Shown here piece after piece: positions 1 to 64,000 of a DNA stretch of 64,000 nt. Source of the stretch: Lachnospiraceae bacterium (GTDB lineage Bacteria > Bacillota > Clostridia > Lachnospirales > Lachnospiraceae); assembly GCA_015057025.1 (NCBI GenBank), contig SVFD01000001.1, positions 310,001 to 374,000 on the forward strand, in the 5' to 3' direction. Every line of letters starts with the position of its first letter. Positions within the stretch are counted from its first letter, which is position 1. The position numbers and the translations under genes were made by a program. The notes beneath the pieces are model-generated. The model had not been told where the DNA came from, made no database searches, and saw only the letters and a list, made by a program, of their open reading frames with translations.

Positions 1-1
1 T

Positions 2-400
2 GACGGTATTTTGGTTTCTGATAAAAATAAATCCAGCTATATTAAGCCTTATGTGGACAACATCGACGGGCAGATTATGTATGCGGAAAAATCCTGGGGC
101 AGTTACCGTGTTATGGACGTGGAAGAAGGCAGTATGACAATTAAGGTAACCTTGAATGCCGGACATCAAATGAATTACCACAGTCATGAAAGAAGGGATG
201 AGGTATGGACTATTATATCCGGCACGGGGAAGACTGTTGTAGACGGAATGGAGCAAACGGTTAGTGCGGGAGATGTCATTACCATGCAGGCAGGATGTAA
301 GCATACAATTGTTGCAACTACAGAGCTTAAGCTGATTGAAGTGCAACTTGGCAGGGAGATTTCTGTTGATGACAAATATAAACACGAGCCCGAGTACTAA
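2..400 (+). CDS. manC: Mannose-1-phosphate guanylyltransferase, C-terminal cupin part (cut by window start)
   Basis: The reading frame is open to the window edge, so only the last ~133 residues are present. They form the type-II mannose-6-phosphate isomerase/cupin module found at the C-terminus of GDP-mannose pyrophosphorylases, with the cupin metal-binding pattern H-x-H (YHSHERRDE) and a downstream GCKH. The family makes GDP-mannose from mannose-1-phosphate and GTP in the cytoplasm. The nucleotidyltransferase domain must lie to the left. The end overlaps manA by 32 bp, so the two are translationally linked and supply the mannose branch of the polysaccharide locus. Bifunctionality (GMP plus PMI) is possible, but a dedicated manA follows. 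Confidence 0.85.
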   Translation, partial: DGILVSDKNKSSYIKPYVDNIDGQIMYAEKSWGSYRVMDVEEGSMTIKVTLNAGHQMNYHSHERRDEVWTIISGTGKTVVDGMEQTVSAGDVITMQAGCKHTIVATTELKLIEVQLGREISVDDKYKHEPEY

Positions 401-1418
401 GGGTGAAATCGGACAAGTGAATAAGGGTGAAGGTATAGAACCATTTCTTTTAAAACCGGCATGCAAGGACTATCTTTGGGGAGGAGAGAGGCTTGCAACG
501 GAATACGGCAAAGAGTATGGAATCAGACCTTTGGCTGAAACGTGGGAATGTTCGACGCATTCTGACGGAGTCAGTATCATAGACAGTGGAATTTATAAAG
601 GTATGCCGTTAGATATCTTCATTAAACAACATCCGGAGTGTCTCGGAAGGCATCCTGTAAAAGTCAGTGGTAAAAATGAGCTCCCTATTCTTGTAAAGCT
701 TATTGATGCAGGAGCAAAAGCTTCTGTTCAGGTCCATCCGAATGATGAATATGCATTTAAACATGAGCAGGGACAAAACGGCAAGGCAGAAATGTGGTAT
801 GTATTAGATGCCTGTGAGGATTCCAGGTTGGTGTATGGTTTTTATCAGGATACGGATGTGCAGACTGTAGAAAACAGTATAAAAAACGACACAATTGAAA
901 AATATTTACGTAAAATAAAGGTAAAAAAGGATGATGTCTTTTATATAAAGCCCGGATGCGTACATGCTATTGGGGCAGGGGTGTTGATAGCTGAAATACA
1001 GCAGAATTCCAATTTGACCTATCGGTTATATGATTATAACCGTAAGGATAAGGACGGAAAATTTCGTGAACTTCATGTAAAAAAGGCCTTAGAAGTTGCA
1101 GAATTGCGTGGCGATAGTGAACCGAAGCAACCCATGCGTATACTGAAGTATCAACCGGGATGCGCTACGGAACTTTTGTGCCGTTGCAAACATTTTCAGG
1201 TGGAAAGAATGTTAGTAAATACAGAAGACAGGGCAAAAGGAGTGGAATTATCTGCGGATGAGGAATCTTTTATTGTATTGATGTGTATAGAGGGAACGGG
1301 TATTATAAAGAGCAGAGATGATATTCATTTTCATAAAGGACACTGTATTTTTGTACCGGCAGGCTGTAGAGATATTGAGATTACAGGTAGAATGCAGTTT
1401 TTAAAAATAAGATGCTAG
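369..1418 (+). CDS. manA: Mannose-6-phosphate isomerase, class I
   Basis: A 349-residue type-I phosphomannose isomerase that interconverts fructose-6-P and mannose-6-P in a zinc-dependent cytoplasmic reaction. Visible family features are LKPACKDYLWGG near the N-terminus, the metal-site VQVHPNDEYAF and the later KPGCVHAIGAG, and the tail cupin ending in a VPAGCRD segment. An upstream in-frame ATG exists at 336, but the ATG at 369 is preceded by GGGAG at 354-358 at good spacing and gives the usual N-terminus, so it is preferred. It overlaps the end of manC, implying one mRNA. It is closed by a strong terminator immediately after the stop codon. Confidence 0.9.
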   Translation: MTNINTSPSTKGEIGQVNKGEGIEPFLLKPACKDYLWGGERLATEYGKEYGIRPLAETWECSTHSDGVSIIDSGIYKGMPLDIFIKQHPECLGRHPVKVSGKNELPILVKLIDAGAKASVQVHPNDEYAFKHEQGQNGKAEMWYVLDACEDSRLVYGFYQDTDVQTVENSIKNDTIEKYLRKIKVKKDDVFYIKPGCVHAIGAGVLIAEIQQNSNLTYRLYDYNRKDKDGKFRELHVKKALEVAELRGDSEPKQPMRILKYQPGCATELLCRCKHFQVERMLVNTEDRAKGVELSADEESFIVLMCIEGTGIIKSRDDIHFHKGHCIFVPAGCRDIEITGRMQFLKIRC

Positions 1419-1465
1419 TAAAAAGGAGAGTCTGTAAAAAACAGATTCTCTTTTTACTTTTTATT
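1418..1465 (+). terminator. Intrinsic terminator after manC-manA
   Basis: A long stem (1418-1435 with 1441-1457, one bulge and one G-U pair) around a short A loop is followed by a T-rich tail. It separates the mannose genes from the GH25 gene, which has its own promoter. Confidence 0.85.
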
Positions 1466-1528
1466 TCCAATTACGAAATGTTACAAATAGGATACATATT
1501 TTACCATATAATTAAAATTGAAAAAATG

Positions 1529-1557
1529 TTGAAACGTGTATATTAACATGCTATAAT
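1529..1557 (+). promoter_or_regulatory. Sigma-A promoter for the first GH25 gene
   Basis: TTGAAA (1529-1534), a 17-bp spacer and TATAAT (1552-1557), about 70 bp upstream of the ATG at 1629. It is a near-consensus housekeeping promoter and the only clear one between the terminator and the gene. Confidence 0.8.
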
Positions 1558-1628
1558 GTTACGGAAATGTTACAATGCAGATAAAATGCATATTGTATGG
1601 TCTATTTTTAAGATAAAGGAATGGTAAA

Positions 1629-4600
1629 ATGGTAAGAGATAATTTAAATTTAGAGGAACTGGAATGGTCTGATGAAGAAGATTTCAATTTGGACGAGGAA
1701 ACGTTGGTTCGTTCAACCGTGGAAACTTTGCAGGCCAATGATGTAAATTCTGTTGATGTGGATGCGACAAAAGTAATTCCTTCTGTTGAAATAGAAGCGC
1801 AGGTTACTGAAGCACAGAATGCAGATGTGGAGGAACTTCTGGATCTTATTGATACACAGTTTAGTGAAACAAAGGTAATGCCTGAGTTATCGGAAACAAC
1901 GAAGGCAGAAGAGATGCAGGAAAAGGACTTGGGAGCGACACGTGTAATTCAGGCGGCTGTTATAAATGATGCTTTTGAAGATGATGAGATTGAATTGACG
2001 GCAGAAGAAGCTGAAGAATTGGGCGACTTGTCTTATCATGATGAGGATGTGGTTCCTGTTAAGAAGGAATCAGCACCGACGAAACATCCCGGACAGGCAA
2101 GGAGTCAGGCGAATCGTAAGAAAACAGATGGAAAAGCAGCGGTAAAAACCGGAGACGGAAGGAATATTAAAGTGCAGCATAAGAAGAAAAATGCCTTTGA
2201 AAAATTTATATTAAATTTATCCTGGATGGATGCTGTAATTGGTTTTACCGGTGTGTTGGCGGCTGTAATTTTAGTGTTTGTTTTGGTGTTCTGGGTAAAT
2301 AACAATAATAAAGTAAATGATCTTGGTGAATTTGCCACAGTGGGTGTGCAACTTAGCGAGTTGGATACCGTTGGTCGAAACGGAATTAACCGTATTGTAT
2401 CTACCAGCGGTGGTGATGTAATCGGTGAAGCTTTTATTCCTTCGGAAAATGGAGAAGAAGAAGCAATCATGGTTTCTGTAAGTTTTACTTCGATTGAGAA
2501 GGATTTAAAAATCAAGTTTACGGACAAAGCAAATGAGAAACTGATATCAGGAATTGCATTTGAACTCGAAGTAGTAACTCCTTCCAATGAAACACTGACA
2601 TGGACGGATGATGACTTAGACGGAATGATTTATAAAGAAGGTCTTGAACCCGGTGCTTATATGGTAATTATCAAGTCAGTAGACGAGTTTTCCTTCCCGT
2701 CTGATGCTACTAAAGTCATGGTTAAAGACAAGATTTCATATCAGGTTATCAATGTATTGGATGAAGTAAAAACAGAAGATGAAATCAATGTTGAGGTAGA
2801 AGATACCGAAGATAAAGATAATATTGATAGCGAGACTTTGTTGGCTGATACTGTAAAATGGGTAGCGTCAAAGAAAGAAATCAGTTCCGGGGCTGACGGA
2901 TATGCAGCTATTGAAAAGTCAACAATTACTGATCCGGCTACGCTTGTACAGGCATCGGTAGGCGGATTCTGGAAGGTAAATACAGTATCGGTAGCGGTTG
3001 GAAGTACAACAAACCTTACTGTAAATAACTTTACACCGGAACAGGGTGTTGAATATAGTTATGCATGGAGTTCAAGTAACGCCGGAGTGGCTTCGGTCAG
3101 CGGAACAGCAGCAAGTGCAACTGTTACCGGTGTGGCAGCAGGTGAAAATATAACTATAACATGTACCATTACCAATAAGACTACAGGTGCGAGTGTCGGA
3201 AATCAGACGTTTACAGTTACGGTTACTGATGCAGGAACAGGGTCGTCAGAGAATCCTTCAGAGAACCCTTCAGAAAATCCTTCAGAGACAACGCCTTATG
3301 TTAAAACCATTACTTTGGATAAGACTACAGCAGAACTTAAGATGAATGAAACATTGACACTTACTCCGGTTGTTGAGGTAAACGGAGAGTGCGATAAGAA
3401 CGTAACATGGTCAACCAGTAATGCGGCGATTGCTACGGTTGCCAATGGTGTGGTAACTCCTGTTGCAGCCGGAGATGTAACCATTACGGCGACAACTGCC
3501 GGTAAAGATAAAGATGGTAAGGCCTTAACGGCAACATGTACTATTAAGGTTGTTGCGTTGGGAGATTTATCACTTAAGGTAAATGCTGCTACAGGTACGG
3601 TATTGGTAGGTGAAACTTATACAATCATTCCTACTGTGGAGAATTATCTGAAAGATAAAACAGTTACCTATACTGTTGATAAAAAAGAAATTGCTACTGT
3701 AGATGCCAATGGTGTGGTAACCGGTGTTGCCAAAGGAACAGCTGTTATTACAGTGACAACCGTTGAAAAAGGTAAAGATGATAAAGCACTGACAGCAACC
3801 GTAACCATTACCGTTAAGGCTAATCCTAAGAAGGATACTACAACCTTGTTAAAAGACAGTGCAGGTAATCAGGTATATATTAAAGATGCTGCAGGCAAGT
3901 ATGTACAGGCTAAATGGGCGGATTATTATACTGCTACTGCATTCTATATTGAGGCAGAACCTACCTACACTTATTATGGCTGGCAGACACTAAACGGTAA
4001 GACATATTTCTTTGATGAGAACGGTAAAAAAGTAACCGGTGAACAGGTTATTTCCGGTGTGAAATATAATTTTGCCAGTGATGGTTCACTGTCCATGAAT
4101 GGTGGTGTGCTTGGAATTGATGTAAGTAAATGGCAGGGAAATATTGATTGGACAGCGGTTAAAAATTCCGGCATTTCCTTTGTAATTATCCGATGCGGAT
4201 ATCGTGGTTCTTCTACCGGTGTTTTGGTGCAGGATCCTAAATTTGAAACTTACATCTCCGGTGCGACCAAGGCAGGATTAAAAGTAGGACTTTACTTCTT
4301 CTCGCAGGCTATAAATGAAAAAGAAGCCGTGGAAGAAGCATCAATGGCGATTGCATTAGCGCAGAAATATACGATTTCATATCCTATCTTTATTGATACG
4401 GAATGGACCAGTGGTGGTCGTGCTAATAATATTAGCAAAGAAACAAGAACTGCTGTATGTAAAGCATTCTGTGAGACTATTAAGGGTGCAGGTTATACTC
4501 CCGGTGTATACGCATGTAAGTCGTGGTATCAGGATTCATTAAATGTAAGCACATTAAATGCATATAAGATATGGCTTGCACAGTATGCATCACAGCCCAC

Positions 4601-4700
4601 ATATACCAACAGATACGACATGTGGCAATATACTGATAAGGGTAGTGTGAACGGAATTACAACGAACGTTGACATGAATATTAGTTATTTAGGCTATTAA
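1629..4700 (+). CDS. Membrane-anchored GH25 muramidase with Ig-like repeats
   Basis: A 1,023-residue protein. Residues 1-200 are acidic then basic and probably cytoplasmic, with three T-K/R-V-I/M motifs (T47, T81, T104). One transmembrane helix lies at ~202-223. A SpaA/prealbumin-like region (~283-375) precedes three bacterial Ig-like (BIG2) domains (~441-532, 557-642, 645-731), with a short S-E-N-P repeat linker between the first two, then a choline-binding-like aromatic repeat (~783-826). The GH25 lysozyme domain runs from ~827 to the end, with GIDVSKW (D831) and the catalytic D-T-E (D923, E925). GH25 enzymes cut the MurNAc-GlcNAc bond, here predicted outside the membrane. The gene is transcribed alone between its own promoter and terminator. 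The smaller GH25 gene at 10138 is a paralogue with the same juxtamembrane module. Confidence 0.88.
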   Translation: MVRDNLNLEELEWSDEEDFNLDEETLVRSTVETLQANDVNSVDVDATKVIPSVEIEAQVTEAQNADVEELLDLIDTQFSETKVMPELSETTKAEEMQEKDLGATRVIQAAVINDAFEDDEIELTAEEAEELGDLSYHDEDVVPVKKESAPTKHPGQARSQANRKKTDGKAAVKTGDGRNIKVQHKKKNAFEKFILNLSWMDAVIGFTGVLAAVILVFVLVFWVNNNNKVNDLGEFATVGVQLSELDTVGRNGINRIVSTSGGDVIGEAFIPSENGEEEAIMVSVSFTSIEKDLKIKFTDKANEKLISGIAFELEVVTPSNETLTWTDDDLDGMIYKEGLEPGAYMVIIKSVDEFSFPSDATKVMVKDKISYQVINVLDEVKTEDEINVEVEDTEDKDNIDSETLLADTVKWVASKKEISSGADGYAAIEKSTITDPATLVQASVGGFWKVNTVSVAVGSTTNLTVNNFTPEQGVEYSYAWSSSNAGVASVSGTAASATVTGVAAGENITITCTITNKTTGASVGNQTFTVTVTDAGTGSSENPSENPSENPSETTPYVKTITLDKTTAELKMNETLTLTPVVEVNGECDKNVTWSTSNAAIATVANGVVTPVAAGDVTITATTAGKDKDGKALTATCTIKVVALGDLSLKVNAATGTVLVGETYTIIPTVENYLKDKTVTYTVDKKEIATVDANGVVTGVAKGTAVITVTTVEKGKDDKALTATVTITVKANPKKDTTTLLKDSAGNQVYIKDAAGKYVQAKWADYYTATAFYIEAEPTYTYYGWQTLNGKTYFFDENGKKVTGEQVISGVKYNFASDGSLSMNGGVLGIDVSKWQGNIDWTAVKNSGISFVIIRCGYRGSSTGVLVQDPKFETYISGATKAGLKVGLYFFSQAINEKEAVEEASMAIALAQKYTISYPIFIDTEWTSGGRANNISKETRTAVCKAFCETIKGAGYTPGVYACKSWYQDSLNVSTLNAYKIWLAQYASQPTYTNRYDMWQYTDKGSVNGITTNVDMNISYLGY

Positions 4701-4705
4701 AATTT

Positions 4706-4740
4706 AAGGGCAGAGTTTTTCTCTGCCCTTTATTATGTTT
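4706..4740 (+). terminator. Intrinsic terminator of GH25 gene
   Basis: A perfect 10-bp stem, AAGGGCAGAG (4706-4715) with CTCTGCCCTT (4721-4730), has a five-T loop and a T-rich tail. Confidence 0.9.
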
Positions 4741-4751
4741 AGAAACAAAAG

Positions 4752-4788
4752 AAAAGCATGTGCAAAAGATGAACCTGCACATGCTTTT
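4752..4788 (-). terminator. Terminator of the PseC-like gene
   Basis: A 13-bp inverted repeat (4752-4764 with 4776-4788). On the minus strand it is followed by a TTTTCTTTTG tract, so it ends the convergent aminotransferase transcript. Confidence 0.8.
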
Positions 4789-4804
4789 AATTTTATAAAG
4801 TAAA

Positions 4805-5998
4805 TTATTTTTTGTAATATGCCACCAACTTATTTACGGCGTGAATGACGTCTTCTACATCCTGATCTGTCATGGAATAGAAAAGAGGAATGGTAATAAT
4901 CCTTTCATACAAATGTTCGGCTGCGGGGCATATTCCTTTTTGATAACCGAGCTTTTCATAGTGCGAATGATAATATACCGGAATATAGTGTACCTGAGGA
5001 TATATATTTTCTGCGCATAATGCGTCAAAAAAATCTCTGCGGTTGCAGTTTAGAAGCTCCAGATTTAGCTGAATAATGTATAGGTGCCTGGTAGTATCGG
5101 ATTCCGGGATTTCTTTTTGAATAATAATTTCAGGTAAATCTTTAAATGCCTCGTTATATCTGGCAACAATTTCTTTTCGCCGTTTTGAGAAAGCAGGGAG
5201 TTTGTCTAACTGACTGGCAGCTAAAGCTGCCTGAAAGTCGGTAAGGCGGTAATTGTAGCCTAGTTCTACTTCTTCATAATACCAAGGGTTATCATTCACA
5301 TTAACCATCTCTTCTGTATTTCGGGTAATTCCGTGAGCGCGCAAACGAAGAAGTTTTCGATAAAGATTTTCGTTGTTTGTGGTAATGGCACCACCTTCTC
5401 CTGCGGTTATGGTTTTAACCGGATGAAAGCTAAAGGTGGTCATATCAGCAATGCTACCTACCGGACGATTGTTGTATTTGGTGCCAATTGAATGGGCAGC
5501 ATCTTCGATTAATACCAAATTATACTCATCACATATACTTCTGATTTCGTCTAATTCCACAGCTTGACCGGTAAAATCTACTGCAACAACGGCTTTGGTT
5601 GCAGGTGTGACGTGCTCGCGGATGGAAGCAGGTGAAATATTATAGGTTTCGGGATTGATGTCTGCAAAAACAGGTTTTGCTTTGCAGTAGAGGGCGCAGT
5701 TCGCAGAGGCTGCAAATGTAATCGGTGTAGTTATGATTTCGTCGCCTTCGCCTAATTCAATTGCCATGCAGGCTAAATGAAGTGCGGCCGTACCATTACT
5801 TACTGCTACGGCATATTTTGCACCTGTAATTTCGCAAAGCTTTTTCTCGAATTCGTTAATTTTAGGACCACAAGTGATATATCCGCTTTTTAAAACCTCT
5901 GTTACGGCTTGAATGTCCTTGTCATCTATATATTGTCTTCCATAGGAAAGTTTGGTTTCTCTGACGGGAGTTCCGCCGATGATTGCAGGTTGATTCAT
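4805..5998 (-). CDS. DegT/DnrJ/EryC1/StrS-family sugar aminotransferase (PseC-like)
   Basis: A 397-residue PLP-dependent nucleotide-sugar aminotransferase. Family marks are the GYITCGPKINEFEKKL start, SNGTAALHLA, IEDAAHS and the PLP lysine in SFHPVKTITAGEGG (K195). The closest recognisable type is UDP-4-amino-4,6-dideoxy-N-acetyl-L-altrosamine transaminase (PseC), which works in pseudaminic acid synthesis; a QdtB/FdtB-like role on a dTDP-sugar is a real alternative given the rfb genes nearby. A GGAG six bases before the ATG at 5998 favours that start over the ATG 12 bp upstream. It is a single-gene unit on the opposite strand to the rest of the locus, and no other pseudaminate gene is in the window. 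Confidence 0.8.
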   Translation of the reverse strand: MNQPAIIGGTPVRETKLSYGRQYIDDKDIQAVTEVLKSGYITCGPKINEFEKKLCEITGAKYAVAVSNGTAALHLACMAIELGEGDEIITTPITFAASANCALYCKAKPVFADINPETYNISPASIREHVTPATKAVVAVDFTGQAVELDEIRSICDEYNLVLIEDAAHSIGTKYNNRPVGSIADMTTFSFHPVKTITAGEGGAITTNNENLYRKLLRLRAHGITRNTEEMVNVNDNPWYYEEVELGYNYRLTDFQAALAASQLDKLPAFSKRRKEIVARYNEAFKDLPEIIIQKEIPESDTTRHLYIIQLNLELLNCNRRDFFDALCAENIYPQVHYIPVYYHSHYEKLGYQKGICPAAEHLYERIITIPLFYSMTDQDVEDVIHAVNKLVAYYKK

Positions 5999-6102
5999 AA
6001 TAAACTCCATTCAAAATTATTTTGTGGAACAACAAAAAATATTTTGCTTGTCCATTCTTCATTAAGTATAAGTCAACTTGGAAACGGTTTCAATCATTTT
6101 CA

Positions 6103-6131
6103 TTGTTTTTTTTGTGGTTCCTATGTATAAT
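6103..6131 (+). promoter_or_regulatory. Sigma-A promoter for the polytopic membrane protein
   Basis: TTGTTT (6103-6108), a 17-bp spacer and TATAAT (6126-6131), 25 bp upstream of the chosen ATG at 6157. It lies between divergent genes. Confidence 0.65.
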
Positions 6132-6156
6132 AGCACTAGAGAAAGAGGTACATGAA

Positions 6157-7194
6157 ATGTTTCAGATACTTTTAAATTTTTTTTGGCTGATAGCTATTCC
6201 TTTTGGCTGTGGACTATTGGTTACTAAGTACATGCCGGAAGATAAGCAAACGGCAGGGCAAACGTGGGTAAACGGTTATCTGATTATGATAGCCTTCTTT
6301 CATTGCTTTTATTTGGCTTTTGTGTTGTTGGGGAGTACTTCGTTTAAACTTTTGACTCTTGTCTTTGGTGTTTTTATTGTTATATTTGCTTTGATTTCTG
6401 CGTGGGTCGGAAGAAAAATAATATATATATGTTTTTTGCGTATGAAGAATAAAGAGGCATTGATTTTAAAGAGTGTCTTTGCGGTTGTTGTAATATTACA
6501 AATTGTAATGCGTCTTTTGCAACAAGTTTCGGACGGAGATGATGCGTTTTTTATCGCTACGGCAACCGCAACTTGGAGCAGCAACACAATGAATTTAATT
6601 CGACCATATACAGGTTTTGTTACAGAATATTTAGATGTGCGGCATGCCTTTTCTTCTGCACCGATTTGGCTTGCTTTTTTATCGAAAGTAACAATAGTAC
6701 ATCCGGCGATTATGGGGCATAGCGTGTTGGCGCTGATTTTAATTATATTACATTATATCGTGATTCTTAATATAGGAGATGTCCTTTTTAGGAGAAAGAA
6801 GACCGAAAAATATATCTTTGCAACAATTATCGGATTATTTAATATGTATGGGTATGTGAGTATATATACGGCGCAGACTTTTTTCTTGACAAGAACCTGG
6901 CAAGGGAAAAGTATTTTTGCAAATCTGCTCTTGCCGTGCATATTTATGGTGTTAATATGGCTTGCTGAAAAGAAAACAGAAGCAAAAGATGAAAAAATAT
7001 ATTGTATTATAGCGGCAACAACTATGTTTGCGGCGACAGCTATGACAACTATGGCAGTATTTATTATTCCTTTTGTTTTTATGTTGGGACTTATATTTTT
7101 AGCAATTTTTCGGAAAAATCCGAGATTATTATGGAAGGGGCTGCTTGCCTGTGTGCCGACAGGTATTGTAGGACTTATATTTTTAATGGCTTAG
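6157..7194 (+). CDS. Polytopic membrane protein, N-terminal half of a probably split gene (DUF6077-like)
   Basis: 345 residues, almost entirely hydrophobic helices joined by short charged loops, with an external SDGDDAFF stretch after the third or fourth helix, a placement typical of the acidic loop of GT-C/oligosaccharide-transferase folds. The ATG at 6157 follows AGAGG at ideal distance; longer in-frame starts upstream are unlikely because the promoter -10 lies there. The frame stops abruptly inside a hydrophobic segment at 7194, and the next ORF continues the same kind of protein one frame over. Together they would make a ~612-residue protein. The family guess (DUF6077-like, polysaccharide-locus membrane proteins) is from general appearance only. 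Confidence 0.6.
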   Translation: MFQILLNFFWLIAIPFGCGLLVTKYMPEDKQTAGQTWVNGYLIMIAFFHCFYLAFVLLGSTSFKLLTLVFGVFIVIFALISAWVGRKIIYICFLRMKNKEALILKSVFAVVVILQIVMRLLQQVSDGDDAFFIATATATWSSNTMNLIRPYTGFVTEYLDVRHAFSSAPIWLAFLSKVTIVHPAIMGHSVLALILIILHYIVILNIGDVLFRRKKTEKYIFATIIGLFNMYGYVSIYTAQTFFLTRTWQGKSIFANLLLPCIFMVLIWLAEKKTEAKDEKIYCIIAATTMFAATAMTTMAVFIIPFVFMLGLIFLAIFRKNPRLLWKGLLACVPTGIVGLIFLMA

Positions 7195-7213
7195 GTGGAA
7201 AGGAAACAATGAG

Positions 7214-7996
7214 ATGGTAGGAGCTAACGGCTCTACGTGGGCTATGTTACAACTGTATATGGGTAATGGCAGTCTGATGCTGCTGTTTGTAGTTTCCTTG
7301 ATTTATTTGTGGATTACAGAGAAAAATAAAGGGATTAAAGCGGTTCTTGTTTATGTATCGGTAGCGGTATTGGCACTGTTTTTCTTTCCTTTTTTATCCT
7401 ATGTGGTGATTAATGTAATGAAAGAAGAGGAGATATATTATCGTCTGTTGTGGATGCTTCCGATGAGCATCGTCATTGCTTATGCAGCGGTAAAATTTCT
7501 TGGCAATATTAAAAAGAAATGGTTACAGGGAGTTTTGCTGTTTCTGTTGGCTGTATATATAATTGTAGGTGGTCATTTGGTATATAAAAGTCCTCAGTTT
7601 AGTAAGGCTCAAAATGTATATCAGCTGCCGGATGCCGTAATTCATATATGTGACGCGATAGAAGTGCCGGGACGTGAAGTTATGGCGGTATTTCCGCATG
7701 AACTGGTGCAGTATGTCCGTCAATACAGCCCGTATGTGATGATGCCTTACGGCTATGATGCACTGGTAGAGCGTTGGGGGATGCCGGATGAGTTGGAGAT
7801 TGAAATGCGAAAAGAAATCTCTGATGCAGAGCGTCTTGCTGAATTGGCAAGAGAACGTAACTGCCATTATATTATTTTAAATCAGGGACATGTTGTAGAA
7901 GGTACACTTACAGATTATGATTTTTCACTTGTTTTTGAAATGGACGGATACGATGTATATCTCGATAACAATGCTTATTTGGGATTATGGGATTAA
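7214..7996 (+). CDS. Polytopic membrane protein, C-terminal half of a probably split gene
   Basis: 260 residues: about four or five membrane helices, then a soluble C-terminal domain of ~120 residues ending in a DVYLDNNAYLG segment. A weak AAAGGA lies 10 bp upstream of the ATG, so independent translation is possible. The frame is open back to 7187, overlapping the end of the preceding ORF at 7187-7194, so a one-base change in that interval would fuse the two. It is either a natural frameshift mutation, a sequencing error, or two subunits of one transporter-like protein. It is transcribed from the same promoter as the first half. Confidence 0.55.
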   Translation: MVGANGSTWAMLQLYMGNGSLMLLFVVSLIYLWITEKNKGIKAVLVYVSVAVLALFFFPFLSYVVINVMKEEEIYYRLLWMLPMSIVIAYAAVKFLGNIKKKWLQGVLLFLLAVYIIVGGHLVYKSPQFSKAQNVYQLPDAVIHICDAIEVPGREVMAVFPHELVQYVRQYSPYVMMPYGYDALVERWGMPDELEIEMRKEISDAERLAELARERNCHYIILNQGHVVEGTLTDYDFSLVFEMDGYDVYLDNNAYLGLWD

Positions 7997-8039
7997 AAGG
8001 TGTGAAATACCTAAAAAAGTAGATTTTCTATAGGTTTTA

Positions 8040-8048
8040 TGTTATAAT
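8040..8048 (+). promoter_or_regulatory. Extended -10 promoter for rfbB
   Basis: TGTTATAAT, an extended -10 element with perfect TATAAT at 8043-8048, lies about 50 bp upstream of the rfbB start. The -35 (TAGATT, 8020-8025) is poor, which extended -10 promoters tolerate. Confidence 0.6.
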
Positions 8049-8100
8049 ACAATTTAGTATGTTCTGCACCGAAAAGAAGCAGATAAAAAGGAGACAGGCC

Positions 8101-9180
8101 ATGAAGACTTATCTTGTAACGGGTGGTGCCGGATTTATCGGTTCCAATTACATTCATTATATGTTTGAGAAGTATGGTGATGATATTCGCATTATTAATG
8201 TGGATGCGTTGACCTATGCAGGAAATCTTGAAAATTTGAAAAGTGTAGAGAATCGTTCTAATTATACTTTTGTGAAAGCTGATATTACAGATAAGGATGC
8301 TATCGGTAAGATTTTTGCGGAGAATGACATTGACAGAGTTGTACATTTTGCAGCAGAAAGTCATGTTGACAGAAGTATCCGTAATCCCGAAGTGTTTGTA
8401 AAAACCAATGTAATCGGTACGGCGGTTATGCTAAACTGTGCCAAGGCGGCATGGGAACTTCCGGACGGAACTTTTAAAGAAGGAAAGAAATTCCTTCATG
8501 TATCTACGGATGAGGTATACGGTTCGCTTCCGGATGATGAAAATGCATTCTTTTATGAGACAACGCCTTACGATCCCCATTCGCCTTATTCGGCAAGCAA
8601 GGCAGGGTCGGATATGTTGGTAAAATCGTATATGGATACGTATAAATTCCCGGCAAATATTACGAACTGTTCCAATAATTACGGACCGTACCAGTTCCCG
8701 GAAAAGTTAATTCCGTTGATTATCAATAATGCATTGCAAGGGAAGAAACTTCCGGTTTACGGAGATGGTAAAAATGTCCGTGACTGGCTGTACGTTAGAG
8801 ACCATGCGAAGGCGATTGATATGGTGCAGGAGAAGGGTAAGCTTTTTGAAACTTACAATGTAGGCGGACATAATGAAAAGCAAAACATCCAAATTATTGA
8901 GATTATTTTGGAGACACTGCAGGAGATGCTTCCTGACAGCGATCCACGTAAGGCATATATTAACAAAGAGTTGATTACTTATGTGGAAGATCGTAAGGGA
9001 CATGACAGGCGTTATGCCATTGCGCCGGACAAGATTCGGGCTGATTTGGGATGGGAGCCTGAGACCATGTTTAAGGATGGTATTAAGCTGACTATACAGT
9101 GGTATTTTGAGAATGAAGATTGGATGAAACGTGTTACCAGCGGAGATTATCAGAAATACTACGAAGAAATGTATCAATAA
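8101..9180 (+). CDS. rfbB: dTDP-glucose 4,6-dehydratase
   Basis: A 359-residue short-chain dehydrogenase/reductase converting dTDP-glucose to dTDP-4-keto-6-deoxyglucose. It shows the NAD-binding TGGAGFIGSN at the N-terminus, the STDEVYG active-site segment and the catalytic YSASK. The start is the ATG at 8101 behind AAAGGAG (spacing 7); an in-frame start 42 bp upstream would place the promoter in the coding region. It begins the rfbB-rfbA-(GH25)-rfbC series and probably supplies a 6-deoxy sugar (rhamnose or a relative) for the exported polysaccharide. Confidence 0.95.
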   Translation: MKTYLVTGGAGFIGSNYIHYMFEKYGDDIRIINVDALTYAGNLENLKSVENRSNYTFVKADITDKDAIGKIFAENDIDRVVHFAAESHVDRSIRNPEVFVKTNVIGTAVMLNCAKAAWELPDGTFKEGKKFLHVSTDEVYGSLPDDENAFFYETTPYDPHSPYSASKAGSDMLVKSYMDTYKFPANITNCSNNYGPYQFPEKLIPLIINNALQGKKLPVYGDGKNVRDWLYVRDHAKAIDMVQEKGKLFETYNVGGHNEKQNIQIIEIILETLQEMLPDSDPRKAYINKELITYVEDRKGHDRRYAIAPDKIRADLGWEPETMFKDGIKLTIQWYFENEDWMKRVTSGDYQKYYEEMYQ

Positions 9181-9190
9181 AACCATAAAT

Positions 9191-9212
9191 GGGGACGGTA
9201 AGCGCCGTTCCC
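9191..9212 (+). other. Intercistronic hairpin between rfbB and rfbA
   Basis: GGGGACGG and CCGTTCCC form an 8-bp stem (one G-U) with a 6-nt loop and no T tract. It is more likely to adjust mRNA stability than to stop transcription. Confidence 0.55.
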
Positions 9213-9240
9213 ATTCAGTGCGTATAAAAGGAGATAAAAA

Positions 9241-10110
9241 ATGAAGGGTATTATTCTTGCCGGAGGTTCCGGAACACGACTTTATCCGCTGACGAAAGCA
9301 ATTTCAAAGCAAATTATGCCGGTATATGACAAGCCGATGATTTATTATCCGTTGTCTATTTTAATGTTGGCCGGAATTCAGGACATTTTGATTATATCTA
9401 CTCCCAGAGATTTGCCGGTTTTTAAAGAACTATTCGGTGACGGTTCACAATTGGGACTTCGTATGGATTATGCGGAGCAGGCATATCCCAGAGGGCTTGC
9501 AGATGCATTTATTATCGGAGAGAAATTTATCGGCGATGATAGCGTGGCATTGATTCTTGGGGATAATATTTTTTATGGACAGAGTTTCTCTAAGGTGCTT
9601 AGAGAGGTGGCATCAATGGAAAAAGGAGCTACTATTTTTGGGTACTATGTAAGAGATCCCAGAGAGTATGGCGTAGTGGAATTTGATGAAAACGGTAAGG
9701 CTTTGTCGATTGAAGAAAAGCCGGAACATCCAAAGAGTAACTATGCAGTGCCCGGTTTGTATTTTTATGATAACGATGTAGTTGAAATCGCTAAAAATGT
9801 GAAGCCTTCAGCCAGAGGTGAGATAGAAATTACCAGCATTAACAATGAATACCTAAGAAGGGGAGAGTTGAATGTAAGAACACTGGGCCGTGGCTTTGCA
9901 TGGTTGGATACAGGTAATCATGATGCGCTTCTTGATGCATCTGATTTTGTGGCAGCGTTCCAGAAACGTCAGGGATTGTATATTTCATGTATTGAAGAAA
10001 TTGCATATAAGCGTGGTTTTATTTCTAAGGAACAGTTATTGGCATTGGCAGAACCTTTAATGAAAACAGCTTATGGTCAGTATTTGATTGAGGTTGCGAA
10101 CGGTCTGTAG
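9241..10110 (+). CDS. rfbA: Glucose-1-phosphate thymidylyltransferase
   Basis: A 289-residue nucleotidyltransferase making dTDP-glucose from dTTP and glucose-1-P, the substrate of RfbB. It carries [11 protein letters not shown] at the N-terminus, [11 protein letters not shown], the EKPEHPKSN sugar-site segment and the [15 protein letters not shown]-terminal motif. Length fits the short homotetrameric RmlA type. AAGGAG lies ~7 bp before the ATG. The glucose-1-P it needs is the product of the phosphoglucomutase at 20738. Confidence 0.96.
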
Positions 10111-10137
10111 GATTTGACGAAAAGGAAGAATACAATA

Positions 10138-11364
10138 ATGGATAAGAAAGTAAGAAACACAGCAATTGTTTCCGTGATTATTTCTATACTTCTGATTTTG
10201 TCTGTAGTTTTACTGATAAATGGTTTAGAAAAAGGAAAAACATCTTATCCGACAGTCCCCGGTGCGGCGGAGAATGTAGAGACGCAAACTGCGTCGGAGG
10301 AAGATAAAAGCTTTTTAAACGATACCGATTTTTTGGACGAATATCAACCCTATGCCGGTGAAATAAGAGATGATGGAAAACAGAAACTTTCGCTTTTAAT
10401 CAGTTCGGTGGAAAGGGATTTGCGTGTTCGTGTAATTGATGAAGATGGGAATTCTGTTGAAGGTGAAAAATTCTATATCACGGTGGAGGGCATCGGAGAA
10501 TATAAAGATTTAGATGCAGACGGATACATTTATATTGCAGGCATTAAACCGGGGAGCTATTATGTTTCATTGCAGGATGTAGATGATTACGAAGTGCCGG
10601 AAAAGGTTAAGGTCAGTGTAAAGGACAAGATTGAGTTTGCCAAATTAGACGATATTTCGTATTTGATTAAAACCGAGGATGAAATTGATGCAGAAGCAGA
10701 AGATACTGCAAATCATGAGGTGGAAGCAGATGCAACGGAGCATACCGGAGCGTGGAATGATAAGCAAAATGCAGTACTGGGTATTGATGTTTCAAAGTGG
10801 AATAGAAATATTGATTGGGAAGCAGTGAAAGCATCCGGTGTGGAATTTGTAATTATCAGATGCGGATACAGAGGTTCTAAAACCGGAGCGCTGGTTGAAG
10901 ATCCGTATTTCAAACAAAATATAGAGGGTGCAACAAAGGCTGATTTGAAGGTGGGTATTTATTTTTTTACTCAGGCGATAAATCAAAGTGAAGCTATTGA
11001 AGAAGCAAGTATGGCTTTGAGCCTTATAGAAGGTTATGATTTAGACTATCCGATTTTTATTGATACGGAAGGCTCCGGAGGCCGGGCGGATAGTTTGGAT
11101 ACGGCTACCAGAACGGCTGTGTGCCAAGCATTTTGCGAAACGGTGGAATCCGCAGGATATAAAGCAGGTGTTTATGCAAGCCGTAATTGGTTTTATAACA
11201 AGGTAGACGACGATATGTTGTCCCAATATAGCATTTGGGTTGCAGAGTATCGGGAAGAGCCGTTGTACACCGGTCGATATGATATGTGGCAGTATACATC
11301 ATCGGGTCAGATTGATGGTATAGAAGGCCGTGTAGATTTGAATTTATCCTTTGCAGACGGATAA
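10138..11364 (+). CDS. Membrane-anchored GH25 muramidase, short paralogue
   Basis: 408 residues: a short cytoplasmic start, one transmembrane helix (~10-30), an extracellular prealbumin-like module (~80-170), a linker rich in Glu/Asp, and a GH25 lysozyme domain from ~214 to the end with GIDVSKW (D217) and D-T-E (D309, E311). The region before the catalytic domain aligns with the same part of the large GH25 protein (both have ...KTEDEI...VEDT-like segments), marking the two as paralogues. The ATG at 10138 is chosen because it follows an AAGGAAG and gives a clean signal-anchor; a TTG 24 bp upstream lacks a binding site. It sits between rfbA and rfbC in one operon, suggesting wall remodelling for polysaccharide assembly. 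Confidence 0.87.
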   Translation: MDKKVRNTAIVSVIISILLILSVVLLINGLEKGKTSYPTVPGAAENVETQTASEEDKSFLNDTDFLDEYQPYAGEIRDDGKQKLSLLISSVERDLRVRVIDEDGNSVEGEKFYITVEGIGEYKDLDADGYIYIAGIKPGSYYVSLQDVDDYEVPEKVKVSVKDKIEFAKLDDISYLIKTEDEIDAEAEDTANHEVEADATEHTGAWNDKQNAVLGIDVSKWNRNIDWEAVKASGVEFVIIRCGYRGSKTGALVEDPYFKQNIEGATKADLKVGIYFFTQAINQSEAIEEASMALSLIEGYDLDYPIFIDTEGSGGRADSLDTATRTAVCQAFCETVESAGYKAGVYASRNWFYNKVDDDMLSQYSIWVAEYREEPLYTGRYDMWQYTSSGQIDGIEGRVDLNLSFADG

Positions 11365-11435
11365 AATTATGATTTTAGTTTGTACGAAGGAAATTATATT
11401 TCTTTGAAAAAAATAAAAACAGTGAGGAAAAGAAG

Positions 11436-11987
11436 ATGGGTAAATTTCAAGTGGAAACTTGTGAAATAGAAGGCTTAAAAATCATTACTCCAACCGTATT
11501 CGGAGATGAAAGAGGCTATTTTATGGAGACTTATCAGTATGAGGATTTTAAGGCGGCCGGAATCGATGTAACTTTTGTTCAGGACAATCAGTCTGCATCC
11601 AAGAAGGGTGTTTTGCGAGGCTTGCATTTTCAGATTAATTATCCTCAGGATAAACTGGTTCGTGTTATCAGCGGTGAAGTATATGATGTTGCCGTGGACT
11701 TAAGAGAAGGTTCGCCCACATACGGACAGTGGCATGGAGAATTGTTATCTGCTGAGAATAAAAAGCAATTCTTTATCCCGAAGAACTTTGCTCACGGTTT
11801 TTTGGTGCTTTCCGAATATGCGGAATTTTGCTATAAATGCACGGATTACTATCATGCAAATGATGAGGGAGGATTGCTTTGGAGCGATCCGGAAATCGGC
11901 GTAAAATGGCCTATTCCTGAAGGTGTGGAGCTTACAATCTCCGATAAGGATAAAAAGTGGGGTTCCATTAAAGATTTGAAGAAATAG
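11436..11987 (+). CDS. rfbC: dTDP-4-dehydrorhamnose 3,5-epimerase
   Basis: A 183-residue cupin-fold epimerase acting after RfbB. It shows the family motif set: FGDERGYFMETY, QDNQSASKKGVLRGLHFQ (catalytic His in RGLHFQ), the central VAVDLREGSPTYG and IPKNFAHGFLVLS. Length is normal. A GAGG-containing binding site precedes the ATG. The next enzyme, the RfbD reductase that yields dTDP-L-rhamnose, is not in the window, so the final sugar is inferred only. Confidence 0.95.
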   Translation: MGKFQVETCEIEGLKIITPTVFGDERGYFMETYQYEDFKAAGIDVTFVQDNQSASKKGVLRGLHFQINYPQDKLVRVISGEVYDVAVDLREGSPTYGQWHGELLSAENKKQFFIPKNFAHGFLVLSEYAEFCYKCTDYYHANDEGGLLWSDPEIGVKWPIPEGVELTISDKDKKWGSIKDLKK

Positions 11988-12017
11988 AAAGAATACTCCT
12001 GAAAGAAGGGATTAGAT

Positions 12018-13031
12018 ATGGCGGAAAACAAAACTTCTGCAAAAAAAGGATTTCCGAAGTGGTTGGGAATTGTATTAATTATTGTGGTGGCTGTCATTGC
12101 AATGGCAATTCTCCTTCTTCATCACAATCCGCTGGCGGATCCAAAAGAAGAAATTATTAAAAAATTATTTGCATGTGCGGTTATTTTTGTGGCGGTAATA
12201 GGAGCAACGACACTTTATGATAAAATTGTAATTTTACCACAAGAATTGTTGCAAAACAGAAAATTAATATGGAAGCTTGCAAAGAATGATTTTAAGACCA
12301 GATATGCGGGTTCTACCATGGGACGTGTTTGGGCCTTTGTTCAGCCGGTGGTAACGGTCTTGATGTATTATTTTGTGTTTGGCGTTATTTTCCCGGCAAA
12401 GGCGCAATTGGTTGCAAGCGGAATTGAAGCACCTTATGTGCTTTGGTTGACGGCAGGACTGGTTCCATGGTTTTATTTTTCGGAAGCTTTGGGAAACGGT
12501 ACTTCTGCATTGGTGGAATATAATTACCTTGTTAAACAGGTAGTGTTTAAAATCAGTATATTGCCGATTATCAAGGTGATTGCTGCAACTTTTGTACATG
12601 TGGCGTTTGCGGGAATTTTACTGATATTCTATTTCTGCTATGGTTTTGCACCGAGTTTATATTTGCTTCAGCTGGTGTATTTCAGTTTTTGCATGTTTGT
12701 ATTGGTTTTGGCTATTAGCTATACAACTTGCGCAGTAGTAGTATTTTTTAAAGATTTAACACAGATTATACAGATCGTATTACAGGTGGGAATGTGGGCC
12801 ACTCCTATTCTTTGGGACTTAACATACTTACCTGAAAAATACAGAATTTTATTTAAATTAAATCCGGTATACTATATTGTGAACGGTTATCGAAGCGCAT
12901 TATTTGAGAAACAATGGTTTTGGGATGATTTTTATTCCACAATGTATTTTTGGATTACCACGGTTGTAATTTTTGGAATCGGAACATTGGTATTTAAGCG
13001 CTTGAAAGTTCATTTTGCGGATGTATTGTAG
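12018..13031 (+). CDS. Polysaccharide ABC exporter, permease (Wzm/TagG-like)
   Basis: 337 residues with an ABC-2 type membrane domain. The core (from ~85) has the amphipathic lead-in LIWKLAKNDFKTRYAGSTMG, typical of Wzm/TagG/RfbA-type permeases, followed by six helices. Unusually, ~80 extra residues with two additional hydrophobic helices precede it. It works with the ATPase encoded 23 bp downstream to move a finished lipid-linked glycan across the membrane. SD GAAGGG upstream. Confidence 0.88.
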   Translation: MAENKTSAKKGFPKWLGIVLIIVVAVIAMAILLLHHNPLADPKEEIIKKLFACAVIFVAVIGATTLYDKIVILPQELLQNRKLIWKLAKNDFKTRYAGSTMGRVWAFVQPVVTVLMYYFVFGVIFPAKAQLVASGIEAPYVLWLTAGLVPWFYFSEALGNGTSALVEYNYLVKQVVFKISILPIIKVIAATFVHVAFAGILLIFYFCYGFAPSLYLLQLVYFSFCMFVLVLAISYTTCAVVVFFKDLTQIIQIVLQVGMWATPILWDLTYLPEKYRILFKLNPVYYIVNGYRSALFEKQWFWDDFYSTMYFWITTVVIFGIGTLVFKRLKVHFADVL

Positions 13032-13054
13032 AAGGATTTTATAACGGAGTATAC

Positions 13055-14392
13055 ATGGAAACAAAAAATACTGAATTAATGGATAATAAAATAGATGACA
13101 GGCCGATCGCCATTTCGGTAGAAAACGTAAGCAAGGTTTATAAGCTCTTTAAAAAACCGGCTGATCGTGTTATTGATGCATTGCATTTGGCTCCTTGGCG
13201 AAAGGTGCCACAGCACCATGCATTGAATGATGTGAGTTTTGAAGTGCGTCAAGGTGAGATGGTGGGAATTATCGGAACAAACGGTTCCGGTAAATCTACA
13301 ATTCTTAAGATTATTACAGGTGTATTGCATCCGACAAAAGGTGATGTAAAAGTAAACGGTCGTATTTCTGCTCTTTTAGAGTTGGGGGCAGGGTTTAATC
13401 GTGAATATACCGGTATTGAAAATATTTATTTGAACGGAACCATGATTGGCTTCAGTAAAGAAGAAATTGATGCAAAACTGAAAGATATATTAGATTTTGC
13501 GGATATTGGCGACTTTGCATATCAGCCTGTTAAAACTTATTCTTCCGGTATGTTTGTACGTTTGGCATTTGCGGTGGCAATTAACATTGAGCCGGAAATT
13601 CTGATTGTAGATGAGGCACTTGCGGTAGGTGACGTTTTCTTCCAAGCTAAGTGTTATCGTAAATTCGATGAGTTTAAGAAACTTGGTAAGACTATTTTGT
13701 TTGTAAGTCATGATTTGAGCAGTATTGTAAAATATTGTGACAGAGTTGTTTTGTTAAACAAGGGAACGAAGCTGGGAGAAGGCAAGGCCAAAGAAATGAT
13801 TGATATTTACAAGCAGGTACTTGTGGATCAATATGATGAGGCAGCAATCGCAGAAAATAAAAATAGCGGTGTTTTATTGGATCAGGGGGCGAATCCTGAT
13901 TTGCTGGAATACGGTTCAAAGAAAGCAGAGATTACGGATTGTTATATCACGGATGATAAGGGGAAACACACCAATGCCATTATAAAAGGTTCGACTTTTA
14001 CCATTCATATGAAGGCTAAGTTTTTGGAACGCGTTCAGGCTCCTATTTTTGCTTTTACCATTAAGAACGCAAAGGGTACGGAAATTACCGGAACAAATAC
14101 CATGTTTGAACGGGCGTTTATGGAATCGGTAGATAAAGGCATTTGTAAGGAAATCACATTTAAGCAGAAAATGGACCTGCAGGGAGGCGAATATCTTTTA
14201 TCGCTTGGTCTGACCGGCTATGAAGGAAGTGATTTTACCGTATATCACAGATTATATGACGCAATTAATATTACGGTTATTTCAGATAAGGATACGGTAG
14301 GCTTCTATGATATGAATTCCCAAGTGGAGGTAATAAACGCTGAACGAGACGGCGACAAAGACAATATTGTAAAAATGCCCAGAGCGAAGTAA
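13055..14392 (+). CDS. Polysaccharide ABC exporter, ATPase with carbohydrate-binding tail (Wzt-like)
   Basis: 445 residues. The ABC domain (~15-245) has Walker A GTNGSGKST, signature YSSGMFVRLAFAVA, Walker B EILIVDEALAVGD and the switch histidine in FVSHD. A C-terminal ~170-residue beta domain (~270-430) matches the Wzt_C type, which in E. coli O8/O9a binds the capped non-reducing end of the polymer before export. Its presence predicts that the polysaccharide here is terminated by a specific cap, and the next gene is a candidate capping enzyme. Confidence 0.88.
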   Translation: METKNTELMDNKIDDRPIAISVENVSKVYKLFKKPADRVIDALHLAPWRKVPQHHALNDVSFEVRQGEMVGIIGTNGSGKSTILKIITGVLHPTKGDVKVNGRISALLELGAGFNREYTGIENIYLNGTMIGFSKEEIDAKLKDILDFADIGDFAYQPVKTYSSGMFVRLAFAVAINIEPEILIVDEALAVGDVFFQAKCYRKFDEFKKLGKTILFVSHDLSSIVKYCDRVVLLNKGTKLGEGKAKEMIDIYKQVLVDQYDEAAIAENKNSGVLLDQGANPDLLEYGSKKAEITDCYITDDKGKHTNAIIKGSTFTIHMKAKFLERVQAPIFAFTIKNAKGTEITGTNTMFERAFMESVDKGICKEITFKQKMDLQGGEYLLSLGLTGYEGSDFTVYHRLYDAINITVISDKDTVGFYDMNSQVEVINAERDGDKDNIVKMPRAK

Positions 14393-14424
14393 AAAAGCGG
14401 ATGCAAGGAGCATTGGAGGAAAAG

Positions 14425-16497
14425 ATGCAGGAGCAAATCGGCAAAATTATTCTTGATAAGAAATATTATCCCGGTGTGGATTTATATTGTGACGGTACAA
14501 TTGAAGACGAGATTCTTACTATTGTAAAAAATGAAAAGCCTGATAATTATCGTAAAGTGATAGAAGAACGGGCAAGTTGGCCGATTTTTTATCATCTTTC
14601 TTCTTTGCGTGAAAATATTGTGGAGTGGCTTCCTATCGGCAAGAGTGATAAAGTATTGGAGGTTGGTTCCGGTTGCGGTGCAATTACCGGTGCTTTGGCG
14701 CGGAAAGCAGGAAGTGTTACCTGCATTGATTTATCACGTAAGAGAAGTATGATTAATGCTTACAGACATCAGGACATGGATAATATTTATATTCATGTAG
14801 GGAATTTTAAGGATGTTGAGAAGGATTTGGATTGTGATTATGACTATGTTATGCTCATAGGTGTTTTTGAGTATGGACAGGGCTATATGGGTTCGGAAAC
14901 TCCTTACGAAGATTTTATGAATATCCTGAAGAAACATTTAAAGCCCGGCGGACATATGGTGATTGCCATTGAAAACAAGTTGGGACTTAAGTATTTCGCA
15001 GGCTGCAGGGAGGACCATTCCGGTAAATATTTTGACGGAATTGAGGATTATCCCACGAAAGAAGGCAGCGCCAGAACCTTTTCGCGAAAAGGGCTGGAAG
15101 CTATTTTGGATAAGTGCGGCGTTGAGGAATATTCTTTTTATTATCCGTATCCCGATTATAAATTTCCTACTACAATATTTTCGGACAGAAAGCTTCCGAA
15201 AATGGGCGAGTTGTATCAGAATATCCGTAATTTTGACCGTGAAAGAGTTCTTTTGTTTGATGAGCAGAAGGCCTTTGACATGGTTATCAGAGAAGGCATG
15301 TTTCCTCATTATTCCAATTCCTATATGATTGTAACCGGTCCTGAGCTTGGAACGGAGTATGTAAAATATTCCAACGACAGGGCACCGGAATTTGCAATAC
15401 GTACGGATATTGTAAAAGATGCTAACGGGCATTTTGTGGTGAAGTACGGAATGACAAAGGATGCAGATGCTCACATTACCAATATGGAGGCTATGAGCAA
15501 GGCGCTGGAGTCTGCTTATAAGGACACCGGGCTTTGTATAAATCGTTGTGAGAGAAAAGATGGTCTGGTATTTGAATTCCTTGACGGTGTTACCTTGGAA
15601 GAAATGCTGGATGAATGCATTATAAAAGAACAAAAAGAAAGCTTTCTTTCTTTGATAGACAGATACAGAAATATTTTGATGGCCGGAAGTGACAGTAACG
15701 TGGCAGACTATGATTTGATTTTTCAGAATATCATGGTTGACGGTGAAAAATGGACGGTTATTGATTATGAATGGACATTTGATAAAAAGATTTCGGCAGA
15801 TATTTTGTTCCGAAGAGCTTTGTATTGCTATTTTGCAGATCGTAAAACTAGGGAAAAGGCAAAAGAATGGCTTACAGAAAAATATCCCAATGAGCAACTG
15901 ACAGAAGGCGAAGTGTGGGAAAAGGTTTTGAATGCCGAGAGGGAGTTTCAGAAATACGTTCAGGGTGATTATATGGCGGCTTCCGAGATTCGTCATGCTA
16001 TCGGAAATCCTGTATATTCTCTAGAATATTTGCTTGATTGCATTGGTTCCAAAGAGAGGATTCAGATATATGAAGATACCGGCAAGGGATTTTCGGAAGC
16101 GGAATCTTATTTTGTGGAAAAAGTCAGAAGAAATGGTACAGAAATTACATTTGATATAAAATTAAAACGAGATTTAATAAATGTAAGAATCGACCCTGCT
16201 AATCGACCTTGTATTCTCAATATACAGTCAGTCACATTAAACGGACAGGAAATCGTGACGGAATTAACCGGAAAGGGAAGAAACGGTAAAGGTGCTCACA
16301 ATGGAGTGAGACTTTCAGAGACTGCCTTCTTCTTTGGTAACGGAGATCCCCATTTTAAGTGGAATGTTTCGAAACTGACAGAGAAAAAGGATGGGGTATT
16401 GCACATACAGATGCAGGTTGATTATATATCGGCAGAAAGTGCTGCTTGTTTGCAGAATGGTCTGCGTATCAAAGGGAAGCTTGAAAGTGGAAGGTAA
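14425..16497 (+). CDS. Methyltransferase-kinase fusion, WbdD-like chain terminator candidate
   Basis: 690 residues in at least three parts. The N-terminal class I SAM methyltransferase (~60-250) has VLEVGSGCGAITG (~78-90) and HLKPGGHMVIAIEN. The middle domain (~320-500) looks like a protein/sugar kinase fold: VVKY lysine (K340), FEFLDG hinge, D-Y-D-x4-N (D428, N435) and IDYEW (D447). The C-terminal ~180 residues are beta-rich and of unknown role. The same order (methyltransferase then kinase) is known in E. coli WbdD, which phosphorylates and methylates the chain end and sets O-antigen length. It follows the Wzm/Wzt pair directly. GGAGG 5 bp before the ATG at 14425 decides this start over the ATG at 14401. 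Confidence 0.75.
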   Translation: MQEQIGKIILDKKYYPGVDLYCDGTIEDEILTIVKNEKPDNYRKVIEERASWPIFYHLSSLRENIVEWLPIGKSDKVLEVGSGCGAITGALARKAGSVTCIDLSRKRSMINAYRHQDMDNIYIHVGNFKDVEKDLDCDYDYVMLIGVFEYGQGYMGSETPYEDFMNILKKHLKPGGHMVIAIENKLGLKYFAGCREDHSGKYFDGIEDYPTKEGSARTFSRKGLEAILDKCGVEEYSFYYPYPDYKFPTTIFSDRKLPKMGELYQNIRNFDRERVLLFDEQKAFDMVIREGMFPHYSNSYMIVTGPELGTEYVKYSNDRAPEFAIRTDIVKDANGHFVVKYGMTKDADAHITNMEAMSKALESAYKDTGLCINRCERKDGLVFEFLDGVTLEEMLDECIIKEQKESFLSLIDRYRNILMAGSDSNVADYDLIFQNIMVDGEKWTVIDYEWTFDKKISADILFRRALYCYFADRKTREKAKEWLTEKYPNEQLTEGEVWEKVLNAEREFQKYVQGDYMAASEIRHAIGNPVYSLEYLLDCIGSKERIQIYEDTGKGFSEAESYFVEKVRRNGTEITFDIKLKRDLINVRIDPANRPCILNIQSVTLNGQEIVTELTGKGRNGKGAHNGVRLSETAFFFGNGDPHFKWNVSKLTEKKDGVLHIQMQVDYISAESAACLQNGLRIKGKLESGR

Positions 16498-16499
16498 GT

Positions 16500-18566
16500 A
16501 TGCTTGGTAAGTTGAAGCGAAAAGTTCAAAACAGAATGGTTGCCCGTTGCTTTCGGGAGTATAGCCAACAATTGAATAAGCAACAACATGTCTATGATGA
16601 GTTCATGCAAAAAAAAGGCAAAGAACTCTTGGAGAAGTACGCATCAAAAGAGACAAAGCTTACGGCAAGACATGTAAAAGTTTCTGAATTGAAAGATATA
16701 TTGCTGAGTGGAGAAAGAATACAGGAAGATGTGTTGATTGTAACAAGGGGAGAAGGTATTTTGGCCCCTGTTGCTACCAATGTGATTCTTTCTTATTTCG
16801 AAGAAGAGCCGGAGATTATTTTATTTTATCCGGGAGAGGATGTTTGCATCGGCAAGGCGGCGGATTTGGAACGTTTTCATAAAGAAGGAGTTAAGCTTTC
16901 ACAGAGGTGTTATCCTAATTTGAAGCCTATTCCTTCGGAAGAAACCCTCTTTTCGTATATGTATATGGGCAATGTATGGGCAGTCAGAAAGAATGCTTTA
17001 CAGAATCTTAATTTTTTACAGACGGAAGATACTGATATTTTTCAGTACGATCTTTTGTTAAAAATATGGGAAAAGAACGGAAGCGGGGCAATAAAGGAAC
17101 TTCCGGAAATTCTTTATCACAAGTTTTTATCAAACGAAGAGGATGGCAAAATTATTTCCAGAGAGGAAATGGAGACAAAATTACGTGTAGAGGACCCTTT
17201 CTATGGAAATGAAGAAAAGTATGATTCCATAAAAGAAGAAGCCTGCAGACGCAGAGGCATATCCATGACCATGAAAAGAGAAAACGGGTACGGATATCAG
17301 GTGTATGAAATAAAAGAGCCTCTGCCTTTGGTAAGTATTTTAATTCCTTCTAAAGATAATCCGCAGGTTTTAAAGACCTGTATCGCTTCTATTTATGAAA
17401 GAAGTACTTATAAAAATTTCGAAATCATTGTAGTGGATAACGGCAGTAATGAAGTAAATCGTCAGGAGATTGAAACTTTCAGAAAGCAATACCCGTTTGA
17501 ATATATTTATCATCCCATGGAGTTTAATTATTCCGCCATGAATAATATGGCTGCAAAACAAGCAAAGGGCAGTGTTTTGTTACTTTTAAATGATGATATG
17601 GAAGTGGTAAGCGCAGACTGGCTTGAACGCATGGTGGGTCAGGTACAAAGAGAAGGAGTTGGCGCAGTGGGTGCCAAGCTTTTGTATCCGGGAACAACTT
17701 TGATTCAGCATGTAGGCGTTACCAATGCGGTAGACGGCCCTGTGCATAAGCTTCTTAGGAAAGATGATACACAATCCTACTTTTATGGAAGAAATAAACT
17801 GGTTTATAATGTTTTGGGCGTGACCGGTGCTTGTCTTATGGTCAAAAAAGAATATTATGATAAGTTGGGCGGTCTGAAAGAGGATTTAAGAATTGCCTAT
17901 AATGACGTAGATTTATGTCTTTCTTTATTTGAAATGGGATTAAGAAATGTGGTGCGAAACGATGTTGTTTTATATCACCATGAATCTTTGAGCCGTGGGG
18001 CAGACGTAATGTCGGAAGAAAAGATGCAACGTCTGAAAAAAGAAAGAGACTATCTGTATAAGTGCCATGAATGGGTATATTGTACGGATCCTTATGTGGG
18101 TGCAAACAACACCGGAGGAGAAGAGTTTGGCTTGTATTTTGATGTGGATACAGATGGTGAAGCTCCCATAGCGGAAGCAACAAAGGATTATTCCGTTTAT
18201 CCGGCCGGACTTCATGTTGGTATTGACAGAGCCGAAAAAGAGATTGTTATAAAAGAAGGCGAAGAACCTTTTTATGTGATACAGGGCTTCGTGGTTGCTC
18301 CGGAAGCGGATAATTGCAGATATGTGTTTGAATTGGTTTTACAGGGAGAGGAAAATAAATATGTAATCCCTATTGTAAAGAAATTACGTCCGAATATGTC
18401 TGCTGGATTTCCCAATGCAAGACATTTGGATTTATGCGGTTTTATGATAAAACTGCCGAAGGACAAGTTGCCTAAAGGAACCTACCACATTTGTGTATAC
18501 GGAGCTGACAGATGCTCCAGACAGAAGCTTTTTCAGAAAACGGAAAGATTTTTGCATGTGGAATAG
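16500..18566 (+). CDS. Family 2 glycosyltransferase with long N-terminal region
   Basis: 688 residues. The first ~270 residues are not a recognised domain but include a helical, charged start. A GT2 (GT-A fold) domain spans ~275-530: VSILIPSKDNPQVL, IIVVDNGSN, the DxD-type LLNDDMEVV, and NDVDLCL near the acceptor site. The last ~130 residues form a beta-rich domain like the one at the end of the preceding protein. It starts 2 bp after that gene's stop, so the two are coupled. It likely adds one sugar of the repeat or chain on the cytoplasmic face; the sugar cannot be told. Confidence 0.85.
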   Translation: MLGKLKRKVQNRMVARCFREYSQQLNKQQHVYDEFMQKKGKELLEKYASKETKLTARHVKVSELKDILLSGERIQEDVLIVTRGEGILAPVATNVILSYFEEEPEIILFYPGEDVCIGKAADLERFHKEGVKLSQRCYPNLKPIPSEETLFSYMYMGNVWAVRKNALQNLNFLQTEDTDIFQYDLLLKIWEKNGSGAIKELPEILYHKFLSNEEDGKIISREEMETKLRVEDPFYGNEEKYDSIKEEACRRRGISMTMKRENGYGYQVYEIKEPLPLVSILIPSKDNPQVLKTCIASIYERSTYKNFEIIVVDNGSNEVNRQEIETFRKQYPFEYIYHPMEFNYSAMNNMAAKQAKGSVLLLLNDDMEVVSADWLERMVGQVQREGVGAVGAKLLYPGTTLIQHVGVTNAVDGPVHKLLRKDDTQSYFYGRNKLVYNVLGVTGACLMVKKEYYDKLGGLKEDLRIAYNDVDLCLSLFEMGLRNVVRNDVVLYHHESLSRGADVMSEEKMQRLKKERDYLYKCHEWVYCTDPYVGANNTGGEEFGLYFDVDTDGEAPIAEATKDYSVYPAGLHVGIDRAEKEIVIKEGEEPFYVIQGFVVAPEADNCRYVFELVLQGEENKYVIPIVKKLRPNMSAGFPNARHLDLCGFMIKLPKDKLPKGTYHICVYGADRCSRQKLFQKTERFLHVE

Positions 18567-18618
18567 TTTCGGGAGAGTTGCTGTCTTTTATGAATGATAA
18601 AAAGCGTGGAGGCTTTAT

Positions 18619-20583
18619 ATGGATAATGAAAAGCAAATGCAGGAACTTGCATTTTATAAAGAAGAATACGCAAAATTAAAAAAAGAAAATGTAGAGCTGG
18701 AAACAAAGCTTACGTTTGCAGAGAGACAGAGGGATGAAGCGGAGGCCAAGCTTGCCAAGATAAAGGGCAGTTTTGCATGGAAACTTTCAAAGCCTCTTAG
18801 GGCTCTGCGAGTTTTATATATTCACTGGAGCTATTACAAAACTCCAAAGAAGATTATAGAGCGGTTTAAAAACAAGAAACTGGAGAAGAAGGCTCACGAA
18901 TACCTGGGACTGAGGTCTTTCCCGAATGAGCAGGAGCGTAAGGAGCAGGAAGGTTATAACTTTAAAGAGAAACATACAATTTCCATTTTAGTACCTCTGT
19001 ACAATACACCCGAGAACTTCTTAAAAGAGATGATAGACTCTGTAGTATATCAGACATACGGGGGCTGGGAATTGTGTCTGGCTGATGGTTCGGATGATAA
19101 CCATGCATATGTAGGAGAAATTTGTCGGGAGTATGCAAAGAAGGATGCAAGAATTGTATACGAGAAGTTAGAGAGAAATGAAGGAATTTCCGGAAATACC
19201 AATCAGTGCTACAAATTGGCAACCGGCGATTTTATCGGACTGTTTGATCATGATGATATTTTACATCCCGGTGTTCTTTTTGAGTATGCCAAGGTGATAG
19301 AGGAGAAAGGTGCCGATTACGTATATTGCGACGAGGCTACTTTTACAGGGGATTCCATCAACAATATGATAACCTTGCATTTTAAGCCGGATTATGCCTT
19401 GGATACCTTGCGTGCAAATAATTATATTTGCCACTTTAGTGTATTTAAAAGAACCTTATTGCAGGAGACGGAGCTGTTCCGTAAAGAATATGACGGCAGT
19501 CAGGATCATGATATGATTTTAAGACTGACCAGTCTTGCAAAAAATGTGGTACATGTACCGAGAATCCTGTATTATTGGCGAGCTCATGCCGGTAGTGTGG
19601 CAAGCAATATCGAAGCAAAGCTGTATTGTATTGATTCTGCTAAAAGAGCAATCGAAGACCATTTACAACATTATGATATTCATAATACGCAGATTACAAG
19701 CACCAGAGCCTTTGAAACAATTTTCAGATTGCAGTATGAATTAAATACAGATAGTAAGGTTTCTATTATTCTTCCCAGGACTTCTTCTGTGGAGAAAATT
19801 TGTAAATGTGTTGAAAACATACGCAAAAAAAGTTCCTTTGATAATTATGAATTAATAATGATCGAAAAAGAAGAAAAGAATTTGGAATGTTATACAGAGC
19901 TTACAAAAGACCCTGCAGTGCGAATTATCCATTATAAGGGAAATGATAATTTGTCTGCCATGTATAATTATGGTGCTAAGGAAGCTACGGGCGAATTTTT
20001 ACTTCTTTTAGATGATGAGATAGAATTTATTACTACTGATTTTATACAGGAACTTCTTATGTATGCTCAAAGAAGCGACGTGGGGGCGGTTGGAGCGAAG
20101 CTTTTATATCCGGGAGATACCATATGTCATTCAGGTATTGTAATAGGACTGGGACCGGATAAGGTAGCAGGATATATTCATCATAAGTATGAAAATGAAC
20201 ATATCGGCTATATGGGAAGGCTTTGTTATGCCCAGAATACTTCTGCAGTCAGTGGTGCGGCTCTTATGGTAAAGAAAGCTGATTTTGAGAAATGCGGAGG
20301 TTATGACGAGCAATTGTCCGTATCTTTAAAAGATGTTGACCTGTGTTTACGTTTAAGACAGCTGGGTTACTTAAATGTATTTACACCTTTTGCAGAAGCT
20401 TATCATGCCGGTCTCTTGGACAAAGGACTGGAAAGTAACGAAATGATTCGTCAAAAATATTTGGAAGAGTGTCAAATATTTAGGGAGAGATGGCAAGGGG
20501 TTCTTGAAAAGGGAGATCCTTACTATAATCCTAATTTCACCTTGGAAAAAAGTGATTATTCGTTGAATATGCCGAAAAAATAG
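18619..20583 (+). CDS. Double-domain family 2 glycosyltransferase
   Basis: 654 residues. An N-terminal coiled coil (~1-55) precedes two GT2 modules: ~115-350 (SILVPLYNTPENFL, LADGSDD, GLFDHDDIL, QDHDMIL, WRAHAGS) and ~375-630 (KVSIILPRTSS, LLLLDDEIEF, AVGAKLLYPG, LKDVDLCLRL). The first has a clear DHDD metal site; the second keeps LDDE and the YPG-...-DVDLCLR pattern seen in rhamnosyl/galactofuranosyl-type enzymes. Two active domains would let one protein add alternating linkages. It lies in the same operon as the preceding GT, 52 bp downstream. Confidence 0.86.
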   Translation: MDNEKQMQELAFYKEEYAKLKKENVELETKLTFAERQRDEAEAKLAKIKGSFAWKLSKPLRALRVLYIHWSYYKTPKKIIERFKNKKLEKKAHEYLGLRSFPNEQERKEQEGYNFKEKHTISILVPLYNTPENFLKEMIDSVVYQTYGGWELCLADGSDDNHAYVGEICREYAKKDARIVYEKLERNEGISGNTNQCYKLATGDFIGLFDHDDILHPGVLFEYAKVIEEKGADYVYCDEATFTGDSINNMITLHFKPDYALDTLRANNYICHFSVFKRTLLQETELFRKEYDGSQDHDMILRLTSLAKNVVHVPRILYYWRAHAGSVASNIEAKLYCIDSAKRAIEDHLQHYDIHNTQITSTRAFETIFRLQYELNTDSKVSIILPRTSSVEKICKCVENIRKKSSFDNYELIMIEKEEKNLECYTELTKDPAVRIIHYKGNDNLSAMYNYGAKEATGEFLLLLDDEIEFITTDFIQELLMYAQRSDVGAVGAKLLYPGDTICHSGIVIGLGPDKVAGYIHHKYENEHIGYMGRLCYAQNTSAVSGAALMVKKADFEKCGGYDEQLSVSLKDVDLCLRLRQLGYLNVFTPFAEAYHAGLLDKGLESNEMIRQKYLEECQIFRERWQGVLEKGDPYYNPNFTLEKSDYSLNMPKK

Positions 20584-20628
20584 CCTTAAAATGCTTAAAA
20601 ATAGGAAGTTTGCAGATGGTATTCCGTC

Positions 20629-20657
20629 TTGAATATTCCGTTAACTTAGTGTAAAAT
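20629..20657 (+). promoter_or_regulatory. Sigma-A promoter for phosphoglucomutase
   Basis: TTGAAT (20629-20634), 17-bp spacer, TAAAAT (20652-20657), 80 bp before the pgm ATG. It gives this central-metabolism enzyme its own expression inside the polysaccharide locus. Confidence 0.7.
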
Positions 20658-20737
20658 CTTTGTGGGAAAATGAGAAAATTGGGGAAATAACATTTTATGG
20701 GGCGATAAAATGCCCAAACTTAGATTGGAGGCAAAGT

Positions 20738-22462
20738 ATGAATTACAAAGATCAGTATCAATTCTGGCTTGAAGATGATTATTTCGATGCAAAGACCAAG
20801 GAAGAGTTAAAAGCAATTGCAAATGATGAAAAGGAAATCGAAGACCGTTTTTATCGTGAATTAGAGTTCGGTACCGGTGGTTTGAGAGGTGTAATCGGTG
20901 CAGGTACCAACAGAATGAACCTTTACACAGTACGTAAAGCAACTCAGGGTCTTGCTAACTATATTTTACAGATGGGTACACAGGATAAGGGAATCTCAAT
21001 TGCGTACGATTCGCGTTTTATGTCCCCTGAATTTGCAGATGAAGCAGCTCTTTGTATGGCGGCTAACGGAATCAAAGCATATGTATTTGATGCATTAAGA
21101 CCTACACCTGAATTGTCTTTCTCAGTGCGTTACTTAGGATGTACAGCAGGTATTGTAATTACAGCAAGCCACAATCCTCCTGAGTACAACGGATATAAGG
21201 TATACTGGGAAGACGGCGCACAGGTTACTTCTCCCAGAGACGTAGATATTATCAACTGTGTAAAAGCAGTAACGGATTATCATACAGTTAAGACCATGGA
21301 TAAGCAGGCTGCTATTGATGCAGGTCTCTATATTACCATCGGTGCAGAAGTGGATGACGCTTTTATTGCAGAATTAAAGAAGCAGATTATTCATCCTGAA
21401 GTAATCAAAGAAGTTGCAGATGATATTAAGATTGTATATACACCTTTTAATGGTACAGGTAATGTTCCTGCACGTCGTATTTTAAAAGAAATCGGTTTCA
21501 AGAACGTATATGTAGTACCTGAGCAGGAAATGCCGGATCCTAAGTTTACTACTTTGGATTATCCCAATCCCGAGGATCCTAAGGCATTTACTCTTGCATT
21601 AAAGCTTGCAAAAGAAGTGCAGGCTGATATCGTACTTGCAACAGATCCTGATGCTGACAGATTAGGTATTTATGCATACGATACCAAGAGTGGCGAATAT
21701 GTTCCTTTTACCGGAAATATGTCAGGTATGTTGATAGCAGAATACATTTTAAGCCAGAGAAAGGCTATGGGTATTATGCCTGTAAATCCTGCGTTGGTTA
21801 AGACAATTGTAACAACCAATATGGCAGATGTGATTACCAAGGCTTATGATGTTAAATTAATCGAAGTATTAACCGGATTTAAGTATATCGGTGAACAAAT
21901 TAAGTGGTTTGAGCAGAACAATACATATAATTATGTATTCGGTCTGGAAGAAAGCTATGGCTGTCTTGCAGGTACACATGCAAGAGATAAAGATGCTATC
22001 GTAGCAGTTATGTGTCTTTGCGAAGTGGCTGCATGGTGCAAGAAGAATAATAAGACTGTCTGGGATATGATGGTTGAAATGTACGAGAAGTACGGATACT
22101 TCAAAGAAGATTTATATACCATTACCATGAAGGGTAAGGACGGTGCAGAGCAGATTGCTGCCATTATGGAGAAACTCCGTGCAAATCCTCCCAAGGAATT
22201 CGGCGCTTGGAAGGTAAAAGAAATGCGCGATTATAAGAGCGGCAAGACTGTAAATCCTGAGACAGGTGAAGAAGGAGAAACAGGTTTACCTACTTCCAAT
22301 GTTCTTTACTTTGATTTATCCGATGATTCATGGTGCTGTGCAAGACCTTCCGGTACAGAGCCTAAGATTAAGTTCTACATGGGTGTAAAAGGTAACAGTT
22401 TGGAAGATGCAAGCGTAAAAGTAACTGCATTAACAGATGCTTTAAAGGCTAAGCTGGATTAG
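20738..22462 (+). CDS. Phosphoglucomutase/phosphomannomutase
   Basis: A 574-residue alpha-D-phosphohexomutase of the PgcA type, interconverting glucose-6-P and glucose-1-P. It has the phosphoserine loop TASHNPPEYNGYK, the metal loop DPDADRLG, the sugar-binding GLEESYGCL and the phosphate-binding RPSGTEPKIKFY. GGAGG lies 6 bp before the ATG at 20738; the in-frame ATG 78 bp upstream has no binding site. Codon use is more regular than in the glycosyltransferases, as expected for a well-expressed enzyme. It feeds glucose-1-P to RfbA. Confidence 0.94.
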   Translation: MNYKDQYQFWLEDDYFDAKTKEELKAIANDEKEIEDRFYRELEFGTGGLRGVIGAGTNRMNLYTVRKATQGLANYILQMGTQDKGISIAYDSRFMSPEFADEAALCMAANGIKAYVFDALRPTPELSFSVRYLGCTAGIVITASHNPPEYNGYKVYWEDGAQVTSPRDVDIINCVKAVTDYHTVKTMDKQAAIDAGLYITIGAEVDDAFIAELKKQIIHPEVIKEVADDIKIVYTPFNGTGNVPARRILKEIGFKNVYVVPEQEMPDPKFTTLDYPNPEDPKAFTLALKLAKEVQADIVLATDPDADRLGIYAYDTKSGEYVPFTGNMSGMLIAEYILSQRKAMGIMPVNPALVKTIVTTNMADVITKAYDVKLIEVLTGFKYIGEQIKWFEQNNTYNYVFGLEESYGCLAGTHARDKDAIVAVMCLCEVAAWCKKNNKTVWDMMVEMYEKYGYFKEDLYTITMKGKDGAEQIAAIMEKLRANPPKEFGAWKVKEMRDYKSGKTVNPETGEEGETGLPTSNVLYFDLSDDSWCCARPSGTEPKIKFYMGVKGNSLEDASVKVTALTDALKAKLD

Positions 22463-22487
22463 TATAAGCCTTTTATGAGGTGGACTG

Positions 22488-23783
22488 ATGGGAAAAGGAT
22501 TAGATTCCATTGCAAAAACAAAAAGATATCTTCGCAGAAACGGTTTGAAAAGAACCGTTTCTGCTGTTATGGAGAGAATCAGTGCACCGAAGTATGAAGA
22601 GTATGCATTTTTTCCGTTAACGGAGGATGAAATTAAATTGATTCAGGAATATATATTTACAAATCCTGTTAAAATAAGCATTTTGGTTCCGGCATATCGT
22701 ACGAATCCTACCTTCTTTCGGGAACTTTTGGATTCAGTAATAGCGCAGTACTATCCATATTGGGAGCTGGTGATTGCAGATGCCAGCGGAAATAACGATT
22801 TGGAAGCAATCGTGGAGGAATACAGACCGAAGCTTTCGGCAGAGAGCAGTATTGTATATCTGACACTTGCAGATAATAAGGGTATTTCTGAGAATACCAA
22901 TGTGGCATTGGAAGCTGCTACAGGAGACTATATCGGTCTTTTGGATCATGATGATGTGCTGACGCCGGATGCTTTGTTTTATGTAGCGCGGGAAATTGAA
23001 AAACATTGCCCGGTTCTGATTTATTCTGATGAGGATAAGACGGATTCGGAATTGAAAACCTTTTATGAACCGCACAGAAAGAAGAAATTAAATCTTGATT
23101 TAATTTTAACAAATAATTATATTTGCCATTTCTGCGTCATGAAAGCGGATGTTATGAAAGAATTAAAATTCCGACAGGAATATGACGGAGCCCAGGACTT
23201 TGATATTATTTTGCGTTGTGTAGCAGGGCTTAAGGATGATAAGGAAGCAACGCACATACCTCGTATTTTATATCATTGGAGATGTCATAACGAATCTACC
23301 GCGGCCAATACAGATTCAAAGCTGTATGCTTATGAGAGCGGGAAATATGCTGTTGAAGATTTTCTTAACAAAAAAGGATGGAATGCAACGGTGGAACATA
23401 TGCCTCATCTTGGTTTTTACAGAACGGTATATGAGCCGGATATTTTTTCAAACCGTAAAGATGTAGGTATACTTGCAGGACCGGTATATAAAAGCGGTAA
23501 AATTGCCGGCGGCGCCATGAAGCGTGACGGAACGGTTATGTATCAGGGCTTGCCGAAAGATTTTAGTGGTTATATGCACAGAGCTTCTTTAATGCAGCAA
23601 GTAGGAGCCGGAGATATACGTAATATGCAGATTCGACCTGAATTGCAGGAACTTTGGGAGAAGGAAGTTGTACCAAAGCTTGCTGAGAAACATTGTGATT
23701 ATGTAAAAGTTAGTGTCGCATTTTGTGAACAGGCAAGATTACAGGGTTATATTGTGGTTTATGATCCACAGTTGAATGCTTAG
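22488..23783 (+). CDS. Family 2 glycosyltransferase
   Basis: 431 residues. After a ~60-residue basic start comes a GT2 domain: ISILVPAYRTNPTFF, LVIADASG, GLLDHDDVL metal site, QDFDIILR and HIPRILYHWRCHNEST. The sequence is close to the first module of the protein at 18619, indicating duplication. The last ~100 residues are unassigned. It begins 25 bp after pgm with a GAGGTGG binding site, so it is probably expressed from the pgm promoter. Confidence 0.87.
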   Translation: MGKGLDSIAKTKRYLRRNGLKRTVSAVMERISAPKYEEYAFFPLTEDEIKLIQEYIFTNPVKISILVPAYRTNPTFFRELLDSVIAQYYPYWELVIADASGNNDLEAIVEEYRPKLSAESSIVYLTLADNKGISENTNVALEAATGDYIGLLDHDDVLTPDALFYVAREIEKHCPVLIYSDEDKTDSELKTFYEPHRKKKLNLDLILTNNYICHFCVMKADVMKELKFRQEYDGAQDFDIILRCVAGLKDDKEATHIPRILYHWRCHNESTAANTDSKLYAYESGKYAVEDFLNKKGWNATVEHMPHLGFYRTVYEPDIFSNRKDVGILAGPVYKSGKIAGGAMKRDGTVMYQGLPKDFSGYMHRASLMQQVGAGDIRNMQIRPELQELWEKEVVPKLAEKHCDYVKVSVAFCEQARLQGYIVVYDPQLNA

Positions 23784-23854
23784 GGAGTATGTATCTTGAA
23801 TTAAAAGAATGTCATGCTTCGTTTCAGATAAAAGACTGAGGAAAGGAAGGCAGT

Positions 23855-24829
23855 GTGAGTAAAACAGCAGTTGTAATCCCAAATTACAATGGAATAAAGT
23901 TTATTGCAGACTGTCTGAATTCATTAAAAGAGCAGTCGGTGCAGGATTTTGATATCATTGTGGTGGACAACAATTCCACTGATGGCAGTAAAGAAGAAAT
24001 TCTATGCAACTTTTCAGGGGTTCAGTGTGTCCAACGTATAGATAACGGCGGATTTCCCGTGGCTGTAAATGCGGGAATTCGTTTGGCGAAAGAAAACGGA
24101 GCAGAATTTGTGATTCTTTTAAATAATGATACCGTTGTTGACAGATTTTTTGTTGAGAAGATTGTAAAAGCTATTGAAACCGAAAAGAATTGTTTTTCGG
24201 TGCAGGCTAAAATGTTATCGCTAAAAGAACCGGAAATTATAGATGATGCAGGAGACTTTTATACCGTACTTGGTTGGGCATATGCAAGAGGCAAAGGAAA
24301 GAGTGCGGATAAATATAATAAGCCGGGTAAAATTTTTGCATCATGTGCCGGAGCCGCTATTTATCGATGTGAAATTTTTGATGAAATCGGATTTTTTGAT
24401 GAAGCGCATTTTGCTTATCTGGAAGATATTGATATTGGGTATCGTGCCGGACTTTACGGATATTATAATAAGTACGAGCCGGCTGCAATTGTATATCATG
24501 CCGGAAGTGCTTCTTCGGGTTCACGATATAACGAATTTAAAATCAGGCTGGCAGCAAGAAACAGCGTCTATTTGATTTATAAGAATCAGACTTTACTACA
24601 GAAAATTATCCACTTTTTGCCCCATTTGGCAGGATTTATAATAAAACAGCTGTTTTTTACAATGAAAGGTTATGGTAAGGTGTATCATAAAGCTGTGTTG
24701 GAAGGTTTGAAAATGTGCCAAACGCAGGAAGCCAAACAAAAAAAGATTGGTATGGTAAAAGGACATTTTAAAGATGTTTTAAAAGTAGAATTACAGCTGT
24801 GTTTGAACGTTCTGCGAAAAATCCTTTAA
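23855..24829 (+). CDS. Family 2 glycosyltransferase (rhamnosyltransferase-like)
   Basis: 324 residues with a GTG start preceded by AGGAAGG. GT2 features: AVVIPNYNGIKFI at the N-terminus, DIIVVDNNSTDGS, LLNNDTVVD as the DxD variant, DEAHFAYLEDIDIGYRAG acceptor-side motif and YHAGSASSGS. These patterns are usual in WbbL-like rhamnosyltransferases, but the sugar is not certain. The C-terminal ~80 residues contain an amphipathic/hydrophobic stretch suited to membrane association. Confidence 0.86.
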   Translation: MSKTAVVIPNYNGIKFIADCLNSLKEQSVQDFDIIVVDNNSTDGSKEEILCNFSGVQCVQRIDNGGFPVAVNAGIRLAKENGAEFVILLNNDTVVDRFFVEKIVKAIETEKNCFSVQAKMLSLKEPEIIDDAGDFYTVLGWAYARGKGKSADKYNKPGKIFASCAGAAIYRCEIFDEIGFFDEAHFAYLEDIDIGYRAGLYGYYNKYEPAAIVYHAGSASSGSRYNEFKIRLAARNSVYLIYKNQTLLQKIIHFLPHLAGFIIKQLFFTMKGYGKVYHKAVLEGLKMCQTQEAKQKKIGMVKGHFKDVLKVELQLCLNVLRKIL

Positions 24830-24895
24830 TGAACTTGAATTTTTTGTAACATTATTGTAATATATAAGCTGTGTGTAGAAATATAGGTGATGATT

Positions 24896-26296
24896 ATGAT
24901 TAAAGATAATCAGAGATATTTGAATCGTCTGCATGTTGTTGTTGATGCAGTGGTTACGATTATTTCATATATAGCAGCATGGTGGCTTCGTATTGTCGTT
25001 TTTCAGAAGCCCGGTGAAGGAACACTGGAACCTAAGGTTTATTTTGCTGCGCTTTTGATAATAGTTCCTTTCTATGTGGCAATGTATTCCGCTTTGAATT
25101 TGTATAAATCAAAGCGTTATTCCAGTGCTAAACGGGAGTTTTTTGATATAATAAGAGCGAATTTGATTGGATTGCTCATCTTTTTCGTAGCTTTATATAT
25201 TATAAATGAACCTGACTTTTCGCGTTCCGTCGTATTTATCTTCTGCATTATTAATGTTGCATTAACCATTTTGGTGCGTAAAGGAATACGGGTGTTTTTA
25301 CGTCAGATTCGTAAAAAAGGTTATAATGTTAAATATATCGTTTTAGTGGGGTATTCCCGTGCGGCAGAAGAATATGTGGACCGTATTTTAGCAAATCCGC
25401 AATGGGGCTATGTAGTAAGAGGGATTTTGGATGACCATATACCGGCAGGTACCTTATACAGAGGTGTAAAGGTGGTAGGCCGGGTAGATAATTTATATTA
25501 TATTCTTCCGGAGAATAAGTTAGATGAGATTGCAATTACGTTATCGCTGGAAGATTATGACAGATTGGAAGAAATTGTTGGATTGTGTGAGAAATCAGGT
25601 GTACATACTAAATTTATCCCTGATTATAACAGTGTTATTCCCAGCAGACCATATACGGAAGATTTATCAGGACTTCCGGTTATTAATATAAGACGGGTTC
25701 CGTTAACAAATACACTTAACTGGATTGTGAAACGCGGTGTGGATATTATAGGTTCTTGTTTTGCGTTGATTATTTTTTCACCGATAATGCTAATTGCGAC
25801 AATTGCAATTAAAGCATCCGGAGACGGTCCTGTTATATTTAAGCAGGAAAGAGTGGGGCTTCATAACAAAACATTCCAGATGTACAAGTTCCGTACTATG
25901 GAGGTTCAGAAGCCGCAGGAAGAAAGCAAAGCATGGACGGTGAAAAACGACCCAAGAGTAACCAAAATAGGAAAACTTTTGCGTAGGACAAGTATGGATG
26001 AGTTACCACAGTTTTTTAATATCCTGAAAGGGGATATGAGTTTGGTGGGACCCCGGCCGGAACGTCCGGTATTTGTTGATAAGTTTAAAGAGGAAATTCC
26101 GCGTTATATGATTAAGCATCAGGTGCGTCCGGGACTGACAGGATGGGCTCAGGTTAACGGATATCGCGGAGATACATCCATTCGAAAGAGAATTGATTGT
26201 GATATCTACTATATAGAGAATTGGACCTTCGGGTTTGATATAAAAATTTTATTTATGACAATATTTAAAGGTTTTATTAATAAGAATGCATACTAG
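24896..26296 (+). CDS. Undecaprenyl-phosphate sugar-phosphate transferase (WbaP/WcaJ-like)
   Basis: 466 residues: four N-terminal membrane helices, a CoA-binding-like soluble region (~135-255), a further membrane re-entrant helix (~280-305) and a bacterial sugar transferase domain with FKQERVGLHNKTF, MYKFRTM, LRRTSMDELPQ, SLVGPRPE and RPGLTGWAQVNGYRG. It starts polysaccharide synthesis by moving hexose-1-P from a nucleotide sugar to undecaprenyl phosphate. The ATG at 24896 is spaced 6 bp from AGGTG; GTG and ATG codons just upstream overlap that site. Its stop is 11 bp from the LCP start. Confidence 0.92.
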   Translation: MIKDNQRYLNRLHVVVDAVVTIISYIAAWWLRIVVFQKPGEGTLEPKVYFAALLIIVPFYVAMYSALNLYKSKRYSSAKREFFDIIRANLIGLLIFFVALYIINEPDFSRSVVFIFCIINVALTILVRKGIRVFLRQIRKKGYNVKYIVLVGYSRAAEEYVDRILANPQWGYVVRGILDDHIPAGTLYRGVKVVGRVDNLYYILPENKLDEIAITLSLEDYDRLEEIVGLCEKSGVHTKFIPDYNSVIPSRPYTEDLSGLPVINIRRVPLTNTLNWIVKRGVDIIGSCFALIIFSPIMLIATIAIKASGDGPVIFKQERVGLHNKTFQMYKFRTMEVQKPQEESKAWTVKNDPRVTKIGKLLRRTSMDELPQFFNILKGDMSLVGPRPERPVFVDKFKEEIPRYMIKHQVRPGLTGWAQVNGYRGDTSIRKRIDCDIYYIENWTFGFDIKILFMTIFKGFINKNAY

Positions 26297-26307
26297 TGGA
26301 GGATGTT

Positions 26308-27432
26308 ATGAGCGCACAGCAGAAAAGAAATGCACGTAAGAAGAAGAATTCCAAAGGAAAAGTAGTATTTTTAATCGGTGAAGTTTTAGTCCTTGTTGTA
26401 TTGGTTGTTGTTTTGGGATTAGTATTAAAAACAACTAATAAGGATAGAGGTATTACCAAATACGAAATTGATGATGTTGAAGGTAATTCAGAGGTTATTG
26501 ATAAGTGGACTACAGATGAAAATATGCAGAAGTATACCAATATTGCATTGTTTGGTGTAGACTCACGAAACGGAAAGTTATCAACCGGTACCCGTACCGA
26601 TACGATTATGATTCTTTCTGTCAATAATAATACCGGTGAGGCAAGATTGGTATCTGTTTACCGTGATACTTATTTGAATCTTGGTAATGACACTTATAAT
26701 AAGTGTAATGCGGCATATGCAAAGGGCGGTCCCGAACAGGCAATTTCCATGTTGAATATGAATTTGGATTTATACATTACAGACTTTGTAACCATTGGTT
26801 TTGACGGACTTATGGCAGTAATTGATGCAGTTGGCGGTGTTGAAATCGATATCAAAGAAAATGAAATTAAGCATTTAAATAATTATCAGGCATCTATGTA
26901 TGCAACAGAAGAAAATCCCGGTAAAATTACCACAGATTATGAAGCAATTACCGAATCCGGATTACAGACCTTAAGCGGTTATCAGGCAGTGGCATATTGT
27001 AGAATCCGTGCGGTTGGTAATGACTTTGGACGTACAGAGAGACAGAGAAATGTTCTTCAGGCAGTACTTGATAAAGCAAAGAATGCTTCGGTTAGTGAAT
27101 TAAATGAAATTGCAGAAGAAGTATTTCCGCTTATTGCAACTTCATTGGATTTGGATGAAATTTTAAGTTTAATAGCAAATGTAGCAAACTATGAAATTGT
27201 AGGAAGTTCAGGTTTCCCGTTTGATTCCAATATTACAACCGGTAAAATCGGTAGTAAGGGTAGTTGTGTAATTCCTTTGGATTTAACCACTAATGTTGAA
27301 CTTCTTCATGAATATCTCTATCCGGAGGTTGAGTATTCACCTTCACCGGAGGTATTACAGTACAGCCAGCAGATCGAATCCGATACATCACCATATGTAG
27401 GTACGATGTCGGTGGACGAAGAACTGGAATAG
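26308..27432 (+). CDS. LytR-CpsA-Psr (LCP) family cell-wall glycopolymer ligase
   Basis: 374 residues with a basic cytoplasmic start, one transmembrane helix (~18-42) and an extracellular LCP domain: NIALFGVDSRNG, TRTDTIMILSVN, LVSVYRDTYL, GGVEIDI and a later CRIRAVGNDFGRTERQRNVL. LCP proteins transfer lipid-linked glycopolymers to peptidoglycan. GGAGG 5 bp before ATG 26308 sets the start. Placement right after the initiating transferase suggests it links this locus's polymer to the wall. A weak terminator follows. Confidence 0.92.
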   Translation: MSAQQKRNARKKKNSKGKVVFLIGEVLVLVVLVVVLGLVLKTTNKDRGITKYEIDDVEGNSEVIDKWTTDENMQKYTNIALFGVDSRNGKLSTGTRTDTIMILSVNNNTGEARLVSVYRDTYLNLGNDTYNKCNAAYAKGGPEQAISMLNMNLDLYITDFVTIGFDGLMAVIDAVGGVEIDIKENEIKHLNNYQASMYATEENPGKITTDYEAITESGLQTLSGYQAVAYCRIRAVGNDFGRTERQRNVLQAVLDKAKNASVSELNEIAEEVFPLIATSLDLDEILSLIANVANYEIVGSSGFPFDSNITTGKIGSKGSCVIPLDLTTNVELLHEYLYPEVEYSPSPEVLQYSQQIESDTSPYVGTMSVDEELE

Positions 27433-27444
27433 AAATAAAAGGAA

Positions 27445-27484
27445 AAGGGGCTCCTGCGTAATACACAAAGGGTCCCTTATTTTA
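27445..27484 (+). terminator. Probable intrinsic terminator after LCP gene
   Basis: AAGGGGCTC (27445-27453) pairs with GGGTCCCTT (27470-27478), with two G-U pairs and a 16-nt loop, then ATTTTAG. It is moderate in strength and may allow read-through into the next glycosyltransferase. Confidence 0.55.
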
Positions 27485-27502
27485 GATTTGGAAGGTGTTA
27501 AT

Positions 27503-28510
27503 ATGCAAAAGCCAACGGTGGATGTCATCATACCAACCTATAAACCGCAGAAGAGATTGTTGAAGGTGATAGAAGCTTTAGAGAAACAGAGCTATCCGGT
27601 GAATCAGATTATTATTATGAATACGGAAGAAAAGTATTGGAATACTTTTTTGTACGGTGAAAAGATAGTGAAAGCCAGAGATAATGTTACGGTACGACAT
27701 TTGTCAAAAATGGAATTCGATCATGCCGGAACCAGAAGAAGAGCAATAAAACGTTCTAAGGCCGATTACTTTATTTGTATGACAGATGATGCCATGCCTG
27801 CAGACGAATTTCTTATAGAAGAGTTGTTAAAACCGATGCTGGAGAAAAGGGCAGAATTTTCTTATGCAAGACAGCTGCCTTATGAAGATTGTGGGGTTAT
27901 TGAGCGCTTTACAAGAGAGTTTAATTACCCGGCAGAAAGCTGTATTAAAAGTAAGGATGATTTGGAGAGGCTGCAGATTAAAACATACTTTTTCTCAAAT
28001 GTATGTGCTGCATATACGAGAAGTTTATACGACAGCCTTGGCGGATTTGTAGACAGTGCTATTTTTAATGAAGATATGTATTTTGCAGCTACTGCAATTC
28101 AAGCAGGGTATCGCATTTGTTATGCGGCGGATGCCAAAGTATATCACTCTCATAATTATAAAAACAGGATGCAGTTTAAGCGTAACTTTGATAATGGTGT
28201 TTCCCAGGCTATGAAACCGGAATTGTTTGAGGGTATTTCGTCCACGGGCGAAGGTAAAAAACTGGTAAAACTTACTATTGAATATTTAAAAGAACAGAAA
28301 AAGAAACGTTATATTCCGAAACTAATCATTTCCAGCGCCTATAAGTATATGGGATATAAATTGGGAATAAATTATAAAAGACTCTCTCAGGATTTTGTGC
28401 TAAAATGTACACTGAATCAGGAATTCTGGATGCGTAGGAGCATTCGAACCGCAACGCAGAATATAGATCCAAACAGAGGATACGGTATGTCTGCAGATGA
28501 GCGAAAATAG
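27503..28510 (+). CDS. Family 2 glycosyltransferase (rhamnosyltransferase-like)
   Basis: 335 residues. GT2 motifs: DVIIPTYKPQKRLL, MEFDHAGTRRRA, the metal site MTDDAMPAD, FSNVCAAYTRSLYDSLGGF and FNEDMYFAATAIQAGY. The combination resembles RfbF/RgpA-type rhamnosyltransferases that act on lipid-linked primers. Start ATG 27503 follows GGAAGGTG. It stands 12 bp before glmS, so the two are co-transcribed. Confidence 0.85.
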   Translation: MQKPTVDVIIPTYKPQKRLLKVIEALEKQSYPVNQIIIMNTEEKYWNTFLYGEKIVKARDNVTVRHLSKMEFDHAGTRRRAIKRSKADYFICMTDDAMPADEFLIEELLKPMLEKRAEFSYARQLPYEDCGVIERFTREFNYPAESCIKSKDDLERLQIKTYFFSNVCAAYTRSLYDSLGGFVDSAIFNEDMYFAATAIQAGYRICYAADAKVYHSHNYKNRMQFKRNFDNGVSQAMKPELFEGISSTGEGKKLVKLTIEYLKEQKKKRYIPKLIISSAYKYMGYKLGINYKRLSQDFVLKCTLNQEFWMRRSIRTATQNIDPNRGYGMSADERK

Positions 28511-28522
28511 GAGGATTCATAT

Positions 28523-30349
28523 ATGTGTGGAATTGTAGGTTACATCGGAAAAAGCCAAGCTGCACCTATTATTTTGGATGGTTTGGAGAAACTGGAATAT
28601 CGCGGCTACGATTCTGCCGGAATTGCAGTTTATGACGGACAGCAGATAAACATGAAAAAGTCGGTGGGCAGATTAAAGGCTTTGGTGGAATTAACCCATG
28701 GTGGTGCCATGATGCCCGGAAATTTAGGGATTGGCCATACCAGATGGGCTACCCATGGTGCACCAACCGATGTCAATTCACATCCCCATTTGAATTCAAA
28801 AGAGACTATCGCAGTAGTTCATAACGGTATCATTGAAAATTATATAAAGTTAAGAAAAAAATTGGAAAACAAGGGTTATCTCTTTGTATCAGAAACCGAT
28901 ACGGAAGTGCTTGCCCATTTGTTGGATTATTATTATAAAGGCAATCCATTAGAAGCAATCACTAAGGTTATGCATCGTGTAGAAGGTTCTTATGCATTAG
29001 GTGTTATTTTTGCCGAACACCCGGACCGTATATTTGCGGTACGCAAGGCAAGCCCTTTAATCGTAGGCAAAAGTGATGAGGGTTGTTTTATTGCTTCTGA
29101 TGTGCCTGCAATTTTAAAATATACCCGTAATGTATATTTTATGGAAAATCAGGAAGTGGCTTGCTTAAAGGCTGATGAATTAACTTTTTATTCCGTAGAT
29201 GAAGAAGTGATTCAAAAAGAGCCCGTAACCATAGAGTGGGATGCAAAGGCGGCGGAAAAAGGCGGCTACGAGCATTACATGTTAAAAGAAATGTATGAGC
29301 AGCCTAAAGTATTGGAAGAAACCATAAGAAAATGTATTATTGATGATGATATCATAATTGAAGAATTAAAAATGTCCGAAGAGGATTTTCGTAAAATCAG
29401 CAAGATATATATTGTGGCGTGCGGTTCTTCTTACCATGCGGGCGTAACCGGTAAGTATGTCATTGAGAACATTGCAAGAGTGCCGGTAGAAGTGGATTTG
29501 GCATCGGAGTTTCGGTATCGTAACCCTATTATAGATGAAAATGCGCTGGTAATTGTAATAAGCCAGTCGGGAGAAACTGCAGACAGCCTTGCAGCAATGG
29601 CAGATATGCATGCTAAGGGTGTAAAAGTTATGGGGATTGTCAATGTGGTAGGAAGCAGTATAGCCAGAGATGCGGATTATATCATGTATACCTGGGCAGG
29701 ACCTGAAATTGCAGTTGCAACGACTAAAGCATATAGTGCGCAATTAATGGCATTGTATTTGTTTGCCATGAAGTTAGGAAAGGCTAAATCTGTGCTTGCA
29801 CAGGAAGAGTTTCGTCAAATGCTGGAGGATATGAAACTGTTACCGCAACAGGTAGAATTTCTTTTATCAAATCAGCGTAAAATACAGAAGTTTGCCAATC
29901 GCTATATTGCGGCAAAAAGTATCTTTTTTATCGGAAGAGGCATTGATTATGCCATTTCGTTGGAAGGTTCATTGAAGTTGAAAGAAATTTCATATATTCA
30001 TTCGGAGGCTTATGCGGCGGGAGAATTGAAGCATGGTACTATTTCATTGATTGAAGATGGTACATTGGTTGCTTGTGTTTCCACTCAGGAGGATTTATAT
30101 CAGAAAACTATCAGCAATATGGTAGAGGTAAAAGCCCGCGGTGCCTTTGTGTTGGCAGTTACCAATGAAGGAAATTACGAGATGCAAAAAGAAGCGGACT
30201 ATGTTATTTATATACCCAAAACCAACCGTTATTTCACAAATACGCTTGCAATAATTCCGTTGCAGTTATTTGGCTATTATGTGGCGGTGGGCAAAGGCTG
30301 TGATGTGGATAAGCCAAGAAATCTTGCAAAATCAGTTACGGTAGAATAG
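28523..30349 (+). CDS. glmS: Glutamine--fructose-6-phosphate aminotransferase (isomerizing)
   Basis: A 608-residue enzyme making glucosamine-6-P from fructose-6-P and glutamine. It has the N-terminal nucleophile C2 in MCGIVGYIG, the amidotransferase motifs GIGHTRWATHG and NGIIENY, and two SIS domains (SQSGETADS and the SYIHSEAYAAGELKHG region), ending in LAKSVTVE. AGGAGG lies before the ATG. There is no glmS ribozyme: the gap to the upstream gene is 12 bp. Supplies amino sugar for wall and polysaccharide. Confidence 0.97.
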   Translation: MCGIVGYIGKSQAAPIILDGLEKLEYRGYDSAGIAVYDGQQINMKKSVGRLKALVELTHGGAMMPGNLGIGHTRWATHGAPTDVNSHPHLNSKETIAVVHNGIIENYIKLRKKLENKGYLFVSETDTEVLAHLLDYYYKGNPLEAITKVMHRVEGSYALGVIFAEHPDRIFAVRKASPLIVGKSDEGCFIASDVPAILKYTRNVYFMENQEVACLKADELTFYSVDEEVIQKEPVTIEWDAKAAEKGGYEHYMLKEMYEQPKVLEETIRKCIIDDDIIIEELKMSEEDFRKISKIYIVACGSSYHAGVTGKYVIENIARVPVEVDLASEFRYRNPIIDENALVIVISQSGETADSLAAMADMHAKGVKVMGIVNVVGSSIARDADYIMYTWAGPEIAVATTKAYSAQLMALYLFAMKLGKAKSVLAQEEFRQMLEDMKLLPQQVEFLLSNQRKIQKFANRYIAAKSIFFIGRGIDYAISLEGSLKLKEISYIHSEAYAAGELKHGTISLIEDGTLVACVSTQEDLYQKTISNMVEVKARGAFVLAVTNEGNYEMQKEADYVIYIPKTNRYFTNTLAIIPLQLFGYYVAVGKGCDVDKPRNLAKSVTVE

Positions 30350-30358
30350 AGGAGAAAT

Positions 30359-31867
30359 ATGAGTAAAGAGTTTGATGAGTTAGAAGAAAAAGAAGGTCTT
30401 GAAGAAACTGAAACAGAAGATACGATAAAAGAAGGTAAAGAAGACACCGAATCAAAAGACAACGATTACGAAGATGTATGTTTTATGTGTCGTCGTCCGG
30501 AGCATATTGCAGGCAAAATGTTTCAGTTGCCAAATCACATTTGTATCTGTAATGATTGTATGCATAAAACTATGGATACCGTAAGCCAGTATGATTATCA
30601 GGGTATGTTAAATTATCCCGGTATGATGATGACGGCAGACGAATTTAATAAGATTCAGGAACAGTTTCCAAACATCAGTTTTATGAATTTATCTGATTTA
30701 CATGGTCATGGTGGAATTCCTAATAAGCAGAAGCTTAAGAAGAAAAAAACTGCTGAAGACGGTAAAAAGGAATTGCCGGCAATTGATATTAAAAAGATAC
30801 CTGTGCCCCATAAAATAAAGGCACAGCTGGACGACTATGTGGTTGGTCAGGAGCAGGCAAAAAAGATTATTTCAGTAGCAGTTTATAATCATTATAAGCG
30901 TGTAGCTACCAATACCATGGACGAAATCGAAATCGAGAAATCCAATATTCTTATGATTGGACCTACCGGTTGCGGTAAAACCTATCTGGTTAAAACTCTG
31001 GCAAAACTTCTGGATGTGCCTTTGGCAATTGCAGATGCCACTTCTTTAACGGAAGCCGGATATATCGGTGATGACATTGAAAGTGTTTTAAGTAAGCTTC
31101 TTGCGGCAGCAGGAAATGATACGGAAAAAGCGGAACGCGGTATTGTTTTCATTGATGAAATTGATAAAATCGCCAAGAAGAAAAATACAAATTCCCGTGA
31201 TGTTAGCGGTGAATCCGTACAGCAGGGGATGTTAAAGCTTTTGGAAGGAGCCGAGGTAGAAGTTCCTGTAGGCGCTAACAGCAAGAATGCAATGGTGCCC
31301 CTTACAACCATTAATACAAGAAATATTCTTTTTATTTGCGGCGGAGCTTTTCCGGATTTAGACGAAATTATTAAGCAGAGATTGTCTAAGCAGACCGGTA
31401 TCGGTTTCAATGCAGACTTAAAAGACCGTTATGATAAAGAGAAGAATATTCTGAAAAAGGTCACTGTGGAGGATATTAAGAAGTTCGGTATGATTCCTGA
31501 ATTTGTAGGTCGTTTGCCCATTATCTGTACCATGGAAGGCCTTGGAAAGGATATGCTTGTAAATATCCTAAAAGAGCCGAAAAATGCAATATTAAAGCAG
31601 TATCAAAAGCTTTTGGAATTGGACGAAGTGCAGTTACTGTTTGATGATGAGGCTTTGGAAGCAATTGCGGAGAAAGCTATTGAGAGAGATACCGGAGCCC
31701 GGGCATTACGTGCGATTATCGAAGAATTTATGCTGGATATTATGTACGAGATTCCAAAGGATGAAAATATCGGTACCGTAACCATTACCAGAGAATATAT
31801 TGAGGGCAAGGGCGGACCGAGAATTGAAATCAGAAGCAAGGCCAAAAGCAGTTCTGCAGCAGATTAG
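30359..31867 (+). CDS. clpX: Atypical ClpX-type AAA+ unfoldase
   Basis: 502 residues, about 80 longer than usual ClpX. An acidic 38-residue start precedes a zinc site (C41, C44, C64, C67), then a long linker and the AAA+ core: Walker A GPTGCGKT (~201-208), GYIG pore loop, Walker B IVFIDEID, and sensor regions to GARALRAIIE. The ClpP-docking IGF loop is present (I348-G349-F350), but the substrate-entry RKH loop reads S-K-N (308-310). It therefore should still dock ClpP but may choose different substrates; it is probably a second, specialised ClpX. It follows glmS by 9 bp in one operon. Confidence 0.88.
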   Translation: MSKEFDELEEKEGLEETETEDTIKEGKEDTESKDNDYEDVCFMCRRPEHIAGKMFQLPNHICICNDCMHKTMDTVSQYDYQGMLNYPGMMMTADEFNKIQEQFPNISFMNLSDLHGHGGIPNKQKLKKKKTAEDGKKELPAIDIKKIPVPHKIKAQLDDYVVGQEQAKKIISVAVYNHYKRVATNTMDEIEIEKSNILMIGPTGCGKTYLVKTLAKLLDVPLAIADATSLTEAGYIGDDIESVLSKLLAAAGNDTEKAERGIVFIDEIDKIAKKKNTNSRDVSGESVQQGMLKLLEGAEVEVPVGANSKNAMVPLTTINTRNILFICGGAFPDLDEIIKQRLSKQTGIGFNADLKDRYDKEKNILKKVTVEDIKKFGMIPEFVGRLPIICTMEGLGKDMLVNILKEPKNAILKQYQKLLELDEVQLLFDDEALEAIAEKAIERDTGARALRAIIEEFMLDIMYEIPKDENIGTVTITREYIEGKGGPRIEIRSKAKSSSAAD

Positions 31868-31927
31868 TCCGGCATTGAATAAATTAAAGAAGCATATAGT
31901 TTAGAAATGAGAATTTAGGGAGTAGAG

Positions 31928-33649
31928 ATGGATTGCAGAACCCGTATTATTTCCAACGACTATGCTGATTTGATTGTAGATTTTGATTTAGAAGAGAATA
32001 TGTTAGAAAATACCGCAGGTGACTTCTGTTTTTATCAGGTAGAAGACAACCTGCGGATTTTTTATGTGAATCGGGAAGAATTGCCGGATTTGTCCTTGTC
32101 GGATTATCGGTATTTATATCTGCCGGTTTGTTATGGATTAATGCAGAATGGCGGTGTTGTTCCCAGCGGATTTAATACATTGGCCTTAGAGGACAGCGGA
32201 ATATTAAGAGTACAGAGAGAACCCCTTGCATTAACCGGAAGTGGTTGCATTTTTGCTTGCATTGATAGTGGCATTGATTACACGAATGCAGTTTTTAAAC
32301 GGGAAGACGGAAGCAGTCGCATTCTTGCAATCTGGGATCAGGAAGAGCAGGGCGGCACACCGCCGGAGGGCTTTTTATATGGCAGTGAGTATGTAAGGGC
32401 GCAGATAAATGAAGCCTTACAGTCAGAGAATCCTTTGGAAGTGGTTCCCACAACCGATATATCGGGAAGGCATGGTACTGCCCTTGCAAGTATTGCGGCG
32501 GGCAGCAGTATAAATGAGGGTGATACTTTTCTGGGAGGAGCACCGGATACGGATATTGTTATTGTAAAATTAAAACAGGCAAAGCAGTATCTGCGGGAAT
32601 ATTACCTGGTACCGGAAGGAACACCCTGCTATCAGGAAAATGATATTTTAACGGCACTAAAATATGTGGCAGGTTTTGCCCGGACTGCAAAGAGACCTGT
32701 GTGTATCTGTCTCGGACTTGGCAGCAGTTTTGGTGATCATGCGGGTAACTCTTTATTAGAACGTTATATCGGCAGATTAAATGCAAGGCGTAACATAGCC
32801 GTGGTTGTCCCGGCAGGAAATGAAGGAAACAGCGGACATCATTATCGGGCCGTGTTTGCCAAGGAAGATGTAAATCCCATACGTGAAGCGGAAATCAGAG
32901 TGGGTGAAGGTAACAGAGGTTTTATTGCGGAAATTTGGGGAAGCGTACCGAATTATTTCTCAATTTCACTTCGCTCCCCCGGCGGGGAAGAAATCAGGGA
33001 TATTTCATTTCGGCTTGATACAACCAGAATATATGACTTTGTTTATTCAGAAACAAGGGTGACGGTTGACGCCCTTTTGGTAGAACAGGTTTCCGGGCAA
33101 CAGCTGGTAGTTATGCGTTTTGAGGAACCGACCCCCGGTGTATGGACGATAGGAATACGTTCAGAAGAAACTACGGTTTTGGCTGTCTGTGATATATGGT
33201 TGCCGATAAAACAGTTTTTAACAGGAGAAACATATTTTTTAGAACCATCGCCTTATATTACATTAACTGCTCCGGCAACAGGGCAGTCTGCTATGTGTGT
33301 GTCGGCATATAATGGAACTACAAGAGGCTTCTATCAGGAATCCGGCAGAGGATATACAAGGGCAAATCTGATCAAGCCGGATTTTTCTGCACCGGGAGCA
33401 AATGTATCGGCTGTTATAGGGGCAGTAAGTGGTACGGGAGCTGCCGCTGCCATAACGGCAGGGGCTGTTTTACAATTTATGCAGTGGGCGGTTGTTGAAG
33501 GAAATGCACCGTTGGTAAACGGAGTAGAGATTAAAAATTATTTTATCCGGGGAGCAAGAAGAGATACGTCTTTAAATTGGCCAAATCAGGAGCAGGGATA
33601 CGGACAGTTGGATATTTTTGAAACCTTTGAGCGATTAAGAAGGGTATAA
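31928..33649 (+). CDS. S8 subtilase-family protein lacking the catalytic serine (pseudoprotease candidate)
   Basis: 573 residues, no signal peptide. The subtilase fold signs are clear: Asp box ACIDSGID (D113), His box SGRHGT (H182), oxyanion Asn in PAGNEG (N298) and the final box SGTGAAAAITAG. The position that should be the nucleophilic serine (GTS) is glycine G504 (codon GGA at 33437). A long insertion (~300-470) sits between the His and Ser boxes as in CspB-like clostridial proteases. Loss of serine predicts no peptidase activity, similar in principle to the CspA/CspC pseudoproteases. No signal peptide suggests a cytoplasmic or sporulation role. Start ATG behind AGGGAG. Confidence 0.85.
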   Translation: MDCRTRIISNDYADLIVDFDLEENMLENTAGDFCFYQVEDNLRIFYVNREELPDLSLSDYRYLYLPVCYGLMQNGGVVPSGFNTLALEDSGILRVQREPLALTGSGCIFACIDSGIDYTNAVFKREDGSSRILAIWDQEEQGGTPPEGFLYGSEYVRAQINEALQSENPLEVVPTTDISGRHGTALASIAAGSSINEGDTFLGGAPDTDIVIVKLKQAKQYLREYYLVPEGTPCYQENDILTALKYVAGFARTAKRPVCICLGLGSSFGDHAGNSLLERYIGRLNARRNIAVVVPAGNEGNSGHHYRAVFAKEDVNPIREAEIRVGEGNRGFIAEIWGSVPNYFSISLRSPGGEEIRDISFRLDTTRIYDFVYSETRVTVDALLVEQVSGQQLVVMRFEEPTPGVWTIGIRSEETTVLAVCDIWLPIKQFLTGETYFLEPSPYITLTAPATGQSAMCVSAYNGTTRGFYQESGRGYTRANLIKPDFSAPGANVSAVIGAVSGTGAAAAITAGAVLQFMQWAVVEGNAPLVNGVEIKNYFIRGARRDTSLNWPNQEQGYGQLDIFETFERLRRV

Positions 33650-33650
33650 T

Positions 33651-33915
33651 ATTCCAAATTGGAATAAAAAAAGACGATATTTATATGTAAAATATTCCGA
33701 ACTGGAATATTTTACATATATAAGCTTGTGTAATATTCCATGTTGGAATAAATAATCTTAATTTGCGAGAATAAATATTCCAATATGGAATAAAAAGGTT
33801 AATCCACAAAAGTAAATATTCCAAATCGGAATAATAAGATTAATTTGCGAGAGTGAATATTCCAAAATGGAATAAAAAAGACTAGTTTGTGAGAGTAAAT
33901 ATTCTAATTTGGAAT
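33651..33915. repeat. Seven phased ATTCC-N5-GGAAT palindromes
   Basis: This is the only content of the 387-bp gap between the S8 gene and the response regulator apart from a promoter. The 15-bp units lie at 33651-33665, 33694-33708, 33735-33749, 33777-33791, 33818-33832, 33859-33873 and 33901-33915 (the last has ATTCT). Centre distances are 43, 41, 42, 41, 41 and 42 bp, close to four helical turns. The sequence between the later copies is also similar (TTAATTTGCGAGAGT-like), so the array is a tandem ~41-bp repeat. Copy 2 extends into a perfect 17-bp-arm inverted repeat (33682-33698 with 33704-33720). It looks like a multi-operator regulatory region. Confidence 0.9.
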
Positions 33916-33935
33916 AATGAAAGGTAAAAAGAAGT

Positions 33936-33963
33936 TTGAAGAAAATATACTACATGCTATAAT
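33936..33963 (+). promoter_or_regulatory. Sigma-A promoter for the response regulator-kinase operon
   Basis: TTGAAG (33936-33941), 16-bp spacer, TATAAT (33958-33963). The predicted start near 33970 puts the centre of the nearest palindrome (33908) at about -62, a usual class I activator position. Confidence 0.7.
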
Positions 33964-34036
33964 GTAGGCAAATATATGTCATAAATGACAGAATTATGTA
34001 GTTGGCAGATTGTGGTTTTGAAGTGAGAACAGACGA

Positions 34037-34765
34037 ATGAAAAGAATATTAATTTTAGAAGACGAACCGTTAATAAGAAATATGGTAAAACAACTGATTG
34101 AAGAGTCAGAAGTAAAAGCTGATGTATATGATTTTGATAATGTGAAAGAAGCTTATCAATGTGCTTTAGAAAAACAAATCGATTGTTTTATTGCAGATAT
34201 TATTCTGGATACTAAAACACCGGGGGATACTTCGGGCTTGAAATTTGTGGAAAGCATTCGTAAAATAAAGAAGTATACTTTGACACCTGTAATTATGCTA
34301 ACTTCTTTACAGGATATGAAGTATTGTACTTATGATGTCTTTCATGTTTACAGCTTTGTGGAGAAGCCCTTCGCACCGGAGCGTTTGAAACATTTGATAG
34401 AAGAGTGTTTCGGTGGAGAGACGGCAGAGGCAGAGAAGCATTTGTTTTTTCATGTAGACGGCATCATTATGACCGTTGAGTTGAAAGATTTCGTATATGC
34501 AGAGAAGCAAAATAGGGGAATGTTGATACATACGAATCAACATGGAGTGCTGAAGGTTTCATATAAGACTTTGAAAGCATTATTGGAAGAAGCGGCTTGT
34601 GATGATTTGATTCAATGCAGTCGTTTCTGTGTGGTAAATCGTAATTATATTGAAAGTTATGATTCTGTAAATTGCATGATTCAATTAAAAAACAACCACG
34701 GCTTGATAGACGTAGGTGGAAGGTACAAAAGGGTTTTGGAAGAAGGTTACTTTAGAAAATGTTGA
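34037..34765 (+). CDS. LytTR-family response regulator (AgrA-like)
   Basis: 242 residues: receiver domain (~1-122) with acidic pocket EDE near the start, phospho-acceptor D in FIADIILD, and conserved T and K (MLTSLQ, VEKPF); then a LytTR DNA-binding domain (~140-240) with FVYAEKQNRGMLIHT, FCVVNRNYIESYDS and GRYKRVLEEGYF. This architecture is that of AgrA/VirR regulators controlled by peptide-sensing GHKL kinases. The kinase gene overlaps its end by 7 bp. Confidence 0.92.
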   Translation: MKRILILEDEPLIRNMVKQLIEESEVKADVYDFDNVKEAYQCALEKQIDCFIADIILDTKTPGDTSGLKFVESIRKIKKYTLTPVIMLTSLQDMKYCTYDVFHVYSFVEKPFAPERLKHLIEECFGGETAEAEKHLFFHVDGIIMTVELKDFVYAEKQNRGMLIHTNQHGVLKVSYKTLKALLEEAACDDLIQCSRFCVVNRNYIESYDSVNCMIQLKNNHGLIDVGGRYKRVLEEGYFRKC

Positions 34766-36033
34766 TGATAGTAAATTTAATGGTTGAATTGCTGGCACTA
34801 TTTATATGTGTGCATGCTGTACATGGTAAAAAGTTGAAAGTAGATGTGGCTACGGTTGCTACATATGTTTCCATGATTGCAATTATGTTTCTGAGTAATA
34901 CATTTGAATGGCATAGTGCAGTAGTTATTATTACTTATATATTTTTATATCTGTTTTGCGTATTTCAGTTTAAGCAGGGACCGGCATCTGCATTTGTGAG
35001 TGTGGTATTAGCTATGATACTTATAGTGGTGATACAGTTTTGTTGTGTTATAGTCTTTGCTCTTCTTCCTGATTTTGACGAGACACTTAGAGGATTTATC
35101 ATTAATATTATTACTGTATGGATTATCGTTTTTTTGTCAGTTAAAGTTGAACTGAATAAATTAAAAGAAATTATATGCCGAAGACATTGGTTAATGTATA
35201 GCATCATGGCGTTTACCTTGATTGTAGTTATGCTATCTTTGATACAAATGAAGAAAAATAGTTCCATTAATGTCGGTTTCTTTGCTTTTGGTATTCCGTC
35301 TATTGCTTTGATTTTTTGTTTGTTAGTTTATTGGGATAAATCCAGCAATGCAGAGAAAGAGTTAAAGGCGGAGAGGGATACCATGCTACTTATGAAGGAT
35401 AATTATGATGATTTAGTAGTAAGAGTAAAAGAAAATCAGCATGGTATCAATAACCATATGATGGCAGTATTATCCTCTCATTATGCTTATAAGAGTTATG
35501 ATGACTTGGTAGAAGCCCAGCAGGAATATTGTGACACCATTCAGGAGGAAAATAAGTATAACAGTCTGGTCTTAATTAATAATTCTACTTTAGGCGGTTT
35601 TCTCTATGCTAAGCTACAGGAAATGGAAGGAAAGGGTATTGATATAGAATATAGGATTCTTACACAGGTATGTGAATGTGAGATGCCCTATTACTATATC
35701 GTAGAGTCCTTGGGAGTACTTCTTGATAATGCTGCAGAGGCAGTTCTGTCCTCTGATTTGGAGAAGCAGGTTTCTTTTGAGGTGTCTAAGAGAGATTCAC
35801 ACTATATTTTTACGATTCGTAATGTATTTCGTCAGGTAGACTTTGAGGAAATAGAGCATTGGTTTTATCGGGGAGTGACTAGCAAGGGAGAAGGTCATGG
35901 TATCGGGTTGCATCGTGTTCGGAATCTTTGTGAAAAACATGGTTGTGAGATTACCTGTAGGAATGTAAGTTTAGATGATAAGAATTGGATAGAGTTTAAC
36001 TTGATAATTAGGGAAAAGGAAGGCGATGCATAG
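34759..36033 (+). CDS. GHKL sensor histidine kinase (AgrC-like) 1
   Basis: 424 residues. About six or seven membrane helices (1-~195) form the sensor; the cytoplasmic part has the phospho-acceptor region ENQHGINNHMMAV (~232-245), a dimerisation helix and a GHKL ATPase domain with N-box GVLLDNAAEAV and G-box GHGIGLHRVRN. It overlaps the response regulator, so the two are a coupled pair. It is convergent with agrD, with a shared terminator between. The likely ligand is the AgrD-derived cyclic peptide. Confidence 0.9.
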   Translation: MLMIVNLMVELLALFICVHAVHGKKLKVDVATVATYVSMIAIMFLSNTFEWHSAVVIITYIFLYLFCVFQFKQGPASAFVSVVLAMILIVVIQFCCVIVFALLPDFDETLRGFIINIITVWIIVFLSVKVELNKLKEIICRRHWLMYSIMAFTLIVVMLSLIQMKKNSSINVGFFAFGIPSIALIFCLLVYWDKSSNAEKELKAERDTMLLMKDNYDDLVVRVKENQHGINNHMMAVLSSHYAYKSYDDLVEAQQEYCDTIQEENKYNSLVLINNSTLGGFLYAKLQEMEGKGIDIEYRILTQVCECEMPYYYIVESLGVLLDNAAEAVLSSDLEKQVSFEVSKRDSHYIFTIRNVFRQVDFEEIEHWFYRGVTSKGEGHGIGLHRVRNLCEKHGCEITCRNVSLDDKNWIEFNLIIREKEGDA

Positions 36034-36041
36034 GCATCGTC
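36022..36041. terminator. Bidirectional terminator between kinase 1 and agrD
   Basis: GGCGATGC and GCATCGTC form an 8-bp stem (one G-U) with an ATAG loop that contains the end of the kinase stop codon. T/C-rich tracts follow on both strands. Confidence 0.65.
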
Positions 36042-36045
36042 TTCT

Positions 36046-36168
36046 TTATTCTTCTTCCGGAGAAGGAAAGGGTTCTTCGCCAAAAAGGAGAAAACTTGGG
36101 GAACCACCTTCGAACCACCATGAAAATCCCGCACATGCACTCAAAATCTTAGCAATCCATTCTGTCAT
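36046..36168 (-). CDS. agrD: AgrD-type cyclic autoinducer peptide precursor (serine core)
   Basis: A 40-codon ORF starting inside the end of agrB (20-bp overlap) behind a perfect AGGAGG 8 bp before the ATG. The layout fits AgrD: an amphipathic N-terminal leader (TEWIAKILSA...), a hydrophobic core SPSFLLF, then an acidic, proline-containing recognition tail GEEPFPSPEEE. The expected ring-forming cysteine is missing; S25 (S-F-L-L-F) is the best candidate nucleophile, giving a lactone, with S23 or the more distant C12 as less likely options. It is co-transcribed with its processing protease AgrB. Confidence 0.82.
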   Translation of the reverse strand: MTEWIAKILSACAGFSWWFEGGSPSFLLFGEEPFPSPEEE

Positions 36169-36718
36169 TTTCTTGTCCTCCTTTCTTACGTATTTTCGCC
36201 ACAATCAATTGCAACGAATGGGTTATGATTACCCAGAAGCCTACATGTAATAATTCAGCTTCGGGGAAAAACATCAATATCAGGGTATAAACCAATATAA
36301 AGCCGGAAGCAATTGACCTAAAATACATTTTTCGGTCACCAGTGGTTTCCTTGCGGTATTTTGATACCACAGGACCGATACCAAAGCATACAAGTATGGA
36401 AAACATCAGCATTAGAAGCTGTATCGGTAAAGGAAGCTGTATCATGGGCAGAATCACAATGGAGAGAGCCATATAACTAATTGACATCAGAAGGCACCCC
36501 CAATAGGTATAGAAATGGATTCCACCGGTAGAACAACGCAGAAATAACATAATGAACAATGCAAAAAAATACTCCGGTAAAAGCTGATGAAACAATAACG
36601 CCATAATCAGGGTTTTACTGACTTCGGAGAAGATACTTTTAAAAAGAAAGATAACACAGGCAGCCTGATAACCGGTTAAGTGATATGTATCCTTTAAATA
36701 CGATTTTACCTTGTCCAT
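36149..36718 (-). CDS. agrB: AgrB, autoinducer peptide-processing membrane protease
   Basis: 189 residues with four to six membrane helices. The catalytic motif is intact: L-R-C-S-T-G-G-I-H-x6-C, giving the His and Cys of the cysteine endopeptidase. AgrB removes the AgrD tail and closes the (thio)lactone ring at the membrane. GGAG 5 bp before the ATG. The end overlaps agrD. Its strand is opposite to both kinases, so signal synthesis and sensing can be regulated separately. Confidence 0.93.
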   Translation of the reverse strand: MDKVKSYLKDTYHLTGYQAACVIFLFKSIFSEVSKTLIMALLFHQLLPEYFFALFIMLFLRCSTGGIHFYTYWGCLLMSISYMALSIVILPMIQLPLPIQLLMLMFSILVCFGIGPVVSKYRKETTGDRKMYFRSIASGFILVYTLILMFFPEAELLHVGFWVIITHSLQLIVAKIRKKGGQENDRMDC

Positions 36719-36782
36719 AATTGCTCCACTCTCAATATCTGGTTATATCCTTTTGCTGCTAAATAGCGGCAACAAAGAGAAT

Positions 36783-36797
36783 ATCTCCAATTGGAAT
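36783..36797. promoter_or_regulatory. Degenerate copy of the palindrome upstream of agrB
   Basis: It matches ATTCC-N5-GGAAT at 8 of 10 positions (right half perfect, left half ATCTC). It lies 65 bp upstream of the agrB start in the agrB/kinase-2 divergent region. A link to the seven-copy array is suggestive only. Confidence 0.35.
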
Positions 36798-36925
36798 GAA
36801 ATTACGGATTTTTGTTTGAAATAAGAGAATTTCGCCTCTAAATTATAATGAAATGTGTTTTAAAACATTGAGAGGATTAGAAATTGAATTTTGAAACAAA
36901 AAAAGCATAATTCACGCAAAAAATG

Positions 36926-36953
36926 TTGAGATTTGTCAAAAAGATTTTATACT
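36926..36953 (+). promoter_or_regulatory. Promoter for GHKL kinase 2
   Basis: TTGAGA (36926-36931), 16-bp spacer, TATACT (36948-36953), about 30 bp before the ATG at 36985. The rest of the 266-bp divergent region holds an AT palindrome GTTTTAAAAC (36857-36866) and no clear agrB promoter. Confidence 0.55.
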
Positions 36954-36984
36954 TAACAGATTAAAATGTTTAGGAGTGTGACTT

Positions 36985-38274
36985 ATGTTATTTTGGATTG
37001 AGAATCTCATTGCAACTGTGATTACCGTATTCTGTATTGTGCAATTATTTGAAACATTTGGTCCTTCACGCTATAGTATGAAATTTATAGGGAAGGCGGC
37101 AATCCTTGTACTGTTGGGAATCGGTCTGTTTTTTATAGCTATGTGTCCGGAGAATTTGTTTTATATAAGATGGATAATAAGCTTTCTATTAATTACCATT
37201 ACCATGTGCATATATAAGGGATTCCGTCTAATGAGGACGTTATATATGTCTGTTTTTGTTTTTATGCTGATTGAACTTATGGAAGTTCCGGGGCAATTTG
37301 CAGAAATGTTACTAAACACCCATTTCCCGGATGTGCAGATTTGGGCACTTTTATCCATGCTTATAACCAAAGGACTTTTAATAGGTCTTATCTTTGGCTT
37401 AAAACGCATTTTTATTAAAAAGATGTCGTTGTTTTCACTAAATGGTGCGTGGATGGCATTTGCTTTTATTCCCTTCGGAACCCTTCTGGTAATCGGAATT
37501 TTTTTAGCTGCGCTTAGCGGTGTTAAGCTTCATATGGGATGGGTTGTATTTATGGTGACAGCGTTACTTATTGTGAATATTGCGGCCTTTTATATGATAG
37601 CGGATATGATACAACGTCAGATATATATATTAAATGAACAGACGATTAAAGAGCAGAATGAGAATAGATTAAAATCCTATGAAACTATTGCAGAATGCTT
37701 GGATGAGCAACGAAGCAGAACTCACGAATATAAAAATTATATTCACTGTATATATTATCTTATGGAGATGGGGAAGCAGGAGGAAGTGCGTAAATATGTA
37801 AATGATCTTCGCTACGGCATGCATTTGAAAAATGTGGTTGTCTGTGAGACGAAGCATATATTAATTGATGCCATAGTCAATGCAAAACACAAGGAGGCAA
37901 CTGCCAAAGGAATTAAATTTAGTGTCCAGGCAGAAAAACTTCATAATTGTACAATACAAGACGAAGATATTATTGTTATCATTTCCAATTTGTTAAATAA
38001 TGCAGTAGAAGCTGCAGAAAAATTGGAAGAGAATCCGTATATTTTTGTAAAAATAAAAGAGACTGAGGATACATTACAAATTCAGGTGAAGAATTCGCAC
38101 ACGGGTCAGATTCAGGTGGCAGATGGTGAAATTGCTACCGGTAAAAAAGAGGATAGTGCCAATCACGGATTTGGGATAAAAAACGTGAAAACAGCCGTAA
38201 ATAAGTATGGCGGACAGTGTAATATATCTTATACGGACAGTGAATTTACGGTAGATGTTGAGATTTCGCTGTGA
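36985..38274 (+). CDS. GHKL sensor histidine kinase (AgrC-like) 2
   Basis: 429 residues: six membrane helices (~1-215), then phospho-acceptor region RTHEYKNYIHCIYYLME (~245-262) and GHKL ATPase domain with N-box ISNLLNNAVEAAE and G-box ANHGFGIKNVKT. It has no response regulator beside it and is transcribed divergently from agrB. It may sense the same peptide and share the LytTR regulator, or act as a phosphatase/antagonist of kinase 1. The two kinases differ strongly in their sensor helices. Confidence 0.9.
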   Translation: MLFWIENLIATVITVFCIVQLFETFGPSRYSMKFIGKAAILVLLGIGLFFIAMCPENLFYIRWIISFLLITITMCIYKGFRLMRTLYMSVFVFMLIELMEVPGQFAEMLLNTHFPDVQIWALLSMLITKGLLIGLIFGLKRIFIKKMSLFSLNGAWMAFAFIPFGTLLVIGIFLAALSGVKLHMGWVVFMVTALLIVNIAAFYMIADMIQRQIYILNEQTIKEQNENRLKSYETIAECLDEQRSRTHEYKNYIHCIYYLMEMGKQEEVRKYVNDLRYGMHLKNVVVCETKHILIDAIVNAKHKEATAKGIKFSVQAEKLHNCTIQDEDIIVIISNLLNNAVEAAEKLEENPYIFVKIKETEDTLQIQVKNSHTGQIQVADGEIATGKKEDSANHGFGIKNVKTAVNKYGGQCNISYTDSEFTVDVEISL

Positions 38275-38302
38275 CATTTTATTTGAAATATTGTGAAAAG
38301 TG

Positions 38303-38340
38303 CCGATTTTTTGAAAGTTGAAAAATCGGTCTTTTCTTTC
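38303..38340 (+). terminator. Intrinsic terminator after kinase 2
   Basis: CCGATTTTT (38303-38311) pairs perfectly with AAAAATCGG (38321-38329), then TCTTTTCTTTCT. Confidence 0.85.
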
Positions 38341-38377
38341 TGGAAAAACTGTGCTATATTCGAAACTACCTTCCGCT

Positions 38378-38402
38378 ACAAGTTGTTTTTTTAACAGGTT
38401 GT
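38378..38402 (+). promoter_or_regulatory. Direct repeat, candidate regulator site
   Basis: ACAAGTTGT (38378-38386) and ACAGGTTGT (38394-38402) start 16 bp apart, upstream of a weak promoter. LytTR proteins bind direct repeats built on GTT, but these match the known consensus only in part and the spacing is shorter than AgrA's. Confidence 0.3.
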
Positions 38403-38454
38403 AATCGGGTCTTGGCGAAGTACTACTTTGCATCTTAGACAATGAATTCTTGCA

Positions 38455-38482
38455 TTGTCAGATATTTTCCATGGAGTAAAAC
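38455..38482 (+). promoter_or_regulatory. Weak promoter for the surface protein
   Basis: TTGTCA (38455-38460), 16-bp spacer, TAAAAC (38477-38482), about 65 bp before the TTG start. Two short hairpins also lie in this 275-bp gap. Confidence 0.4.
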
Positions 38483-38549
38483 TGAATATTGAAAGAATGG
38501 GAAAAGACGTTTTCCTGCTTACTTTGTTAACGTGAAAGGAGATTAAAAC

Positions 38550-40328
38550 TTGAGAACTTATTTGCGTATGAAAAAGGGTTTTAGTTTATGTTGTACTTTG
38601 GCTTTGTTAGCGGCTATGTTGGGTCTGCCTTTATCGGTGCAGGCACAAGATAATCATTTGACGATTCCGTTATATCATAAACATATAGCGGAATGTGAGG
38701 GAACGGTATATAAAACAATATCTGCTGACGGAACCAGACGCTCTTCCACAACACATAAAGGGACTTGTGCTTGCGGTTCTAATGTGGATTATTATTCATT
38801 TTACGGAACGTGTTCCTGCGGAAATACATGGTACACTACCGGTCATGCCTGCGATAACAGTCAGTATGGTCCAAAACACGGAAATTGTTCTAATTACTCG
38901 ATATTAAACACCAATACTTCCCACAGTCATCCGTTTCAGGAGTATGTTTGCGGACAAACGGAAGAAACGGTCATTGAAACGGTTGTGGTAGAAAAAGATT
39001 GTTATCTTCCGGCAGCAAGTGTTTCATTGACTGCTTATGCCCAAGGCTGTCTTGAAGGGATTGTTTTATCATGGGGAAACGGGATACAAGGACATACAAT
39101 TACCGTAGAGGAAAACGGTAGTTATCCGCTGTATATTACATATTCTGAAAACGGCATTGAGTATATGACGGAAGCTTCGGTAGAAGTGGATAATATTGAT
39201 AAGGAGCCGCCGTCCATAGAAGAGATAAAGATTAGTGAAAGCGAATTTACCTCGGAAGATATCTGTTTGACTGTAGAAGTGGGGGATAGTTATGGTCTGC
39301 CGGAGGAATGTATCCGTTGGAACGGAGGAACTTTTACATCAGAGAGAGAATTTGTGGTAACGGATAACGGCATTTATGAAGTAGTGGTACAGGATTATGC
39401 CGGAAATCAGATAGTACAAACTATAGAAATTACTAATATTGATAAAACGGCACCGCAATTGAAAGGGATTACTACGCAACCCACACCATGGTATGAAGGA
39501 AGCTGTATCGTTAAGATTGAGGCAGAAGATTTGGGAAATGGCAATGCGGGCAGCGGTCTTTGTGAAGATGCGTATTCCTGGGACGGAGGTGTAACATGGA
39601 GCGCAAATAATACTTTTACATTAGAAGAGCCGGGGAATATAACAGTTTTGATAAAAGATAAAGTTGGAAATATAAAAGAAGAGACGTTTGAAGTAAAGCG
39701 GCAGATAAGACAGAGCAATGCCGGCGGTAATATAACGCAAGATGAATCGTCGGAAGATAAGGAGACTGAGGAAGAGACATCGGAGGATGGTGTAGATGAA
39801 AAGAGAGAATTTTTTCGGGAAATTTTAACAAATGATTTGGCAGAGGAAAAAGCATCGGAGGAGATAAAAGAAGAAACAAATGCACGTGTAGAAGTTGTGA
39901 CAAAGGAACCGGAAGAATTTAAGACTGCAGAAGAGATTGTTATCCCGCAAACAGTAACAGAGGATACCTCTAAAAGAACAAATAGGACGGTTGTGTTATG
40001 GACAATTTGCATATCTTTAGGAACCGGACTATGTGGAGTTACAGGCATGATTTTATTTGTTTTATTTGGATTATGTCGTGTTTTCGAAACGGACGAAAAC
40101 GGAAAAGATAAGTTTCTTGGAAGTGTGGGCGTCCGTTTACACCAAAAAGGATATATTACGGTAATTAGCAGCAGTCTGGCTCATAAAGCTAAGAGTCGCA
40201 ATCTTAAAATTAAAATACCGGCATGGTTTGTAAAAAATGCACGATATAAATTATTACGGATAAAAGTAGGAAATCAAACAATAGACAAATATGTAGAAAA
40301 AGAAGTTTGCTTCCACATTCATATGTAA
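38550..40328 (+). CDS. Secreted cysteine-rich, membrane-anchored surface protein (unknown function)
   Basis: 592 residues. A signal peptide ends near residue 31 (VQAQD). A Cys/His-rich head (~35-150; CACG, CSCG, HSH) could bind metal or form disulfides. Three or so Ig-like repeats follow, separated by V-D/T-N-I-D-K-E/T boundaries (~150-390). A Glu/Thr-rich stalk leads to a transmembrane helix (~480-509) and an ~80-residue basic C-terminal domain predicted inside the cell. The TTG at 38550 is preferred: AAAGGAG sits 8 bp before it, while the ATG 18 bp further in is too far. It is placed directly behind the Agr kinases, so quorum control is plausible but unproved. Confidence 0.75.
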   Translation: MRTYLRMKKGFSLCCTLALLAAMLGLPLSVQAQDNHLTIPLYHKHIAECEGTVYKTISADGTRRSSTTHKGTCACGSNVDYYSFYGTCSCGNTWYTTGHACDNSQYGPKHGNCSNYSILNTNTSHSHPFQEYVCGQTEETVIETVVVEKDCYLPAASVSLTAYAQGCLEGIVLSWGNGIQGHTITVEENGSYPLYITYSENGIEYMTEASVEVDNIDKEPPSIEEIKISESEFTSEDICLTVEVGDSYGLPEECIRWNGGTFTSEREFVVTDNGIYEVVVQDYAGNQIVQTIEITNIDKTAPQLKGITTQPTPWYEGSCIVKIEAEDLGNGNAGSGLCEDAYSWDGGVTWSANNTFTLEEPGNITVLIKDKVGNIKEETFEVKRQIRQSNAGGNITQDESSEDKETEEETSEDGVDEKREFFREILTNDLAEEKASEEIKEETNARVEVVTKEPEEFKTAEEIVIPQTVTEDTSKRTNRTVVLWTICISLGTGLCGVTGMILFVLFGLCRVFETDENGKDKFLGSVGVRLHQKGYITVISSSLAHKAKSRNLKIKIPAWFVKNARYKLLRIKVGNQTIDKYVEKEVCFHIHM

Positions 40329-40332
40329 AAAA

Positions 40333-40378
40333 CTCCTATAAGGTGAAAGTGCCTTGTGCACTTTCATCGTCATAGGAG
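40333..40378. terminator. Bidirectional terminator between surface protein and corA
   Basis: Outer arms CTCCTAT/ATAGGAG and inner arms TGAAAGTGC/GCACTTTCA form one long stem-loop between convergent genes. Confidence 0.8.
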
Positions 40379-40390
40379 CTGTGGATAAAC

Positions 40391-41335
40391 TTATTTAAAT
40401 AGTTTGTTCTTCATAAAGAAGATAGTCACCAGTAAGCCCAGTACTAGGGATGCGGCAACAATAATTATAAAACCAAACGGGCTATCGGCAAAGGGCATTC
40501 CTACAGAGGCTACGTTCATACCATAAGCACTAAAAATCATAGTAGGAATTGACAATACAATAGTAACGATTGCCAAAGTTTTCATAACGGTATTTAAGTT
40601 GTTGGAAATTACGGAAGCAAAGGCATTGGTCATACCATTTAAGATGCCGCTGTAAATATTGGCCATCTCAATCGCCTGCTTGTTTTCGATAATAACGTCT
40701 TCCAGTAACTCTTCATCTTCCGGGTATTTCTTGAATCGCTCGTTTCTAAAAAGCTTCTCCATAACAACTTCATTGGAACGCAGAGAAGTAGTAAAGTAAA
40801 CCAAACTCTTTTCCAGTTTCAGAAGTTCAAACAAGGCACTATTCTGAGTAGACTTGTGTAAGTTATTTTCCAAAACTTCACTCTGTCTTTCAATGTTACG
40901 CAGGTACTGCAGATAAAGAGAAGCCGTTCGATAAAGGAGTTGCATCATAAAGCGTGATTTCATAGCCGTATTGAAATCTCTTACACGACCATCCACGAAG
41001 GAACGAAGTACGGGGCTTTCTTCCATGCATACCGTAATAATAATTTTTTTGGAAATAAAAATAGACAAAGGAATTGTATCGTATAATTCCTTCTCTGTAT
41101 CTTCTTCAATGGTAGGGATGTTAACCAAGACCATTGTGTAATTGTCCTCGTAAGCCAGTCGGGAACGTTCGTCGGTATCCAATGCGGATTTTAAGTCATC
41201 TGCATCGATAGAGAATTTCTGTGAAATATCAAGAATTTCACTTTCGGAAGGACGGATCATAGAAATCCAGCATCCTTCTGTAGGTGCGTCCAGAGTACGA
41301 AGACTCCGGCCTTCTGAAAAATAGTAGTGTACCAT
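40391..41335 (-). CDS. corA: CorA-family magnesium/cobalt channel
   Basis: 314 residues: a large soluble N-terminal funnel (~1-250) and two C-terminal membrane helices with the signature Y-G-M-N at the pore mouth, ending in a basic K-N-K-L-F-K tail. CorA forms pentameric Mg2+ channels gated by internal Mg2+. The ATG at 41335 is chosen because AAAGAAGG lies 6 bp upstream; in-frame ATG/GTG codons 18 and 30 bp further out overlap a leader hairpin. It is preceded on the same transcript by a short leader ORF and an SD-hiding hairpin. Confidence 0.92.
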   Translation of the reverse strand: MVHYYFSEGRSLRTLDAPTEGCWISMIRPSESEILDISQKFSIDADDLKSALDTDERSRLAYEDNYTMVLVNIPTIEEDTEKELYDTIPLSIFISKKIIITVCMEESPVLRSFVDGRVRDFNTAMKSRFMMQLLYRTASLYLQYLRNIERQSEVLENNLHKSTQNSALFELLKLEKSLVYFTTSLRSNEVVMEKLFRNERFKKYPEDEELLEDVIIENKQAIEMANIYSGILNGMTNAFASVISNNLNTVMKTLAIVTIVLSIPTMIFSAYGMNVASVGMPFADSPFGFIIIVAASLVLGLLVTIFFMKNKLFK

Positions 41336-41341
41336 TTCTAA

Positions 41342-41377
41342 CCTTCTTTCCATGCCTTTGGGCACAAAAAAAAGAAG
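41342..41377 (-). promoter_or_regulatory. Hairpin able to sequester the corA ribosome binding site
   Basis: CTTCTTT (41377 to 41371), directly after the leader stop codon, is complementary to AAAGAAG (41349 to 41343), which contains the corA Shine-Dalgarno. A 7-bp stem with a 21-nt loop would block corA initiation unless opened. A competing GGGC/GCCC pairing spans the same loop. Confidence 0.6.
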
Positions 41378-41440
41378 TTAGCCCATCAGCATTCCGTATT
41401 CTTTTAAATCAGTGTTTGCGTGATAGGGGTCCGCGTCCAT
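41378..41440 (-). CDS. corA leader peptide (20 codons), candidate Mg2+ sensor
   Basis: An ORF with a strong AAGGAGG 8 bp before its ATG, beginning M-D-A-D-P-Y-H and ending G-M-L-M-G. It lies between a strong promoter and corA, too short for ordinary gene calling. An acidic plus proline start is the feature that makes ribosomes fall apart at low Mg2+ in the enterobacterial mgtL leader (intrinsic ribosome destabilisation). Translation through this ORF ends exactly where the SD-hiding hairpin begins, so ribosome behaviour here could set corA translation. Role is inference; the ORF and its binding site are visible. Confidence 0.65.
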   Translation of the reverse strand: MDADPYHANTDLKEYGMLMG

Positions 41441-41469
41441 TTTTATTACCTCCTTAAAGTGATAATTTA

Positions 41470-41498
41470 AGTATATTTCCGCAAAAGAAAAAAGTCAA
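41470..41498 (-). promoter_or_regulatory. Sigma-A promoter for leader peptide-corA
   Basis: On the minus strand: TTGACT (41498-41493), 17-bp spacer, TATACT (41475-41470). Predicted start near 41463, ~23 nt before the leader ATG. Confidence 0.85.
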
Positions 41499-41563
41499 CC
41501 GACGGAATGAAAAAACTTATAAATCATATACTTTACAAACGGATTAAGTAAGAGAGAAATTCT

Positions 41564-42134
41564 ATGTGGGAAAAAATAAGAACAATACCGCGGATGGCCG
41601 TATTTCATAACAAAACTTTTTATAAGACAGCAGCCATTGTTGTACTTTTATTAGGTATATGTATTTGTGCTTATATCGGAAGCAGAAAAGATGAGGTGGC
41701 AGAGGTTGGTAACATGTATGGTGACCGTAAGCTTCCGATCTATTGTGTGGAGACGGAAGAGAAGGTAATTGCATTGTCTTTTGATGCGGCTTGGGGAAAT
41801 GAAGACACGCAGGAAATTCTGGATATTTTGGAACGTCAGGATGTAAAAGTAACCTTCTTTATGACGGGAGGCTGGGTAGAGGCTTATCCGGAGGATGTGA
41901 AAAAGATTTATGAAGCAGGGCATGAATTGGGCAATCATAGTGAAAATCATCTGAATATGTCAGAATTGTCCATGTCAGAAATCGAAGAAGAAATCATGTT
42001 GGTACATAATCGTGTAAAAGAGTTGACGGGATATGATATGTGTGTGTTTCGTCCTCCGTACGGGGATTATGATAATGATGTGATTACCGGTGTGGAAAAC
42101 TGCGGATATTACGCGATTCAGTGGGATGTGGATA
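41564..42134 (+). pseudogene. Polysaccharide deacetylase, 5' part (interrupted by the mobile element)
   Basis: It encodes a membrane anchor (~20-38) and the first part of a NodB-type deacetylase: LSFDAAWGNEDT (metal Asp variant of the PdaB type), HELGNHSENH and RPPYGDY. The host frame is lost at the GATA at 42131-42134; read-through gives a 199-residue product with a foreign tail ending at 42163. The missing C-terminal part, including the catalytic-His motif LCHNGAKYTA, lies beyond the element at 47901-48146. PdaB-like enzymes modify wall or cortex glycans, often in sporulation. The truncated protein is probably inactive. Confidence 0.9.
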
Positions 42135-42150
42135 CACTATACATAAAAGT
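42117..42150. other. attL: left junction of the mobile element
   Basis: Host sequence ending GGGATGTG joins element sequence at GATA (42131-42134). The element side carries the arm CTATACATAAAAGT (42137-42150). The crossover dinucleotide is most likely GA (42131-42132). Confidence 0.85.
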
Positions 42151-42151
42151 A

Positions 42152-42180
42152 ATGACAATTTAATAGATATGAAGTAAAAT
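42152..42180 (+). promoter_or_regulatory. Promoter for the recombinase operon
   Basis: ATGACA (42152-42157), 17-bp spacer, TAAAAT (42175-42180), just inside the left end. Confidence 0.55.
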
Positions 42181-42198
42181 GATTATAAAGGTGTATAA

Positions 42199-42369
42199 GT
42201 GATTATAAACACATATAAGAACTTAACGCAAGAAGAAAAACTGACTATCTACACAAGGTTATTACAAATTATGAATAGGGAGGAAATCGCCAATGATGAA
42301 ACAATCCGCGATATACGCAAGACAGTCAGTAGACAAAAAGGAAAGCCTGAGCATCGAGGGACAAATTGA
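42199..42369 (+). CDS. Small ORF overlapping the recombinase start (56 aa, possible)
   Basis: GTG-start ORF behind AAGGTG, 12 bp after the predicted transcription start. The first ~35 residues are charged and helix-like (IINTYKNLTQEEKL...). The last ~25 codons overlap the recombinase in another frame and may be passenger sequence. It may be a small regulator or excision factor, or only a translational leader for the recombinase. Not recognised. Confidence 0.4.
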   Translation: MIINTYKNLTQEEKLTIYTRLLQIMNREEIANDETIRDIRKTVSRQKGKPEHRGTN

Positions 42370-43819
42370 ACTATGCCAGCAGAAAGCACCTAATGCAGTT
42401 ATTTACAAAGATAAGGGGTATAGCGGTAAAAACACCGAGCGTCCAGATTTTCAAAAATTGATTGCAGATATTAAAGCTGATAAGATTGACAAGGTAGTCG
42501 TTTATAAGATTGACCGAATTAGCAGAAATATTGTTGATTTCTATGGGTTGTGGGAAATTATGGAAAAGCACAACTGTGAAATTATAAGTCATAGTGAACC
42601 GATAGATACTACTTCAACATATGGACGCGGAATGATGGGCATACTTGCCATATTTGCCCAAATGGAACGCGAGAACATTCAAAAGCGTGTCAAAGATAAT
42701 TACTACTATCGAACCGCACAAACTGGAAGTTGGGCAGGTGGACCTGCACCCTATGGGTTCAAGAATGGGCGGAACGAACAAGGCAAGCCGACATTGATAC
42801 CCATTGAGGAAGAAATGGAGGCGGTAATGTCTGCCTTTGCTTTGTATTATGGTGCTGATACCTGCACACTTGGCGAGGTTGCCAGATGGCTGAATGAAAA
42901 CGGATATAAGCCCCATAAGCGAGAAGTGTTTGATAGTGTGACGGTATCGAAAATTTTACAAAATCCGATTTATGTAAAAGCCGATAAAACATTGTATTCA
43001 TATTTTAAAACAAGAAAAATCAATTTTTTGAATGATGAGGCAAACTGGAACGGTTCAACCAGTGCACACATTATCGGTAAAAAAGTCGGCAATTCAAACA
43101 TTAGAAAATACACCACATTAAAAGAACAGAGCATTTATCTTACAAATTTTGCAGGTGTTATTGAAAGTGTAATTTATATCAATGTGCAGGAACGCTTGGC
43201 AAGAAATGAACAGTTTGCAAGGGCAAACGCAGGCGGAGTACTGGAAGAATTAAGTGGAAAATTAAAGTGCAGTTGTTGCGGATATGCTATCAAATCATAT
43301 AGCAAAAGCACAAACGGCCGCCCCTATCTTGATTGTTACGGAAATCGCAGTCTGCACATATGCAGTGAAAAGTATAATAAAATCAATTTTTATGATTTGC
43401 AGAAAGTAATCGGCAACGAAATACAAAAACAGTTAGATGATTTGGAAAATCTGCGACATAAAAAAGAACTTGAAAGTGCTGAAATCGAAAAGCAGATTAT
43501 TCAGATTAAAGCCGATATTGATAAACTGATAGAATTATCCCTGCATAGTGATTTAACTGCCGAGGCACTTGCTTCTGCCATTGAAAAGAAGCAAACTGAA
43601 TTAAATCAACTGGAATTAAAATTACAGATGAATAAGACTTCAGCCAGTATGACAAAAGTGTACTTTTCTTCTAATGTCAATATTCGGAATGAATTTAAAA
43701 ACGGTATCGTATATGAAGATTTGCACCCAGACCAAAAGAAAGAAGTTGTAAAATTGATGATTGATAAAATCAATCTTACGGCTGATATTGAAAATCTGGA
43801 AATTGAATGGAATATTTAA
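42293..43819 (+). CDS. Large serine recombinase (site-specific integrase)
   Basis: 508 residues: N-terminal resolvase catalytic domain (~1-145) with the nucleophile in Y-A-R-Q-S, DKGYSGKNTERP and YKIDRISRN; recombinase domain (~165-270); zinc ribbon (~320-370) with CSCCG...C...C; and C-terminal coiled coil (~380-450). This class integrates circles between attP and attB with a central dinucleotide, here GA. Located at the left end, reading inward. SD GGGAGG upstream. Confidence 0.95.
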   Translation: MMKQSAIYARQSVDKKESLSIEGQIELCQQKAPNAVIYKDKGYSGKNTERPDFQKLIADIKADKIDKVVVYKIDRISRNIVDFYGLWEIMEKHNCEIISHSEPIDTTSTYGRGMMGILAIFAQMERENIQKRVKDNYYYRTAQTGSWAGGPAPYGFKNGRNEQGKPTLIPIEEEMEAVMSAFALYYGADTCTLGEVARWLNENGYKPHKREVFDSVTVSKILQNPIYVKADKTLYSYFKTRKINFLNDEANWNGSTSAHIIGKKVGNSNIRKYTTLKEQSIYLTNFAGVIESVIYINVQERLARNEQFARANAGGVLEELSGKLKCSCCGYAIKSYSKSTNGRPYLDCYGNRSLHICSEKYNKINFYDLQKVIGNEIQKQLDDLENLRHKKELESAEIEKQIIQIKADIDKLIELSLHSDLTAEALASAIEKKQTELNQLELKLQMNKTSASMTKVYFSSNVNIRNEFKNGIVYEDLHPDQKKEVVKLMIDKINLTADIENLEIEWNI

Positions 43820-43827
43820 GACTAAAA

Positions 43828-43860
43828 AGGGGGAGCCGCTTTTACGGTTCCCCCTAATTG
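43828..43860. terminator. Bidirectional terminator between recombinase and rep
   Basis: AGGGGGAGCCG (43828-43838) pairs with CGGTTCCCCCT (43845-43855), one G-U, between convergent genes, with T/A-rich flanks. Confidence 0.85.
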
Positions 43861-43862
43861 TT

Positions 43863-45113
43863 TTACATTGCCTTATCTAATTCGTTCATAAGTAAGTCGT
43901 TGTGTCGGTACAACATATCAACTTTATTTTGTAGGTCTTGTTCTTTGGGCGTTAGTGTTTCGGTGCTTGGTGCAGGAGCTTCTGATTTGCCAGTAAGTTC
44001 AGCCCCTGAAACTAACAAGGTATTGATATAGTTGAGTTTTTCTTCTTCGGTGCGTTCTATCTTTGGGTACATTGTTGCAACGGGGTTGACATATTCAAAT
44101 TCTTCGGAGTAGTCCCCAGTGTTGTCATCAAAGAGGCTTGCATAGTATCGGTCTTGTTCAAAGCGCAAATGTAATTTACACCGACGCTTTAATTGAACAA
44201 TAGGTTCTTTCTGTTCTTTAAACACCCCATTGAAAAATTCATCAATTTTCAATACCGAAGTCACGATAATTAGTTTACATTCCAAAACTTTGTTTTTGTA
44301 TCGGCTTTTAACCGTGGAAGCGGTGTTATTATCTAGCATTTTTAACAAGTCGCTTAACCCCATACAACTGGGTCTTAAATCGTCAAGGATAATGCAGTCT
44401 TGTCCTGCATATCCGTCAAGCACATCATTTGAGCCACTAGATACGAATACGCTATACCCTTTATCTTCACACATCATTTTTGCGTATGTACTTTTGCCAG
44501 TTCCACTTTTTCCAGTAATATATACACATTCCATATTTCTTTTTTCCCCCTTTATAATATCGGTTCTGTATTTAAACGCATTGTCGATAGACTTTTTATA
44601 CTTGTCGTATTCTTCAATGGTAATATGTTCGTGATAGTTAAATTCACGAATATCACCGCTTACAATGTCATTTATGATTTGGATTTTTCTTGCTTCACTA
44701 TTTGATTTGCTGATTGCTTTGGTCTTTTCTACTTTCCAGTTGTAATTGCTGATAACTTCTTCTTCGGCATACTGGAATTTGGTGGGTGCGTTTTCATGGG
44801 TAAGATATTTTAGCATATCAACCCACTTTCCTTTTACCCTGTTGATAAAGTTTTCTTTGATACCTAACCAGTTGGCAATATACTTGGTGTCGGTACCATA
44901 TTCCAGTCGGATAGCAATATGATAATGAGCCTTTTTGAGTGTGCCTGCCTTGTGGTTGGGGTTCTTGGCTTCATCATCTTTACTATAAGTATCTTTGTTA
45001 TGTAAGATATAGGCATAATCTTTGAATGGTTTTTGATTGTCTAATACTTTTTTGATTTCTTCAATGTTGATGTGTTCCACATCTGATACAATTTCACATA
45101 ATCTAACCTGCAT
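43863..45113 (-). CDS. Rolling-circle Rep protein with P-loop helicase domain
   Basis: 416 residues. The N-terminal part (~1-140) is a HUH-type Rep domain: LCEIVSDVEHI, AYILHNKD and the metal-binding H-Y-H in KKAHYHIAIR, with the later YLTHENAP. A P-loop NTPase/helicase follows (~195-320): TGKSGTGKST Walker A, CIILDDLRP Walker B and IIVTSV sensor. The tail (~380-416) is coiled. The combination is known from small Firmicute plasmids and IMEs and would nick the origin and replicate the excised circle. AGGAGG precedes the ATG. Confidence 0.87.
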   Translation of the reverse strand: MQVRLCEIVSDVEHINIEEIKKVLDNQKPFKDYAYILHNKDTYSKDDEAKNPNHKAGTLKKAHYHIAIRLEYGTDTKYIANWLGIKENFINRVKGKWVDMLKYLTHENAPTKFQYAEEEVISNYNWKVEKTKAISKSNSEARKIQIINDIVSGDIREFNYHEHITIEEYDKYKKSIDNAFKYRTDIIKGEKRNMECVYITGKSGTGKSTYAKMMCEDKGYSVFVSSGSNDVLDGYAGQDCIILDDLRPSCMGLSDLLKMLDNNTASTVKSRYKNKVLECKLIIVTSVLKIDEFFNGVFKEQKEPIVQLKRRCKLHLRFEQDRYYASLFDDNTGDYSEEFEYVNPVATMYPKIERTEEEKLNYINTLLVSGAELTGKSEAPAPSTETLTPKEQDLQNKVDMLYRHNDLLMNELDKAM

Positions 45114-45131
45114 ATAAATTCCTCCTATGAT

Positions 45132-45224
45132 TTTTACTACATACGACAGTAAAACTACGCCGAACAGACAAGCCCACTGTTCGGCTATTTTTCTAGCTTT
45201 GCAATGGTTTTACTACATACGACA
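45132..45224. other. Candidate double-strand origin: direct repeats flanking a hairpin
   Basis: A 17-bp sequence, TTTTACTACATACGACA, occurs at 45132-45148 and again at 45208-45224. Between them, GCCGAACAG/CTGTTCGGC (45159-45167 with 45177-45185) form a 9-bp stem with a 9-nt loop. On the plus strand the stem is followed by TATTTTT and may also terminate transcription. It is immediately upstream of rep, the usual place of a Rep-binding/nick region. The remaining 45225-45427 holds no other clear feature. Confidence 0.5.
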
Positions 45225-45427
45225 ACTTTGGTTTCATAAGTAATATGCAAGATGTGATTGGGGATAAATTCTTCTGTATAGCCTTTTTGTTTCAAAAATT
45301 GGAACTTTGTTTCGGATAATGAAACAATCATAAATGAAGTATCAAAAATTGATTTAAAACCTTGGAAAATTGATTTTTCATCTTGAAGAAAATGCAGAAC
45401 GCATATTTATGATAAGGGGGTGAAGTT

Positions 45428-45568
45428 ATGGAAATAGATAAAATGACACTTGATCAAATTTATGAATGGGTAAAAGCGGAATGCGAGGAAGAAAGCAGGG
45501 CAAAAGCGGAAACCGAGTATTTGCTTCAAAAAAGCAAATATGAAGCAAGCAAAGATGAGGAGAGATAA
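45428..45568 (+). CDS. Small acidic helical protein (46 aa)
   Basis: ATG start behind GGGGGTGAAG. The 46 residues (EIDKMTLDQIYEWVKAE...) are rich in Glu, Lys and Ala and predicted helical throughout. Followed at once by a terminator, so it is a separate short unit. Function unknown; small ORFs of this type near rep/mob genes can be copy-control or excision factors, but nothing here proves it. Confidence 0.55.
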   Translation: MEIDKMTLDQIYEWVKAECEEESRAKAETEYLLQKSKYEASKDEER

Positions 45569-45582
45569 TTCTCCTCATTTTT
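45555..45582 (+). terminator. Terminator overlapping the small ORF end
   Basis: ATGAGGAGA (45555-45563) pairs with TCTCCTCAT (45570-45578), loop GATAAT containing the stop codon, then TTTTT. Confidence 0.85.
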
Positions 45583-45591
45583 GCTTTTAGC

Positions 45592-45640
45592 GGGTTAAGG
45601 GTGCAACGCCTTACCCATAAGAATTTGAGCCCTGCTCAAA
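45592..45640. other. Candidate oriT upstream of the relaxase
   Basis: Two inverted repeats lie in the 156-bp gap before mob: GGGTTAAGG/CCTTACCC (45592-45600 with 45609-45616, one extra T) and TTTGAGC/GCTCAAA (45624-45630 with 45634-45640). Relaxase nick sites usually lie beside such repeats just upstream of the mob gene. Confidence 0.4.
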
Positions 45641-45724
45641 ATCTGTATTGGGTTATTGTGTTGAGCGGTTTCCTGCTTGGTGTCGGGTGGTCTTTCATTC
45701 TGTTATCGAGGGGAGGGATATAGA

Positions 45725-46633
45725 ATGAAAGCAACACTACACATAGGCAGGGGAACAGTAAAACACAATGAAAGGAAATTCAATTTAAACAATGCTACCC
45801 ATATAGACCAGACAAGACAAAATGAAAACTTTTACATTAACCGATATTTAGATGATGCTATCACTTTTGAGGAATGTGAAAGGCGTTATTATCAAGAGAA
45901 TTATTTGCAGGGTTTGGAGGCACAAAATGAAAAATACAGAAAGCGCCGACAGTATGGGTATATCCGTAGCATTGATGATTTATTGAAAGGGGAAAAAACA
46001 CAACCCAAAGAAATGATTTTACAGATAGGAAATAAGGACAACCACCCTGACAAAGAAGTCCTTTTAAAATGTATCTATCAGTTTAATGAAGAATTTAATC
46101 GGAGATATGGAACAAATGCCCATATCCTTGATATTGCAATTCATAACGATGAGACCACTTCGCATGCGCATATTCGTTTTATCTGTGATTATACGGACAA
46201 AGACGGGATAAAGAAAATATGCACCGATAAGGCATTAAAGGCATTAGGAATTAAACCACCAAAGGAAACCGCCAAAGCGGACAGATACAATAACGCCTTG
46301 CAAACTTTTACCGAGCAAATCCGTCTTATCTGGAACACCATAATAAAAAGAAATGGAATTGAAATTGATGAAACCGTACACAATGCAAGCCAGAAGCATT
46401 TGACGGTATTGGAATATAAGGATAAAAAACTACAGGAAGAAATAGAAAAACATAATAAGCAGATAGCAGGGCAGAATTTGGAAATCCGACAAAAGAAAAA
46501 TGCCTTGTATGATTTGGATAGGCAGATAAGCACCAAAGAGAAGAAAGTAGAAGAATTGGAAGAAAAATTATATGTAAATGCACAAGGCGAAGATTTTAGG
46601 GATATGCGTCCAGTATTTGCAGATGAAAGATAA
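45725..46633 (+). CDS. MobV/Pre-family relaxase
   Basis: 302 residues. The Mob_Pre pattern is visible: RGTVKHNERKFN...HIDQTRQNENFYIN near the N-terminus and the metal-binding histidine cluster HNDETTSHAHIRF (~145-157), followed by a C-terminal coiled coil (~215-290). Such enzymes nick oriT and allow transfer by a helper conjugative element. The ATG at 45725 follows GGGGAGGG; the longer frame from 45677 has no binding site. At ~300 residues it is on the short side for the family. Confidence 0.88.
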   Translation: MKATLHIGRGTVKHNERKFNLNNATHIDQTRQNENFYINRYLDDAITFEECERRYYQENYLQGLEAQNEKYRKRRQYGYIRSIDDLLKGEKTQPKEMILQIGNKDNHPDKEVLLKCIYQFNEEFNRRYGTNAHILDIAIHNDETTSHAHIRFICDYTDKDGIKKICTDKALKALGIKPPKETAKADRYNNALQTFTEQIRLIWNTIIKRNGIEIDETVHNASQKHLTVLEYKDKKLQEEIEKHNKQIAGQNLEIRQKKNALYDLDRQISTKEKKVEELEEKLYVNAQGEDFRDMRPVFADER

Positions 46634-46665
46634 AAATAAGCAACCCCGAGGGGCTGCTTATTTTT
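46632..46665. terminator. Bidirectional terminator between relaxase and lipoprotein
   Basis: AAAAATAAGCA (46632-46642) and TGCTTATTTTT (46655-46665) pair perfectly, with an inner CCCC/GGGG stem. Works for both convergent genes. Confidence 0.9.
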
Positions 46666-46672
46666 ATGTTGA

Positions 46673-47476
46673 TTATCGACTGTTTGCATTGACAAATGCT
46701 TGACAAGAAGAAGATTGTTTTTTCTGTCCTAAAAAGACCGCCCTGCCGTCAGGAAGGTCAAAACTGTGACTGGATACCCAATTTCCAGGATATCTTTCTT
46801 CAAGAATAATATTTATACTATCACAAAATCCTTCCTGCGTATGGATTTTACCATCTGCACTGCGGGGAACAATCATAAAGAAATATTCGCCCATATCGTG
46901 CCATACACCTTCGGGATAATCAGCGGCATTTGGCACATTTGACATTTGGGTTGTTTCTTGTGCAGGTGGTGCTTGCTGAACTTCTACCTTTTCAGTGCTT
47001 ACATACTTATTTGATACAAATGCTGTTTGTCCGTTGTAATCAAACATATACCAACTGGTTTCATTACATTGTCCGAGTACTGTGATTTCTTGATTTAAAG
47101 AAAGACTTCCAATCTTTTCACCGTCGGTGCAAGGCAAATCGCGCACATTGACGGTTTGGGTTGCGTACATTGTAGCGGACATATCGGTATATGTATACAT
47201 TACCTGCGGTTCAGATGCAGGTTCTTCCGACGGTTCAGATGCAGGTTCTTCCGACGGTTCAGATACGGGTTCTTCTGACGGTTCAGATACGGGTTCTTCT
47301 GACGGTTCAGATATAGGTTCTTCCGTTGTTTCTTCTGTTGTTTCGTCGGATACTTCAACGGTTTCTGTTGTTGTGGTTTCTGATTGAGTGGGTGTTTCTT
47401 GCGTACTTCCACAACCGATTAAAAGTGCGGTTGATAAAGATAATATTGTTAAAAGGGTTAATATTCTTTTGTGCAT
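46673..47476 (-). CDS. Lipoprotein with Glu-Pro repeats and SH3-like domain (element cargo)
   Basis: 267 residues. Lipobox L-L-I-G-C gives lipidation at C22. A Thr/Glu stalk leads to five SEPSEEP-type repeats coded by 24-bp tandem DNA repeats (47208-47323). A bacterial SH3 domain (~100-165: TVNVRDLP...IGSL...ITVLGQ...YNGQTAFVSNKY) follows, then an unassigned C-terminal domain (~190-267). SH3b domains bind peptidoglycan; the protein may protect or mark the host surface, for example in entry exclusion. The repeats could vary in number. Confidence 0.75.
   Translation of the reverse strand: MHKRILTLLTILSLSTALLIGCGSTQETPTQSETTTTETVEVSDETTEETTEEPISEPSEEPVSEPSEEPVSEPSEEPASEPSEEPASEPQVMYTYTDMSATMYATQTVNVRDLPCTDGEKIGSLSLNQEITVLGQCNETSWYMFDYNGQTAFVSNKYVSTEKVEVQQAPPAQETTQMSNVPNAADYPEGVWHDMGEYFFMIVPRSADGKIHTQEGFCDSINIILEERYPGNWVSSHSFDLPDGRAVFLGQKKQSSSCQAFVNANSR
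47208..47323. repeat. Five 24-bp tandem repeats in the lipoprotein stalk
   Basis: Units beginning GGTTCAGAT at 47208, 47232, 47256, 47280 and 47304 differ by only a few bases and encode S-E-P-S-E-E-P-V/A repeats on the minus strand. Suited to slippage. Confidence 0.85.
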
Positions 47477-47547
47477 AATGTCCTCCCAGATGTAATAATT
47501 TATATGTTGTATTATATCACGAATAAACTAAATAGTAAACATATAAC

Positions 47548-47562
47548 ACGCAAGTGTTGCGT
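47548..47562. promoter_or_regulatory. Perfect palindrome, candidate operator
   Basis: ACGCAA-GTG-TTGCGT lies between the divergent lipoprotein and RHH genes. RHH proteins often bind such short palindromes in their own promoter region. Confidence 0.4.
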
Positions 47563-47640
47563 ATCAATTCAATGTATATAAACACATATTATTTACAACT
47601 ATAATAATACATAGAATAAAGTTAAAAAAGGGTGTGTATT

Positions 47641-47826
47641 ATGGCGGTTGATAAGTTCCACATTAAGAAACAAGAATATTCAAATAGAACATTACGCTTT
47701 CCAGTTGAACTACTGGAAGAATTAAATACGATTGCCACAAATAAAAATATATCATTAAATCAACTTGTGGTTAAATGTTGTGAATATGCAATGAAAAATA
47801 TAGATGATGAAGAAACTGGGGCATAG
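47641..47826 (+). CDS. Ribbon-helix-helix (Arc-type) DNA-binding protein
   Basis: 61 residues: a basic start, beta strand NRTLRFPVEL, then two helices LLEELNTIATNKN and SLNQLVVKCCEYAMKN, the standard RHH pattern. The ATG at 47641 follows AAGGGTGTG; a GTG nine bases upstream overlaps the binding site. It may be a copy-number, excision or antitoxin-like regulator; no toxin gene is adjacent. It lies at the right end of the element. Confidence 0.75.
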   Translation: MAVDKFHIKKQEYSNRTLRFPVELLEELNTIATNKNISLNQLVVKCCEYAMKNIDDEETGA

Positions 47827-47882
47827 TTCCAGTTTTCTTTTTTATATCCGAGAATGACGAAATACTTCGATAAAATATCTTT

Positions 47883-47917
47883 ACTTTTATATATAGGAGT
47901 GATAGTCTGGATTGGAA
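47883..47917. other. attR: right junction of the mobile element
   Basis: Element arm ACTTTTATATATAG (47883-47896) leads to GATA (47901-47904), then host sequence GTCTGGATTGG in the deacetylase frame. The arm is the inverted partner of the left arm at 42137-42150. Confidence 0.85.
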
Positions 47918-48146
47918 GGATTATGGTGCAGATTCCATTATACAGACAGTAACCTGTCATAAAAATTTAGGCTGTGGTTCTATTATCCTGTGTCATAACG
48001 GCGCAAAATATACGGCAGATGCGTTAGAAGAAATGATTGTTGCCTTGAAGGAGCAGGGATATTCTTTTGTAAAAATGTCTGATTTGATTTACAAAGAAAA
48101 CTACCGCATGGATGTAACGGGCAGACAGTGCCTGTGCGAGGAATGA
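47901..48146 (+). pseudogene. Polysaccharide deacetylase, 3' part
   Basis: The frame reads D-S-L-D-W-K-D-Y-G and continues through ILCHNGAKYTADALEEMI, the conserved His-containing motif of the PdaA/PdaB group, to a stop at 48144. Joined to 41564-42130 it makes an uninterrupted gene of 270 codons plus stop. It has no start or binding site of its own, so it is not translated while the element is present. Confidence 0.9.
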
Positions 48147-48257
48147 TTTTGTGGATTATGACGAAATTATTGGTTATTTGGATGCACTGATTTCAGAGTC
48201 GCAATAGAATATATAGCGATAAAAGAAGGATAATACGAAACAGAATAAAAGTATAGC

Positions 48258-48286
48258 TTGACAACAAAAGAATAAAGAATTAATAT
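48258..48286 (+). promoter_or_regulatory. Sigma-A promoter for riboswitch-thiT
   Basis: Perfect TTGACA (48258-48263), 17-bp spacer, TAATAT (48281-48286). Confidence 0.85.
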
Positions 48287-48309
48287 CAATTCGTAACTAA
48301 ATATCAGAT

Positions 48310-48403
48310 ATACGCTAGGGGTGCTGATTTGCTGAGACGGAAGCGGTAAGCTTCTAACCCTCATTACTTGAACCGGATAATACCGGCGGAAGGAAGCAGT
48401 TAT
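48310..48403 (+). ncRNA. TPP riboswitch (THI element)
   Basis: The conserved THI-box parts occur in order: AGGGGTGC, GCTGAGA, AACCCTCATTACTTGAACC and GGATAATACCGGCGGAAGGAAG. It binds thiamine pyrophosphate and controls the thiamine transporter gene downstream. With its promoter it fills most of the 333-bp gap before thiT. Confidence 0.95.
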
Positions 48404-48479
48404 ATACAAATTCGTTCGAATCCGGATTTGTATGTTTGATTCGAGAGTAACCTCCTGCGTATGCAAAGGAGGTTTTTTT
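48404..48479 (+). terminator. Riboswitch expression platform: hairpin plus terminator hiding the thiT SD
   Basis: A first stem ATACAAAT/ATTTGTAT (48404-48411 with 48426-48433) is followed by AACCTCCT/AGGAGGTT (48449-48456 with 48467-48474) and seven Ts. The 3' arm of the terminator is itself the thiT ribosome binding site GGAGG, so the stem can stop both transcription and translation. Confidence 0.8.
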
Positions 48480-49190
48480 ATGTCATTCTTTTTTAACGCA
48501 GAAGAGTATGACGGAGTAATATCCTACCTTCCCACAACTGCCGGCTATGCCGTGTTGATTGCTGTTATGATAGCAATTCTTTTAATTGCCTGCTACTGCA
48601 ATGGTAAGAAAAATGTTAAGCTTAGCAGTAAGCAGTTGGCGTTCTCTGCTATGGCAATGGCGCTTGCAGTGGTAACTTCAATGATTAAATTATTCGAGTT
48701 GCCCATGGGTGGTTCCGTTACTTTGTTCAGTATGCTCTTCGTTGTATTAATCGGCTATTGGTTTGGACCAAGGGCCGGCCTTATGACCGCCATTGCATAC
48801 GGATTTCTCCAGTTGATTTTGGAGCCTTATATTATACATCCGATGCAAATGCTGGTTGACTATATCTTTGCTTTTGGAGCATTGGGATTATCCGGTCTTT
48901 TTGCTAATAAAAAGCATGGGCTTATCCTTGGATACTGGGTAGCTGTATTCGGACGTTTCATATTTGCCTTTTTATCAGGTATGATTTTCTTCGGTGCTGC
49001 TGCGGCAGATTACAATATGTCCATACCGGTATATTCTATAGTTTATAATGGTTCTTACCTCTTGGCTGAGGCATTAATGACTACGATTGTGATTTGCATA
49101 CCGCCGGTAAATAAGGCTTTGGCAAAAGTTAAAAATATGGCACTTGCAGAAAGCAAATCCAGAACTGTTGACACCAAAGAAAACAATTAG
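48480..49190 (+). CDS. thiT: Thiamine ECF transporter substrate-binding component
   Basis: A 236-residue membrane S-component with about six helices. ThiT features are GPRAGLMTAIAYGFLQLILEP and the aromatic thiamine-site helix around YNGSYLLAEAL. It works with a shared EcfA/A'/T module encoded elsewhere. The ATG at 48480 follows GGAGG at 7 bp; the longer in-frame start at 48432 would run through the terminator stem. Riboswitch control supports the thiamine assignment. Confidence 0.93.
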   Translation: MSFFFNAEEYDGVISYLPTTAGYAVLIAVMIAILLIACYCNGKKNVKLSSKQLAFSAMAMALAVVTSMIKLFELPMGGSVTLFSMLFVVLIGYWFGPRAGLMTAIAYGFLQLILEPYIIHPMQMLVDYIFAFGALGLSGLFANKKHGLILGYWVAVFGRFIFAFLSGMIFFGAAAADYNMSIPVYSIVYNGSYLLAEALMTTIVICIPPVNKALAKVKNMALAESKSRTVDTKENN

Positions 49191-49225
49191 CCCGTGGTAT
49201 AACAACCGAATATGAAGAAAACATG

Positions 49226-49258
49226 GAAACTCTCTGTATTATACGGGGAGTTTCTTTG
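49226..49258 (+). terminator. Intrinsic terminator after thiT
   Basis: GAAACTC (49226-49232) pairs with GAGTTTC (49248-49254), followed by TTTG. Confidence 0.65.
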
Positions 49259-49326
49259 CATTTGCCGTTATAAAAAGATTTTAACGTATCTTTGCTAATA
49301 TTTTGCCGACAATTTAAAGACTTTGC

Positions 49327-49423
49327 TTGTAAAGAATTGTGAAATTGAGTATACTATTGCAGTGAGCGGATTTGTTCAAATGTAAAGCCTTTAACAGGCA
49401 GACGCTTTAATAAAAGAATCCGC
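49327..49423 (+). promoter_or_regulatory. Promoter and structured leader of hisC
   Basis: TTGTAA (49327-49332), 17-bp spacer, TATACT (49350-49355). The predicted ~70-nt leader is enclosed by GCGGATT (49366-49372) and AATCCGC (49417-49423), a 7-bp closing stem that ends just before the GGAGG of hisC. A regulatory role is possible only; it is not a recognised riboswitch. Confidence 0.5.
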
Positions 49424-49433
49424 ATGGAGGAAT

Positions 49434-50498
49434 ATGAGCTGGGAAAGTAATGTGCGTAAAGTAGTTCCTTATGTTCCGGGTGAACAACCGAAGGTGACTA
49501 ACATTATTAAATTGAATACCAATGAAAATCCTTATCCGCCTGCGCCCGGAGTGGCTGAGGCAATGAAGGCTTATGTAAAACGTTCGGAAGAGTTACGTTT
49601 GTATCCGAGCCCTACTGTGGAGAATCTTGTAAAGGATTTGGCAGAATATTATAAGTTGCAGGAAGACCAAATTTTTGTGGGAGTAGGTTCTGATGATGTT
49701 TTGGCAACTGCATTTTTAACCTTTTTTAATTCGAAGAGCCCGGTGCTTTTTCCGGATATTACATATTCTTTTTATGAGGTATGGGCACAGCTTTATGATA
49801 TACCTTATGTAAAAAAGCCTTTGAATGAGGACTTTAGGATTATAAAAGAAGACTATCTGGGAGTAAACGGCGGTATAGTAATTACTAATCCCAATGCTCC
49901 TACCGGTATTGCAGAAAGCAGGGAGTGGGTAGAGGATATTATTCGTGCCAACAAGGACAGTGTAGTAATTGTTGATGAAGCTTATGTAGACTTTGGCGGT
50001 GAAAGCTGCCTTCCGCTTATCGATAAATATGATAATGTACTGGTGGTACACACCTTTTCCAAATCCCGTTCGTTGGCGGGACTGCGTGTGGGTGTAGGTA
50101 TGGGAAGTAAGAAGTTGATTCAATATTTGAATGATGTGAAGTTTTCCATTAATTCTTACACCATTAATCGTCCTACTTTGGAGTATGCATCATTATCTTT
50201 GAAGGACGAAAATTATTTCAGAACATGTGTAGATAAAATCTGTGCTACCAGGGCATGGACGATGGAAGAACTGAGAAAGCTTGGTTTTGTTATGACAGAC
50301 AGTAAGACTAATTTTTTGTTTGCAAAGCATAAAGAAGTGCCGGCGGAAGAACTGTTTGAACTGTTAAAAACCAAGGGGATTTATGTCCGATATTTTAAAG
50401 CACCGCGAATCAATGAATATTTGCGAATTACGGTGGGAACACAGAATGAAATGGAAACATTAGTAAATGTGTTAGGAGATTATCTTTGTAAATCATGA
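49434..50498 (+). CDS. hisC: Histidinol-phosphate aminotransferase
   Basis: A 354-residue class I/II PLP aminotransferase: KLNTNENPYPPAP near the N-terminus, NPNAPTG, VDEAYVDFGGES, the PLP lysine in TFSKSRSLAGLRVG, and C-terminal YLRITVGTQNEM. It converts histidinol phosphate and 2-oxoglutarate to imidazole-acetol phosphate and glutamate. It stands alone, away from other his genes, and related enzymes can act on aromatic amino acids, so its true substrate could differ. GGAGG precedes the ATG. Confidence 0.9.
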   Translation: MSWESNVRKVVPYVPGEQPKVTNIIKLNTNENPYPPAPGVAEAMKAYVKRSEELRLYPSPTVENLVKDLAEYYKLQEDQIFVGVGSDDVLATAFLTFFNSKSPVLFPDITYSFYEVWAQLYDIPYVKKPLNEDFRIIKEDYLGVNGGIVITNPNAPTGIAESREWVEDIIRANKDSVVIVDEAYVDFGGESCLPLIDKYDNVLVVHTFSKSRSLAGLRVGVGMGSKKLIQYLNDVKFSINSYTINRPTLEYASLSLKDENYFRTCVDKICATRAWTMEELRKLGFVMTDSKTNFLFAKHKEVPAEELFELLKTKGIYVRYFKAPRINEYLRITVGTQNEMETLVNVLGDYLCKS

Positions 50499-50568
50499 CG
50501 GCACTAATCAGGGCTATATAACAATGCAAATGCAATAAAAATATTGCATATCAGGAAAGGAACACAGA

Positions 50569-51420
50569 ATGGAATTTGTAAAGAATATTCTAAAAGGTAT
50601 AGTAATCGGCGTTGCTAATATTATTCCCGGTGTCAGTGGCGGCACTATGATGGTATCTATGGGTATTTATGATAAGTTGATTCATTGCATCACTCATTTC
50701 TTTAAAGAATTTAAAGAAAATATAAAGTTTTTATTACCAATCGGTATTGGTCTGGTAGTCGGTCTGGTAGGTTTGTCTTTTATTATCGAGCCGGCTTTCG
50801 AACATTTTCCCTTGCCGACGAATGCATTATTTATCGGATTAATTGTGGGAGGTTTACCTGCAATATTTAAGAAAGTAAAAGGAAATAAATTTAAGTTCGG
50901 ATATATATTCCCCTTATTGATTTTCTTTGGAGTGGTTGTAGGTATGGCAGCTATTGGCGAAAAAGAAGGGGTATCGGCAGATCTTTCTTTTACAGTGCTT
51001 AATGTTATTAAATTATTTGTTGTGGGTGTCATAGCATCTGCGACTATGGTAATCCCGGGCGTAAGCGGTTCTATGATGCTGTTACTTATGGGTTATTACA
51101 ATCCTATTATTGAAACAATTAATACCTTTATTAAGGCTCTGGTTAAGTTTGATGTACCTGCATTGCTTCAGAGTTGCGGCGTTTTGGTTCCCATGGGAAT
51201 CGGTATTGTTGTAGGTGTAATTGGCATTGCTAAATTGGTGGAACTAATTTTTAATAAGTGTCCCATGTATGCATATTGGGGGATTATCGGTTTGATTGTT
51301 GCTTCTCCTATTGCAATTCTTTTGGTGGGAGAATTGGGAACAATCAGTGTGATTGGTGTATTGGTTAGCATTGTTACTTTTGCGGCAGGATTTTTTGTGG
51401 CAATGAAGTTGGGTGATTAG
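50569..51420 (+). CDS. DUF368 family membrane protein (PopT-type undecaprenyl-phosphate translocase)
   Basis: 283 residues with about eight helices in two inverted halves. Each half has a similar motif: ANIIPGVSGGTMMVSMGIYD near residue 17 and MVIPGVSGSMMLLLMGYYN near 160. DUF368 proteins have been identified as carriers that return undecaprenyl phosphate to the cytoplasmic face, recycling the lipid used by wall and polysaccharide synthesis. AGGAAAGGAA precedes the ATG. The end overlaps the methyltransferase gene by 8 bp. Confidence 0.88.
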   Translation: MEFVKNILKGIVIGVANIIPGVSGGTMMVSMGIYDKLIHCITHFFKEFKENIKFLLPIGIGLVVGLVGLSFIIEPAFEHFPLPTNALFIGLIVGGLPAIFKKVKGNKFKFGYIFPLLIFFGVVVGMAAIGEKEGVSADLSFTVLNVIKLFVVGVIASATMVIPGVSGSMMLLLMGYYNPIIETINTFIKALVKFDVPALLQSCGVLVPMGIGIVVGVIGIAKLVELIFNKCPMYAYWGIIGLIVASPIAILLVGELGTISVIGVLVSIVTFAAGFFVAMKLGD

Positions 51421-52270
51421 TTTGGAAGCGTATACAGATTTTGCAAGTGTTTATGACACTTTTATGGATGAAACCCCTTACGGGGAGTGGGCAGAATATA
51501 TCCATAAATTAATAAAAGAATACGGAATATCAAAACCTGTAAAAAGAGTATCCGGAGCAGATGCCTGTAAAGTAACAGAAACCTCTGGTAAGCAGATTGT
51601 TTCAGACGAGGAAATACTGGATTCAGAAAAAAATCTCGTTCTGGATTTGGGATGCGGAACCGGCACTTTGACAGAACTTTTATATGCCAAGGGTTATGAT
51701 ATGATTGGCGTGGACTTTTCGCAGGAAATGCTTAATATTGCCATAGCTAAGAGAGAGAGGTCCGGTAGTGAAATTCTCTATCTTTGCCAGGATATGCGTG
51801 AATTGGATTTATACAGTACTGTCGGAACCGTAATCAGTGTTTGTGATTCCGTGAATTATCTTTTGGAAGATGAAGAAGTGATAGAGACCTTCCGGTTAGT
51901 GAATAATTATCTTTATCCCGGCGGTGTGTTCATTTTTGATTTTAATACGGTTTATAAATATGAACAGGTTATCGGAGATACTACCATAGCGGAAAATCGC
52001 GAGGATTGCAGTTTTATCTGGGATAACTTTTACCATGAAGAGGAACATATCAATGAATATGATTTAACAATCTTCGTCAAAGAAAAGAAGGAATTGTTCC
52101 GTAAATTTTCAGAGACTCATTACCAAAGGGGATATACTTTGGAAGAAATGAAAAAATTTGTTGAAAAGGCCGGTTTAAAATTTATTAAGGCTATTGATGC
52201 GGATACTCATAAAACTCCAGGGAAAGAAAGCGAGCGCATCTATATTATCGCAGGTGAGCAGGGAAAATAG
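51413..52270 (+). CDS. Class I SAM-dependent methyltransferase
   Basis: 285 residues. Motif I VLDLGCGTGTLTELL (~78-92), YDMIGVDFSQEML, LCQDMRELDL and the CDSVNYLL motif place it with small-molecule methyltransferases of the Methyltransf_25/11 type. An unusual ~30-residue insertion (~40-72) precedes motif I. The start is GTG 51413 or TTG 51422; GGTG 7 bp before the TTG makes that possible. Substrate unknown. Overlap with the DUF368 gene implies coupled translation. Confidence 0.8.
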   Translation: MISLEAYTDFASVYDTFMDETPYGEWAEYIHKLIKEYGISKPVKRVSGADACKVTETSGKQIVSDEEILDSEKNLVLDLGCGTGTLTELLYAKGYDMIGVDFSQEMLNIAIAKRERSGSEILYLCQDMRELDLYSTVGTVISVCDSVNYLLEDEEVIETFRLVNNYLYPGGVFIFDFNTVYKYEQVIGDTTIAENREDCSFIWDNFYHEEEHINEYDLTIFVKEKKELFRKFSETHYQRGYTLEEMKKFVEKAGLKFIKAIDADTHKTPGKESERIYIIAGEQGK

Positions 52271-52346
52271 TCTGTAATATTTCATAAGTATCAGTTAACT
52301 TGATGACAGGAAAGGAGAACTACAGCACAAGCTGTTGTTTGAAAAA

Positions 52347-53225
52347 ATGAGTGATTATATTGTAAGAGCAACCGCGGCGAATGCGCAAATCCGTGTGTTT
52401 GCAGCGTATACGAAGGATATGGTAGAGGAGGCAAGAACACGTCATGAAACCAGTCCGGTAGCCACTGCGGCATTAGGAAGATTAATGACTGCAGGTGCCA
52501 TGATGGGTAGTATGTTAAAAGGAGAAAAGGATTTATTAACATTACGTATCCATGCTAACGGTCCGATTCAGGGAATTACTGTTACTGCAGACTCGAAAGC
52601 AAGAGTGAAAGGCTATGTTGGAAATCCCAATGTTATTCTGCCGGCAAACAAAAAAGGAAAACTGGATGTGGCAGGGGCAGTCGGAATCGGTTTTATGGAT
52701 GTCATTAAGGATATGGGCTTAAAAGAGCCTTATGTGGGACAAACCGTATTACAGACCAGTGAGATTGCGGAAGATTTGACTTTTTATTTTGCAAATTCCG
52801 AGCAGGTTCCCTCTTCCGTGGGTTTGGGTGTGTTAATGAATAAGGATAATACGGTTGCCCAAGCCGGAGGTTTTATTATTCAGCTTATGCCTTTTGCAGA
52901 AGAAGAGGTTATCGCAAAGTTAGAAGAGAATTTAAAGGATATTACCAGTGTAACTACCTTGCTTGCGCAAGGCAATACGCCGGAGGATTTGATTAATATA
53001 CTTTGTAAGGATTTAGAACCTGTTATTGCCGATAAAATGGATACTTCCTTTTACTGTAATTGTGACAGGGCAAGAGTAGAAAAGGCTTTAATCAGTATAG
53101 GTAAAAAAGAAATACAGGATATGATTGATGAGGGAAAAGAAATTGAAATGAAGTGCCATTTCTGTAATACAGCTTATACCTTCAGTGTGGACGAAATGAA
53201 AAAGCTTGCAAAGAAATCTATGTAA
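52347..53225 (+). CDS. hslO: Hsp33 redox-regulated chaperone
   Basis: 292 residues. N-terminal substrate-binding region SDYIVRATAANAQIRVFAAYT, GRLMTAGAMMGSMLKG, and a C-terminal zinc redox switch with C-x-C (FYCNCDR) and C-x2-C (KCHFCN). The cysteines hold zinc when reduced and form disulfides under oxidative stress, turning on holdase activity. The start is not certain: the best SD (AAGGAG, 52312-52317) is 29 bp from this ATG and 17 bp from a TTG at 52335; a small ACAGC/GCTGT hairpin lies between. Confidence 0.92.
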   Translation: MSDYIVRATAANAQIRVFAAYTKDMVEEARTRHETSPVATAALGRLMTAGAMMGSMLKGEKDLLTLRIHANGPIQGITVTADSKARVKGYVGNPNVILPANKKGKLDVAGAVGIGFMDVIKDMGLKEPYVGQTVLQTSEIAEDLTFYFANSEQVPSSVGLGVLMNKDNTVAQAGGFIIQLMPFAEEEVIAKLEENLKDITSVTTLLAQGNTPEDLINILCKDLEPVIADKMDTSFYCNCDRARVEKALISIGKKEIQDMIDEGKEIEMKCHFCNTAYTFSVDEMKKLAKKSM

Positions 53226-53227
53226 TA

Positions 53228-53268
53228 AGAAGTGCGAAATGAGTTACTCATTTCGCACTTCTGCTTTT
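53228..53268. terminator. Terminator of hslO, sharing DNA with the convergent gene's end
   Basis: A perfect 16-bp stem (53228-53243 with 53247-53262) has a TTA loop, then GCTTTTTT. The loop is the stop codon of the minus-strand gene and one arm encodes its last residues. Confidence 0.92.
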
Positions 53269-53702
53269 TTAAGGGAAAGTTCAATTGCTTCCAGGAGTAC
53301 CAAAGAAGTATATTTGGCATCGTCGGGATATGTAATTTCTTCCAGTGACTGACTGGCAATGATTTGAGCTGCCAAATCATCCAACGAAGGTTCTACAAGA
53401 GGAAACATAGTTTCCACTTCTTCACTTAAATTAACCAGTTCGATAGAATTAATATTATTTGCATCTACCATAACCTCAATATCTACGGTCTGGCTTCCGA
53501 GACTGACCGTTGTGGAATAAATACCGGGGATATATTTGGCATCTGATACGGCAGGAGTAGGGATGTCACTGTTTTCATCCTTTTTATCCGGAACAAACAT
53601 AATAATCAGTAATACAAGAAATAAAATTCCAAGCAGGGCAAAAATTCCGCTGTATATAATTTCTTTCATACGAAGTACAACAATTTTGGTTTTATTACTC
53701 AT
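53244..53702 (-). CDS. Membrane-anchored protein with degenerate FMN-binding-like domain
   Basis: 152 residues: one transmembrane helix (~15-38), a short stalk, and a ~95-residue extracellular domain (GIYSTTVSLGSQTVDIEVMVD...IIASQSLEEI...AKYTSLVLLEAI) with the outline of the FMN_bind fold. The usual flavin-attachment S-G-A-T-x-T/S is replaced by D-D-A-K-Y-T-S, so covalent flavin is doubtful. The ATG at 53702 is favoured over one 12 bp upstream because the SD-like AAAGGA abuts the latter. Function unknown. Confidence 0.65.
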   Translation of the reverse strand: MSNKTKIVVLRMKEIIYSGIFALLGILFLVLLIIMFVPDKKDENSDIPTPAVSDAKYIPGIYSTTVSLGSQTVDIEVMVDANNINSIELVNLSEEVETMFPLVEPSLDDLAAQIIASQSLEEITYPDDAKYTSLVLLEAIELSLKKAEVRNE

Positions 53703-53866
53703 ATGCGTCACCATTTCCTTTTCTTATGTTTTAAATTTATTCGCAACGGGGGTATATTATGCGTATTATTCGCAGAAGCACATGGACTTTTTATTTCTTT
53801 TCACATAAAAGAACATTATTTTGATAAAAGGATAATAACAGCTGAAATATGGTTTTATCTTGTAGA

Positions 53867-53894
53867 TTGCAAAAGAATATTTTATAATTATAAT
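53867..53894 (+). promoter_or_regulatory. Sigma-A promoter for dapF
   Basis: TTGCAA (53867-53872), 16-bp spacer, TATAAT (53889-53894), about 80 bp upstream of dapF. The rest of the 274-bp gap shows no gene. Confidence 0.7.
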
Positions 53895-53976
53895 GGTATG
53901 CTTTTGGCAGAAACAAAAAGGATACAAATTGTGATTAAAATATTTATGCGGCAAAGTTTGAAAAAAGGAGAATATT

Positions 53977-54807
53977 ATGAAATTTACCAAAATGCAGGGA
54001 TGCGGAAATGATTATGTATATATTAACGGAATGAGCGAAACAGTAGAGAACAAAGCAGAGAAGGTTCCTATGCTAAGTGACAGACATTTCGGAATCGGCG
54101 GCGACGGTGTGATTTTTATTAATGCAGGCAAAGCGGCGGATTTTGAGATGGAGATGTATAATGCAGACGGTTCCCGCTCACAGATGTGCGGAAACGGAAT
54201 TCGTTGTGTGGGAAAATTCGTTTATGATAAGGGTCTTACCGATAAAAAAGAAATCACTGTGGAGAGCTTTGGGGCAGTGAAATATCTTACTCTGTCTGTT
54301 GGGGATGATAATAAGGTTACAAAGGTAAAAGTTGATATGGACGAGCCGGAATTAAAAGCGGCTTCAGTGCCTGTTATTTGTGAAAGTGAGCAGGCTGTTA
54401 TGGAGCCGATAGAGATTAACGGTAAAAAATATGAGATGACCTGTGTATCCATGGGTAATCCCCATGCTGTGATTTTTGTAGATGAAATTACGGATGATAT
54501 GGTATGGGTTGATGGTAAAGCGTTGGAAGTACATCCTTGTTTTCCGGAGAGAGCCAATATTGAATTTGTACAGATAATTAACCGTAATCATATTAAAATG
54601 CGTGTATGGGAGCGTGGCTCGGGCGAAACTTATGCCTGCGGTACCGGAAGTTGCGCTTGTGTGGTTGCCGGTGTTTTAAACGGATTAACAGACAATCAGG
54701 TGACAGTATCATTGCTGGGCGGAGATTTGGAAATTGAGTGGAATCGCGAGAATAACAGAGTTTATATGACAGGACCGGCAGTGACTGTTTTTGAAGGAGA
54801 AATATAA
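53977..54807 (+). CDS. dapF: Diaminopimelate epimerase
   Basis: 276 residues converting LL- to meso-diaminopimelate for lysine and peptidoglycan. Both catalytic cysteines are present, in MCGNGIRCVGKF and YACGTGSCA, together with MQGCGNDYV at the start and GNPHAVIFV. AAAAAGGAG precedes the ATG. Confidence 0.96.
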   Translation: MKFTKMQGCGNDYVYINGMSETVENKAEKVPMLSDRHFGIGGDGVIFINAGKAADFEMEMYNADGSRSQMCGNGIRCVGKFVYDKGLTDKKEITVESFGAVKYLTLSVGDDNKVTKVKVDMDEPELKAASVPVICESEQAVMEPIEINGKKYEMTCVSMGNPHAVIFVDEITDDMVWVDGKALEVHPCFPERANIEFVQIINRNHIKMRVWERGSGETYACGTGSCACVVAGVLNGLTDNQVTVSLLGGDLEIEWNRENNRVYMTGPAVTVFEGEI

Positions 54808-54882
54808 AATTTTACAGGGAAACCATAAAAAAGCAAAAGAAGAATCGTATCTTTATTAGCCGGCGGTTCGGAAAGGGGAATT

Positions 54883-55407
54883 ATGACCCAAATTGAATTT
54901 GAGGCAAGTATAGCCAGAATTCGGCAAGGTGATAAAAACGGGCTGAAAGAAATTTATGAAGCATATATCAGTTATGTTTATATGATCGTGCTGGGCATAG
55001 TGGGAAACAAAGAAAATGCAGAAGATGTCACCTCGGAATTTTTTATAAAAATATGGACAGTGGCAGATACATATCAGGCAAACGGAGCGCATAAGGCGTG
55101 GCTTGCCACTATTGCAAGAAATATGGCATTGGACTTTGTACGTAAAAATAAAAGAGAAATTCCGACGGAAGAGTTTGCAGAGGATATTTGTGCGGATGAA
55201 ACACCGGAGGAAGAAGTGGTCTCTGATGTATCCGTTCAGGAAGCATTGGCTACTTTAAATGAAGCTGAACGGCAAATTGTGGATATGAAGGTGTTGGGCG
55301 AAATGTCTTTCCGGGAAATATCTGAGAGCCTTGGAATACCCGTGGGAACCATCACATGGCGGTATCAGAACGCAATTAAAAAACTAAGGAGGTGCGGTTA
55401 TGAATAA
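54883..55407 (+). CDS. ECF-type RNA polymerase sigma factor
   Basis: 174 residues. Sigma region 2 (~20-95: IYEAYISYVYMIVLG...AEDVTSEFFIKIWTVADTYQ...AWLATIARNMALDFVRK) and region 4 (~120-172: LATLNEAERQIVDMKVLGEMSFREISESLGIPVGTITWRYQNAIKKL) are complete. SD GAAAGGGG. The next gene overlaps by 8 bp and is a membrane protein, the usual partner arrangement of sigma and anti-sigma. Confidence 0.9.
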   Translation: MTQIEFEASIARIRQGDKNGLKEIYEAYISYVYMIVLGIVGNKENAEDVTSEFFIKIWTVADTYQANGAHKAWLATIARNMALDFVRKNKREIPTEEFAEDICADETPEEEVVSDVSVQEALATLNEAERQIVDMKVLGEMSFREISESLGIPVGTITWRYQNAIKKLRRCGYE

Positions 55408-56161
55408 AAACTTCGAAGAAGCATATAAAGCTGAAGTACAACAGAATATTCCTGATTTATGGAACCGCATCGAAAGCAGTTTGCCACCGAAGGCACCTGT
55501 GGTGGAAGTAAAAAGAAAAAAGAAAAATCCTTATGCATGGATTAAGTGGGCATCTTTGGTAGCGGCATGCTTATTTATGGTTATTACGGTGCCGGCAGTA
55601 ATAGGAGTGGGAGCATTTAGTATTTTTATGTTTGGTGCTAAAAGTTCGTCAGATAGTGCAGCTGCTGAAAGCCAGGATATGGCTATAGAGAGTGCGGATT
55701 GTGATGGCGGCTATACGGAAGAGTATTATGAATATGAAAACGGTGTAGACTTACCCAAAGAAGAAGCAGTTGAAGAAAGTGAAAATGATATGATTATGGA
55801 AGATAGTGTGGCATCCGGGGACGGTGCAGATGAAGATTCTGCTTCATCTACGCTACAAAGTGAATCTTACAGGGAATTGCTGATAGAAAATATGTATGCA
55901 AAAGTGACAGAGGTCACAGAGACCGAAGAGGGGTATATGTATGTCACTTTGGAAGTGTCTTCTCATAGCCGTGAAGAAGCTGATGAGTGTTTTTCTAATA
56001 TTGCTTTTTATAATGGTGGGGAACTTAAGGTGAAGGTTTATGAAGATACCGGCGAGATTCCGGTTGTGGGTGAAATGTACAGTGTAACCGTATATGATTG
56101 CTCTCCGCCCTGGCAATCTATGATTGAACCCTGTGAAGCTGTTTTGGAACTTTATGAATAA
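55400..56161 (+). CDS. Putative membrane anti-sigma factor
   Basis: 253 residues: N-terminal cytoplasmic part (~1-45; EEAYKAEVQQNIPDLWNRIESSLPP) that should bind the sigma factor, one transmembrane helix (~52-78), an acidic low-complexity stalk, and a beta-rich extracellular domain (~165-253). It lacks the H-x3-C-x2-C zinc motif of ZAS-type anti-sigmas. Assignment rests on the overlap with the ECF sigma gene (SD AGGAGG lies in that gene) and on topology. Confidence 0.75.
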   Translation: MNKNFEEAYKAEVQQNIPDLWNRIESSLPPKAPVVEVKRKKKNPYAWIKWASLVAACLFMVITVPAVIGVGAFSIFMFGAKSSSDSAAAESQDMAIESADCDGGYTEEYYEYENGVDLPKEEAVEESENDMIMEDSVASGDGADEDSASSTLQSESYRELLIENMYAKVTEVTETEEGYMYVTLEVSSHSREEADECFSNIAFYNGGELKVKVYEDTGEIPVVGEMYSVTVYDCSPPWQSMIEPCEAVLELYE

Positions 56162-56309
56162 AAAGCAAAATTGATTTATTTTATGCTGTAATTTGCAGAC
56201 AGATTCAGGTGCGCAGAGCAAAATCGTGGTAGAAAGCAAGGACAAACGATAGTATAATGGAACTGTATTTTGTGAACGACTTATGTGTAGGGTGAAAAGA
56301 GGAAATAAA

Positions 56310-58697
56310 ATGAAAAAAGGAATGATAAAGAAAATAATAGCGCTTGTTGTAATGGTAGCTTGCATGTTGCCTGTAATGGCATGTGATAATTTTCAGGTTG
56401 ACAAGGCGCGTTTTAACGTCCGCATGGATTATGGATATGGTGGAGGTGTAGAGATAGGCAGTTATGCACCTTTTTACGTGGAAATTACCAACAACGGAAA
56501 TGATTTTGAAGGTTCTGTCCAAATGATTATTCCGGGCAGAGGCGGCGAAAATGTCATGCATGAGAAGGAACTTTCTATACAAAAAGGAGCGACGAAGACA
56601 ATTGAACTGGTAGGTATGATTGACAGAATCACCCGTCAGGTTAATATTCGTATTCTAAATGATAACGGTAAAGTTATTTGGTCTAATTTAATGACATGTA
56701 GTACGGCTACTGATTTGAAGTTTGTGAATGTGGGAGTGTTGAGTGACGATTATTCGGCATTGGGATATATGGACCATAAAGCTTTTTCGGCCAATAATGA
56801 ATTATCGACGCAACTTGTGGAATTAGATAAGGACAGATTTCCTTCGGATTGGCGTGCATTGGATATGTTGGATGTAATTGTTATCTCCGATTTTAGTACC
56901 GATTTATTAAGTGAAGAGCAACTGAATGCGTTGACACTTTGGGTAAATGACGGCGGACTTTTGATGGTTGGTACCGGAAGTACATCTAATAAGACGCTTG
57001 CTTCTTTGAATGGTAAATTTTTTGATGTTAAAGTGGGAGACTTGGAAAACCATAATACTAAATTTGGTCTTACCTTGACTGACTTTACTTATGATTATGG
57101 TTATGATGATTATTACTATAATGCTTATTCGGATTCCTTGTATACTACATATTATGAAGATAATTACGAGGATATTCGCGATGACCTTGAGACGGGGTAT
57201 ATGGATTCCTTTATGTCTGATTACGGATACGACCCGTATTATGATACTTGGGATGAATATTGGGAGGATTCCTTTTATTGGTATTGCTTTGATGCATATT
57301 ATGCTACATATCTGGCAGGCTTAGGTGAAGGCAATGATAATGTGGTCAAAGTCGAAGGATTATCTTACGTGGATGCGGATATTCTTTCTTTATCGGGCGA
57401 GCAGGTGGGAAGTGATGACTGTCCTATGTTCTGGGGAGAAGACAGTGACGGAGAAATTTATAAACTTGCTTATGTGATGACACAGGGCGAAGGAAAAGTT
57501 TTGTTAAGTACCATTGACTTTACGAAAACACCGTTCAGTAATTATGATGGTAATTCAATGCTGTTTATCCACTGGGTTGAAACACTTATCGGTGCCCGTT
57601 GTTACGAAGATGCCATGAATTACAGTGATGGATACGGCTATTATAACCCTTATGAAATTTTAACCTACGAAGAGGAAGAGATTTTTAGAGGTGTTAAATC
57701 AGCAACGGTACCTCCGGTATTGGTTTATATCGGAATACTGCTATTATACATAATTGCTATTTTGGTATTGTATCTTGTTTTACGCCATAAGAAAAAGACA
57801 GTTAATCTTTGGGTAATCTATCCGATTGTTGCGGTGGGCTTGTCAATCCTGATTTTCTGTATCGGTTTTTCAACAAGAATATACAGACCTGTTGTGAATG
57901 CGGTTACGTTGATTACACCTAACGGAAGTACTTTGGAGCAACGCTCTTATGTAGGGGTAACAGTGCCCGGAAATAAGTCTTACGAAATCGGATTTGCCGG
58001 TAATCAGGCTGTGGAATATATTAATTTAGATTATTCGTACTCCTATAACTACTATTCATCTTCCGAGGATGAAATTGATTGGGACAGTTATGGCATCGGT
58101 TACAGATACAGTTATGATTCCGTAGAGGTTCTTTTAGGTGAGCAGGAGGCTATGGGACATACAAACTTTTATTTGACTGCGGTTACACCTGATACGAGAA
58201 ATATTGTAATGGAATCCGAAAGCGGATATTACACAGACCTTGTGATTACCAATGATTATGGTTGCAATTTGGAGAACGCTGCAATTATCAGAGACGGTTC
58301 CGTATACATTATTGGTGATATGAAAGCCGGAGAAAGCGTTAAGTTTTCAGATTTGAAAAAAGAAAAAGATGTCTATCTGTACAGTGACGGACTTGGCAAA
58401 ATTGTAATGAAAAATGAGAGCGCTAAGAGTCTTTTGGGCTTGGCGTTTGGCTCAATATCCGGTACATATGATGAGTATTTATGTAATATACGTGCATATA
58501 ACGGATTAACGGATGTAGTATATTCATATAGCTATTCCGGTTCGGCACCTGTTACTTTCGTAGCGATTCCCGAAGAGAAAGTAGCAGCGCCGTTACAAGG
58601 CTCGACTAATTACAACGAAAGACGAGTGGAAGTTATATATACGGTGTACTATGAGCCTGATTATTGGAGTTACCAGTATCAGGGATACGGTTGGTAA
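56310..58697 (+). CDS. Large membrane protein with amidotransferase-like external domain (Bat/Gld-like operon)
   Basis: 795 residues. A signal-like start ends near MACDN (a possible lipobox). A beta domain (~35-135) and a glutamine-amidotransferase-like Rossmann domain (~145-250; VNVGVLSDDYSAL, LDVIVISDF, WVNDGGLLMVGTG) follow. A very Tyr/Asp-rich insertion (~260-345) comes next, then two membrane helices (~480-530) and a C-terminal beta domain again rich in Tyr. The order resembles the membrane proteins encoded with MoxR-DUF58 and GldA/F-type ABC genes. ATG 56310 follows AGAGGA. TATAAT at 56253-56258 may serve a promoter. Exact function unknown. Confidence 0.65.
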   Translation: MKKGMIKKIIALVVMVACMLPVMACDNFQVDKARFNVRMDYGYGGGVEIGSYAPFYVEITNNGNDFEGSVQMIIPGRGGENVMHEKELSIQKGATKTIELVGMIDRITRQVNIRILNDNGKVIWSNLMTCSTATDLKFVNVGVLSDDYSALGYMDHKAFSANNELSTQLVELDKDRFPSDWRALDMLDVIVISDFSTDLLSEEQLNALTLWVNDGGLLMVGTGSTSNKTLASLNGKFFDVKVGDLENHNTKFGLTLTDFTYDYGYDDYYYNAYSDSLYTTYYEDNYEDIRDDLETGYMDSFMSDYGYDPYYDTWDEYWEDSFYWYCFDAYYATYLAGLGEGNDNVVKVEGLSYVDADILSLSGEQVGSDDCPMFWGEDSDGEIYKLAYVMTQGEGKVLLSTIDFTKTPFSNYDGNSMLFIHWVETLIGARCYEDAMNYSDGYGYYNPYEILTYEEEEIFRGVKSATVPPVLVYIGILLLYIIAILVLYLVLRHKKKTVNLWVIYPIVAVGLSILIFCIGFSTRIYRPVVNAVTLITPNGSTLEQRSYVGVTVPGNKSYEIGFAGNQAVEYINLDYSYSYNYYSSSEDEIDWDSYGIGYRYSYDSVEVLLGEQEAMGHTNFYLTAVTPDTRNIVMESESGYYTDLVITNDYGCNLENAAIIRDGSVYIIGDMKAGESVKFSDLKKEKDVYLYSDGLGKIVMKNESAKSLLGLAFGSISGTYDEYLCNIRAYNGLTDVVYSYSYSGSAPVTFVAIPEEKVAAPLQGSTNYNERRVEVIYTVYYEPDYWSYQYQGYGW

Positions 58698-58724
58698 AAA
58701 GAGCAGGATGCGGAGGAAAAAGAT

Positions 58725-59675
58725 ATGTTGGAAATTAAACATTTATATAAAAGATATGGCCGCTTTCTGGCTCTTAATGACGTAAATTTACATGTGGAAC
58801 AGGGAGAGTTGTTTGGTTTTGTAGGAGCTAACGGCGCAGGTAAAACTACGACTATGAGAATTTGCGTGGGATTATTGGAAGCGACAGCGGGAGAAGTCTA
58901 TATTGGCGGTCAGGATGTTTTACAGAGCCGTAAGGCCATGAGTGAACGAATTGGTTATGTGCCGGATTTCTTTGGTGTTTATCCCAGTTTTACAGCGTTG
59001 GAGTATTTGGAATTTTTTGCGGCAGCATACGGAATTTATGGTGATGAAGCAAAACAGTTATGCTTGGACCTTCTAAAATTGGTAAAATTGACGGATAAGG
59101 CCAATAATGATGTAAACGGCTTATCCAGAGGTATGAAGCAAAGAATGTGTTTGGCGAGAGCACTTGTACATAATCCGGACATTCTTTTCTTAGATGAGCC
59201 GGCCAGTGGTTTGGATCCGAGAGCCAGATTTGAGTTAAAAGAAATACTTAAGAATCTTTCATCCATGGGTAAAACTATTGTAATCAGTTCCCATATTTTG
59301 CCGGAACTTGCAGAAATGTGTACCAGCGTAGGTATTATTGACCGGGGACATATTGTATTGAAGGGAAGTATTGATGAGATTCACAGGGCAGCTGCGTTAT
59401 CCAGTCCGTTATTAATTACTGTAGCAGAGGATGGTGTGGACAGGAGTTTTGAATTTCTTCAGGAAATTCCTAACGTGCATAAGGTTACCGCACAGGGAAA
59501 TCGTTTTTCTGTTACCTTTGATGGCGGACGCGAAGAAGAAAATGCACTTTTAAAGCGCATGGTGATGGCGGATATTCCTGTTTATTCGTTTAGCAGACAG
59601 GAAGGAAGTTTGGAGAGTCTGTTCATGCAGATTGTCGGTAAAAATAAAAGGCCCGGCGGAGCGGAAAGGAGGTAG
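58725..59675 (+). CDS. ABC transporter ATP-binding protein
   Basis: 316 residues. Walker A GANGAGKTT, Q-loop region, signature LSRGMKQRMCLARAL, Walker B ILFLDEPASGLDP and switch His in ISSHIL, followed by a ~90-residue C-terminal accessory domain as in GldA/DrrA-type exporters. It pairs with the permease encoded 3 bp downstream. Confidence 0.92.
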   Translation: MLEIKHLYKRYGRFLALNDVNLHVEQGELFGFVGANGAGKTTTMRICVGLLEATAGEVYIGGQDVLQSRKAMSERIGYVPDFFGVYPSFTALEYLEFFAAAYGIYGDEAKQLCLDLLKLVKLTDKANNDVNGLSRGMKQRMCLARALVHNPDILFLDEPASGLDPRARFELKEILKNLSSMGKTIVISSHILPELAEMCTSVGIIDRGHIVLKGSIDEIHRAAALSSPLLITVAEDGVDRSFEFLQEIPNVHKVTAQGNRFSVTFDGGREEENALLKRMVMADIPVYSFSRQEGSLESLFMQIVGKNKRPGGAERR

Positions 59676-59678
59676 GAA

Positions 59679-60653
59679 ATGAAGAAGGCGGTCATTAGAA
59701 ACGCAGTGTTGCGTAAAGATATGATACTGGATATGAAAAAGCCGAAGGTAGCAGTAATTATGTTACTTTTTAACATTCTGTTATGTCTTGTAGCCGTTCC
59801 TTTTATTGGAATGATTGTTTTAGTGGCGGAAGGATACAGTTACGGTGCAACGGAATTGTCTTATCGTACACTAATTAATATGTATATGACTTTGATATGG
59901 CTGGAAACCATTGCTATTTGTTTCCTTACTCCGGCATTAACAGCGGGTTGTATTTCTATTGAGAAAGAACGGCAGACATTAGAAGTTCTTCTTACTACCA
60001 AAATGACTACGTGGCAGATTATTAAGGGAAAATATTTTTCTTCCATTATGCTTGTTTTAATGTTGATAGTATCGGGGCTTCCGGTTATGTCACTGGTATA
60101 TATTTATGGTGGTATCAGTTTGTGGCAGATGCTTTTGATGATACTTGTTTTGATTGCTACAACCATGTATGTGGCAAGCTTTGGCGTGTTCTTTTCCACT
60201 TTGGTAAAAAACACAATTGTTTCCGTTATTTTAACCTATATTACAATAGGTGTATTATTCGGTGCGACTTTTATGGGAGCTTTCGGAGGTATGGGAGCTC
60301 TTGCAATGGTCAATGAATACATTGAGTGGGAATATGACCTTACATTAAATATACATGGAGATTATTTTGGATTTTTACTTTGGTGGAATCCGCTTGTTAC
60401 TATTTTTGACAGTACGGCACAGATATTCGGATATGGATTTGACAGTTCAGACGCCTTTAACGGAATGAAGGATTTGGGCGGTTACTTATTTGTATCCATG
60501 ACGGATAAAAATATTATTCTGAATTTGTGGTCTTTTATTAGTGTGATTGTGCAGTTGGGAACTTCTTATTTGCTTTTAAGGTGGTCGGCACATTTGTTAA
60601 AGCCGGTTAAGAGAAAGCCACATAAAAACTCAGAAAAGAAAAGAAGAAAATAA
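59679..60653 (+). CDS. ABC-2 type transporter permease
   Basis: 324 residues with six membrane helices. The segment GCISIEKERQTLEVLLTTKMTTWQIIKGKYFSS between helices 2 and 3 is the normal coupling region of ABC-2 permeases (GldF/NatB-like). The SD (GGAGG) overlaps the stop of the ATPase gene, so the two are coupled. Cargo unknown; C-terminal tail very basic. Confidence 0.88.
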   Translation: MKKAVIRNAVLRKDMILDMKKPKVAVIMLLFNILLCLVAVPFIGMIVLVAEGYSYGATELSYRTLINMYMTLIWLETIAICFLTPALTAGCISIEKERQTLEVLLTTKMTTWQIIKGKYFSSIMLVLMLIVSGLPVMSLVYIYGGISLWQMLLMILVLIATTMYVASFGVFFSTLVKNTIVSVILTYITIGVLFGATFMGAFGGMGALAMVNEYIEWEYDLTLNIHGDYFGFLLWWNPLVTIFDSTAQIFGYGFDSSDAFNGMKDLGGYLFVSMTDKNIILNLWSFISVIVQLGTSYLLLRWSAHLLKPVKRKPHKNSEKKRRK

Positions 60654-60677
60654 ATAAAACAAAACGGAGGTTTTGAA

Positions 60678-62261
60678 ATGAGTCAGGATCATATCATTCT
60701 TCAGTTTATAAAAAAGGTGCGTAAGCGTTTGTGCAGAAATATTTTTGTACAGACGATGTTATGGGCATTATTTGCGGGAATGACGGCATGGGGATTATTT
60801 AACTTCATAGCCTTGTTTGTGCCTTTTTATGCTGCGGTATTTTATGGTTTCCTGGCTTTTATTGTGTGCCAGATTGTAGGAATTGTCATTGCAATTAAGC
60901 GTTATCCCAGTATGAAAAAAACAACCATTCAGATTGACAGCAGAGGATTAAAAGAGAGAGTTACTACTGCCTATGAGTTGTCGGGGAAAAATGATTTATG
61001 CAGTCAATTACAAAAAAATGACACAATTGAAAATATCAGAGGAATTAAAATTCGAAAGAGTTTTCCGTTAAACATTAAGAAAAGAATGTATCTTATTTTG
61101 TTTGGTGCGTTAATTTTTACGGTAACTACGGCAATGATTCCGTCTAAAACCAAGCAGGAGGCCAGAGAAATACATAATCTTCAGGAGCAGATTGAAGAAA
61201 AAGAAGAAGCTCTGGAAGCAATGGTTGAAGAGATAAAAGAAAATTATAATCTGACAGACGAGCAGGCTGAAGCTTTGGAAAATCTTTTGAATGATGCGAA
61301 AGAAGAATTACAGAATGCCACCGGACAGGAAGATATGGATAAGGTGGAAGAACGTTTTGAAACCAAGTTAGAACAACAGTTTATTGACCCGTTGGAAAAC
61401 CAGAAAGAAGCTGAAGCCATAGAGAACAGTCTGCAGAATATGTTGGAAGGAAATAATCTGACGCAGGAGGAACAGCAGGCAGTGGCTGAGCAGTTGGAGC
61501 AATTGGCACAGAATGCCCAGGATCAGCATATGCAGGAGATTGCGCAACAGATGCAACAGGAACTGCAACAAAACGGAGAAATTTCTTCGGAGACCTTGGG
61601 ACAGGCACAACAGCAGGTACAGCAATATATTGAAGATAATCAGGGACAAATAGGCCAACAAGGTCAGCAAGGTCAGCAAGGTCAGCAAGGCCAGGAAGGC
61701 CAACAAGGTCAGCAAGGTCAGCAAGGCCAGGAAGGCCAACAAGGTCAGCAAGGTCAGCAAGGCCAGGAAGGTCAACAAGGTCAGCAGGGCCAGCAAGGTC
61801 AACAAGGTCAGCAAGGTCAAGAGGGTCAGCAGGGCCAGCAAGGCCAACAAGGTCAGCAGGGTCAACAAGGCCAACAAGGTCAGCAGGGGCAAGGCTCCGG
61901 TGAGGGTTCAGGTGATGGACAAAGCGGAAATAACTCCGGAACCGGTGGAGGTGGCGGCACCGGCTGGTATGATGGTAGTCAATACGGAGAAGAAATGGAA
62001 GGAAATTCCGGCGGAGAACGTATCATGATTCCGGATGAGGATATGATGAGTGATGAAAATTTAACCGGTCAGGCTAATGCTAATGGTCAGTCGTATTTGA
62101 CAGAATCTGATCAGGTGGCGACATGGAGTGGAGAATCGGTGTCTTATGATCAGGTAATCGGTAATTATACCAATCAGGCTTATACCAATATGGAAAGCAG
62201 TAATATTCCCGATTCCATGAAAGACCTGGTTATAGATTATTTTACGGAATTAAACGAGTAA
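60678..62261 (+). CDS. Membrane protein with coiled coil and Gly-Gln-Gln repeat tract
   Basis: 527 residues: two N-terminal helices (~28-75), a cytoplasmic or external region, a third helix (~136-155), a long Glu/Gln coiled coil (~165-315) and then 26 G-Q-Q/E triplets (~326-403), a Gly-rich stretch and a conserved-looking C-terminal ~120 residues. The layout matches the DUF4175-like/BatC-like members encoded beside MoxR and DUF58 genes. GGAGG precedes the ATG. The repeat tract is coded by near-identical 9-bp units. Confidence 0.7.
   Translation: MSQDHIILQFIKKVRKRLCRNIFVQTMLWALFAGMTAWGLFNFIALFVPFYAAVFYGFLAFIVCQIVGIVIAIKRYPSMKKTTIQIDSRGLKERVTTAYELSGKNDLCSQLQKNDTIENIRGIKIRKSFPLNIKKRMYLILFGALIFTVTTAMIPSKTKQEAREIHNLQEQIEEKEEALEAMVEEIKENYNLTDEQAEALENLLNDAKEELQNATGQEDMDKVEERFETKLEQQFIDPLENQKEAEAIENSLQNMLEGNNLTQEEQQAVAEQLEQLAQNAQDQHMQEIAQQMQQELQQNGEISSETLGQAQQQVQQYIEDNQGQIGQQGQQGQQGQQGQEGQQGQQGQQGQEGQQGQQGQQGQEGQQGQQGQQGQQGQQGQEGQQGQQGQQGQQGQQGQQGQQGQGSGEGSGDGQSGNNSGTGGGGGTGWYDGSQYGEEMEGNSGGERIMIPDEDMMSDENLTGQANANGQSYLTESDQVATWSGESVSYDQVIGNYTNQAYTNMESSNIPDSMKDLVIDYFTELNE
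61653..61886 (+). repeat. 9-bp tandem repeat coding G-Q-Q/G-Q-E (26 units)
   Basis: Units of the type GGTCAGCAA, with GAA/GAG (Glu) every fourth unit in the first part, giving a 36-bp higher-order period. In-frame and uninterrupted; length variation by slippage is likely. Confidence 0.92.
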
Positions 62262-62285
62262 AAGTTGCAATAGATGGAGGATATT

Positions 62286-63269
62286 ATGGTACAGAATGAA
62301 AATGAATTAAGAATGATGATACAAAAGTTAAATGCGGCAGAGGCTGAAATCGGAAATGCCATTATTGGTCAGAAGCAGGTGATAAGACAGGTTTTGCTTG
62401 CTATGCTTTCCGGCGGCAATGTATTACTGGAAGGTGTGCCGGGACTTGGTAAAACTCAGCTTGTTAAGGCTGTTGCATCTGTATGCTCCATGGAGTTTTC
62501 ACGAATTCAGTTTACTCCGGATTTAATGCCTGCGGATGTAACCGGTACTAATTTAATTGTAAAAGAAGACGGTAGAAATGTATTCCAGTTCCAGAAGGGA
62601 CCTGTTTTTGCCAATTTGGTACTTGCCGATGAAATTAACCGTGCAACACCCAAAACCCAGTCTGCACTTTTGGAAGCCATGCAGGAGCATACCGTAACCG
62701 TAGGTAATGAAACATACGCTTTGGCAGAGCCTTTTATGGTACTTGCTACCCAGAACCCCATCGAGAACGAAGGTACTTATCCTTTGCCGGAAGCACAGCT
62801 GGACCGTTTCCTTTTTAAGATTCAGGTGGACTTTCCAAGCATTGAGGAATTGAAGCAGATTATGGATATTACCGTTTCAAATAAGAAGGTAGAGTTACAG
62901 CCTGTTCTTACGGGTGAAGACATTATTGCAATGCGAAGTGCAATAAGAGATATTCCTATTGCGGATGCAGTTGCGGAATATGCATTAAAAGTAGTTGTAG
63001 CAACACATCCTGAAGTGGCAGGGGCTTCGCAATTTGTTAAAAAATATATTACATGCGGAGCCAGCCCCAGAGCTGCACAGGCGATTTATCAGACTGCCCG
63101 GGCAAAGGCTTTGCTCGAGAATCGTTTTAATGTATCCTTTGAGGATATTAAGAGTGTGGCATATCCTGCACTCCGTCATCGTCTTGTATTAAGCTTTGAA
63201 GCATTGGCAGACGGTGTGACTGCAGACGAAATCATAAAAGAAATTCTGGACAGTGTAAAGGTAAGTTAA
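62286..63269 (+). CDS. MoxR-family AAA+ ATPase
   Basis: 327 residues. Walker A EGVPGLGKTQ (~51-60), Walker B LVLADEINRA, MQEHTVTVG, ATQNPIENEGTYPLPEAQLDRF and the C-terminal lid (GASPRAAQAIYQTARA). MoxR proteins are chaperone-like ATPases that work with DUF58 and VWA proteins. GGAGG 5 bp before the ATG at 62286; the ATG 12 bp upstream overlaps that site. Confidence 0.93.
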   Translation: MVQNENELRMMIQKLNAAEAEIGNAIIGQKQVIRQVLLAMLSGGNVLLEGVPGLGKTQLVKAVASVCSMEFSRIQFTPDLMPADVTGTNLIVKEDGRNVFQFQKGPVFANLVLADEINRATPKTQSALLEAMQEHTVTVGNETYALAEPFMVLATQNPIENEGTYPLPEAQLDRFLFKIQVDFPSIEELKQIMDITVSNKKVELQPVLTGEDIIAMRSAIRDIPIADAVAEYALKVVVATHPEVAGASQFVKKYITCGASPRAAQAIYQTARAKALLENRFNVSFEDIKSVAYPALRHRLVLSFEALADGVTADEIIKEILDSVKVS

Positions 63270-63283
63270 ATTGAGGGATATCA

Positions 63284-64000
63284 ATGGATAAAATATTTGA
63301 CAGTGAGTTTTATTCCAAATTACATACATTGCGAATGTCGATTGCCATGCATCTGGCGGCCGGAATGAGCGGCGGACGAAAGTCCAATGCCAAAGGTAAT
63401 TCCGTGGAATTTTCGGATTTTAGGGAGTATCAGTTAGGCGATGACATTCGAAGAATTGACTGGAATGCATACGGCCGTTTCGATAAGCTCTATATCAAGC
63501 TTTTTATGGAAGAAAAAGAAGGAATCTTTCAAATCTTTTTGGATACCAGTAAGTCCATGGATTTTGGCAAGGCAAATAAGGGTGTGTGTGCGGCAAGAAT
63601 TGCGGCGGCTCTTTCTTATGTAGTATTGGAAAATTCCGACCGCTTGTATTTAAACCTTTTAAAGGAAGGACGTCTGGAATGTCCCAAGAGCTACACCGGC
63701 AAACAGTCATTTTCAAAAGTGATTGATTATTTGGAAAATGTAAAGTTTGAAGGTGCCGGAGATTTACTTTCCGGTATACATCTTAAAAAATTCGACCGTC
63801 GGGGAATGTCCGTATTAATATCGGACGGATACTGCGAAAACATGGAAGAGGTTTTCCGGTATATGAAGTTTAAAAATCAGGATATTGTTTTTGTACATGT
63901 ACTGGCACCGGAAGAAAAGAATCCTTTTTATGAAGGAACCGTTAATTTGATTGACAGTGAAACGGCAGGTGAAATGCGAATGACTATGAGTGCATCTGCC
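63284..64000 (+). CDS. DUF58 domain protein (cut by window end)
   Basis: 239 codons run to the window edge without a stop. MSIAMHLAAGMSGGRKS, VEFSDFREYQLGDDIRRIDWNAYGR and LFMEEKEGIFQIFLDTSKSM are the DUF58 core, with the last part entering a VWA-like fold (IDTS/LDTSKSM MIDAS-type). It is the usual partner of the MoxR ATPase encoded 14 bp upstream. SD GAGGG. Confidence 0.92.
   Translation, partial: MDKIFDSEFYSKLHTLRMSIAMHLAAGMSGGRKSNAKGNSVEFSDFREYQLGDDIRRIDWNAYGRFDKLYIKLFMEEKEGIFQIFLDTSKSMDFGKANKGVCAARIAAALSYVVLENSDRLYLNLLKEGRLECPKSYTGKQSFSKVIDYLENVKFEGAGDLLSGIHLKKFDRRGMSVLISDGYCENMEEVFRYMKFKNQDIVFVHVLAPEEKNPFYEGTVNLIDSETAGEMRMTMSASA

Follow-up and report, generated by a model that had tools for sequence, protein, structure and literature searches.

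An array of seven regularly spaced palindromes upstream of an agr-type response regulator operon in a Lachnospiraceae bacterium

Introduction

The closest described counterparts of the locus reported here are promoters served by LytTR regulators. In Staphylococcus, AgrA acts from boxes at the agr P2 and P3 promoters, in a position of about -60 (PMC4227749), and in the streptococcal sil locus SilA has sites upstream of its promoters (PMC2766830); for HigX, a LytTR factor of Caulobacter, an inverted-repeat motif has been reported (PMC13384398). We describe an array of seven palindromes in a 64,000-nucleotide stretch of DNA from a Lachnospiraceae bacterium, referred to below, at its full length, as the window. 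The array lies upstream of the operon of a LytTR response regulator (RR) and a sensor kinase (HK1), and the centre nearest to the predicted start, at about -62, falls close to where AgrA acts. We consider it very probable that the array serves as some form of operator, and weigh which protein may read it.

Results

The array of ATTCC-N5-GGAAT palindromes occupies window positions 33651-33915, between a subtilase-like gene and the RR gene. Six of its sites are exact: ATTCCAAATTGGAAT (33651-33665, beginning 2 bp after the subtilase stop), ATTCCGAACTGGAAT (33694-33708), ATTCCATGTTGGAAT (33735-33749), ATTCCAATATGGAAT (33777-33791), ATTCCAAATCGGAAT (33818-33832), and ATTCCAAAATGGAAT (33859-33873). 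The seventh and last, ATTCTAATTTGGAAT (33901-33915), has one mismatch. The centres run from 33658 to 33908 with spacings of 43, 41, 42, 41, 41, and 42 bp; palindrome 2 is also the centre of a perfect inverted repeat with 17-bp arms (33682-33720), and part of the array is recognisable as a tandem 41-bp repeat of 4.5 copies (33732-33917). The seven-site array with these spacings, put forward by the first-pass annotation, is real and non-random: at one mismatch or fewer the motif has 10 matches in the window, where shuffles average 3.0, and seven of the 10 matches are packed into 265 bp. A promoter-like sequence, TTGAAG-16-TATAAT with a TG extension (33936-33963, plus strand), predicts a start near 33970 and hence a nearest palindrome centre near -62, which agrees with the activator-like distance proposed earlier. 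The leader of the RR operon also contains a perfect palindrome that is rare in the window (TGTCATAAATGACA, 33977-33990), possibly a second operator.

Conservation across the array is concentrated in the palindromes. Pairwise identity among the sites is 97% in the half-sites and 100% in the left AAT flank, whereas the 5-bp spacer and the left-anchored linkers reach 56% and 33%, respectively, and each of the 13 invariant columns belongs to the half-sites and flanks. Constancy of half-sites and flanks with drifting spacers and linkers is as expected for binding sites under selection, and the array has the features of a multi-site operator, namely a repeated dyad, conserved half-sites, and variable spacer and linkers. 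The linkers after sites 3-6 are related to each other (alignment z 2.9-6.2), whereas linkers 1 and 2 are mostly unrelated to the others (z < 1.5, except linker 1 vs. 6, z 2.6), which indicates that sites 3-7 spread by tandem duplication; sites 1 and 2 share little apart from the palindrome and the spacing. The earlier proposal that a 41-bp unit was amplified in tandem therefore holds for sites 3-7 and not for sites 1-2. The sites are consistent with helical phasing (resultant 0.95 at 10.4 bp per turn and 0.81 at 10.5), with a spacing partly inherited from duplication. Because sites 3-7 arose in this way, their regular spacing is not independent evidence of phasing, and the spacing of sites 1-3, with their unrelated linkers, is a better sign of constraint.

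We find that the motif is concentrated at this locus. The 2.65-Mb genome has 13 exact matches per strand, against 5 for a reversed control, and 6 of the 13 are in the array; with one more base on each side and one mismatch allowed, the whole genome has 24 matches against 20 for the control, 7 of the 24 being the array. Beyond the array, nine of the 10 copies inspected, including all inspected exact copies, lie inside ORFs, and one near-copy (C6:180077) adjoins a start codon. Scatter through the genome, which the first-pass annotation had named as evidence against its reading, is thus not what the genome-wide pattern search found. Since the inspected outside copies are nearly all intragenic and the longer motif's totals stand at control level, the reader of the motif appears to serve the array locus specifically, which would favour a local regulator.

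The unit that follows the array has the composition of an agr-type cluster, with AgrB, GHKL sensor kinases, and a LytTR response regulator. RR (34037-34765, plus strand), with receiver and LytTR domains (PF00072 and PF04397), is the only recognised DNA-binding protein of the cluster, and next to it lies the GHKL kinase HK1 (34759-36033, plus strand; PF14501), which has weak AgrC similarity. On the minus strand are agrB (36149-36718; PF04647, E 8.6e-21), for peptide processing and export, and, overlapping its end, a probable agrD (36046-36168; MTEWIAKILSACAGFSWWFEGGSPSFLLFGEEPFPSPEEE) assigned by position and composition, whose 40-aa product has an acidic, proline-rich tail and no Pfam match. 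HK2 (36985-38274, plus strand; PF14501) is a second GHKL kinase in a cluster without a second response regulator, and a terminator-like hairpin (AAAGTGCCGATTTT..AAAATCGGTCTTTTC; 38297-38340, plus strand), also present at the empty site in two relatives, marks the right-hand limit. The subtilase upstream of the array (31928-33649) resembles the germination proteases CspBA/CspC, below family cut-offs. Elsewhere in the window, 42293-46633 is a likely integrated mobile element with a large serine recombinase, a Rep-like protein, and a MobV-like relaxase, and 61652-61885 is a long 9/27/36-bp tandem repeat within an ORF (CAAGGTCAG units).

Matches to RR at E 1e-12 or better were identified in 68 of 397 family genomes, the source genome included, with identities up to about 47%; none were found in viral contigs. 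The usual gene order among the relatives examined is [HTH gene]-RR-HK1, convergent with agrBD. By inspection, about 17 of 29 relatives have an HTH/XRE gene directly before RR and ending close to its start (L191-L196, L198, L200, L202-L207, L209, L211, and L212; HTH_3 Pfam-confirmed for one relative), in the position that the array holds here. No array of repeated dyads precedes the RR operon in the relatives examined, and a search of the source genome with one such XRE protein as query did not find an orthologue of this partner (best E 0.013). Words resembling TAGTCAnnnATAGG recur near the transcription start in several of the relatives' operon promoters, perhaps as an HTH operator, and LytTR pairs in these promoters are mostly non-significant.

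In the relatives, the agrBD promoters contain TTCAG(C/T)CAAAA (TTCAGCCAAAA) as direct repeats 20-22 bp apart, of the ordinary LytTR type and unlike the array. We scored sites with a LytTR matrix built from eight promoters of RR relatives (RR 37-46% identical), several of the p-values being uncorrected single-test values; the direct repeats reach a leave-one-out p of at most 0.025 in five of the eight. On this matrix the array region shows no LytTR direct-repeat pair (its best candidates have p 0.38 and 0.64), and for the array half-site the score falls short of background. Self-identity of the array at lag 21 (0.31 vs. 0.32 for background) likewise gives no sign of canonical direct repeats of 9-10 bp units about 21 bp apart. 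The first-pass annotation had doubted a LytTR reader, as such regulators normally bind direct repeats; the conventional repeats of the relatives strengthen that doubt, to which the inverted-repeat motif of HigX is a counterpoint.

Upstream of agrB we find weak LytTR-type direct repeats (approximately 36789-36840, minus strand; best pair p = 0.03) and a weak array-like site, TATCTCCAATTGGAATG (the ATTCCAATTGGAgAT site; 36782-36798, p = 0.044 for that intergenic stretch), which is the best palindrome-like site beyond the array among the cluster's intergenic stretches. The word ATTCCAA, common to the array and the agrB promoter, was rejected as a decisive link, its calibrated p being 0.044. The LytTR contact motif, QCSR against RCHN in AgrA, is altered across the whole RR group and was dropped as a mark of an array-linked RR because it is common to that group.

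The array is known from one genome. Pattern searches of other sampled genomes, 396 from the family and 391 from the order, found no comparable array, and in the scan of genome contigs with a pattern of 20 specified bases the matches listed were unrelated repeats. Viral contigs, and the plasmids and phages searched by DNA, yielded no similar array, and none of the loose array-like matches in the family lies near an RR relative. Tandem ATTCC-N5-GGAAT-like repeats with a 23-bp period occur in Treponema metagenome-assembled genomes, and one genome of the family has a similar 23-bp repeat within an ORF, both unrelated to the window array (loci noted for such repeats: L054, L105, L119, L140, L286, and L287, of which L105 and L119 are Treponema).

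In two genomes of the same genus (G001 and G020), the syntenic site lacks both array and cluster: the gene immediately after the subtilase orthologue (79% identity in G001 and 75% in G020) is the orthologue of the one at 38550, and the empty site has the same terminator-like hairpin as lies 3' of HK2 here. This joint absence indicates that array and cluster (about 33650-38280) were gained or lost as a single unit. A search of 30 other genomes of the genus gave no match to this agrB at E 1e-8, which favours gain of the unit over its loss.

Discussion

Our preferred reading, held tentatively and at somewhat short of an even chance, is that the array is the operator of the RR-HK1 operon and is read by the cluster's own LytTR RR. 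Each 15-17 bp palindrome (AATATTCCA-nnn-TGGAATA) would bind one transcription factor dimer, so that seven dimers, spaced about 41-42 bp from one another, would line up on roughly one side of the helix, possibly with the cooperative, switch-like binding that the first-pass annotation suggested. From near -62, the dimer closest to the operon promoter would act on RNA polymerase there, presumably in activation rather than repression. RR, the most likely reader, would be phosphorylated by HK1 and/or HK2 upon the AgrD peptide, and its reading of an array upstream of its own operon would amount to autoactivation. Locality, the dedicated motif, the -62 position, and the HigX inverted-repeat precedent argue for RR, as do the joint absence of array and cluster in the two relatives and the weak array-like site upstream of agrB; the direct repeats that form the relatives' site type weaken the case, and the lack of an array before the relatives' RR operons and the weakness of the array-like match in the agrB region also count against it. 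Going further, RR may have exchanged two direct repeats for a seven-fold inverted-repeat array that stands in place of the relatives' HTH partner gene, so that a circuit of two regulators would have become a steep, autoactivating one, a history that we regard as rather unlikely.

RR is only slightly favoured as the reader over a dimeric regulator unlinked to the cluster. Inverted half-sites one helical turn (10 bp) apart are typical of HTH dimers, and the array half-sites have this separation; a helix-turn-helix regulator encoded elsewhere in the genome could place the signalling operon under another pathway. As the HTH/XRE genes of the relatives indicate, a second regulator is usual in the family at the array position, and the relatives' LytTR boxes are unlike the array. 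However, the one query for the XRE partner found no orthologue in the source genome, and a trans-acting regulator should have other intergenic targets, of which none stands out.

It is improbable that the array is not an operator and that its palindromes form hairpins in the 3' end of the subtilase mRNA, or make up a neutral tandem repeat. The array does begin directly after the subtilase stop, it folds as RNA far better than shuffles (z -9.7), and it includes the long arms of site 2 and a tandemly repeated part; but any set of palindromes folds strongly, individual stems here are short and rich in A+T, no site resembling a terminator was found at the array, and neutral drift would not spare half-sites and flanks while spacers and linkers change. 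Less probable by far is that a mobile element delivered the cluster, with the array as its end or recombination site. Although the array does lie at the left limit of the unit absent from two relatives, no recombinase or transposase was recognised in the unit, its right limit has no counterpart (best score 2.6, in the stretch from HK2 to the next gene), and searches of phage, plasmid, and viral collections found no similar array.

Should RR read the array, the locus would represent a natural shift in LytTR site geometry while the relatives keep the usual direct repeats, and specificity and switch steepness would be directly comparable between them. Should another protein read it, the locus would show how a signalling cluster that lacks its usual HTH partner is brought under different control.

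Among known systems, the [XRE]-RR-HK1/agrBD clusters of the relatives (L297-L301, L304, L306, and L307) have the same genes, mostly in convergent order, with core-set RR 37-46% identical; they differ in often having an HTH gene in the array's place and in the LytTR direct repeats of the agrBD promoter, and a close HK2 orthologue is absent from the stretches examined around them. Staphylococcal AgrA is likewise a LytTR regulator in an agr-type cluster, with a proximal site near -60 and an autoactivating circuit, but its boxes are two direct repeats (PMC4227749), whereas those here are inverted and seven-fold. SilA, likewise a peptide-signalled LytTR regulator that acts upstream of its promoters, differs in using two 10-bp direct repeats with an 11-bp spacer (PMC2766830). 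The HigX motif, although made of two 8-bp halves without a spacer, not in tandem, of other sequence, and belonging to a transmembrane protein, is like the array an inverted repeat, and one that has been assigned to a LytTR protein (PMC13384398).
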